A stretch of DNA of 39,940 nucleotides from Thauera phenolivorans. GTDB taxonomy: Bacteria; Pseudomonadota; Gammaproteobacteria; Burkholderiales; Rhodocyclaceae. Shown here in pieces: positions 1-39,940 of the stretch (positions are counted from its first letter, which is position 1; each line of letters begins with the position of its first letter). The stretch covers positions 278,391-318,330 of the forward strand of contig NZ_MBFM01000004.1 in NCBI RefSeq assembly GCF_001696715.1, read 5' to 3'. The position numbers and the translations under genes are program-made. Below the pieces are notes generated by a model that saw only the letters and a program-made list of their open reading frames with translations, had not been told where the DNA came from and searched no databases.

Positions 1-2
1 TG

Positions 3-1109
3 ATCTGGGTGCACGCGGTGTCGGTCGGCGAGACGCGCGCCGCCGAGCCGCTGGTACGCGCCCTGCTCGCGCAGTGGCCCGAACACGCGGTGCTGCTGAC
101 CCACATGACGCCCACCGGGCGTGCAACCTCCAAGGCCTTGTTCGGCGACGAGGCGCGCGTGCTGCGCGTCTACCTGCCCTACGACCTCGGCTGGCTGGCG
201 CGGCGCTTCCTGCACCACTTCCGGCCCTCGCTCGGCGTCATCATGGAGACCGAGCTGTGGCCGAACCTGCTCGCCGCCTGCCGCCGGCTGCAGGTGCCGA
301 CGATGCTCGCCAACGCCCGCCTGTCGGAGCGCTCCGCGCGCCGCTACGCGCGGGTGCCGGCGCTCACCTCACTGACCCTGGGCGCGCTCGATGCGATCGG
401 CGCGCAGACCGCGGGCGACGCGGTCCGTCTGCGCGCCCTCGGCGCGCGCCGGGTGACCGTGACCGGCAACATCAAGTTCGACGTCGCCCCGACGCCCGCG
501 GCCGAGGCGCGCGGCGCCACCTTCCGCGCCCGCATCGGCGCGCGCCCCGTGCTCCTCGCGGCGAGCACGCGCGAGGGCGAGGAGGCGCTGCTGCTCGCCG
601 CCTTTGCGCAACACGCACCGCCCGACTGCCTGCTCGCCCTGGTGCCACGCCATCCGCAACGCTTCGACGAGGTCGCCGGCGCAGTCAAGGCAGCCGGGCT
701 GGGCCTCCAGCGGCGCTCGGACGAGGCCGAAGTCGCCGCCTCCACCCGGGTCTGGCTGGGCGACTCGATGGGAGAGATGTTCTCGTATTACCTCGCCGCC
801 GACGTCGCGCTGATCGGCGGCAGCTGGCTGCCCTTCGGTGGCCAGAACCTGATCGAGGCCTGCGCAGTGGGAACGCCGGCGATCGTCGGTCCGCACACCT
901 TCAACTTCGCCAAGGTCGCCGAGGACGCAGTCGCCGCCGGCGCCGCGCTGCGCGCGCCCGACCTCGACGCGGGGGTGCGCAGCGCGCTCGCGCTGATCGT
1001 CGACCCGGCGCGGCGGCAGGCGGTGGCCGACGCCGGCCGCGCCTTCGCCGCCGCCGACCGCGGCGCCACCGACCGTACGATCGAACTGCTCACGAAGCTT
1101 GCGCCATGA
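3..1109 (+). CDS. waaA: 3-deoxy-D-manno-octulosonic acid (Kdo) transferase, 5' end outside window
   Basis: WaaA (KdtA) transfers Kdo from CMP-Kdo to lipid A precursor at the inner membrane, an early step of LPS assembly. The reading frame is open from the first bases, and the visible protein begins at the family motif I-W-V-H-A-V-S-V-G-E, so the N-terminal membrane anchor and start lie upstream of the window. Other family marks are METELWPN in the N-terminal half, the TGNIKFD linker segment, and the nucleotide-sugar binding segment GGSWLPFGGQNLIEACAVGTPAIVGPH in the C-terminal GT-B domain. About 368 residues are present of a usual 420 or so. It converges with tolC, with two palindromic repeats between them. 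Family assignment is firm. Confidence 0.95.
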   Translation: MWVHAVSVGETRAAEPLVRALLAQWPEHAVLLTHMTPTGRATSKALFGDEARVLRVYLPYDLGWLARRFLHHFRPSLGVIMETELWPNLLAACRRLQVPTMLANARLSERSARRYARVPALTSLTLGALDAIGAQTAGDAVRLRALGARRVTVTGNIKFDVAPTPAAEARGATFRARIGARPVLLAASTREGEEALLLAAFAQHAPPDCLLALVPRHPQRFDEVAGAVKAAGLGLQRRSDEAEVAASTRVWLGDSMGEMFSYYLAADVALIGGSWLPFGGQNLIEACAVGTPAIVGPHTFNFAKVAEDAVAAGAALRAPDLDAGVRSALALIVDPARRQAVADAGRAFAAADRGATDRTIELLTKLAP

Positions 1110-1117
1110 TGCGCCGC

Positions 1118-1199
1118 TGTGGAGCGCAGCCCTGTGCGCGATCGCGGCGGTGGTGCTTGCGATGACGGCCGTTATCGCCCTGGGGGCAGGGCTCCTACA
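1118..1199. repeat. REP-like palindromic repeat, copy 1
   Basis: An 80-bp imperfect palindrome starting 9 bp after the waaA stop. It begins TGT-GGAGCGCAGCCC and ends GGGCAGGGCTCCTACA, so its ends are complementary. It differs from copy 2 at two internal bases and lacks one A at the left end. It lies between the converging waaA and tolC, where the folded RNA could protect or end both messages; that role is inferred. Confidence 0.75.
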
Positions 1200-1222
1200 G
1201 CGGCGGCGCCCGCCGAAGGCGC

Positions 1223-1305
1223 TGTAGGAGCGCAGCCCTGTGCGCGATCGCGGCGGTGGTGCGTGCGATGACCGCCGTTATCGCCCTGGGGGCAGGGCTC
1301 CTACA
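1223..1305. repeat. REP-like palindromic repeat, copy 2
   Basis: A direct repeat of copy 1, with 23 bp between them. The left end TGTAGGAGCGCAGCCC pairs with the right end GGGCAGGGCTCCTACA. Two near-identical palindromes in tandem resemble a BIME-type pair. No REP-associated tyrosine transposase gene is in the window. Confidence 0.75.
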
Positions 1306-1345
1306 CGGGCCGTTGGCGATGCAGGTTCGTGCCGGGTTGAGGGTC

Positions 1346-2656
1346 TCAGGGCTCGAGCAGCGCGTTGATCGCGGCGACGTCTTCCTCGCCGAGCGTGCCG
1401 GCGGCGGCTTTCAGCCGCAGTTGCGCGAGCAGGGTCTCGTACCGCGCACTGGCGAGCTGCTGCAAGGTGTCGGCGAGTTGGGTCTGGGCATTGAGAACGT
1501 CGATGTTGATGCGCACGCCGACCTCGTAGCCGAGCTTGTTGGCGTCCAGCGCCGAGGTGGACGACAGCCTTGCCGCCTCCAGCGCCCTCACCTGTGCCAT
1601 GCCGCTGGTGACGCCGAGCCAGGATTGACGCGCGGCGAGCGCTGCGCTGCGGCGCGCGTCCTCGAGATCGGCGTCGGCCCGCATGCGCAGCGCCGCCGCC
1701 TCGCGGCTCACCGAGGACACCCGCCCGCCGGCGTACAGCGGCATGTTCATCTCGAGGCCGATGCTGGTGACCTCGTTGCGGTCGGAGGACAGCTGCAGGC
1801 GGTTGTTGACGCCGTGGCTGGCGACCACGTCGACCGTCGGCAGGTGGCCGGCGCGGGCGCGCTCGACGTCGCGGATCGCGATCTCGCGCACCAGCTCCTG
1901 CGCCTGCACGCCGAGGCTCCCCTTTTCGGCGGCCGCCACCCAGGCGGCGATGTCGTCAGGCTGCGGGCGCTGCAGCGCCACCCCCTCGCGCAGGCCGGCG
2001 AGCGGCTCGGGCTCGCGGCCGATGAGCTGGGCGAGCGCATGGCGCGCGACCTCGAGCTGGTTCTGCGCGGCGATCTCCTGCGCCGAGGCGAGGTCGTGGC
2101 GCGACTGCGCCTCGTGCACATCGGTAATCGTCACCGTACCGACCTCGAAGCTGGTCCTCGCCAGCTCGAGCTGCTCGGAGGCCGCGGTGCGCAGCTGGCT
2201 CACTGCGGCGAGCGCGTCCTCGGCATTGAGCACGGCGAAGTAGGCCTCGGCCACGCGCAGCACGAGATCCTCGCGCGCAAGCTCGAACTGGGCGCCGGCG
2301 AGCGCGGTGCGCAGCTCGCCCTGCTTGTACTCGACCCAGTTCTGCCAGCGGAACAGCGGCTGGACCAGCTGCAGGCTGTAGCCATTGCTGTTGTAGCTGT
2401 CCTCGAGCGTGCTGGGAACGCCGCGGCTACGCAGCTCGACGTCGTTCCAGGTGGTGTTCGCACCCAGGCCGATCTGCGGCAGCAGCCCCGCGCGGCCCTG
2501 CACCACCTTCTCCTGACCGGCCTCCAGCTCGGCGCGCGCCGCGGCGTAGCGGGCGTCGTTGGCGAGCGCATCGCGATAGACCTGCATCAGATCGGCGGCG
2601 GCAGCGCTGCCCGTCGTCAGCAGCCCAGCCACGCAAATCGCCATCGCTCGTTTCAT
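1346..2656 (-). CDS. tolC: TolC-family outer membrane efflux/secretion channel
   Basis: This 436-residue protein forms the trimeric outer-membrane exit duct for type I secretion and tripartite efflux. It opens with a clear Sec signal peptide (MKRAMAICVAGLLTTGSAAAA, cut near residue 21). Two repeats typical of the OEP family follow, each with a beta-strand pair and long helices: residues near 75-110 (GLGANTTWNDVELRS) and near 285-310 (IGLEMNMPLYAGGRVSSV). The segments LVQPLFRWQNWVEYKQ and YEVGVRINIDVLNAQTQL are characteristic of TolC/CyaE proteins. A purine-rich ribosome site (AGAGGGA) precedes the ATG. It is the last gene of a pcm-rhodanese-tolC operon. It could serve the RND pump at 3.8-8.1 kb or the ABC exporter at 28-32 kb, neither of which has its own channel here. 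Confidence 0.93.
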   Translation of the reverse strand: MKRAMAICVAGLLTTGSAAAADLMQVYRDALANDARYAAARAELEAGQEKVVQGRAGLLPQIGLGANTTWNDVELRSRGVPSTLEDSYNSNGYSLQLVQPLFRWQNWVEYKQGELRTALAGAQFELAREDLVLRVAEAYFAVLNAEDALAAVSQLRTAASEQLELARTSFEVGTVTITDVHEAQSRHDLASAQEIAAQNQLEVARHALAQLIGREPEPLAGLREGVALQRPQPDDIAAWVAAAEKGSLGVQAQELVREIAIRDVERARAGHLPTVDVVASHGVNNRLQLSSDRNEVTSIGLEMNMPLYAGGRVSSVSREAAALRMRADADLEDARRSAALAARQSWLGVTSGMAQVRALEAARLSSTSALDANKLGYEVGVRINIDVLNAQTQLADTLQQLASARYETLLAQLRLKAAAGTLGEEDVAAINALLEP

Positions 2657-2687
2657 CTGTCGTCCCTCTGCTTGCGCTGTCGTCCGG

Positions 2688-3011
2688 TCAGTACTGTGGC
2701 ATCGTCGGGTCGACCCGAGCCGCCCAGCCGGCGACGCCGCCGGCGAGATTGATCACCCGCTCGAAGCCCTGATGGGCGAGGAAGATGCACACCTGCGCGC
2801 TACGCCCGCCATGGTGGCAGATCACCACCGTCTCGCGCTCGCGATCGAGCTCCGCGAGCCTTGCCGGCACCGAGCCCATCGGCATCGGCAGCGAGCCCGC
2901 GATGTGGCAGAGCTGGAATTCCCAGGGTTCGCGCACGTCGAGCAGCAGCGGCGCCTCGCGCTCGGGGTCGGCGAGCCGGGCGGCGAGCTGGACGGAGTCG
3001 ATCTGGCGCAT
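2688..3011 (-). CDS. Single-domain rhodanese-like sulfurtransferase
   Basis: A 107-residue protein made of one rhodanese domain. The conserved LLLDVREPWEFQLCHIAGS segment lies at residues 22-40, and the active-site loop is C65-H-H-G-G-R-S, where Cys65 would carry the persulfide. The C-terminal NLAGGVAGWA segment is also typical. It is cytoplasmic, with no signal peptide. Only 9 bp separate it from the pcm stop and 31 bp from tolC, so it is probably cotranscribed. This small rhodanese between pcm and tolC is a recurring arrangement in Rhodocyclales (from memory). The physiological sulfur acceptor cannot be told from sequence. Confidence 0.9.
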   Translation of the reverse strand: MRQIDSVQLAARLADPEREAPLLLDVREPWEFQLCHIAGSLPMPMGSVPARLAELDRERETVVICHHGGRSAQVCIFLAHQGFERVINLAGGVAGWAARVDPTMPQY

Positions 3012-3020
3012 CGTCGGCCT

Positions 3021-3674
3021 TCAGAAGCGGAAACGGTCGTGTTGCGGCACTTCCCGGAGCATCGGCACCAGGGTCTCGAAGACGTCCTCGGTGCGGTAGC
3101 GCCCCTCGGCCTCGCAGGTCACCAGCTGCGCCTTCATCACCGGCGCCTCGCCGACGAAGGCGAACAGACGACCGCCGATCTTGAGCTGGGCGAGCAGCGA
3201 CTGCGGCAGGAAAGGCAGACCGCCGGAAACGACGATGACGTCGTAGGGCGCGCGCGAGGGCCAGCCCTCGGCGGCATTGCCGTCCTCGACGATGACGTTC
3301 TCGACGCCGTAGCGGGCGAGGTTCTCGTTCGCCAGCTTGACCAGGGCGGGCTCGATGTCGATCGTGCGCACCCACTCGGTCCGCGCCGCCAGCAGGGCGG
3401 CGAAGTAGCCGGAACCGGCACCGATCTCGAGCACCGAGTCGGATTTCTTCAGCTGCAGCGCCTGCAGAATCTTGCCCTCGATCACCGGCTTCAGCATGAC
3501 CTGCCCGCAACCGATCGGGATCTCGACGTCGGCGAAGGCGAGCGCGCGCGCGCTCGCCGGCACGAACTCCTCACGCCGCACGGACATCAGGAGATCGAGC
3601 ACGTCGGTGTCGAGCACGTCCCAGGGACGGATCTGCTGTTCGACCATGTTGAAGCGGGCTTTTTCGAAGTTCAT
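3021..3674 (-). CDS. pcm: Protein-L-isoaspartate O-methyltransferase
   Basis: Pcm uses S-adenosylmethionine to methylate isoaspartyl residues in damaged proteins, starting their repair. The protein has the SAM-binding motif I VLEIGAGSGYFAALLA near residues 80-95 and the PCMT N-terminal signature MVEQQIRPWDVLDTDVL. I chose the ATG at 3674 (MNFEKARFNMVEQQ, 217 residues). It has a GGAG ribosome site 7 bp upstream, and the longer reading from 3701 would run through the predicted promoter/operator. It is the first gene of the pcm-rhodanese-tolC operon. The C-terminus ends VPQHDRFRF, and the domain appears complete. Confidence 0.93.
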   Translation of the reverse strand: MNFEKARFNMVEQQIRPWDVLDTDVLDLLMSVRREEFVPASARALAFADVEIPIGCGQVMLKPVIEGKILQALQLKKSDSVLEIGAGSGYFAALLAARTEWVRTIDIEPALVKLANENLARYGVENVIVEDGNAAEGWPSRAPYDVIVVSGGLPFLPQSLLAQLKIGGRLFAFVGEAPVMKAQLVTCEAEGRYRTEDVFETLVPMLREVPQHDRFRF

Positions 3675-3693
3675 CAGGTGCTCCGGTCCGTAT

Positions 3694-3714
3694 ATTAGCA
3701 CACGCTAATTTATA
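3694..3714 (-). promoter_or_regulatory. Candidate pcm promoter -10 with overlapping palindromic operator
   Basis: On the minus strand a TATAAA -10 element (plus-strand 3709-3714) abuts a perfect inverted repeat ATTAGC-ACAC-GCTAAT (3694-3709). A dyad just downstream of the -10 is a typical repressor position, and its size fits a MarR-type site. No good -35 hexamer was found. The region is unusually AT-rich for this genome. The regulator is unknown. Confidence 0.45.
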
Positions 3715-3774
3715 GCATGCCCAAATGAAAAACTTTCGTATTCTAGCGCAGTCGCCGCGCCGCGACTGCGGCCC

Positions 3775-6700
3775 TCAGGCCGCCTCGCGCCGCACCCGGT
3801 ACCACGCCGCGTAGAGCGCGGGCAGGAACAGCATGGTGAGCAGGGTCGCCACCGCCAGTCCACCCATGATCGCCACCGCCATCGGGCCGAAGAACACGCT
3901 CGAGGACAGCGGAATCATCGCCAGGATGGTGGCCGCCGCGGTCAGCACGATCGGCCGGAAGCGGCGCACCGCGGACTCCACGATCGCCTCCCAGGGCGCG
4001 CGTCCGGCGGCCTGATCCTGGCGGATCTGGTCCACCAGGATCACCGCGTTGCGCATGATCATCCCCGACAGCGCGATCGTGCCGAGCATCGCGACGAAGC
4101 CGAAGGGCTTGCCGAAGGCGAGCAGGAAGAAGGTCACCCCGATCATGCCGAGCGGCGCGGTGAGCACCACCATCGCGGTGCGCGAGAAGCTCTGCAGCTG
4201 CACCATGAGCACGGTCAGCACCGCGAGCACGAACAGCGGCATGCCGGCACCGACCGAGGTGCTGCCCTTGGCGCTCTCCTCGACCGAGCCGCCGACCTCG
4301 AGGCGGAAGCCAAGCGGCAGGCTGTCGCGGATCTCCTCGACCTGCGGCGCGAGCTGGCCGACGATCACCGCCGGCTGCACCTCGCCATAGACGGTGGCGC
4401 GCACGGTGACGGTGGGAATGCGGTCGCGGCGCCAGATCACCCCTTGCTCGAAGCCGTACTCCGGCGTCGCCACCTGCGCCAGCGATACCCTGCGCCCGCC
4501 CGCCACCGGCAGCGACAGGTCCGGCAACAGGCCGAGATGCACCCGCTCGGACTCGGCACCGCGCAGCATCACCGCGATCGTCTCGCTGCCGTCGCGGAAC
4601 TCGGTCACCGTCATGCCCTGCAGCGAGGTCGTTAGCAGGCGCGCGATGTCCTCGCTCGACAGGCCGAGCAGTCGCGCCTTGTCCTGGTCGATGCGCAGGC
4701 GCACCACCTTCGAGGGCTCTTCCCAGTCGAGGTGCACGTTCGAGAGGTGCGGATTGGCGCGCATCGCTTCCGCCACCCGGTGCGCCTGGCGGCGCATCTC
4801 GTCGAAGTCCTGCCCGCTCACCCGGTACTGGATCGGGAAGCCCACCGGCGGGCCGTTCTCGAGCCGGTTGACCACCGCACGCAGCGGCCACGGCTCCTCC
4901 TCGAACAGGCGGATCAGCTTCGCCCGCAAGGCCTCCCGCGCCTCTATGCCCTCAGTGAGGACGACGAACTGGGCGAAGTTGGTCTGCGCCAATTGCTGGT
5001 CGAGCGGCAGGTAGAAGCGCGGGCTGCCGCCGCCGACCCAGGCGACGTAGTTGTCGATGCCTGGCTGAGCCGCGAGGTAGGCCTCGAGCCGTTTTACTGC
5101 GGTCTCGGTCGCGTGGTGCGAGGCGCCCTCTTCCAGGCGCAGATCGACCAGCAGCTCGGGCCGAGTCGAGTCGGGGAAGAATTGCTGCGGGACGTAGCGC
5201 ACGAAGACCGCCATCGAGCCGACGAAGATCGCCAGCGTGAGCGCGATCACCAGCCACCGGAAGCGCACGCAGCCATCGACCAGCGCGCGCAGGCGCCGGT
5301 AGAAGGGGGTGTGGTAGATCGCGTACTCGTCGTGCTGCTCGTGGGCATGGGCATCACGCTCGGCGAGGCGGCGGCCGAGCCTCGGCGAAAGGCGGCCCGC
5401 GAGGCGCGCGAGCGCCGAGGGCTGGCCGCGCTGGCGCTGGAAGTCGGGCAGCAGGTAGTAACCGAGGTAGGGCACGAACAGCACTGCCGCCACCCAGGAC
5501 ACGAGCAGCGCGACCACCGTGACCTGGAAGATCGAGCGGGTGAACTCGCCCACCGCCGAAGCGGCGAAGGCGACCGGGAGGAAGCCGGCGGCGGTGACCA
5601 GGGTCCCCGACAGCATCGGCATCGCGGTCGAGGTCCACGCGAAGCTCGCCGCCCGCACCCGGTCCCAGCCCTGCTCCATCTTGCTCGCCATCATCTCGAC
5701 CGCGATGATCGCGTCGTCGACCAGCAGGCCGAGCGCAATGATCAGGGTGCCGAGCGAGATCTTGTGCAGGCCGATGCCGAGCAGGTGCATGAACAGGAAG
5801 GTGATCGCCATCACCACCGGGATGATGATCAGCACCACCAGGCCGGTGCGGAAGCCGAGCGACAGCAGGCTCACCGCCATCACCACCAGCACTGCCTCGG
5901 CGAGCACCGAGCTGAACTCGTCGATCGAGCGCTTCACCGCACGCGGCTGGTCGGCGACGCGTTCGAGGCGGATGCCGAGCGGCAGCTGGCGCTCGATGCG
6001 CTCGACCGCGCCGTCAAGCGCACGGCCGAGCGCGATGATGTCGCCGCCGTCGCGCATCACCACGCCGATGCCGAAGGCGTCCTCGCCCATGAAGCGCATC
6101 CGCTCGCCCGGCGGATCGACGTAGCCGCGGCGCACCTCGGCGACGTCGCCGAGGCGGAAGGCGCGCCCCTGGGCGCGGATCACGGTGTCGCCGATCGCCT
6201 CGAGATCCTCGAAGGGGCCGCTCGGCCGCAGCCAGATGCGCTCATCCGCGGTCTCGAAGAAGCCGGCGCCGGCGAGCGCGTTCTGACCGGCGAGCGCGCC
6301 GACGATGTCGCCCAACGCCAGGCCGAAGGTGGCCAGCTTGGTATTCGACAGCTCGATGTACACCCGCTGCGCCTGCTCGCCGAAGAAGCTCACCTTGGCC
6401 ACGTCCGGCACGCGCAGCAGCTCGCCGCGGATCGCCTCGGCGTGGCGCTTGAGCTCGGCGTGGCTCAGGCCCTCGCCCACCAGCGCGAACAGGTTGCCGT
6501 AGGTGTCGCCGAACTCGTCGTTGAAGAAGGGTCCGATCACGCCGCCCGGCAGCGTGTGGCGGATGTCGGCGATCTTCTTCCGGACCTGATAGAAGATGTC
6601 CTGCACCTCGCGTGCCGGGGTGGAGTCCTTGATGAGGAAGAACACCAGCGACTCGCCCGGCTTGGAATAGCTGCGCACCGCGTCGGCCTGGGCGATCTCG

Positions 6701-6951
6701 TGCAGCTTCTTCTCGATCTTGTCGGTGACCTGCAACTCCATCTCGCGCGCCGAGGCCCCCGGCCATTCGGCGCGCACCACCATGATCTTGAAGGTGAAGG
6801 GCGGATCCTCGGACTGCCCGAGGAGGCCGTAGGCGTAGATCCCGATCAGGGTGCTGACGATGAGGAAGTAGAGCACCAGCGAACGGTGCGCCAAGCCCCA
6901 TTCGGAGACGTTGAAGCGGTTTCCCCCGCCCGCCTGCGCCGGCCCGCTCAT
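3775..6951 (-). CDS. RND efflux transporter, inner-membrane permease subunit
   Basis: A 1058-residue proton-driven RND (AcrB/MexB superfamily) pump protein. It shows the expected layout: TM1 (SLVLYFLIVSTLIGIYAYGLL), a large porter loop, a cluster of membrane helices with the proton-relay segment ISLGTLIIALGLLVDDAIIAVE containing the paired Asp, a cytoplasmic linker rich in His/Glu (AERDAHAHEQHDEYAIYH), then a second half ending in helices (GFVAMLGTIALSGMIMRNAVILVDQIRQD). The start at 6951 (MSGPAQAGGGNRF) overlaps the adaptor gene stop by 4 bp; the reading frame is open further upstream but lies inside the adaptor gene. The sequence resembles the HAE-1-like drug/solvent pumps rather than metal CusA types. 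Substrate cannot be assigned. Confidence 0.92.
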   Translation of the reverse strand: MSGPAQAGGGNRFNVSEWGLAHRSLVLYFLIVSTLIGIYAYGLLGQSEDPPFTFKIMVVRAEWPGASAREMELQVTDKIEKKLHEIAQADAVRSYSKPGESLVFFLIKDSTPAREVQDIFYQVRKKIADIRHTLPGGVIGPFFNDEFGDTYGNLFALVGEGLSHAELKRHAEAIRGELLRVPDVAKVSFFGEQAQRVYIELSNTKLATFGLALGDIVGALAGQNALAGAGFFETADERIWLRPSGPFEDLEAIGDTVIRAQGRAFRLGDVAEVRRGYVDPPGERMRFMGEDAFGIGVVMRDGGDIIALGRALDGAVERIERQLPLGIRLERVADQPRAVKRSIDEFSSVLAEAVLVVMAVSLLSLGFRTGLVVLIIIPVVMAITFLFMHLLGIGLHKISLGTLIIALGLLVDDAIIAVEMMASKMEQGWDRVRAASFAWTSTAMPMLSGTLVTAAGFLPVAFAASAVGEFTRSIFQVTVVALLVSWVAAVLFVPYLGYYLLPDFQRQRGQPSALARLAGRLSPRLGRRLAERDAHAHEQHDEYAIYHTPFYRRLRALVDGCVRFRWLVIALTLAIFVGSMAVFVRYVPQQFFPDSTRPELLVDLRLEEGASHHATETAVKRLEAYLAAQPGIDNYVAWVGGGSPRFYLPLDQQLAQTNFAQFVVLTEGIEAREALRAKLIRLFEEEPWPLRAVVNRLENGPPVGFPIQYRVSGQDFDEMRRQAHRVAEAMRANPHLSNVHLDWEEPSKVVRLRIDQDKARLLGLSSEDIARLLTTSLQGMTVTEFRDGSETIAVMLRGAESERVHLGLLPDLSLPVAGGRRVSLAQVATPEYGFEQGVIWRRDRIPTVTVRATVYGEVQPAVIVGQLAPQVEEIRDSLPLGFRLEVGGSVEESAKGSTSVGAGMPLFVLAVLTVLMVQLQSFSRTAMVVLTAPLGMIGVTFFLLAFGKPFGFVAMLGTIALSGMIMRNAVILVDQIRQDQAAGRAPWEAIVESAVRRFRPIVLTAAATILAMIPLSSSVFFGPMAVAIMGGLAVATLLTMLFLPALYAAWYRVRREAA

Positions 6952-8054
6952 CGCGTCACATCCAGCTGCACCGGCGCGCCTTCCTCGACCGGCTTGACCG
7001 TGGCGCCTTCGAGGAGCTTGTGCACCCCGGCGATCACCACCCGCGCCGGCGACGGCAGTCCCCCGGTGACGAGCACGCCGTCCTCGCGGAAATCGCCGAT
7101 CTCGACCTCGACCGGGCGCACGCTGGAATCCTCGTCCACCACCCACACCCGCGCGCTGCCGTCGATCCGCGTCACCGCCGGCAGCGGCAGCAGCACGCCG
7201 CCGGTCTGCTCGCCGGCGAAGGCCACGCTCGCGGTGGCGCCTAGCTTCAGACCCTGGTCGGCCTGCGGTACCGCCACCCGCACCGCATAGCTTCGGGTGG
7301 CCGGATCGGCCGCGGGGGCGAGCTCGCGCACCCGCGCCGGGTAGGTCCTGTCCTCCTCGGCCCACGGCCGCACCACCGCCGCGGTGCCGACCGCGAGCTC
7401 GCCGACGCGGCTCTCCGGGACGTGGATCAGCACCTCGAGCTCGCCCGGCTGGGCCACGCGGACCACCGGCTGGCCGGCGGCCACCACCTGCCCCGCCTCG
7501 GCGGTGACCGTGGTCACGACGCCGGCAGCGGTGGCGAGCAGGCGGGTGTAGTCGGCCTGGTTGATCGCCACATCCGACTGCGCCCTGGCCTGGCGCAGGC
7601 GTGCCTCGGCCGCCTGCATCGCGGTGCGGCTGGCGTCGAGCGCGGACTGGCTGATGAACTCGCGCCGGCGCAGCTCGGTGGCACGCTCGAACTCGCTGCG
7701 CGCGAGCGCGAGGTCGGCCTCGGCCGCCGCCGCACTCGCCGCCGCCGCGCGCGCGGCCAGACGCGCGTCCTCGATGTCGAGCACGGCCAGCACCTGGCCG
7801 GGGCGTACCATGTCGCCGACATCCACCCGGCGCTCGACGATCTTGCCGCCGATGCGGAAGCCGAGGTCGGTCTCCACCCGCGCCCGAACCTCGCCGGTAT
7901 ACACCCGCATCGCGGCCTCGGCGGCGGCGCCATCGATCGTACGCACCAGTACCGCTGGCGCCGAGGCCTCCTCGGGCGCCGGCGGCGCACAGGCAAGTAG
8001 CAGGAAGGCGGCCAGCAGGGCGAGGCCGGAAGCGCGTAAACGGCGTGTGTTCAT
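6948..8054 (-). CDS. RND efflux periplasmic adaptor (membrane fusion) lipoprotein
   Basis: This 368-residue adaptor links the RND permease to an outer-membrane channel. It begins with a lipoprotein signal peptide ending in the lipobox LLLAC (Cys near residue 24), so it is probably anchored to the inner membrane by lipid. The order is a lipoyl half-motif (GFRIGGKIVERRVDVGDMVRPGQVLAVLD), an alpha-helical hairpin rich in Ala/Glu/Arg, the second lipoyl half (ATAAGVVTTVTAEAGQVVAAGQPVVRVA), then beta-barrel and membrane-proximal domains. I chose the ATG at 8054 (MNTRRLRASG) because it places the signal peptide at the N-terminus; the frame is open upstream through non-coding repeat sequence. It overlaps the permease start by 4 bp, implying translational coupling. 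Confidence 0.92.
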   Translation of the reverse strand: MNTRRLRASGLALLAAFLLLACAPPAPEEASAPAVLVRTIDGAAAEAAMRVYTGEVRARVETDLGFRIGGKIVERRVDVGDMVRPGQVLAVLDIEDARLAARAAAASAAAAEADLALARSEFERATELRRREFISQSALDASRTAMQAAEARLRQARAQSDVAINQADYTRLLATAAGVVTTVTAEAGQVVAAGQPVVRVAQPGELEVLIHVPESRVGELAVGTAAVVRPWAEEDRTYPARVRELAPAADPATRSYAVRVAVPQADQGLKLGATASVAFAGEQTGGVLLPLPAVTRIDGSARVWVVDEDSSVRPVEVEIGDFREDGVLVTGGLPSPARVVIAGVHKLLEGATVKPVEEGAPVQLDVTR

Positions 8055-8175
8055 GGGTGTGGATTCGTCGAGGATGGGCGCCGCGATGCGGCGGAATCCC
8101 GCGAGTTTACCCGCACGCGGCAGCCCGCGGCGAACCTCGCAGCCGCATCGCCCGTGCCGGATCGATCGCAGGCAC

Positions 8176-8259
8176 TGTAGGAGCGCTGCCCCCAGGGCGA
8201 TAGCAGCCGTCATCACCGGCACAAGCGCCGTTGATCGCGCTGAGGGCAGCGCTCCTGCA
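8176..8259. repeat. REP-like palindromic repeat, copy 3
   Basis: Third, more diverged member of the family seen at 1118-1305, in opposite orientation. The left end TGTAGGAGCGCTGCCC pairs with the right end GGGCAGCGCTCCTGCA. It lies between the divergent RND adaptor gene and the thiD riboswitch, so here it is in a promoter-side gap rather than behind genes. Confidence 0.7.
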
Positions 8260-8361
8260 CCCCCCGCGTCGCGCCTCGGACGCCGCGCGCCGCCACCGCA
8301 TTCGCGCGCCTGCGCCCCCCGCCTTGCCAGCGTCGATCGCATCCAGTATGGTACGCGATGC

Positions 8362-8441
8362 CGTTGGGGGTGCCTGCGATTCGCGCACGGCTGAGAAAGA
8401 CCCTTCGAACCTGATCCGGCTTGCACCGGCGTAGGGAAACG
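8362..8441 (+). promoter_or_regulatory. TPP riboswitch (THI element) controlling thiD-thiC
   Basis: The conserved THI-box blocks are all present in order: GGGGGTGCC, the CTGAGA core (8391-8396), ACCCTTCGAACCTGATCCGG, and the closing GCGTAGGGAA. A P1 stem can be drawn between CGTT (8362-8365) and AACG (8438-8441). The ribosome site AGGGA (8433-8437) lies inside the 3' conserved block, so TPP binding should directly block translation of thiD. No separate terminator hairpin with a T-run is visible, so translational control is the more likely mode. Confidence 0.95.
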
Positions 8442-8446
8442 TGACC

Positions 8447-9325
8447 ATGAATCAGACCCAGCAAGCGGCCCCCGCGCCCGCCTCTTCCATCCCGAACGTC
8501 GTCTCGATCGCCGGCGTCGACCCGAGCGGCGGTGCCGGCGTGTTCGCCGACCTCAAGACCTTCTCCGCGCTCGGCGCCTATGGCTGCGGCGTCGTCGCCG
8601 CACTCACCGCGCAGAACACCCAGGGTGTCACCGGCGTGCACGTGCCGCCCACCGACTTCCTGCGCCTGCAGATCGACACCCTGTACGCCGACGTGCGCCT
8701 GCACGCGACCAAGATCGGCATGCTCGGCAGCGCCGAGGTCACCGCCACCGTGGCCGATCGACTCGCTCACTGGCAGGCGGAGAACATCGTGCTCGACCCG
8801 GTGATGGTCGCCAAGAGCGGCGACAGCCTGCTCGCGAAGAGCGCGATCGCGATGATGCGCGACGCGCTGTTCCCGCAGGCCTTCCTGATCACGCCCAACC
8901 TGCCCGAGGCCGGCGTGCTGCTCGAGCAGCGCGCGCCCGAGACGGTCAAGGAGATGTACCGCGCCGCCGAGCGCCTGCGCGAGTTGCTGCCGACATCGAG
9001 CGCACGCTGGGTGCTGCTCAAGGGCGGCCACCTGCCCGGCAACGAGCTGGTCGACCTGCTGTTCGATGGCGACCGCATGGTCGAGCTGCCGGCGCCGCGC
9101 ATCGAGACGAAGAACACCCACGGCACCGGATGCACGCTGAGTTCGGCAATTGCCGCCCTGCTGCCCCAGCATGCCGGCCTGCGCCCGGTCGAGGCTGCGG
9201 TGCGCCAGGCCCGCCAGTGGCTGCTCGGCGCGATCGCCCATGCCGACGAGCTCGCCGTCGGCAGCGGGCACGGCCCGGTCCATCACTTTCATGCGCTCTG
9301 GCCCAGGCCGACCGGCCCGCGCTGA
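8447..9325 (+). CDS. thiD: Hydroxymethylpyrimidine/phosphomethylpyrimidine kinase
   Basis: ThiD phosphorylates HMP and then HMP-P to HMP-PP, the pyrimidine half of thiamine. This ribokinase-fold protein has the signatures SIAGVDPSGGAGVFADLKTFSALGAYG at the N-terminus, DPVMVAKSGDSLL in the middle, ITPNLPEAGVLL, and the catalytic anion-hole segment KNTHGTGCTLSSAIAA near the C-terminus. I prefer the ATG at 8447 (292 residues) over a GTG at 8441, because the GTG sits only 3 bp after the AGGGA ribosome site and overlaps the riboswitch P1 stem. It is the first gene after the TPP riboswitch, with thiC 84 bp downstream. Confidence 0.95.
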   Translation: MNQTQQAAPAPASSIPNVVSIAGVDPSGGAGVFADLKTFSALGAYGCGVVAALTAQNTQGVTGVHVPPTDFLRLQIDTLYADVRLHATKIGMLGSAEVTATVADRLAHWQAENIVLDPVMVAKSGDSLLAKSAIAMMRDALFPQAFLITPNLPEAGVLLEQRAPETVKEMYRAAERLRELLPTSSARWVLLKGGHLPGNELVDLLFDGDRMVELPAPRIETKNTHGTGCTLSSAIAALLPQHAGLRPVEAAVRQARQWLLGAIAHADELAVGSGHGPVHHFHALWPRPTGPR

Positions 9326-11326
<2,001 letters not shown>

Positions 11327-11369
11327 CGGCCGCGAGACTGCGGCCGGGCCTGCAGTGAGTGGAGCCCGG
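11327..11369 (+). terminator. Possible thiC terminator stem-loops
   Basis: Directly after the thiC stop are two GC-rich stems: CGGCCGC-gagact-GCGGCCG (11327-11346) and the overlapping CCGGGC...GCCCGG (11344-11369). They share bases, so they are alternatives. There is no T-run, so intrinsic termination is uncertain. Confidence 0.35.
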
Positions 11370-11402
11370 TCGCCGTCACCGCATTGTCGGCAGGGCGGGC
11401 TA

Positions 11403-11422
11403 TTAACCCGGCAATCAAATAG
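11403..11422 (+). repeat. IS630 left terminal inverted repeat
   Basis: Twenty bases identical to the complement of the right end. With the TA duplication and one matching outside base, the pairing extends to 23 bp (11400-11422 with 12488-12510). Confidence 0.95.
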
Positions 11423-11426
11423 GTTT

Positions 11427-11435
11427 TGATATAAT
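11427..11435 (+). promoter_or_regulatory. Extended -10 promoter of the transposase
   Basis: TGATATAAT matches the extended -10 consensus TGnTATAAT perfectly; there is no recognisable -35. The -10 ends 6 bp before the ATG at 11442, so the predicted transcript start falls on or next to the A of the start codon. No ribosome site precedes the ATG. Confidence 0.6.
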
Positions 11436-11441
11436 TCGGGT

Positions 11442-12482
11442 ATGGAAAAGATCGATGCCCGCAAGCTTCCGCCCGAAGCCCTGGAACACATTCGTCGCCA
11501 AGCATTTGTACTGCGCAAGCAAGGCTACTCATGGACGCACATCGCTGAAGTGTGTGGGGTTCATGTCGGTACCGTTTTGAAATGGGCGCGGCGCACCCAG
11601 GCTGACGACCTCGACGCCGTCATCAAGGGCGGGCAACGTGGTCGGCGCCATGGCTCGGGACGAACTTTGACGCTGGTTCAAGAGGAGCAACTGCGTTTGA
11701 AGATCATCGGCTCGAACCCCGCCCAACTGCAGCTCGAGTTTGCGCTGTGGAATCGTCGCGCGGTCATGCTCGCCATCAAGCAGCTCTTTGGCATCGACAT
11801 GCCCATTCGCACCGTCGGTGAGTACCTTCGGCGGTGGGGTTTCACGCCGCAGCGGCCGGTCAAGCGTGCGCTTGAGCAGGATCCGGCCCGGCTCAAGGCG
11901 TGGCTTGAGGACGAGTATCCGAAGATCGTTGCGCGCGCCAAGACTGAGGATGCCGAGATCTACTGGGGTGACGAGACCGCCATTCGCCAGGACTCGCACT
12001 GGGTGCGCGGCTACTCGATGGCGGGGCTGACGCCTGAGCTTCGACTGCCGGCCGGTCGCCATGGATCGACATCGATGATCTCGGCGATCACCAACCAAGG
12101 CTTGGTGCGCTTCTCGTTCTTCGAGGGCGCCATCGATGCGGAGCGCTTCATCGTGTTCTTGAAGGACCTGATTCAGGATGCGCAGCGTAAGGTGTTCCTG
12201 ATCGTCGACAACTTGCGCGTGCACCGCGCCAACCGTGTCCGCGAATGGGCTGCCGAAAACACCGAGAAGATCGAGCTGTTTTACCTGCCGCCGTACGCGC
12301 CGGAACTCAACCCCGACGAGTATCTGAACCGGGATCTGAAAACGACGATACGCTCCGGGCCGATTGCCAGGACCGCCGCCGCACTTCTCGAGAAGGCGCG
12401 TACGTGCATGGAACGCATCGCTACGATGCCGGATCGTGTGCGGTCGTATTTCAGCCATGAGTACGTTCGCTACGCTCAGTAA
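11442..12482 (+). CDS. IS630-family DDE transposase
   Basis: This 346-residue transposase cuts and pastes the element at TA sites. The N-terminal helix-turn-helix region (residues 15-50, YSWTHIAEVCGVHVGTVLKWAR) would bind the terminal repeats. The catalytic DDE triad is visible: Asp177 in IYWGDETA, Asp256 in FLIVDNLRVH and Glu293 in YAPELNPDEYLNRDLK. No frameshift or stop interrupts it and both ends of the element are intact, so it may be active. The start lacks a ribosome site and may be translated from a leaderless message. Confidence 0.95.
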   Translation: MEKIDARKLPPEALEHIRRQAFVLRKQGYSWTHIAEVCGVHVGTVLKWARRTQADDLDAVIKGGQRGRRHGSGRTLTLVQEEQLRLKIIGSNPAQLQLEFALWNRRAVMLAIKQLFGIDMPIRTVGEYLRRWGFTPQRPVKRALEQDPARLKAWLEDEYPKIVARAKTEDAEIYWGDETAIRQDSHWVRGYSMAGLTPELRLPAGRHGSTSMISAITNQGLVRFSFFEGAIDAERFIVFLKDLIQDAQRKVFLIVDNLRVHRANRVREWAAENTEKIELFYLPPYAPELNPDEYLNRDLKTTIRSGPIARTAAALLEKARTCMERIATMPDRVRSYFSHEYVRYAQ

Positions 12483-12487
12483 TTTAG

Positions 12488-12507
12488 CTATTTGATTGCC
12501 GGGTTAA
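12488..12507 (-). repeat. IS630 right terminal inverted repeat
   Basis: Exact complement of 11403-11422. It ends 5 bp after the transposase stop codon and is followed by the TA target duplicate. Confidence 0.95.
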
Positions 12508-12552
12508 TAGGATGGAACGGCAGCATCCACCCTGAGCGCAAGGAGTACCACC

Positions 12553-13650
12553 ATGCCCATGATGAAAGCCACCGTCTTCGTCGCCCCCGGCCGCATCGAA
12601 CTGGTCGACAAGCCGGTCCCCGAGATCGGCCCCAACGACGCCCTGCTCCGCATCACCACGACCACGATCTGCGGCACCGACGTCCATATCCTGAAGGGCG
12701 AGTATCCGGTCAAGCCGGGCCTGACGATCGGCCACGAGCCGGTCGGCGTGATCGAGAAGCTCGGCAGCGCGGTGCAGGGCTACGCCGAGGGCCAGCGCGT
12801 GATCGCCGGCGCGATCTGCCCCAACTTCAACTCCTACGCCGCGCAGGACGGCGCGCCCTCGCAGGACGGCAGCTACCTCATCCCCTCCGGCCAGTGCGGC
12901 GCCCACGGCTACAAGGCCACCGCCGGCTGGCGCTTCGGCAACCTGATCGACGGCACGCAGGCCGAATACGTGCGGGTGCCCGACGCCCAGGCCAACCTCG
13001 CCCCCATCCCCGACGGCCTCAGCGACGAGCAGGTCCTGATGTGCCCGGACATCATGTCGACCGGCTTCAAGGGCGCGGAGAACGCCAACATCCGCCTCGG
13101 CGACACCGTGGCGGTGTTCGCCCAGGGTCCGATCGGCCTGTGCGCCACCGCCGGCGCGCGACTGATGGGGGCGACCACGGTGATCGCGGTCGATGGCAAC
13201 CCGCACCGCCTCGGCATCTCGAAGGTGATGGGCGCGGACGTCACGCTGAATTTCCACGACTGCGACGTCGTCGAGGAAATCATGAAGCTCACCCGCGGCC
13301 GCGGCGTCGATTCCGCGATCGAGGCACTCGGCACGCAGGGCACCTTCGAGTCGGCGCTGCGCGTCCTGAAGCCCGGCGGCACGCTGTCCAGCCTCGGCGT
13401 GTATTCGTCCGACCTGACGATTCCGGTGTCGGCCTTCGCGGCCGGCCTCGGCGACCACCGCATCAACACCGCGCTCTGTCCGGGCGGCAAGGAACGCATG
13501 CGCCGGCTGATGAACGTGGTCGCATCCAAACGGGTCGATCTCGGCGTGCTGGTCACCCATACCTACAAGCTCGACGACATCGTCGCCGCCTACGAGCTGT
13601 TCGCCAACCAGCGCGACGGCGTGCTGAAGGTCGCGATCAAGCCGTCCTGA
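12553..13650 (+). CDS. Zinc-dependent secondary alcohol dehydrogenase (probable isopropanol dehydrogenase)
   Basis: A 365-residue medium-chain dehydrogenase. Catalytic zinc ligands are Cys40 (CGTD), His61-Glu62 (GHEP) and Asp166 (CPDIMSTGFKGAE); the Asp, and the lack of the four-cysteine structural-zinc lobe, are typical of the tetrameric secondary-alcohol group that includes clostridial/Thermoanaerobacter isopropanol dehydrogenases. The segment ALCPGGKERMRRLMNVV also matches that group. The Rossmann fold reads AQGPIGL then VIAVDGNPHRL; Asp214 at the end of strand 2 favours NAD+ over NADP+. An AGGAG site lies 7 bp before the ATG. Beside acetone carboxylase, the likely job is isopropanol to acetone; the direction and substrate are inferred. 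The IS630 element sits directly upstream and may have replaced its promoter. Confidence 0.88.
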   Translation: MPMMKATVFVAPGRIELVDKPVPEIGPNDALLRITTTTICGTDVHILKGEYPVKPGLTIGHEPVGVIEKLGSAVQGYAEGQRVIAGAICPNFNSYAAQDGAPSQDGSYLIPSGQCGAHGYKATAGWRFGNLIDGTQAEYVRVPDAQANLAPIPDGLSDEQVLMCPDIMSTGFKGAENANIRLGDTVAVFAQGPIGLCATAGARLMGATTVIAVDGNPHRLGISKVMGADVTLNFHDCDVVEEIMKLTRGRGVDSAIEALGTQGTFESALRVLKPGGTLSSLGVYSSDLTIPVSAFAAGLGDHRINTALCPGGKERMRRLMNVVASKRVDLGVLVTHTYKLDDIVAAYELFANQRDGVLKVAIKPS

Positions 13651-13680
13651 GGCGCGGGCGGACGCATCGTCACGGGGGGC

Positions 13681-13702
13681 GGGCGGCTTCGCGCCACCGC
13701 CC
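13681..13702. terminator. Possible bidirectional terminator between adh and acxR
   Basis: GGGCGG-cttcgcgcca-CCGCCC stem in the 64-bp gap between two converging genes. There is no T-run on either side, so the assignment rests mostly on position. Confidence 0.3.
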
Positions 13703-13714
13703 TCGCGCCACCTG

Positions 13715-15748
<2,034 letters not shown>

Positions 15749-15917
15749 CTGTCTCCTCCTCGCGGAAACGCGAGGCGGCGGGTCGCTTCACGCGACCGGA
15801 GGGTCGGAGCTCTTGTCGATTCTGCCGCCTCGGCTTCGGTGTCCTGCCTTCGGTGTCGTCGGTCGACGACCCGTCGAGCCGCAGCGCCACCGCGGGGACG
15901 GTGGCGCTGCGGCTCGT
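15749..15917 (-). other. Structured acxR 5' leader with four stem-loops
   Basis: From the predicted start near 15917 the leader is about 170 nt. In transcript order it contains a perfect 17-bp stem with 6-nt loop (15915-15876), a 6-bp stem GTCGTC-n4-GACGAC (15870-15855), GGTCGC-n5-GCGACC (15797-15781) and CTCGCG-n4-CGCGAG (15774-15759). The last runs into the GGAGGAG ribosome site. A 10-bp direct repeat CTTCGGTGTC (15834 and 15848, plus strand) lies between. No coding sequence is supported here, and it does not match any riboswitch family I know. Confidence 0.55.
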
Positions 15918-15927
15918 CCTGAAGCAT

Positions 15928-15943
15928 AGCAAACTCGATGCCA
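15928..15943 (-). promoter_or_regulatory. Sigma-54 (-24/-12) promoter of acxR
   Basis: On the minus strand the sequence reads TGGCATCGAGTTTGCT, preceded by C. It matches YTGGCACG-N4-TTGCW at the GG (-25/-24) and GC (-13/-12), with the required 10 bases between. The predicted start is near 15917. A CCAGAC-GTT-GTCTGG dyad (15941-15955) overlaps the -24 end. Confidence 0.7.
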
Positions 15944-16070
15944 GACGTTGTCTGGACGCAAGGACTTCGTTCGCACCACGGCGCAGCACGGGACGATCCG
16001 CCCATGCCGTGCCGCTTGCGCAGCTTGAGGGCACTCGAACCGGTGGCGGAAGGCGACATTCGAACGGCGC

Positions 16071-16124
16071 CCGGACGTCCGGAAACCGGACGCTCGCCGG
16101 ACGCAGACGTTCGAAATCCGGACG
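16071..16124. promoter_or_regulatory. Candidate AcxR enhancer sites upstream of acxR
   Basis: Two 17-bp dyads of the form CGTYCGRAAWYCGRACG. Site 1 (16076-16092) is a perfect inverted repeat CGTCCGG-AAA-CCGGACG; site 2 (16108-16124) reads CGTTCGA-AAT-CCGGACG. Their centres are 32 bp apart, close to three helical turns, at about -167 and -199 from the predicted acxR start. Extra CCGGACG half-sites begin at 16071 and 16097. The same dyad occurs upstream of acxA. The array ends 2 bp from the stop codon of the synthetase gene, so the 378-bp gap 15749-16126 is filled by control sequence rather than a gene. Confidence 0.6.
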
Positions 16125-16126
16125 AC

Positions 16127-18127
16127 CTAGACACCCACCGTCACCGACTCCCTGCAGGCGCGAATCGCATCGATCGCCGCCGGATCCTCGAGCGAGCTGA
16201 GGTCGCCGAGCGGCTCACCGAGATAGGCCGCACGCACCAGGCGGCGCAGGATCTTGCCGTTGCGCGTGCGCGGCAGCGCGGCCGCCCGATGCACCCTGGA
16301 TGGCGCCAGCGGTTTGCCGAGGCAGGCGGCGAGGTGGTGGCGCAGCGCCCGCTCGCTTTCCGCCCAGGCGTCGGCCGACGGCGTGCCCGACGCCGTGGTC
16401 ACGAAGCAGACTGCCGTCTCGCCCTTCACCGCGTCGGGCACGCCGATCGCCACCGCTTCCCTGACCAGCGGGTGACCGACCAGGGCCGATTCGTACTCGG
16501 CCGGACCGACGCGCTTGCCTGCGACCTTGAGCGTGTCGTCGCTGCGACCCTGGATGAACCAGTGGCCGTCGTCGTCGAGCCGGGCCCAGTCTCCATGCAC
16601 CCAGACGCCCGGCAGGCGCGACCAGTAGGCGTCCAGGTAGCGCGCCTCGTCCTGCCAGAAGCCGGCCGCCATGCCCGGCCACGGCGCACGCAGTACGAGC
16701 TCACCCACCTCTGCCGCGGCGCTCACCGCAGGCGCCCCCGCAGCGTGCAGGCTCTGCCCACCCGCGTCGACCACGTCGGCCACCATGCCGGGGATCGGCC
16801 CGGCGAAACCACACGGCTTCTGCGGCAGGCCCGGGAAGCAGGCGAGGATGCCGCCGCCGATCTCGGTGCCACCCGAGTAATTGATGATCGGCCGGCGGCC
16901 TTCGCCGACGCGCTCGAACAGCCAGCGCCAGGGCGCCTCGTTCCACGGCTCGCCGGTGGAGCCGAACACGCGCAGGCTGGCGAGCGCCCCGGGGCCAGGC
17001 AGGGCCGCCTCGCCCTCGGCCATCAGCAGCCGGGCCAGCGTTGGCGCCAGGCCGAGGTGGGTCAGGCGATGCCGCTCGATGAGCTGCCACAGGCGGTCCG
17101 GCCGCGGATGGTCGGGCGTGCCCTCGAACAGCATCAGGCTCGCGCCGCGCAGCAGCCCGCCGAACACCAGCCATGGCCCCATCATCCAGCCCATGTCGGT
17201 GATCCAGCCGATGCGGTCGCCCGCCTTCACGTCGAAGGCCATCAGCATGTCCTGGGCGGCCTTCAGGGTGAAGCCGCCATGAGTATGAACCACGCCCTTC
17301 GGCCGCCCGGTGGTGCCAGAGGTGTACAGGATCATCAGCGGCACATCGGCGGCGTGGGGCGCGGCGCCCGCCTGCGGCGCGCTGGCGTCGATCAGGTCGC
17401 GGTAGCCGGTCTCGCGCCAGCGCCGCGAGCCGGACAGCGCCGGGCGCGCATCCCCCGGGCGGGCGACGACCACCAGGTCGGCGAGCGCGGGGCTGGTCTC
17501 GGCGGCCCGGCGCGCCTCGATCAGCATGTCGAGCCGCCGCCCGCGCCGCAGGCAGGCGTCGGCGCACACCAGCACCTTGGCGCCGCTGTCGCGCAGCCGG
17601 GTCGCCACCGCGTCCGCCCCGTAGCCGGAGAACATCGGCACGGCGATCGCGCCGAGGCGGGCACAGGCCAGCAGCACGATTGCCGCCTCGGGCACCATCG
17701 GCAGATAGATCGCGACGCGGTCGCCGCGCGCGACGCCGAGGCTGGCAAGGCCCGCCGCCAGGCGCCGCGCCTCGTCGTCGAGTTCCGCGTAGCCGTGCTG
17801 GCGCACGCTGCCGTCATCGCCCTCCCACAGCAATGCGGGGCGATCCGGGTCCTCGCGCGCGATGCGGCCGACGAGGTTGTCGTGCAGGTCGAGTTCGCCG
17901 CCGACGAACCAGTGCGCCCATGCCGGCCCGTCGCTCAGGTCGAGTACGCGTTCGTAGGGCCGCGTCCAGCGCAGGCCGAGCGTCTCCGCCACTTCGGCCC
18001 AGAAGCGCGCCGGCGCGGTCGCGGCACCGGCATGCAGCCCGGCGAGGTCGACATAGCCGTAGCGCCGGATGAAACACGCAAGCCCGGTATCCTCGAAGCG
18101 GATGCCGCTGCCAATACAGGTTTCCAT
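16127..18127 (-). CDS. AMP-forming acyl-CoA synthetase, probable acetoacetate-CoA ligase
   Basis: A 666-residue adenylate-forming enzyme of the acetyl/propionyl/acetoacetyl-CoA synthetase group. It has the N-terminal ACAS segment (ARFWAEVAETLGLRWTRPYERVLD, near residues 40-65), the P-loop motif LYTSGTTGRPKGVVHTHGG near 295, the GSTGEPWNEAPW and NYSGGTEIGGG segments, the hinge HGDWARLDDDGHWFIQGRSDDTLKVAGKRVGPAEYES, and the C-terminal catalytic lysine in RTRNGKILRR. Start chosen at the ATG 18127 behind GGAAGGGG; a further ATG at 18166 is less likely. It is the last gene of the acx operon, so acetoacetate made by the carboxylase is the natural substrate; sequence alone cannot separate this from acetate or propionate. 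Thiolase is not in the window. Confidence 0.82.
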   Translation of the reverse strand: METCIGSGIRFEDTGLACFIRRYGYVDLAGLHAGAATAPARFWAEVAETLGLRWTRPYERVLDLSDGPAWAHWFVGGELDLHDNLVGRIAREDPDRPALLWEGDDGSVRQHGYAELDDEARRLAAGLASLGVARGDRVAIYLPMVPEAAIVLLACARLGAIAVPMFSGYGADAVATRLRDSGAKVLVCADACLRRGRRLDMLIEARRAAETSPALADLVVVARPGDARPALSGSRRWRETGYRDLIDASAPQAGAAPHAADVPLMILYTSGTTGRPKGVVHTHGGFTLKAAQDMLMAFDVKAGDRIGWITDMGWMMGPWLVFGGLLRGASLMLFEGTPDHPRPDRLWQLIERHRLTHLGLAPTLARLLMAEGEAALPGPGALASLRVFGSTGEPWNEAPWRWLFERVGEGRRPIINYSGGTEIGGGILACFPGLPQKPCGFAGPIPGMVADVVDAGGQSLHAAGAPAVSAAAEVGELVLRAPWPGMAAGFWQDEARYLDAYWSRLPGVWVHGDWARLDDDGHWFIQGRSDDTLKVAGKRVGPAEYESALVGHPLVREAVAIGVPDAVKGETAVCFVTTASGTPSADAWAESERALRHHLAACLGKPLAPSRVHRAAALPRTRNGKILRRLVRAAYLGEPLGDLSSLEDPAAIDAIRACRESVTVGV

Positions 18128-18196
18128 GCTGTCCCCTTCCTCCCGGTCGAGTGCGGCACGGCGCACGCTCGCGCCCGCCGTGCCGCCGCACTGGCC

Positions 18197-18703
18197 TCAG
18201 TCGGCGCGTTCCGGCACCGGCAGGCCGACCCATTCTTCGTAGAAGGCCCCGATGTCCGGCTCGAAGTCGTGGATCACCGGATACCAGGGGGTGGGCGCCT
18301 CCACGTCGTGCATCGTGCCGCAGGTCGGGCAGTAGTACTCGCGATAGACCTGCCAGCTGGTGTCGGGCGCCATCAGCTTCGGGTACACCTCGGTCATCGC
18401 CTCCTCGGTGTCGCGCACGTACACGACGGCGTTGAGCTTCCAGTTCTCGCGATAGTCGCCGAACTCGTGGCCGCAGTCGCATTTGGTGACCCACTGCTTC
18501 GTCTTCGCCGACTGCGCGATGTAAAGGTGCGGGCCGAGCGGCAGCACGATGCGATCGGGCCAGCTCACCTTCTTCTGCAGGGTCTCGACGTACAGCGCGA
18601 AGCGCTCGTTGTCCTTCGGCATCGACAGCATGCGCATCGTGGTTTCCCAGTCGAGGCGGCCCTCGACCAGCTTGCTGACCTGTTCCTTGGTGTAGGTCGT
18701 CAT
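18197..18703 (-). CDS. acxC: Acetone carboxylase gamma subunit
   Basis: The 168-residue gamma subunit completes the (alpha-beta-gamma)2 acetone carboxylase. Its length equals that of the Xanthobacter protein as I recall it. Two cysteine pairs, Cys75-x-Cys77 (CDCGHEF) and Cys125-x2-Cys128 (YCPTCGT), form a probable zinc-binding site. Other typical segments are YTKEQVSKLVEGRLDWETT and PDTSWQVYREYYCP. A GAGGAGA ribosome site precedes the ATG. It lies 75 bp after acxB, with a strong hairpin in between, and 69 bp before the synthetase gene. The short gamma with paired cysteines argues for acetone rather than acetophenone carboxylase. Confidence 0.95.
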   Translation of the reverse strand: MTTYTKEQVSKLVEGRLDWETTMRMLSMPKDNERFALYVETLQKKVSWPDRIVLPLGPHLYIAQSAKTKQWVTKCDCGHEFGDYRENWKLNAVVYVRDTEEAMTEVYPKLMAPDTSWQVYREYYCPTCGTMHDVEAPTPWYPVIHDFEPDIGAFYEEWVGLPVPERAD

Positions 18704-18727
18704 GATTCGTCTCCTCTCGATCTTCAG

Positions 18728-18750
18728 GCCGCCGCCCGGCGGGCGGCGGC
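18728..18750 (-). other. Intercistronic hairpin between acxB and acxC
   Basis: Perfect 10-bp GC stem GCCGCCGCCC-ggc-GGGCGGCGGC in the 75-bp acxB-acxC gap. It lacks a following T-run on the minus strand, so it is more likely an RNA-stability or partial-attenuation element than a full terminator. Confidence 0.5.
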
Positions 18751-18778
18751 GTTCGTCTTCATGGCGCGGTGCGCCGGC

Positions 18779-21106
18779 TCATTCCTCGACCAGCACCACG
18801 GTGCGCACGTCGGGCATCTTCGACAGGTCCATGCGGTACTTCGAACCGTAGGACGGCACGCCGAGCTCCTCCTCGAGCACGTTCCATTCCTCGGGCAGCT
18901 CCCAGAACGCCTTGAACTCGGCGAGGAACTTGGGCGACAGGCCGAAGCTGGTGGCGAACATGTGCTGCACCGCCGGACCGGCATGCTTGGTGAGGATCCG
19001 TTCGCGCTCCTCCTTCATCCAGTCGCGGGTCGGCACCGCGCGCGCCAGCCGCTCCTTGCGCACCTGGGCGCGACGCGCCGCGGTCTTCTCCGCATCCACG
19101 CTCCACACCCCCTTGGCATCCTGTTCGATGACCGCCCCATAGACCTTGCGGGCGTACTCCGGCAGCAACCAGGCGTTGTTGAGGTCGCGCGCGATCGCCG
19201 CCGGCTCGCGGTCGAGCGGATCGCCGAAGCCGGGGCCGCCGCGCAGGTAGTTGAGGTAGAGGTCGTAGTTCTCGTAGCAGTCCTCGGTAGTCATGCACTG
19301 GTGGTCGCGCTTGACCACCGCGCCGGCGTCGATGTGGCGCTCGTAGTCGGGCTCGTCCGGGTTCAGGTCGGCACCCAGCGGCAGGCTGTCGCCGATCACG
19401 ATGCGCTGCTCGAGCCCGGTCTTGTGCGCCTCGAAGCGATAGCCGGTGGCCGATGGGTAGCCGCCCATCAGGCCCCAGTCGCTGTTCATGTAGCCGTTGC
19501 CCATGAAGAACATCGTCCAGTCCTGGGCCTTCCACACCATGCGCAGGGTCTCGAAGCCGCAGCCGCCGCGGAACTTGCCGTAGCCGCCGGAGTTCGCCTT
19601 GGCGTTGCGCCCGAGGTAGAGGAGCGGCTCGGCCATCTCCCAGATCTCGATGTCGCCCATGTCGCCTTCGGGGTTCCAGATCGCCGCGGCGTGGTTGAGG
19701 CCGTCCTTGATCGCGCCCGCGCCGGTGCCGCACGACGAGGCCTCGAAGGAGTTCACCGCGTGGATCTCGCCGTCCTGGTTGATGCCGCCGCCCTGCAGCC
19801 AGTTGGAGGTGTTGGCGTTGCCCGCGTTGACCTCCTCCAGGTAACCGCGGCTGAAATAGGCCTGCGACAGGCCGCGCCACATCGCGCTCCAGCCCGAGAC
19901 GAGGAAGTGCCAGGCATAGGCGTGGCCGGTGCGGCGGTCGTCCGGGTTCATCCAGGTGCCCTTGGGCAGGCGGAACTCGGTGCCGTAGTAGGCGCCGTCG
20001 TTGATGCGCTGGGTCGGCACCAGGGTCTGGGTCATCATCACCCACAGCCCGCTGGTGAAAGCCACCTGGTGGGCGTTGTAGCTGTGCCAGCCCCAGCGGC
20101 TTGCGCCCTCGAAGTCCAGCCGCCAGCTGCCGTCCCTGCGGATCTCCATCTCCACCGGCGAGTGCATGATGGTGTCGAGCTTGGCGAAGGCGTTCGAGGT
20201 CTGCACGTCCGGGTGGGCATAGGGCACGTCGACGAAGGCGACCTTGCGGTACTTGCCGGGCAGGGTCATCGCCTTCAGCCGGCTCAGCAGCCCGCGGCGG
20301 CCTTCCTCGATGACCTCGAAGGCGAATTTCTCGTAGGCCTCCAGGCCCTCGTCCTCGATGACCTCCTCGATCAGGTCGCGGATCATGTGGCAGCCGGCGA
20401 TGCGGGTCTTCTCGTCGAGGATCCAGTACTTCGGCGTGCGCACCGAGCGCTGGCTCTCGTGCAGCCAGTCCTTCAGCGGCTGGTCGTTCACCCCGGTCTT
20501 GCGGCAGGTGATCATGTAGCCGTCGCCGAAGCGCTGGGTCTGCCCGGTCGACATCGAGCCCGGCGTGACCGCGCCGGTGTCGATGACGTGGGTGACGCCG
20601 CCGACCCAGCCGACCAGCTTGCCGTGGGCGAAGATGGGCACGATGGTGGCGATGTCGCAGGGATGGACGTTGCCGATCGAGCAGTCGTTGTTGGTGAACA
20701 TGTCCCCGGGGTTGATGCCGGGGTTGCTCTCCCAGTCGTTCTCGATCATGTACTTGATCGCCGCGCCCATCGTGCCGACGTGAATGATGATGCCGGTCGA
20801 GGTCAGCACGCAGTCACCCGCGGCGTTGTACAGGGTGAAGCAGAGTTCGCCTTCCTGCTCGACGATCGGGCTGGCGGCGATCTTCTTCGCCGTTTCACGC
20901 GCATGGACCAGGCCGCCGCGCAGCTTGGAGAACATCTTCTCGTAGCGGATCGGATCCGACTCGCGCAGCTCCAGCCGGGCGAGTCCGTTGTAGTGGCCGC
21001 CGCTCTCCTTCGTGCGCTGCAGGATGCCGTCGCGGAACTGCTTCAGGGTCTGGCCGTTGCCGAGCAGGTTGGCAAAGCCGACTTCCTTGTCGCTCATCAT
21101 GTTCAT
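18779..21106 (-). CDS. acxB: Acetone carboxylase alpha subunit (hydantoinase B/oxoprolinase family)
   Basis: This 775-residue (about 85 kDa) subunit belongs to the HyuB family and holds the metal-dependent carboxylation site. Family segments include GGHYNGLARLELRESDPIRYEKMFSKLRGGLVHARETAKKIAASPIVEQEGELCFTLYNAAGDCV near the N-terminus, MFTNNDCSIGNVHPCDIATIVPIF (metal-binding His/Asp region), GGGINQDGEIHAVNSFEASSCGTGAGAIKDGLNHAAA, and FRGGCGFETLRMVWKA. The ATG at 21106 lies 10 bp after the acxA stop, behind GAGGAC. Unlike plain hydantoinases, the pair is followed by the zinc-type gamma gene, which fixes the function. Confidence 0.95.
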   Translation of the reverse strand: MNMMSDKEVGFANLLGNGQTLKQFRDGILQRTKESGGHYNGLARLELRESDPIRYEKMFSKLRGGLVHARETAKKIAASPIVEQEGELCFTLYNAAGDCVLTSTGIIIHVGTMGAAIKYMIENDWESNPGINPGDMFTNNDCSIGNVHPCDIATIVPIFAHGKLVGWVGGVTHVIDTGAVTPGSMSTGQTQRFGDGYMITCRKTGVNDQPLKDWLHESQRSVRTPKYWILDEKTRIAGCHMIRDLIEEVIEDEGLEAYEKFAFEVIEEGRRGLLSRLKAMTLPGKYRKVAFVDVPYAHPDVQTSNAFAKLDTIMHSPVEMEIRRDGSWRLDFEGASRWGWHSYNAHQVAFTSGLWVMMTQTLVPTQRINDGAYYGTEFRLPKGTWMNPDDRRTGHAYAWHFLVSGWSAMWRGLSQAYFSRGYLEEVNAGNANTSNWLQGGGINQDGEIHAVNSFEASSCGTGAGAIKDGLNHAAAIWNPEGDMGDIEIWEMAEPLLYLGRNAKANSGGYGKFRGGCGFETLRMVWKAQDWTMFFMGNGYMNSDWGLMGGYPSATGYRFEAHKTGLEQRIVIGDSLPLGADLNPDEPDYERHIDAGAVVKRDHQCMTTEDCYENYDLYLNYLRGGPGFGDPLDREPAAIARDLNNAWLLPEYARKVYGAVIEQDAKGVWSVDAEKTAARRAQVRKERLARAVPTRDWMKEERERILTKHAGPAVQHMFATSFGLSPKFLAEFKAFWELPEEWNVLEEELGVPSYGSKYRMDLSKMPDVRTVVLVEE

Positions 21107-21116
21107 GACTGTGTCC

Positions 21117-23267
21117 TCACTTCACTTCGCGGAGATGGAAAAGGCGGTGCTTGTCGAGCCGGGTCTCGAAGCCGTCGGGCACGACGAAGGTGGTGGCATC
21201 GGACTCGATGATCGCGGGGCCGGCGACGCGGTTGCCCGGCTTGAGCGACTCCATCTTCCACAGCACCGCATCCACCCATTTGCGGTTGCGATAGAACGGC
21301 CGGGTGCCCAGCCTGGCCTCCTCCGGCGGGGTCTCGCCCATCTCCGGGTCCTCGGGCAGCACCGGCTTCTGCGTCATCACCAGGCCGCGCATGATCGCGC
21401 CGGTGACGGAGAAGCCCAGTTCGGGCGAACGCGCCGAGCTGGCATACACGCGGGAGTAGGTGTTCTCGTAGGCCTCGACGATCTGGTCCCAGTCCGCTGC
21501 GGTGGCGGCGGAGGCGATCGGGGAGGTGATCTCGAGGTCGTTGAGCTGACCCATGTACTGCATCCGGAAGCCGGGGCGCAGGATCACGTCCTCCGGCTTG
21601 AAGCCGTTGATGACGAACTCGTCGATCACCTTCGCGGCCAGTTCGGCCCAGGCACCCTGGATGGTCTGGCAGGCGGCTTCCTTGGCGTCGTCGGCGGCGA
21701 ACTGGGGCACCGCGATGTCCACGCTCTTGTCGTAGCGGTACTCGAAGTCGGCGCAGGCGCAACCGAATGCGGAGAAGCCTGCCGCCCACGCCGGTACGAT
21801 GACGTCCTTGAAGCCCGCGCCCTCGGTGTAGCCATAGGTGTGCACCGGGCCCGCGCCGCCGTAGGAGAAGCAGACGAAGTCGGCCGGGTTGTAGCCCTTG
21901 GCGCTGATGTTGGCCCGCAGGTAGTCGCGCAGCTGGAGGTCGAGCAGCTCGATGACGCCGGCGGCGGCATCCTCCACCGAGAGGCCGAGCGGGTCGGCGA
22001 TCTGCGCCTTGATGTGCTGGCGCGCGCGCTCGACGTCGAGCTTGATCGCGCCGCCGAGGAAGTTCTCCGGATTGAGGTAGCCGAGCACCACGTGGCAGTC
22101 CGACACCGACACGGTGTCGAGCCCGCTCTCCGGCCAGCAGGTGCCGACGCGATAGCCGGCGCTGTCCGGACCGAGCTTGATGCCACCGCTGTAGGGGTCG
22201 ATGCGCACGAAGCTGCCGGCGCCCGCGCCCACCGAGTCCATCGCCACCAGCGGCAGCGACAGCACCAGGCGGGCCATGTCGGGATCGGAGGCGATCGCGA
22301 AGTTGCCCTTGGTGATCAGTGCCATGTCGAAGGAGGTGCCGCCGATGTCGGAGCAGGCGATGTTCTCGTAGCCGAGCGCCTCGCCGAGCAGCCGCGAGCC
22401 GATGACGCCGCCGATCGGGCCGGAGACGATGGTGCGCGCGAGCTCCTTCGCCTTCCATGAGATCGTGCCGCCATGGGTCGCCATCACCCGCAGGTCGAAC
22501 TTCGCGCCGTGCTTGCGGAAGCGCTCGCTGACCTTCTGCAGGGTCTGGCGCGAGGGCTCGGCGGCGTAGGCCTCGAGCACCGTGGTGTTGGTGCGGTGGC
22601 TTTCCTTGCGCGAGGGGTAGTAATCGACCGAGGCGAACACCGGGATGTCCACGCCCAGCTTCACCAGCTCCTCGCGGCAGACGTCGCGCGCCCGCTTCTC
22701 GTTGCTTTCGTTCTTGTGCGACTGCAGCAGACAGATCGCGATCGCCTGCGCGCCCGCCTCGACCAGCTCGCGGGTGGCCTGGCGAACCTCGTGCTCGCGC
22801 AACGGGATCACGACCTCGCCCTGCACGTCGGTGCGTTCGGTGACGCCGCGGGTGCGCGACAGCGGCACCAGCGGCTCGTCGTAGCGGTGGGTGTTGAGGT
22901 GGATACGGTCCTCGAGCGCATAACCGAGGTAGCTCTGGACCGCGCGCCCCATGGAATGGACCTGCTCGAAGCCCTTGTTGCAGATCAGGCCCACGTCGAG
23001 GCCCTTGCGCTGCACCACCCGGTTCAGCATCGCGGTGCCCGAATAGACGCAGGTGACCAGCTCGGGATAGACCTCGTCGACACCCCGCCCCCAGTGGGCG
23101 AGCGCGTCCTCCGAGGAGTTGAAGATGGCGAGCGATTCGTCCGCCGGATTGCTCTGCGCCTTGCCGACGACGAAGCGGCCGTCGCCACGCACGAAGAAGG
23201 TATCGGTCATCGTGCCGCCGGCATCGATGCCCATCACCTGTACCCGCGATGCGGTCTGGACTTCCAT
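21117..23267 (-). CDS. acxA: Acetone carboxylase beta subunit (hydantoinase A/oxoprolinase family)
   Basis: The 716-residue (about 78 kDa) beta subunit uses ATP, which acetone carboxylase cleaves to AMP and two phosphates to activate acetone and bicarbonate, giving acetoacetate. Hallmarks of the HyuA/ASKHA nucleotide-binding fold are VMGIDAGGTMTDTFFV at the N-terminus, SGTAMLNRVVQRKG, VMATHGGTISWKAKELARTIVSGPIGGVIGSRLLGEALGYENIACSDIGGTSFDMALI, and FVCFSYGGAGPVHTYGYTEGAGF. The ATG at 23267 follows GGAGACAG. It is the first gene of acxABC-synthetase, with a -24/-12 promoter about 65 bp upstream and enhancer-like dyads behind that. No truncation is visible. Confidence 0.95.
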   Translation of the reverse strand: MEVQTASRVQVMGIDAGGTMTDTFFVRGDGRFVVGKAQSNPADESLAIFNSSEDALAHWGRGVDEVYPELVTCVYSGTAMLNRVVQRKGLDVGLICNKGFEQVHSMGRAVQSYLGYALEDRIHLNTHRYDEPLVPLSRTRGVTERTDVQGEVVIPLREHEVRQATRELVEAGAQAIAICLLQSHKNESNEKRARDVCREELVKLGVDIPVFASVDYYPSRKESHRTNTTVLEAYAAEPSRQTLQKVSERFRKHGAKFDLRVMATHGGTISWKAKELARTIVSGPIGGVIGSRLLGEALGYENIACSDIGGTSFDMALITKGNFAIASDPDMARLVLSLPLVAMDSVGAGAGSFVRIDPYSGGIKLGPDSAGYRVGTCWPESGLDTVSVSDCHVVLGYLNPENFLGGAIKLDVERARQHIKAQIADPLGLSVEDAAAGVIELLDLQLRDYLRANISAKGYNPADFVCFSYGGAGPVHTYGYTEGAGFKDVIVPAWAAGFSAFGCACADFEYRYDKSVDIAVPQFAADDAKEAACQTIQGAWAELAAKVIDEFVINGFKPEDVILRPGFRMQYMGQLNDLEITSPIASAATAADWDQIVEAYENTYSRVYASSARSPELGFSVTGAIMRGLVMTQKPVLPEDPEMGETPPEEARLGTRPFYRNRKWVDAVLWKMESLKPGNRVAGPAIIESDATTFVVPDGFETRLDKHRLFHLREVK

Positions 23268-23330
23268 GGTTTCTGTCTCCGTTGCTTCTGGTTGGATGAG
23301 GTGCCGTGTGCCCGGCCCCGCAATGCCTTA

Positions 23331-23346
23331 CGCAAGCCGCGTACCA
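23331..23346 (-). promoter_or_regulatory. Sigma-54 (-24/-12) promoter of acxABC
   Basis: The minus strand reads TGGTACGCGGCTTGCG, preceded by C. Compared with YTGGCACG-N4-TTGCW it misses only one base in the -24 block and the last W. The invariant GG and GC are exactly 10 bases apart. The predicted start is near 23320, giving a leader of about 53 nt before the acxA ATG. Confidence 0.75.
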
Positions 23347-23438
23347 GTTTTTCCAGCGTGCAGCGCAGCACGAACCGAGACCCTGAAGACCGGGGCAGAT
23401 CGAGCATCGGATGCGGCAGCGCACCAGAAACGGAGGCG

Positions 23439-23487
23439 TTCCGGCGATGACCGGAAACGGGATGGACGTCCGGAAATCGAACGTTCG
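23439..23487. promoter_or_regulatory. Candidate AcxR enhancer sites upstream of acxA
   Basis: The 17-bp dyad CGTCCGG-AAA-TCGAACG (23467-23483) shares GGACGTCCGGAAA exactly with the site at 16073-16085. It overlaps a CGAACGTTCG palindrome (23478-23487). Closer to the promoter is a second dyad, TTCCGG-cgatga-CCGGAA (23439-23456). Centres are about -155 and -127 from the predicted start, a usual enhancer distance. The 330-bp gap 23268-23597 contains these sites, the -24/-12 promoter and the lipoprotein terminator, and no supported gene. Confidence 0.6.
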
Positions 23488-23524
23488 GTGACGGACGGCA
23501 TGAAACCCGCCCGCAGAAAGCACG

Positions 23525-23556
23525 GAAGCCCGCCCGGATCGCTCCGGACGGGCTTC
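23525..23556 (-). terminator. Terminator of the OmpA-like lipoprotein gene
   Basis: Stem GAAGCCCG...CGGGCTTC with an inner CCGGA-TCGC-TCCGG stem and one mismatch, followed on the minus strand by a short T-rich stretch (GTGCTTTCT). It separates the lipoprotein gene from the acx enhancer region. Confidence 0.55.
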
Positions 23557-23570
23557 TCGGTGGGGACGGC

Positions 23571-23587
23571 GGGGGCGTTGCGCCCCC
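23571..23587 (-). terminator. Stem-loop directly after the OmpA-like gene
   Basis: Perfect 7-bp stem GGGGGCG-TTG-CGCCCCC, 10 bp beyond the stop codon. It has no T-run of its own and probably acts with the larger hairpin at 23525-23556. Confidence 0.4.
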
Positions 23588-23597
23588 GGCGGCCGTA

Positions 23598-24257
23598 TCA
23601 GTTCGCCGCTTCGGCGATGAAGATTTCCACGCGGCGGTTCTGCGCGCGACCGCTGGCCGAGCCGTTGTCCGCCACCGGCTCGCGCGAGCCGCGGCCGTCG
23701 ATGCCGATGCGGCTGGAGGCGACGCCGCGCGAGACCAGGTAGTCGCGGGTGGCAGCGGCGCGGTTGATCGACAGCGGGTTGTTGATCGCGTCGCTGCCGG
23801 TGCTGTCGGTGTGGCCGATGATGGCGATCGTCGTCACCGGGTGCTGGTTCAGGGTGTTGGCCAGGTTGTCGAGCACCGGGCGCATGTTCGGCTTGATGTC
23901 GTAGCGACCGGTATCGAAGGAGACGTCGCTGGGGATGTCGACCTTCAGCCGGTTGTCGGCGGTCTGGCTGACGCCGATGCCGGTCCCCGCGGTGGCCTGC
24001 TCGACCGCCGCCTTCTGTTCCTGCATGCGCTTGGACCACAGGTAGCCGCCGGCCGCGCCGATCGCCGCGCCCACCGCCGCGCCGGTGCCGGTGCTCTTGG
24101 CCTTGTCGCCGCCCGCGGTGGCGCGCCCGATGATCGCGCCGGTGACCGCGCCGATGCCCGCGCCGACGCCGGTGTCACGCTGGGTTTCGGTCATGCCGCC
24201 GGCACAGCCGGTGAGGACGACGGTGAATGCGCTGAGGGAAAGAATAGTTTTTTTCAT
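23598..24257 (-). CDS. OmpA-family lipoprotein with glycine-zipper segment
   Basis: A 219-residue outer-membrane lipoprotein. The signal peptide ends in the lipobox LTGC (Cys18). Residues 30-72 form a glycine-zipper region (GVGAGIGAVTGAIIG ... GAAVGAAIGAAGG) that may insert in membrane. The C-terminal OmpA/MotB domain (about 105-215) has the peptidoglycan-binding marks IIGHTDSTGSDAINNPLSINRA and GRAQNRRVEI. The ATG at 24257 has a very strong AGGAGGTG site; the frame extends further upstream but without support. The likely role is tethering the outer membrane to peptidoglycan, similar to YiaD-type proteins. It stands alone between the crcB hairpin and its own terminator. Confidence 0.9.
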   Translation of the reverse strand: MKKTILSLSAFTVVLTGCAGGMTETQRDTGVGAGIGAVTGAIIGRATAGGDKAKSTGTGAAVGAAIGAAGGYLWSKRMQEQKAAVEQATAGTGIGVSQTADNRLKVDIPSDVSFDTGRYDIKPNMRPVLDNLANTLNQHPVTTIAIIGHTDSTGSDAINNPLSINRAAATRDYLVSRGVASSRIGIDGRGSREPVADNGSASGRAQNRRVEIFIAEAAN

Positions 24258-24293
24258 TGGGACACCTCCTGATTGAATTCGGGCCGCTCGATT

Positions 24294-24321
24294 ATCCCGG
24301 CGCTGCGGGTCGCGCCGGGAT
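24294..24321 (-). terminator. Hairpin behind crcB
   Basis: Perfect 10-bp stem ATCCCGGCGC...GCGCCGGGAT with an 8-nt loop, between the crcB stop and the ribosome site of the lipoprotein gene. It has no T-run downstream. It may end the mscS-crcB message or fold in the leader of the next gene. Confidence 0.4.
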
Positions 24322-24368
24322 TCCAGTGTGCAACAAAGCATGACATGCGAACAACCGCGCAGACCGGG

Positions 24369-24752
24369 TCAAGCTCGTAGGGCGTTGAATGCGGCATAGC
24401 CGGCCCAGGTCATCAGTACCGAGCCGGCGACATGGGCGAGCACATGCAGGGCGAACCCGCCCCAGGCCGCGCGCTGCAGGAGATGGAAGGACTCGGCGGA
24501 GAAGGTGGAAAAGGTGGTCAGGCCGCCGAGCAGGCCGGTGGTGAGCGCGAGCTTGAGGGCTGGCGACAGCGTCGGCACCGCCTGCACCAACGCGAGCGCG
24601 ACGCCCATCAGGAAGCCGCCGGCGAGGTTGGCCACGAGCGTGCCGAGCGGCAGGACCACGGTCGTCGGGTTCAGCCACAGGCCGAGGCCCCAGCGCAACC
24701 AGGCGCCGCAGGCGGCACCTGCCCCCACCGCGGCGAAGGCTGCCAGGTTCAT
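24369..24752 (-). CDS. crcB: CrcB/Fluc fluoride channel
   Basis: A 127-residue four-helix membrane protein that exports fluoride as a dual-topology dimer. The signatures are present: Arg19 in GAWLRWGLG, the GTLVANLAGGFLMG helix with Asn42, and the GGLTTFSTFS motif (76-85) that holds the channel's Phe box and central Na+ site. Length is normal for the family. It overlaps the mscS stop by 4 bp (ATGA), so the two are translated together. No fluoride riboswitch was recognised before mscS. Confidence 0.93.
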   Translation of the reverse strand: MNLAAFAAVGAGAACGAWLRWGLGLWLNPTTVVLPLGTLVANLAGGFLMGVALALVQAVPTLSPALKLALTTGLLGGLTTFSTFSAESFHLLQRAAWGGFALHVLAHVAGSVLMTWAGYAAFNALRA

Positions 24753-25954
24753 CGCGCACCTGCCGTCGCCGGCGCGGGGGCGGACCCACTCGCGCCCGAC
24801 GTCGCCCGCTCGGCTGCAGGCCCGCTTTCACGCGGTTCGACCGGCGCATCCGGCTCGCCGCCGACGAGATGCAGGGTGCGCGTCGGGAAGGCGATCTGGC
24901 CGCCGTGACGCTCGACGATGTCGGCGATCTGCAGCATCACGTCCTGCTTGATCTCGTGGAAGCGCACCCATGCAGTGGTGCGGGTGAAGGCGTAGACCAT
25001 GATGTCGAGCGAGGATGGGCCGAACTGGTTGAGATTGACGATGATGGTCTGGTTGTGGTCGATCTCCTCGTGACCGCGCAGCATCGACTGGATGTCGTCC
25101 ACGATTGCCGCGACCCGGCCGACGTCGTCGTAGCGCACGCCCACCACTTCGTTGATGCGGCGGTTGGTCATGCGCGAGGGGTTCTCCACCGTGATCTGGG
25201 TAAACACCGCATTCGGCACGTAGAGCGGGCGCTTGTCGAAAGTACGGATGCGGGTCAGCCGCCAGCCGATCTCCTCCACCGTGCCCTCGATCTCCTTGTC
25301 CGGCGAGCGGATCCAGTCACCGACCGTGAACGGGCGATCGAGATAGACCATCAGCCCGCCGAAGAAGTTGGCCAGCAGGTCCTTGGCCGCGAAGCCGACC
25401 GCGATACCGCCGATACCGCCGAAGGCGAGCACGCCGGAGATCGAGAAGCCGAGGCTTTGCAGGGCGACCAGCACCGCGGTGATGATCACCGACACCCGCA
25501 GCAGCTTGCCGACCGCATCCACCGTGGTGCGGTCGATCGACTCGCCGCGCGCGAGCCGGCGGGAGACGATGCCCTCCTGCACCTTGCCGATGAAGCGCAC
25601 CAGGAACCAGGCCAGGCAGCCGATCACGCCGATCGTGCGCACCGGGTCGACCGCTTCGAACACGGTGGCGCCGGTCTCCGCGTGCAACACGCGAGCGGCG
25701 AAGGCGATGCCGACGATCCAGGCGAGCACGGTGAGCGGCTTGCGCGCCGCCGACACCAGGGCGAAGCCCCACGGCGTCGTCGCATGGCGGGTGCGCTCCT
25801 CCAGCCGCGCCAGCAGCCGGCGGAGGAAGAAGTTGGCCACCACCACCGCGAACACGATCACGAAGATCTGCAGGATGAGCACCGTCCTTTCATCGCCGCC
25901 GCTGACGCGGGCGATCACGTTTTCGAGGGCTTCGAGCTTGAGTTCTTCTTCCAT
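24749..25954 (-). CDS. MscS-family mechanosensitive ion channel
   Basis: A 401-residue small-conductance mechanosensitive channel protein. Three or four N-terminal membrane helices (residues about 25-190) lead to the pore helix TM3 with its Gly/Ala pattern (VLAFGGIGGIAVGFAAKDLLANFFGGLMVYLDRPFTVGDWI). The cytoplasmic beta domain follows (GTVEEIGWRLTRIRTFDKRPLYVPNAVFTQITVENPSRMTNRR), then the alpha-beta vestibule. A disordered Pro/Ala tail ends the protein. It opens under membrane tension during osmotic downshock. It is the first gene of the mscS-crcB pair and is divergent from glnS. Confidence 0.92.
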   Translation of the reverse strand: MEEELKLEALENVIARVSGGDERTVLILQIFVIVFAVVVANFFLRRLLARLEERTRHATTPWGFALVSAARKPLTVLAWIVGIAFAARVLHAETGATVFEAVDPVRTIGVIGCLAWFLVRFIGKVQEGIVSRRLARGESIDRTTVDAVGKLLRVSVIITAVLVALQSLGFSISGVLAFGGIGGIAVGFAAKDLLANFFGGLMVYLDRPFTVGDWIRSPDKEIEGTVEEIGWRLTRIRTFDKRPLYVPNAVFTQITVENPSRMTNRRINEVVGVRYDDVGRVAAIVDDIQSMLRGHEEIDHNQTIIVNLNQFGPSSLDIMVYAFTRTTAWVRFHEIKQDVMLQIADIVERHGGQIAFPTRTLHLVGGEPDAPVEPRESGPAAERATSGASGSAPAPATAGAR

Positions 25955-26034
25955 CGGGATCCTTTGTCCGGGGTTCTCGGGCGCGTCATTCTAACCGTCC
26001 GCCCCGCGCGGGCCGAGCCGCGGGACCGATCGGC

Positions 26035-26040
26035 TACAAT
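26035..26040 (+). promoter_or_regulatory. Possible -10 element for glnS
   Basis: TACAAT, 56 bp before the glnS ATG, in the divergent mscS-glnS gap. No matching -35 hexamer was found at the right spacing, so this is weak. Confidence 0.3.
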
Positions 26041-26096
26041 GTCCGCCATCGAGCAACCCGGCCCGAAGTGCCCTCCTCCCGGAACCCGCAAGCCCC

Positions 26097-27833
26097 ATGA
26101 AACCCAGCAAGAACCCCGCCGCCGACACCCCGCCCGCGCCCTCGAACTTCATCCGCAGCATCATCGACGAGGATAATCGCACGGGCAAATGGGGCGCCCG
26201 CGTCGAGACGCGCTTTCCGCCCGAGCCCAACGGCTACCTGCACTACGGCCACGCCAAGTCGATCTGCCTGAACTTCGGGCTGGCCGAGGCCTACGGCGGC
26301 GTCTGTCACATGCGCTTCGACGACACCAACCCTGAGAAGGAAGAGCAGGAATACGTCGACGCGATCCTCGAGGCGGTGCGCTGGCTCGGCTACGACTGGG
26401 GCGAACACCTGTACTTCGCCTCGGACTATTTCGATCGCATGCACGATTGCGCGCTGAGCCTGATCGAGGCCGGCAAGGCCTACGTCGATTCGCAGTCGGC
26501 CGAGGAGATGCGCGCCAGCCGCGGCACGCTCACCGAGCCGGGCAGGAACAGCCCCTACCGCGATCGCGGCGTCGAGGAAAACCTCGACCTGTTCGCGCGC
26601 ATGCGCGCCGGCGAATTCGCCGAGGGCACGCACATCCTGCGCGCCAGGATCGACATGGCGAGCCCCAACATCAACCTGCGTGACCCGGCGATCTACCGCA
26701 TCCGCCACGCCACCCACCACCGCACGGGCGACAAGTGGTGCATCTACCCGATGTACACCTTCGCCCACCCGATCGAGGACGCGATCGAGAACATCACCCA
26801 CTCGGTGTGCACGCTCGAGTTCGAGGACCAGCGCCCCTTCTACGACTGGCTGCTCGACGCGCTCGCCACCGAGGGCCAGTTTCCGCGCCCTCTGCCGCAG
26901 CAGATCGAGTTCGCCCGCCTGAACCTCACCTACGTGGTGCTGTCCAAGCGCAAGCTGATCCAGCTCGTCAATGAGGGCCACGTCGCCGGCTGGGACGACC
27001 CCCGCCTGCCGACCCTGGCCGGCGCCCGTCGCCGCGGCTTCACCCCGGCGGGTTTCCGCCGCTTCGCGGAACAGATCGGGGTCTCGAAGGCCGACTCCTG
27101 GATCGACATGGGCGTGCTCGAGGAATGCATGCGCGACGACCTCAACGACGCCGCCGAGCGTCGCGTCGCGGTGCTCGACCCCCTGAAGCTCGTGCTCACC
27201 AACTACCCCGAGGGCCAGTCGGAGCTGTGCCAGGCACCCAATCACCCGCTCAAGCCGGAGCTCGGCAAGCGCGACATGCCGTTCAGCCGCGCGCTGTGGA
27301 TCGAGCGCGAGGACTTCATGGAAGCGCCGGCGAAGGGCTTTCACCGCCTCTATCCGGGCAACATGGTGCGGCTGCGCTACGGCTACGTGGTGAAGTGCAT
27401 CGGCTGCGAGAAGGATGCCGACGGCAAGATCACCACCGTGTTCGCCGAATACATGCCCGACTCCAGGTCGGGCACCCCGGGCGCCGACAACTACAAGGTG
27501 AAGGGCAACCTGCACTGGGTGTCGGCCGCGCATGGCTTCGAGGCGGAGGTCCGCCTCTACGACCGCCTGTTCGCCCACCCCCACCCCGGCCAGCGCCGCG
27601 AGGGGGACGCGCCCGACGCCGAGCGCGATTTCCTCGACGACATCAACCCCGCGTCGATGCGCGTGATCCGCGCCTGGCTCGAGCCGGCGCTGCAGGGCGT
27701 GGCGCCGGAAGCCCGCTTCCAGTTCGAGCGCCACGGCTACTTCGTCGCCGACCGCGTGGATTCGAAGCCCGGCGCGCCGGTGTTCAACCGCACGGTCACG
27801 TTGAAGGACTCGTGGGCCAAGGGCGGGAAGTGA
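26097..27833 (+). CDS. glnS: Glutaminyl-tRNA synthetase
   Basis: GlnRS attaches glutamine to tRNA-Gln. The 578-residue class I synthetase has the HIGH-type motif in RFPPEPNGYLHYGHAKS (residues about 39-55), the KMSKS-type motif VLSKRKL near 283, the glutamine/ATP-binding segment CHMRFDDTNPEKEEQEYVDAI, and the C-terminal anticodon-binding beta-barrels. GlnRS-specific LHYGHAKSICLNFGLAEAYGG and HSVCTLEFEDQRPFYDWLLDAL separate it from GltX. The N-terminus (MKPSKNPAADTPPAPSNFIRSIIDEDN) fits known forms. It is transcribed alone; a 204-bp gap with no recognisable signal separates it from the ABC export operon. Confidence 0.97.
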   Translation: MKPSKNPAADTPPAPSNFIRSIIDEDNRTGKWGARVETRFPPEPNGYLHYGHAKSICLNFGLAEAYGGVCHMRFDDTNPEKEEQEYVDAILEAVRWLGYDWGEHLYFASDYFDRMHDCALSLIEAGKAYVDSQSAEEMRASRGTLTEPGRNSPYRDRGVEENLDLFARMRAGEFAEGTHILRARIDMASPNINLRDPAIYRIRHATHHRTGDKWCIYPMYTFAHPIEDAIENITHSVCTLEFEDQRPFYDWLLDALATEGQFPRPLPQQIEFARLNLTYVVLSKRKLIQLVNEGHVAGWDDPRLPTLAGARRRGFTPAGFRRFAEQIGVSKADSWIDMGVLEECMRDDLNDAAERRVAVLDPLKLVLTNYPEGQSELCQAPNHPLKPELGKRDMPFSRALWIEREDFMEAPAKGFHRLYPGNMVRLRYGYVVKCIGCEKDADGKITTVFAEYMPDSRSGTPGADNYKVKGNLHWVSAAHGFEAEVRLYDRLFAHPHPGQRREGDAPDAERDFLDDINPASMRVIRAWLEPALQGVAPEARFQFERHGYFVADRVDSKPGAPVFNRTVTLKDSWAKGGK

Positions 27834-28037
27834 GCCCCTCGAGCCGGAGCCAGGGGCATGCCAGCTAGAGGCGGCGCAGGAACGCGCGCGCTCACTCCCG
27901 GTAGCAGCGGTGACTGCCGTGTCCCCGCCGAATTCGCGGCGCTCACCGCGCGTGCCGCGCACCGCACCGACGTCCCCCGTCGCGGCGGCGAGCGTCGCGT
28001 CGTCGCCTCCCGCGCCCACGCGTGACCGCCGTCGGCC

Positions 28038-29183
28038 ATGAAGACCTTCCGCCGCCTGCTCCTCCTCGTCACCGTGATCGCCCTCCTCGGTGCGGCAGGC
28101 TGGTGGTTCAGCCGGCCGCAAGCGATCCCGGTCATCCTGCATGAGGTCGCGCGCGGCACCGTGGAGGCGACGCTCGCCAACACCCGCGCCGGCGAGGTCG
28201 AGGCCTGCCAGCGCACCCGGCTGGCCACTATCGTCGGCGGCCGCATCGACTACCTCGGGGTGCGCGAGGGCGACCGGGTCGAGGCCGGCCAGGTGCTGAT
28301 GCGGCTGTGGCATGGCGACCTCGAGGCCCGCCTCACGGTCCACCGCGCCCAGGTGCTGGCAAGCCAGCGCCGCGCGCAGGAGGCCTGCACCCTGGCCGCC
28401 AACGCTGAACGCGAAGCCGCGCGCCAGGCGCAGCTGGTGCGGCGCGGCTTCGTCTCCGCCAGCGCCGAGGAGCTCGCCCGCGCCGAGGCGCGCGCCCGCC
28501 GCGCCGGCTGCGAGGGCGCGCGCGCCGAGGTCGCCACCGCCGAGGCCCAGCTGCAGGCGACCGAAACCGAGCGCGAGCGCACGGTGCTGATCGCCCCCTT
28601 CGCCGGCACGGTGGCGAAGATCACCGGCGAGCTCGGGGAGATCTCCATCCCTTCCCCGCCCGGTGTGCCGACGCCGCCGGCGATCGATCTCATCGACGAC
28701 AGCTGCCTCTACGTCAGCGCGCCGATGGACGAGATCGACGCCCCCAGGATCGCGCCCGGCCAGCCGGTACGGATCACCGTCGAGGCCCTGCCCGACAAGG
28801 TCTTCGAGGGGCGCGTGCGGCGCGTCGCGCCCTACATCACGGCGGTCGAGAAGCAGGCGCGCACGGTGGAGGTCGAGGTCGATTTCGCCGACCCGGCGGA
28901 GGCGAAAGGCCTGCTGGTGGGCTACAGCGCCGACGTCGAGATCGTGCTCGCGGTGCGCGAGGACGTGTTGCGCGTCCCCACCGCCGCGCTGCGCGAGGGC
29001 GACCGGGTGCTGGTCGAGGATGGCAGCGTGCTGCACGAACGCACGCTCGCCACCGGCATCGCCAACTGGGAGTTCACCGAGGTGATCGAGGGACTCGCCG
29101 CCGGCGAGCGGGTGGTGCTGTCGCTCGAGCGCGAGGGCGTGCGCGCGGACGCGCGCGTGGTCGCCGAGTCGCCCGCGCGCTGA
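28038..29183 (+). CDS. Periplasmic adaptor of a MacAB-like ABC exporter
   Basis: A 381-residue HlyD/MacA-type membrane fusion protein. One N-terminal helix (LLLLVTVIALLGAAGWWF) anchors it in the inner membrane. The lipoyl half-motifs are IVGGRIDYLGVREGDRVEAGQVLMRL (near 66-92) and TVLIAPFAGTVAKITGELGEIS (near 190-212), flanking a helical hairpin. A beta-barrel domain (CLYVSAPMDEIDAPRIAPGQPVRITVE) and a membrane-proximal domain follow. It is the first gene of a four-gene operon with an ATPase and two permeases. No outer-membrane channel gene is in the operon; the tolC at 1.3-2.7 kb is a possible partner. Confidence 0.9.
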   Translation: MKTFRRLLLLVTVIALLGAAGWWFSRPQAIPVILHEVARGTVEATLANTRAGEVEACQRTRLATIVGGRIDYLGVREGDRVEAGQVLMRLWHGDLEARLTVHRAQVLASQRRAQEACTLAANAEREAARQAQLVRRGFVSASAEELARAEARARRAGCEGARAEVATAEAQLQATETERERTVLIAPFAGTVAKITGELGEISIPSPPGVPTPPAIDLIDDSCLYVSAPMDEIDAPRIAPGQPVRITVEALPDKVFEGRVRRVAPYITAVEKQARTVEVEVDFADPAEAKGLLVGYSADVEIVLAVREDVLRVPTAALREGDRVLVEDGSVLHERTLATGIANWEFTEVIEGLAAGERVVLSLEREGVRADARVVAESPAR

Positions 29184-29202
29184 GCGGCCGGAGCGGGCGA
29201 CG

Positions 29203-29898
29203 ATGGCGCAGATCGAACTCGAGCACATCGAACGCATCTTCCGCCTCGGCGACAGCGAAGTGCACGCGCTGCGCGATGTGAGCCTGCGCATCGAGGCGGG
29301 AGAGTACCTCGCGGTGATGGGCCCCTCCGGCTCGGGCAAGTCCACCCTGCTCAACCTGCTCGGCCTGCTCGACCGTCCCAACGCCGGCCACTACCGGCTC
29401 GAGGGCCGCGACGTCACCACGCTGTCGGCCGACGAGCAGGCCAGGGTGCGCAGCGCGCGCATCGGCTTCGTGTTCCAGAGCTTCCACCTCGTGCCGCGCC
29501 TCAGCGCGGCGGAGAACATCGGCCTGCCGCTGATGCTCGCCGGGGTCGCCCCCGCCGAACGCGCGCAGCGGGTGGCGCAGGCGCTCGCCGACTTCGGCCT
29601 CGAGCAGCGTGCCGGCCACCGCCCCGAGGAGCTCTCCGGCGGCCAGCGCCAGCGCGTGGCGATCGCGCGCGCCACCATCATGCGTCCGGCGATGCTGCTC
29701 GCCGACGAGCCCACCGGCAACCTCGACCGCAGCACCGGCCAGGAGGTCACCGCCCTGCTCGAGGCGCTCAACGCCGGCGGCACCACCCTGATCGTCGTCA
29801 CCCACGACCCCGTCATGGGCGCGCGCGCCCGGCGCCGGGTGCTGATGGAGGACGGCGCGATCCGCCGCGACGAGGCGGTGGCGCCGGCTGCGCCTTGA
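29203..29898 (+). CDS. ABC exporter ATP-binding protein (MacB/LolD type)
   Basis: This 231-residue ATPase powers the two following permeases. All motifs are in place: Walker A GPSGSGKST (near 40-48), Q-loop VFQSFHLVPRLSAAENI, signature LSGGQRQRVAIARA, Walker B MLLADEPTGNLD and H-loop VVTHDP. The spacing and the LSADEQARVRSARIGFVFQ segment are typical of the MacB/LolD/FtsE group. It lies 19 bp after the adaptor gene and overlaps the next gene by 4 bp. Confidence 0.95.
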   Translation: MAQIELEHIERIFRLGDSEVHALRDVSLRIEAGEYLAVMGPSGSGKSTLLNLLGLLDRPNAGHYRLEGRDVTTLSADEQARVRSARIGFVFQSFHLVPRLSAAENIGLPLMLAGVAPAERAQRVAQALADFGLEQRAGHRPEELSGGQRQRVAIARATIMRPAMLLADEPTGNLDRSTGQEVTALLEALNAGGTTLIVVTHDPVMGARARRRVLMEDGAIRRDEAVAPAAP

Positions 29899-31103
29899 GC
29901 CCCGCCGACACCCTGCGCTTCGCCGCCGCTGCGGCGCTCGGCAACCGCCTGCGCAGCGCGCTGATGGTGCTCGCGATGTCGATCGGCGTGGCCGCGGTGG
30001 TGGTGCTCACCGCGCTCGGCGACGGCGCCCGCCGCTATGTGGTCGGCGAGTTCGCCGCGCTCGGCGCCAGCCTGGTGATCGTGCTGCCCGGCCGCACCGA
30101 GACCGGCGGGGTGAATCCGGGCAGCTTCATCACCAGCACACCGCGCGACCTCACCGTCGATGACGCCGCCGCCCTGCTGCGCGCGCCCTCGGTCAACCGG
30201 GTGGCGCCGCTCGCGGTGGGCAATGCCGAGCTCTCGTCCGGCGGCCGGGTGCGCGAGGCGATGGTGGTCGGCACCAGCGCGGATTATCTGGACCTGCGCA
30301 AGATGGCGCTATCGGCCGGGCGCTTCCTGCCGCGCGAGGACTTCTCGCGCGCCTCCGGGCTCGCGGTGATCGGCGAGACCCTGCGCGCCGAGTTCTTCGG
30401 CAACGGTCCGGCGGTCGGGCGCAGCATCCGCGCCGGAGACCGCCGCCTGCGGGTGATCGGCGTGCTCGCGCCGGCCGGCCAGGGCCTGGGCATGAACAGC
30501 GACGAGATGCTGATCGTGCCGGTCGCTACCGCGCAGGCGATGTTCGACACCAACACCCTGTTCCGCATCATGGTCGAGGCGCGCGGCCGCGAGGCGCTCG
30601 GCGCCGCCCAGCGCGAAATGGAAACCATCCTGCGCGCCCGCCATGACGGCGAGCTCGACGTCACCCTGATCAGCCAGGATGCGGTGCTCGGCACCTTCGA
30701 CCGCATCCTCGGCGCCCTGACCCTGGGCGTCGCCGGCATCGCCGCGATCAGCCTGGCGGTGGCCGGCATCCTGGTGATGAACGTGATGCTGGTGGCGGTG
30801 ACCCAGCGCACCGCCGAGATTGGCCTGCTGATGGCGCTCGGCGCCAGCGGCCGGCTGATCCGCACCGCCTTCCTCGTCGAGGCGGCGCTGCTGTCGATCG
30901 CGGGCGCGGCGGTCGGCTTCCTGCTCGGCCACGCCGGCGCATGGGCGATCCGGCTCGCCTACCCGGTGCTGCCGGCCTGGCCACCGGCCTGGGCGGTGGC
31001 CGCGGCGGTCGGCACCGCGCTCGTCACCGGGCTGGGCTTCGGGGTGATGCCGGCGCGCCGGGCGGCGCGGCTCGATCCGGTGCAGGCGCTGGCGAGGCGC
31101 TGA
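29895..31103 (+). CDS. ABC exporter permease 1 (MacB/FtsX type)
   Basis: A 402-residue permease with one N-terminal membrane helix (LRSALMVLAMSIGVAAVVVLTALG), a periplasmic MacB-like domain (about 45-270), and three C-terminal helices of the FtsX fold (LGVAGIAAISLAVAGILVMNVMLVAVTQRTAEIGLLMALGAS ...). The start is a TTG at 29895 that overlaps the ATPase stop in a TTGA arrangement; no better start keeps the first helix. Unlike E. coli MacB, the ATPase is a separate protein. It pairs with the next gene, probably as a heterodimer. Confidence 0.9.
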   Translation: MSPADTLRFAAAAALGNRLRSALMVLAMSIGVAAVVVLTALGDGARRYVVGEFAALGASLVIVLPGRTETGGVNPGSFITSTPRDLTVDDAAALLRAPSVNRVAPLAVGNAELSSGGRVREAMVVGTSADYLDLRKMALSAGRFLPREDFSRASGLAVIGETLRAEFFGNGPAVGRSIRAGDRRLRVIGVLAPAGQGLGMNSDEMLIVPVATAQAMFDTNTLFRIMVEARGREALGAAQREMETILRARHDGELDVTLISQDAVLGTFDRILGALTLGVAGIAAISLAVAGILVMNVMLVAVTQRTAEIGLLMALGASGRLIRTAFLVEAALLSIAGAAVGFLLGHAGAWAIRLAYPVLPAWPPAWAVAAAVGTALVTGLGFGVMPARRAARLDPVQALARR

Positions 31104-31108
31104 ACGCG

Positions 31109-32308
31109 ATGCGCTGGCAGGACTTCCTCGGCCTCTCGCTGCGCGCGCTCACCGCGCACCGGCTGCGCAGCTTCCTCACCCTGCTCGGCATCGGCGTCGG
31201 CATCGCCGCGGTGATCCTGCTGACCTCGATCGGCGAGGGCCTGCACCAGTTCGTGCTGAAGGAGTTCGGCCAGTTCGGCACCAACGTGATCAGCATCACC
31301 CCGGGGCGCCAGGGCACGCGCGGCGGCCCGCCCGGCCTGCCGTCGACTGCGCGCGAGCTCACCCTGGCCGACGCCGAGGCGCTCGCCCGCGTGCCCTGGG
31401 TGCGCAAGGTGAGCGGCTCGGTCAGCGGCAACGCCGAGGTGCGTGCCAGGGGCAGGGTACGGCGCACGATGGTGCTCGGGGTGGGCGCCGACATGCAGGA
31501 GGTCTACTCGATGCGGGTGCGGGTCGGGCGCTTCCTGCCGCCGGACGACCCGGCCAGCGCGCGCGCCTTCGTGGTGCTCGGCGCCAAGCTGAAGCAGGAG
31601 CTGTTCGGCGCCGCCAGCCCGCTCGGCGAGCGGCTCGAGATCGGCGGCGAGCGCTACCGGGTGATCGGCATCATGGAGGAGAAGGGCCAATTCCTCGGCT
31701 TCGACCTCGACGACACCGCCTACATCCCGGTCGGCCGCGCGCTCGGCCTGTACCAGCGCGACGGGCTGATGGAGATCAACCTGACTTATGATCCGACGGT
31801 CGCTGCCGACAAGGTCGCCGAGGCGGTGCGCCAGGCGCTCGCCGCGCGCCACGGCCGCGAGGACTTCACCCTGATCACGCAGGCGGACATGCTGGCGACG
31901 CTGTCCAATATTCTCGGCATCCTCACCGCCGCGGTCGGCGCGCTCGGCGGCATCTCGTTGCTGGTCGGCGGGGTCGGCATCGTCACCATCATGACCATCG
32001 CGGTCACCGAACGCACCAACGAGATCGGCCTGCTGGTCGCGCTCGGCGCGCGCCGGCGCACCATCCTGCTGCTCTTCCTCGGCGAGGCGGTGGCGCTGGC
32101 GGCGATCGGCGGCGCGCTCGGCCTCGCCGCCGGCGCCGGCATCGCCCAGCTCGCCGGACTGCTGGTGCCGGCGCTGCCGGTGGCCACCCCGTGGCGCTTC
32201 GTGCTTGCCGCCGAAGCGCTCGCGCTGGCGATCGGCCTCGCCGCCGGCGTGCTGCCTGCGCGCCGCGCGGCGCGCATGAATGCGGTCGACGCCTTGCGCG
32301 CTGAATAA
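31109..32308 (+). CDS. ABC exporter permease 2 (MacB/FtsX type)
   Basis: A 399-residue paralogue of permease 1 with the same layout: N-terminal helix (LRSFLTLLGIGVGIAAVILLTSIGEGLHQF), a periplasmic domain, and FtsX helices including ISLLVGGVGIVTIMTIAVTERTNEIGLLVALGARRR. The start is the ATG at 31109 (MRWQDFLGLSLRALTAHRLRS), 5 bp after the previous stop; the open frame upstream of it is antiparallel noise within permease 1. It ends the operon. Two unlike MacB-type permeases, a separate ATPase and an adaptor fit peptide, lipid or macrolide-type export; the cargo is unknown. Confidence 0.9.
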   Translation: MRWQDFLGLSLRALTAHRLRSFLTLLGIGVGIAAVILLTSIGEGLHQFVLKEFGQFGTNVISITPGRQGTRGGPPGLPSTARELTLADAEALARVPWVRKVSGSVSGNAEVRARGRVRRTMVLGVGADMQEVYSMRVRVGRFLPPDDPASARAFVVLGAKLKQELFGAASPLGERLEIGGERYRVIGIMEEKGQFLGFDLDDTAYIPVGRALGLYQRDGLMEINLTYDPTVAADKVAEAVRQALAARHGREDFTLITQADMLATLSNILGILTAAVGALGGISLLVGGVGIVTIMTIAVTERTNEIGLLVALGARRRTILLLFLGEAVALAAIGGALGLAAGAGIAQLAGLLVPALPVATPWRFVLAAEALALAIGLAAGVLPARRAARMNAVDALRAE

Positions 32309-32332
32309 GGAGCTGAAACCGGGGGGCGACGC

Positions 32333-32369
32333 CGAAAACGTTGCATTCGAAAACGTTGCGTCGACGCAA
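32333..32369. promoter_or_regulatory. Direct repeats and 14-bp palindrome before the cysteine-rich gene
   Basis: CGAAAACGTTGC occurs at 32333-32344 and again at 32348-32359 (15-bp period), running into the perfect palindrome TTGCGTCGACGCAA (32356-32369). This sits 25-60 bp behind the ABC operon and just before the FNR-like site. It probably binds a regulator, which I cannot name. Confidence 0.4.
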
Positions 32370-32372
32370 ACA

Positions 32373-32386
32373 TTGACCTGGGTCAA
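32373..32386. promoter_or_regulatory. FNR/ANR/DNR-like binding site
   Basis: TTGAC-CTGG-GTCAA is a perfect dyad and matches the FNR-family consensus TTGAT-N4-ATCAA at 8 of 10 conserved bases, with symmetric changes. The region after it is AT-rich (TACTTATT, CTAAATTAGG), fitting a promoter placed for class II activation, but no ideal -10 was found. An 8-bp inverted repeat ACTTACTT (32410-32417) / AAGTAAGT (32450-32457) lies in the leader. The site is 115 bp from the start codon of the cysteine-rich gene. Confidence 0.55.
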
Positions 32387-32500
32387 CAAGAAGCGCTTTC
32401 GGCCAGCAAACTTACTTATTACAGGCTAAATTAGGTTCAAAGAAACAGGAAGTAAGTCACGAGAATAAGGAATTATTAGTAGTAAGAAGAGGAGGCTGAA

Positions 32501-32782
32501 ATGTGCTTTTTTGACTCTCCGATAGGGCGTTGCGAAGTTGCGCGGGAAATGGTGCTGCTCGACCAGACCCAGCATGAATGCGCGCACGAACATGGCTGTC
32601 CGCCCGGTCAGGTCTGTCCGTTCGACAGCTGCTTCTGTGAAATGAGCGGCGTCTCCGCCGAACATCTGAGCGAACTCGCCGCGGCCAAGGCTGCTGAATT
32701 CGCCGCGCTGCGCAAGGCAGGTGGCAAGCAAGCCGAACCGGTCGCGCAGTCCGAACGCAAGAACCTAGCGCTGGCCGCATGA
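32501..32782 (+). CDS. Small cysteine-rich protein of unknown function
   Basis: A 93-residue protein that I do not recognise. Seven cysteines lie in the first half: Cys2, Cys11, Cys27, Cys33, Cys39, Cys44 and Cys46, with His25, His29 and His31 between. The core pattern is C-x5-C-x5-C-x4-C-x-C (CAHEHGC...VC...CFC), which suggests binding of a metal or iron-sulfur cluster, or redox chemistry. The second half (about 48-93) is a charged, Ala-rich probable helix. There is no signal peptide or membrane segment, so it should be cytoplasmic. A textbook AGGAGG site 5 bp before the ATG and the FNR-like upstream site support a real gene. It stands alone between the ABC operon and the Mrp operon. Confidence 0.78.
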   Translation: MCFFDSPIGRCEVAREMVLLDQTQHECAHEHGCPPGQVCPFDSCFCEMSGVSAEHLSELAAAKAAEFAALRKAGGKQAEPVAQSERKNLALAA

Positions 32783-33056
32783 CGCGAACCATGCCGGCAT
32801 CCAGGCCAAGGGGGCAGTGAAGCGAAGTCTTCCTGCCCTCTTCTCTTTTCCGACCCCCATCCCTTCGACCCCGTGGTTTCGCGGCCTCCGCCCCCGCCGA
32901 CCGCACCACCCTCCCTGACACCCATGAGACTGGCTCAGGAACCCTGCAAGGCCGGCACGGTCATGTTCCCATAAGCAAGAACGCCACGATCCGCCCGCCT
33001 CGGCGAGATCGACATCCGGGGGGGACCAGCTAGATGCAGACGGCAGAAGGGAAGTC

Positions 33057-35783
33057 GTGTTCGCGAGCATAGGCCTGATCGCGCTCGCGATGCTGGTTGC
33101 ACCGGCGTTCGCGCAACGCATGTCCGCGCGCGCCGCCTGGTTGCTCGCCCTCGCGCCGCTGGCTGCCTTCACCTTCTTTCTGAGCCAGTTGCCCGAGATC
33201 GCGGGCGGCGGCGTGCTCACCGAAAGCTTCTCCTGGGTGCCCGCGCTCGGCGTGGCGCTCGCCTTCCGGCTCGACGGCCTGTCGATGCTGTTCGCGCTGC
33301 TCATCACCGGCATCGGCGCGCTGATCGTGCTGTACTCGGGCGCCTACCTTCACGGCCATCCCCACCTCGGCCGCTTCTACGCCTATCTGCTCGGCTTCAT
33401 GGCATCGATGCTCGGCCTGGTGCTGGCCGACGATCTGATCGCGATGTTCGTGTTCTGGGAGCTGACCAGCGTCAGCTCCTTCCTGCTGATCGCCTTCGAG
33501 CACGACAAGGCCGTCTCGCGCCGCGCCGCCCTGCAGGCGCTGCTGATCACCGGCGGCGGCGGCCTCGCACTCCTCGCTGGCCTGATCCTGGTCGGCGTGG
33601 CGGGCGGCAGCTGGCAGTTCTCCGGCCTGTCGGCGCAGGCCCTCGCCGCGCATGCGGCCTATCCGGCGATCCTCGCGCTGGTGCTGATCGGCGCCTTCAC
33701 CAAATCGGCGCAGCTGCCCTTCCACCTGTGGCTGCCGAACGCGATGGCGGCACCCACGCCGGTGTCGGCCTATCTGCATTCGGCGACCATGGTGAAGGCG
33801 GGCGTGTACCTCCTCGCGCGGCTCAACCCGGCGCTCGGCGGCTCGACCAGCTGGAGCGCGATCCTGATTACCGTCGGCGCCGCCACCGCGCTGGTCGGCG
33901 CGGTACTGGCGATCCGCCAGACCGACCTCAAGCGCGTGCTCGCCTATACCACGGTGACCGTGCTCGGCCAGCTCACCATGCTGCTCGGCACCAACACCCA
34001 CTACGGGCTGCAGGCCTTCGCCATCTACCTGGTGGCGCACGCCTTCTACAAGGCGGCACTGTTCATGGCGGTCGGCTCGGTCGACCACGCTGCCGGCACC
34101 CGCCAGGTGACGCGCCTCGGCGGCCTGTGGCGCTACATGCCGCTGACCGGTTTCGCCGTCGCGCTGGCGGCGTTCTCGAACGCCGGGCTGCCCCCCTTCT
34201 TCGGCTTCATCGCCAAGGAGTTCAAGTACGCCGGGCTGATCGAGCTCGGCGTCGCGGGCTGGCTCACGATCGGGATGATGATCCTCAGCAACGCCCTGCT
34301 GCTGGCCGCCGCCGGGGTGGTCTTCGTGCGCACTTTCCTCGGCAGGGAAGGCAACTATCCGCAGCGGCCGAACGAGGTCGGCCTGCCGATGTGGCTCGGG
34401 CCGATCCTGCTCGCACTCGGCGGCCTCGTCTTCGGTGCCTTCAATAACCTCGCCGAGGTGTGGCTGATCGACGCCGCGGTGCAGGCGGTGTCGCGCACTG
34501 CGGTCCCGGTCGAGCTCTATCTGTGGGACGGCTTCACCCTCGCACTGCTGGCGAGCGCACTGACCGTCGCGCTCGGCGTGCTGTTCTACCTGCAGCGCAC
34601 CCGCCTGCGACGACGCCTTTCGCTGTGGCGCGCGCTGTGGCGGGTCAGCGGCGACATGATCTGGGACCGCCTGCTCAAACGCGTGTTCGTTTTCGCCGGC
34701 CGCGTCGCCGACCGCTTCCAGCACGGCTCGCTGCGTCAGCATGTGAGTACGCTCGTGCTCGCAATCACCGGTTTCGCGCTGATCGGCCTGCTCGCCTCCG
34801 CGGACCAGGATCTCGTCTGGCCGCAGCGCACCAGCCCGCTCAATCCCGCCGCGCTGATCGGCTGCGTGGTCGCGGTCGCAGGTGCCGCGGTGGCGGCGGT
34901 GACCCCCGGCCGCGTCGCCCTGGTCGCCACCCTCGGCACGAGCGGCCTGGGCATCGCGCTGTTCTTCCTCGCCTCGCGCGCCCCCGATGTGGCGATCACC
35001 CAGCTGATGGTCGAGACGCTCACCGTGCTGTTCCTCGCCCTCGTCCTGCGACGATTGCCGCCGGCACGCACGGTCGGCTCGCGCAAGCCGGCGGCGAAGC
35101 GCTTCCACGCCCTGGTCGCGCTGCTGATCGGCGTGACGGTGAGCGCGATGATGCTGATCACGGTGAGCCAGCCGCTGCCCGGCGACCTCGCGCGCTGGTA
35201 CCTCGACAACAGCCTGCCGGCCGGTCATGGCGCCAACGTGGTGAACGTGATCCTGGTCGACTTCCGCGCCCTCGACACGCTCGGCGAGATCCTCGTGGTC
35301 GCCCTCGCCGGACTCGCTGCCGCGCGCCTGCTCGGCAGCGGCAAGCCTGGCCGGGCCGCTGCCGCGGGCAGCCCCGAGTTCGACTCGGTGCTGCTGCGCC
35401 AGGGCATGGGGCCACTGTCGGCGCTGCTCGCGCTGATCTCGCTGATGCTGCTGTGGCGCGGTCACAACCTGCCGGGCGGCGGTTTCATCGGGGCCCTCGT
35501 CGCCGCCTGCGCAGCGATGCTGCTGGCGCTCGCGTTCGGCGTCGAGCGCGCGCGCAGGGTGATGCGGGTGCCGCCGGCGATCGTGCTCGCGATCGGCCTG
35601 GCGACCGCCGCCGGCGCCGGCGTGATCGGCCTGCTGCAGGGCGGGGACTTCCTCACCGGCGCCTGGATCGCCCCCGGCGGTCTCAAGCTGGGCACCCCGC
35701 TGCTGTTCGATCTCGGGGTATTCCTCACCGTGCTCGGCGCGGTGCTGCACATGCTGTTCCGACTGATGGAACGGGAGGCCTGA
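33057..35783 (+). CDS. mrpA: Mrp Na+/H+ antiporter subunit A fused to subunit B
   Basis: This 908-residue polytopic protein is the MrpA' form of group 2 Mrp systems. Residues about 1-480 form the NuoL-like antiporter module, with the key Glu in FWELTSVSSFLLIAFEHD (TM5), the Lys in FTKSAQLPFHLWLPNAMAAPTPVSAYLHSATMVKAG (TM7), and the helix FAIYLVAHAFYKAALFMAVGSVDH. A DUF4040-type segment follows (APDVAITQLMVETLTVLFLALVLRRLPP, near 640-670). The last 130 residues are a full MrpB domain (GMGPLSALLALISLMLLWRGHNLPGGGFIGALVAACAAMLLAL). The start is a GTG behind AAGGGAAG. The 274 bp before it are CT-rich with no clear signal. The complex exchanges Na+ for H+ and supports pH and salt tolerance. Confidence 0.93.
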   Translation: MFASIGLIALAMLVAPAFAQRMSARAAWLLALAPLAAFTFFLSQLPEIAGGGVLTESFSWVPALGVALAFRLDGLSMLFALLITGIGALIVLYSGAYLHGHPHLGRFYAYLLGFMASMLGLVLADDLIAMFVFWELTSVSSFLLIAFEHDKAVSRRAALQALLITGGGGLALLAGLILVGVAGGSWQFSGLSAQALAAHAAYPAILALVLIGAFTKSAQLPFHLWLPNAMAAPTPVSAYLHSATMVKAGVYLLARLNPALGGSTSWSAILITVGAATALVGAVLAIRQTDLKRVLAYTTVTVLGQLTMLLGTNTHYGLQAFAIYLVAHAFYKAALFMAVGSVDHAAGTRQVTRLGGLWRYMPLTGFAVALAAFSNAGLPPFFGFIAKEFKYAGLIELGVAGWLTIGMMILSNALLLAAAGVVFVRTFLGREGNYPQRPNEVGLPMWLGPILLALGGLVFGAFNNLAEVWLIDAAVQAVSRTAVPVELYLWDGFTLALLASALTVALGVLFYLQRTRLRRRLSLWRALWRVSGDMIWDRLLKRVFVFAGRVADRFQHGSLRQHVSTLVLAITGFALIGLLASADQDLVWPQRTSPLNPAALIGCVVAVAGAAVAAVTPGRVALVATLGTSGLGIALFFLASRAPDVAITQLMVETLTVLFLALVLRRLPPARTVGSRKPAAKRFHALVALLIGVTVSAMMLITVSQPLPGDLARWYLDNSLPAGHGANVVNVILVDFRALDTLGEILVVALAGLAAARLLGSGKPGRAAAAGSPEFDSVLLRQGMGPLSALLALISLMLLWRGHNLPGGGFIGALVAACAAMLLALAFGVERARRVMRVPPAIVLAIGLATAAGAGVIGLLQGGDFLTGAWIAPGGLKLGTPLLFDLGVFLTVLGAVLHMLFRLMEREA

Positions 35784-35785
35784 GG

Positions 35786-36180
35786 GTGGAAATCGTCGCC
35801 TCGATCACCGTCGGCCTGCTCGTTGCGATCGGCGTGTGGATGCTGCTCGATCGCAGCCTGGTGCGCGTCGTGCTCGGCATCGTCGTGCTCGGCAACGGCA
35901 TCAACCTCGCGGTGTTCAGCGTTGGCCGGCTCGCCGGCGAGGCCGCGGCCTTCGTCACCGCGGCGGGCGCGCCGGCGGCGGCGGCCAACCCTCTGCCGCA
36001 GGCCCTGGTGCTGACCGCGATCGTGATCGGCTTCGCGCTCTTCGTGTTCGCGCTCGCCGTGCTCAAGCGCAGCTGGGAACTGCACGCCAACATCGAGACC
36101 GACCGCATCACCGCGGTCGCCGAGGAGCCCGCCCCCGATCTGCCGCCACCGGATGGCAGCGCGGCGTGGAGGGATCGCCC

Positions 36181-36184
<4 letters not shown>
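35786..36184 (+). CDS. mrpC: Mrp antiporter subunit C
   Basis: A 132-residue NuoK-like protein with three membrane helices. Family segments are GVWMLLDRSLVRVVLGIVVLGNGINLAVFSVG and DPLPQALVLTAIVIGFA-type PLPQALVLTAIVIGFALFVFALAVLK. I start it at a GTG (35786) 2 bp after the mrpA stop, with GGGAGG upstream; the open frame further back lies inside mrpA. A hydrophilic, Pro-rich tail follows the last helix. Its stop overlaps the mrpD ATG by 4 bp. Confidence 0.92.
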
Positions 36185-37677
<1,493 letters not shown>

Positions 37678-37678
37678 C

Positions 37679-38182
37679 ATGCTCGGCATACATATCCTGC
37701 TCGCGGTCGGGCTGGCCGCCTTCGCGGACAGCCTCAGCCCGCTCGGCGTCGTCGCTGCCTTCGTCGTGAGTCATCTCGCCCTGCGCCTCGCCGCCCCACT
37801 GCTCGGCGTCCGCCGCTACCTGCGCCAGCTCGAGCTCGGTGCCGCTTTCGCCGCGTGGTTCGTCGTGGCGATATTCAGGGCGAGCATCCACGTCGCCGGC
37901 ATCGTGTTCGGCCGCGCAGTGCGTCCCCGCCCGGCGATCGTGAAGCTGAAGCTGCTCCGCGCCGACGACCGCATCGCCACCCTGCTCGGCTGTCTGCTGA
38001 CCCTGACCCCCGGTACCGTGGCCATCGACTACTTGCCCGAAGCCGGGCTGATGTACATCCACGCGCTCGACGCCGACGACGCCGGCGAGGTCGAGGCGGG
38101 GGTGCGCGAGATCGAGCGCCGCCTGCTGCGCTGGCTGGACGCCGGCGAATCGCCTCCGGAGGACAATCCGCATGATGAGTGA
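37679..38182 (+). CDS. mrpE: Mrp antiporter subunit E
   Basis: A 167-residue protein with two or three N-terminal membrane helices and a cytoplasmic domain with the MrpE pattern RPAIVKLKLLRADDRIATLLGCLLTLTPGTVAIDYLPEAGLMYIHALDA. The ATG at 37679 is 1 bp after the mrpD stop. The C-terminus is acidic (GESPPEDNPHDE). Its 3' end overlaps mrpF by 11 bp. Confidence 0.92.
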   Translation: MLGIHILLAVGLAAFADSLSPLGVVAAFVVSHLALRLAAPLLGVRRYLRQLELGAAFAAWFVVAIFRASIHVAGIVFGRAVRPRPAIVKLKLLRADDRIATLLGCLLTLTPGTVAIDYLPEAGLMYIHALDADDAGEVEAGVREIERRLLRWLDAGESPPEDNPHDE

Positions 38183-38537
38183 GATCGCCGGCGCCGCCTG
38201 GGTGTTGCCGCTCACCTTCGGCCTGCATGGCCTGAGCGCCCTGTTGGTCCTTATCCGCCTGGTGCGCGGGCCGCGTGCCCCCGACCGGGTGGTCGCGATC
38301 GACGCCCTGACGATGCTCGCAATCAGCGCGATCGCCCTGCTGGCGGTCGCCGCCGGCGAGCCGATGCTGCTCGACGTGGCGGTGGTGCTGGCACTGGTGT
38401 CCTTCCTCGGCACGGTCGCCTATACGCTGATGTTCCGCCGCCGCGGTCGCGGCACCGATGAAAGCGTGACCTGGAGAGACGAGCGCCCGGCAGCGCCCAC
38501 AACCGCGGCACCCACCGCGGGGGAGGACGGCCGATGA
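38172..38537 (+). CDS. mrpF: Mrp antiporter subunit F
   Basis: A 121-residue protein with three helices; the signature is LIRLVRGPRAPDRVVAIDALTMLAISAIALLAV. ATGs at 38172 and 38175 are both possible starts and differ by one residue. The C-terminal tail is longer than the usual 90-residue protein and is hydrophilic (RRGRGTDESVTWRDERPAAPTTAAPT). Its stop overlaps the mrpG ATG by 4 bp. Confidence 0.92.
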   Translation: MMSEIAGAAWVLPLTFGLHGLSALLVLIRLVRGPRAPDRVVAIDALTMLAISAIALLAVAAGEPMLLDVAVVLALVSFLGTVAYTLMFRRRGRGTDESVTWRDERPAAPTTAAPTAGEDGR

Positions 38538-38887
38538 ACGCTGACTTTCTCGGCTGGCTGTCGGCGGCGCTGCTGCTGCTCGGCGGTGTCATCGGCCTCG
38601 TCGGTGCGATCGGGGTACTCCGCCTGCCCGACTGCTACACCCGCATGCATTCGGCGAGCAAGGCGGGCGCACTGGGTGCGGCGCTGGTGCTCGCCGGCGT
38701 CGCCGCCGCGAGCAGCGGTGGCTTCGCCCTCGCCGCACTGTTCGCCCTGGTGGTGCTGCTCGCCACCGCGCCGCTCGCAGCGCACGCGATGGCGCGCGCG
38801 GCACATCGCGCCGGCATCACGCCGGTCACCGGGCCGCTGGGGGATGCGCTGGCGGAGGACGGGGAGAAGGAGCGACCGCGCCCATAG
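38534..38887 (+). CDS. mrpG: Mrp antiporter subunit G
   Basis: The 117-residue last subunit, with three helices and the family segment FLGWLSAALLLLGGVIGLVGAIGVLRLPDCYTRMHSASKAGALGAALVLAG. Every junction from mrpC to mrpG overlaps or nearly touches, so the six genes are one transcription and translation unit. No terminator with a T-run was found after it. Confidence 0.93.
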   Translation: MNADFLGWLSAALLLLGGVIGLVGAIGVLRLPDCYTRMHSASKAGALGAALVLAGVAAASSGGFALAALFALVVLLATAPLAAHAMARAAHRAGITPVTGPLGDALAEDGEKERPRP

Positions 38888-38962
38888 CAACGGGAGAATG
38901 TTCCAACGGCAGTTGAGCGTCGGGTGCTGCGGCGGGGCTCCGTCTTGTTTTTTCGGTACGGA

Positions 38963-39027
38963 GCGTTTCAAGCCGCCGGGGCTGCGCGCGGTGTTCCAGC
39001 AGGGATGTTTTTAGCCCCACGAAACGC
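38963..39027. repeat. Nested inverted repeat between mrpG and the pseudouridine synthase
   Basis: Outer arms GCGTTTC (38963-38969) and GAAACGC (39021-39027) enclose inner arms GGGGCT (38978-38983) and AGCCCC (39013-39018). A separate dyad GCTCCGT (38937-38943) / ACGGAGC (38958-38964) lies just before. It sits between converging genes and may end both transcripts. The 215-bp gap holds no supported gene. Confidence 0.4.
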
Positions 39028-39102
39028 GATCGACGGCCGGCTCTGCGTCCCCCGAACCCCGCCCCAATCCGATGGTGTGTTGCGCAGGTGGCGCCCCCCG
39101 TA

Positions 39103-39940
39103 TCACCCGAAACGCTCGTCCTCGCGCAGGAAGCGCCACTCGCCAATCGGCAGATCCGCAAGCCGGACGCGGCCGATGCGCACCCGCTTGAGCCCCACCA
39201 CCTGCAGGCCCACCAACTCGCACATGCGGCGGATCTGGCGCTTGCGGCCCTCGCGCAGCACGAAGCGCAGCTGGTCGTCGTTGATCCACTCGACCTGCGC
39301 CGGGCGCAGCGGGCGGTCGTCCAGCCACAGGCCGTGCCGCAACAGCTCGAGTCCGTTTTCGGCGAGCGCGCCCTCGACCCGCACCAGGTATTCCTTGTCG
39401 ATCTCCGACTCCTCGCCGATCAGCTGGCGGGCGACGCGGCCGTCCTGGGTCAGGACCAGCAGTCCGGTGGAGTCGATGTCGAGCCGGCCGGCGGGAGCGA
39501 GGTTCTTGAGATGGCTCGGGTGGAAGCGCTGCGCGCTGTCGCGGTCGAACTGATTGCCCGGTCCGATCAGGCTCACCGCCGGCTCGTAGCCGGGCTCGGG
39601 CTGGCCGGAAACGTAACCGACCGGCTTGTGCAACAGGATGGTGACGCGCTCACGCTGGGTGCGGCTGGCCTCGGGTGAAAGATCGATGCGTGCCGCCGGA
39701 TCGATGCGCACGCCGAGCTCGGAGACGCGGCGACCATCGACGAAGACCCAGCCGCGCTCGATGTACTCGTCGGCCTCGCGGCGCGAGCAGATGCCGCGCT
39801 CGGCCATCACCTTCGACAGGCGCACACCTTCCTGCGGTCGTGCCGCCGCGGCGGACGGTCCGGTCTCGGTGCGCGGCGGGCGCGGGGCGGCGTCATGGTC
39901 CGCACCGCGCGTCCGCTCGCCCGGCTTCGCGTCGGGCTTC
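39103..39940 (-). CDS. rluB: RsuA/RluB-family rRNA pseudouridine synthase, 5' end outside window
   Basis: Converts a uridine in 23S rRNA (position 2605 in E. coli for RluB) to pseudouridine. The S4 RNA-binding domain comes first ([33 protein letters not shown]), then the catalytic domain with [10 protein letters not shown], the catalytic Asp in [17 protein letters not shown], and [31 protein letters not shown] at 39825 could start a 240-residue protein, but the frame stays open to the window edge. It encodes a Pro/Ala/Arg-rich extension (ending [15 protein letters not shown]) like those common in RluB proteins, so the true start is probably outside. The choice of RluB over RluE/RluF is moderately sure. 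Confidence 0.85.

Follow-up and report, generated by a model that had tools for sequence, protein, structure and literature searches.

A 17-bp palindrome before acxA and acxR in Thauera phenolivorans is probably the enhancer of the sigma-54 activator AcxR

In the window, the 39,940-nucleotide stretch of Thauera phenolivorans DNA that we analyzed, one palindrome stands once behind a predicted -24/-12 promoter of acxA and twice behind one of acxR. We judge, with a probability of roughly 0.88, that AcxR has this dyad as its upstream activating site, through which it would drive acxABC-acs as well as acxR itself in a positive, self-amplifying loop. The narrower reading, that the dyads are docking sites of AcxR, is very probably correct on the sequence comparisons given below.

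All genes of the locus lie on the reverse strand. AcxR is encoded at 13715..15748 (the TTG start codon at 15748 is uncertain) and consists of a GAF region, a sigma-54 AAA+ domain (PF00158, E 1.2e-62) with GAFTGA at residue 429, and a C-terminal Fis-type helix-turn-helix (PF02954, E 3.3e-9). These domains, together with palindromes upstream of a -24/-12 promoter, place it among the sigma-54 enhancer-binding proteins. The codon of Lys655, the residue of the recognition helix IAKSTLY that co-varies with the site's outermost base, is at 13784..13786. The acetone carboxylase subunits are encoded by acxA (21117..23267, HyuA-type by Pfam), acxB (18779..21106, HyuB-type by Pfam), and acxC (18197..18703, the gamma subunit, PF08882, Acetone_carb_G), followed by an acs-like acyl-CoA ligase gene (16127..18166) whose product probably activates acetoacetate. 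With these three subunit genes, a linked AcxR-type activator, and a sigma-54 promoter before acxA, the locus has the makeup of an acxRABC system. The initial annotation had called AcxR the only sigma-54 activator encoded here, and a genome-wide search for PF00158 bears this out: of its 15 matches, 13 of them strong, one falls inside the window. The nearest other activator of the genome, the only other one opened, carries the helix ISRNTLYRK, and the stretch fetched around it holds no dyad core within two mismatches.

The three dyads reported earlier proved exact in sequence and coordinates: CGTCCGGAAACCGGACG at 16076..16092 and CGTTCGAAATCCGGACG at 16108..16124, respectively proximal and distal to the acxR promoter, and CGTCCGGAAATCGAACG at 23467..23483 before acxA, none assigned to a strand. 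The acxR pair is spaced 32 bp centre to centre, or about three helical turns, as had been noted. The predicted promoters lie on the reverse strand at 15929..15943 (TGGCATCGAGTTTGC, acxR) and 23332..23346 (TGGTACGCGGCTTGC, acxA). Setting the C of the -12 GC as -12, transcription would start near 15917 and 23320, so that the dyad centres fall at about -167 and -199 for acxR and -155 for acxA, in line with the distances of ~155-200 bp originally proposed. The acxR leader contains an 18-bp perfect inverted repeat (15875-15892/15899-15916), and strong folding of its hairpin is seen in the window (z -7.0) as well as in L069 (-4.1), L124 (-2.8), and L187 (-2.2). We do not claim it as a conserved element because z was only 0.1 to -1.4 in the remaining 9 of 13 loci. 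A search of the window for the IHF consensus (at most one mismatch) returned a single match, at 12485, away from both promoters.

Across the 3.69-Mb genome, the exact palindrome occurs three times, always at the acx promoters of the window, and the reversed pattern has no exact match. The scatter over the genome that had been named as grounds for dropping the dyad was thus not seen. No site with one mismatch was found, and 14 had two; at this tolerance, the palindrome had 17 matches vs. 32 for the control, and there is therefore no surplus past the three exact sites. Within the window, seven matches were found at up to three mismatches, compared to a shuffle mean of 2.84, and 7 of 100 shuffles reached seven; this statistic is weak evidence, whereas the exact pattern is strong evidence. 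The exact-site regulon in this genome comprises just the two acx promoters, and a wider one was rejected after the scan gave no additional exact or one-mismatch site.

The dyad is conserved in relatives, contrary to one of the refuting outcomes named in the initial annotation. When each locus was scored with a matrix trained without it, 29 of 31 had their top site in front of acxR or acxA, with near relatives kept in the training set and training sites selected by their match to the originally annotated pattern (L064 and L087, under 15 kb, were excluded). In the window, the dyads scored 25.6, 25.5, and 21.5 bits, and the next site 4.8. Among family genomes, 33 of 79 with an acxC-like gene contained the exact palindrome, compared to 16 of 316 without one. 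Unlinked exact dyads made up 25 of 73 in these genomes, and 22 of them were opened (all except G500:C18, G624:C11, and G624:C13). Four proved to belong to acx genes whose contigs are broken (L175 twice, L177, L189), and 15 had no sigma-54-like string within 350 bp. Elsewhere, such a string precedes a porin-like ORF at L174, lies 268 bp from the dyad at L168, and at L160 is confined to the vicinity of a second site, which has one mismatch. The dyad is also found in front of paralogues of AcxR that neighbour distant carboxylase genes; in this set of seven loci and one broken locus, a -24/-12 string lies near the regulator's own dyad in three of the seven operons. Strong extra sites at Paraburkholderia-type loci were considered as a third target and rejected, as a second acxR-like ORF, called from its N-terminus only, follows in both of the loci opened, L106 and L107.

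The assignment of the dyad to AcxR, originally offered as inference, gains support from comparison of the site with the regulator's recognition helix, whose class the site type tracks. Loci with the K helix (IAKST) had CGT...ACG ends in 45 of 48 cases and TGT...ACA ends in none, and loci with R at the same position had TGT...ACA ends in 25 of 38. This count left out 14 loci duplicating named records, 18 fetched for unlinked hits, and any locus having neither upstream region; loci fetched later agree with the pairing. The window regulator belongs to the K class, with Lys655 and C..G site ends, and has neither the ISRST helix nor the TGT...ACA ends of the R class. On a tree of acxAB from 67 hand-listed loci, regulator class switches four to six times, and the acxA site type matches it in all 57 loci of decided type, although these supply only 4 independent pairs (p 0.125). 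The 10 undecided loci are L095 and nine R-class loci with mixed ends, and of the 36 K loci with a decided type, 9 owe it to a core carrying two mismatches. The K/R label switches just once on the regulator tree, and we accordingly rejected the helix rule as a record of many independent events.

The autoregulatory layout of dyads, -24/-12 promoter, and acxR, also part of the initial annotation, recurs as a layout in most of the K class. Among 39 hand-listed K-class loci, 35 hold a site upstream of the regulator gene (L108, L126, L144, and L188 have no core within two mismatches before acxR). In 34 of these 35, a sigma-54 element separates the site from the regulator gene, compared to 0 of 29 hand-listed R-class loci, and in 34 of 36 K-class loci one separates the site from acxA. 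The opposite-strand control gave 0 for acxA and 1 for acxR in the K class. Upstreams without a core (at most two mismatches) or under 200 bases were skipped in these counts, and at L141 the length limit and the best-core rule picked the wrong sites; its acxA dyad, exact or with one mismatch, is centred 129 bp from the promoter start.

This layout bears on the possibility that AcxR binds the dyads but represses or merely fine-tunes acxR, with no self-amplifying loop. Sequence alone cannot reveal the sign of control, and in the R class, where the regulator gene shares divergent sites and lacks its own sigma-54 element, repression or an absence of control would fit. Still, sigma-54 promoters require an activator, which counts against repression or fine-tuning at acxR, where the K-class promoter stands between sites and gene at distances typical of activation. 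We consider this alternative unlikely. That the dyads are bound by another regulator is less probable again, and we would be surprised by it: the genome encodes 12 further strong sigma-54 activators, besides regulators outside our screen, and the pairing of dyad with AcxR is drawn from comparative evidence, but the window holds no second sigma-54 activator, and no other regulator family appeared among 29 hand-picked ORFs of the 124 listed. Moreover, the site type shifts with the helix class of AcxR, and the dyad accompanies its paralogues even beside distant carboxylase genes.

A role for the acxR-side dyads in the acs transcript, as terminators or as RNA hairpins, seems hardly credible and was rejected. 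Although the distal dyad begins 2 nt past the acs stop codon and the palindromes could fold into short hairpins, a search of 15740-16200 for a hairpin with a T run found none, dyads are kept where no acs lies between acxC and acxR (e.g., L071, L079, and L080), and at acxA the dyad sits upstream of the promoter. The pairing of site and class might instead reflect promoter and regulator gene inherited as one block, which would make it uninformative about binding. The R-class regulator gene adjoins acxA divergently, and the single K/R change on the regulator tree fits such joint inheritance; K-class acxR, however, lies at the opposite end of the operon, with intervening acxAB of a different history, and the exclusive placement, spacing, and conservation of the dyads stand regardless. 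We give this account a small chance.

For the preferred reading, AcxR as activator of both promoters, we infer a mechanism in which AcxR dimers would bind CGTYCGRWWWYCGRACG through the Fis-type helix-turn-helix and its IAKSTLY helix, occupying the one site before acxA and the helically spaced two before acxR. Acetone or a related ketone is the probable signal; sensed by the N-terminal GAF region, it would release AcxR, which may then oligomerise, loop the DNA, and contact the sigma-54 polymerase at the -24/-12 promoters. Both acxABC-acs and acxR would be turned on, closing the positive loop.

A broader reading, which taken as a whole we hold at slightly under even odds, is that acx operons swapped their activator several times between two enhancer-code classes, helix K with CGT...ACG and helix R with TGT...ACA. 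The acxA enhancer, far from K-class acxR, would have switched at every exchange, and only in the K class would the regulator's own enhancers be paired with a sigma-54 promoter dedicated to it, making ketone control there self-amplifying and possibly switch-like. The same code would serve AcxR paralogues beside distant carboxylase genes, and the outermost base of the site would be set in large part by the K/R residue where the recognition helix begins. AcxR gains a putative enhancer code, and acetone use a circuit of one regulator and two promoters that can be tested. How an activator and a distant enhancer change together could be studied in this natural test case, with its two site classes, helix difference, and apparent repeated exchange, and the K-class circuit could become a ketone-responsive expression module.

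Control of acxABC by AcxR and sigma-54 is already known, and we found neither the enhancer nor the self-switching loop in print; six spellings of the dyad had no occurrence in the literature searched. Our comparisons draw on excerpts of the cited papers. In Clostridiales, enhancer motifs of enhancer-binding protein regulons were assigned comparatively and follow the DNA-binding domain (PMC6615313), although this is another phylum and the excerpts do not mention the AcxR group. EtpR of Aromatoleum aromaticum EbN1, from a related genus, likewise activates a catabolic pathway as a one-component sigma-54 regulator, but for other substrates, and the excerpts give no enhancer sequence (PMC4630880). 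Xanthobacter autotrophicus Py2 resembles the window in having acxABC under the sigma-54 activator AcxR (Sluis et al. 2002, cited in PMC2244623, PMC2864759), with neither enhancer sequence nor autoregulation given in the excerpts of those two papers. Cupriavidus metallidurans CH34, whose acx genes are induced on acetone or 2-propanol (personal communication in PMC2864759), shares with the window an AcxR-type activator and a sigma-54 promoter, TGGCATGNNNNTTGC, before acxA (PMC2864759). There, acxR is divergent and directly upstream, as in our R class, and the excerpts give no enhancer; in the window, by contrast, acxR lies downstream with a predicted sigma-54 promoter of its own (PMC2864759 for CH34).

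The three dyads matched the sequence and places first described for them exactly: two precede acxR (16076-16092 and 16108-16124) and one precedes acxA (23467-23483). Both the earlier pattern and its palindromic form, CGTYCGRWWWYCGRACG, had perfect matches at these three places only in the window's own genome (G000; 3.69 Mb, 14 contigs), confirming on a genome scan that the dyad is not scattered. That genome held no site with exactly one mismatch to the palindrome and 14 with two mismatches, vs. 32 matches at ≤2 mismatches for our control, the pattern read backwards, indicating that a tail of weaker sites is absent. Six of the 14 were one identical 17-mer (contig C1 at 98635, 275478, and 499893; C8 at 443904 and 647934; C10 at 179499), probably copies of one repeated element. 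In the window alone, the three-mismatch count was unimpressive (7 vs. a shuffle mean of 2.84).

Across 395 genomes of the family, the exact palindrome occurred at 73 places in 49 genomes, and at 48 of these places an acxC-like gene lay no more than 15 kb away. It was present in 33 of the 79 genomes with such a gene vs. 16 of the 316 without (Fisher p 5e-15). Because the backwards control gave ~30 matches in 27 genomes by hand count, the rate in acxC-less genomes is close to background. In one genome with no acxC match and Tepidiphilus acx carriers among its genus-mates, we saw an exact dyad and a -24/-12 string before an ORF that, judged by eye, is porin-like (L174:4135-5612).

To compare acx loci, we used the 80 best of the 214 loci from a scan of genome contigs with AcxC. 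Among these 80, 32 were class K: an AcxR relative with ≥50% identity is encoded downstream of acxC, on the same strand except in L138. Another 26 (27 with L076) were class R, with a 41-46% identical regulator divergent from and upstream of acxA; four were Geobacter-type loci with a 33-35% relative, and 17 had none of these regulator types. We trained a palindromic matrix on the best acxR-upstream site picked by pattern match, always leaving out the tested locus. Of the 31 loci that reached 15 kb, 29 had their top match upstream of either acxR or acxA, and the dyad is thus conserved in relatives. The exceptions, L101 and L106, had their top match 2.4-2.6 kb before acxA, in L106 at a second acxR-like ORF. 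The window dyads scored 25.6, 25.5, and 21.5 bits, the next-best window match 4.8, and in near-relative alignments the dyads and promoters were prominent within a diverged gap. Two loci contained a second acxR-like ORF upstream of acxA with a dyad before each (L106:3073-5170 and L107:2792-5167), and strong sites occupied a like position in L090, L101, L111, and L123.

Site type followed the regulator's recognition helix, which reads IAKSTLY in class K (some VAKST or IAKSTVY), ISRSTLY in class R, and VSRATFY in the Geobacter type. Typing the best core per locus in 103 loci, outer bases ignored, gave 45 C..G (CGT...ACG), 3 mixed, and 0 T..A (TGT...ACA) sites with K helices, and 25 T..A, 6 mixed, 2 C..G, and 5 without a site with R helices; loci with no full regulator recognised had 10 C..G, 1 T..A, and 6 none. 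The two R-helix loci with C..G sites, L062 and L154, encode a different activator (38%). A K-helix AcxR lies on the L062 contig ~10.5 kb from acxC, as seen in L187, and exact dyads at that distance suggest the same for L154. Fifteen extra loci were fetched once the matrix was already built. Here, IAKST regulators again had C..G sites (L192, L201, L203), an IARST helix accompanied TGT...ACA (L200), and an ISRST helix accompanied mixed ends (L202). L191 had TGT...ACA at -97, a partial regulator match, and no -24/-12 string found behind the site. No core was found near acxA in four acx loci that lack an AcxR-like gene and belong to a single family (L193-L196; f91, AcxA identity 39%), nor in distant loci L197-L199 and L204 or in L205 (helix MSRST).

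INDEPENDENCE. We compared the regulator tree with an acxA+acxB tree. The K/R label changed once on the regulator tree, so a residue rule is less well supported than the locus counts suggest. On the acxA+acxB tree, regulator class changed six times, at least four on well supported branches. The acxA site type tracked class in all 57 decided loci (36 K with C..G, 9 of these calls depending on a two-mismatch core, and 21 R with T..A; 10 further loci were undecided), and in 4/4 independent pairs (sign test p 0.125). Exchange of the whole region could have produced this co-variation. Still, K-class acxR lies at the opposite operon end from the acxA site, which makes co-transfer of one short segment less likely.

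Promoter arrangement separated the classes. Counting upstreams with a core at ≤2 mismatches and elements matching ≥5 of the 6 scored positions with GG and GC fixed, a sigma-54 element lay between site and gene for 34/36 K-class acxA (opposite strand 0), 34/35 K-class regulator genes (opposite strand 1), and 29/29 R-class acxA, vs. 0/29 R-class regulator genes. The predicted self-control via a dedicated sigma-54 promoter is thus a class K property. Consecutive cores were near three helical turns apart before both K-class acxR (31-33 bp, 20 pairs) and R-class acxA (29-31 bp, 20 pairs), and 11 pairs before K-class acxR overlapped at 15 bp. A core at ≤2 mismatches within 450 bp before acxR was absent in 4/39 K loci (L108, L126, L144, L188); in L141, the dyads lie ~640 bp before the acxR match.

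In the window, minus-strand gene order is acxA, acxB, acxC, the acyl-CoA ligase gene acs, and acxR, with -24/-12 elements at 23332-23346 (acxA) and 15929-15943 (acxR); no sigma-70-like promoter or terminator-like site was found at 15740-16200. AcxR has GAF, sigma-54 AAA+ (GAFTGA), and Fis-type HTH domains and is, as proposed, the sole sigma-54 activator that the window encodes; it is among 13 strong ones genome-wide. A perfect 18-bp inverted repeat (6-nt loop) sits where the acxR transcript is predicted to begin (15875-15916; folding z -7.0 in the window), but it is strong in just 4/13 loci examined. TGCTGCGCTGCA lies at 23359-23370, between the acxA dyad and the -24 element; TGYTGCGNTGCA-like copies, often paired at a distance of ~55 bp, are rare outside the loci of Thauera, Aromatoleum, Denitromonas, and Pseudothauera that carry them, with weak enrichment (best 9-mer in 9/23 loci vs. 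5-7 in 10 shuffles). An IS630-family transposase gene (11442-12482) adjoins a zinc alcohol dehydrogenase gene (12553-13650) that is convergent with acxR.

Seven further gene sets (L179-L184, L186) combine an acxC-like gene and a K-helix AcxR paralogue (52-56%) with three genes at 25-33%, two of them acxA-like and one acxB-like, and probably resemble acetophenone-carboxylase sets. An exact dyad preceded the paralogue gene in 7/7, with a -24/-12 string nearby in three (L180, L183, L184); in an eighth, L185, the dyad precedes a regulator gene split in two pieces. Separate from the regulator's own dyads, L179 (15633) and L182 (13194) have one-mismatch dyads beside an acs-like gene, with a -24/-12 string ~100 bp off.

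The dyads are best read as putative AcxR sites driving acxABC-acs and acxR. Spacing, conservation, exclusivity, and co-variation with helix class support and extend the initial annotation's enhancer interpretation at the sequence level. AcxR would bind the dyads, be licensed by a ketone signal, and activate acxABC-acs and acxR by looping. A loop requiring its own product would have to start from read-through or basal transcription; acs is oriented toward acxR, and the search for terminators between the two genes gave none.

Our literature search turned up nothing on the AcxR enhancer, on AcxR autoregulation, or on a division into two site classes, part of which the 2002 primary paper may contain. 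For Xanthobacter, regulation of acxABC by AcxR with sigma-54 is known (cited in PMC2244623); for C. metallidurans, it has been proposed and a -24/-12 promoter named (PMC2864759). Enhancer motifs are reported to follow the DNA-binding domain in Clostridiales (PMC6615313), and alanine scanning of the NtrC-family LuxO located critical residues in the third HTH helix (PMC11407668). A well-defined enhancer code for the known regulator AcxR is ordinary in kind and informative in detail.
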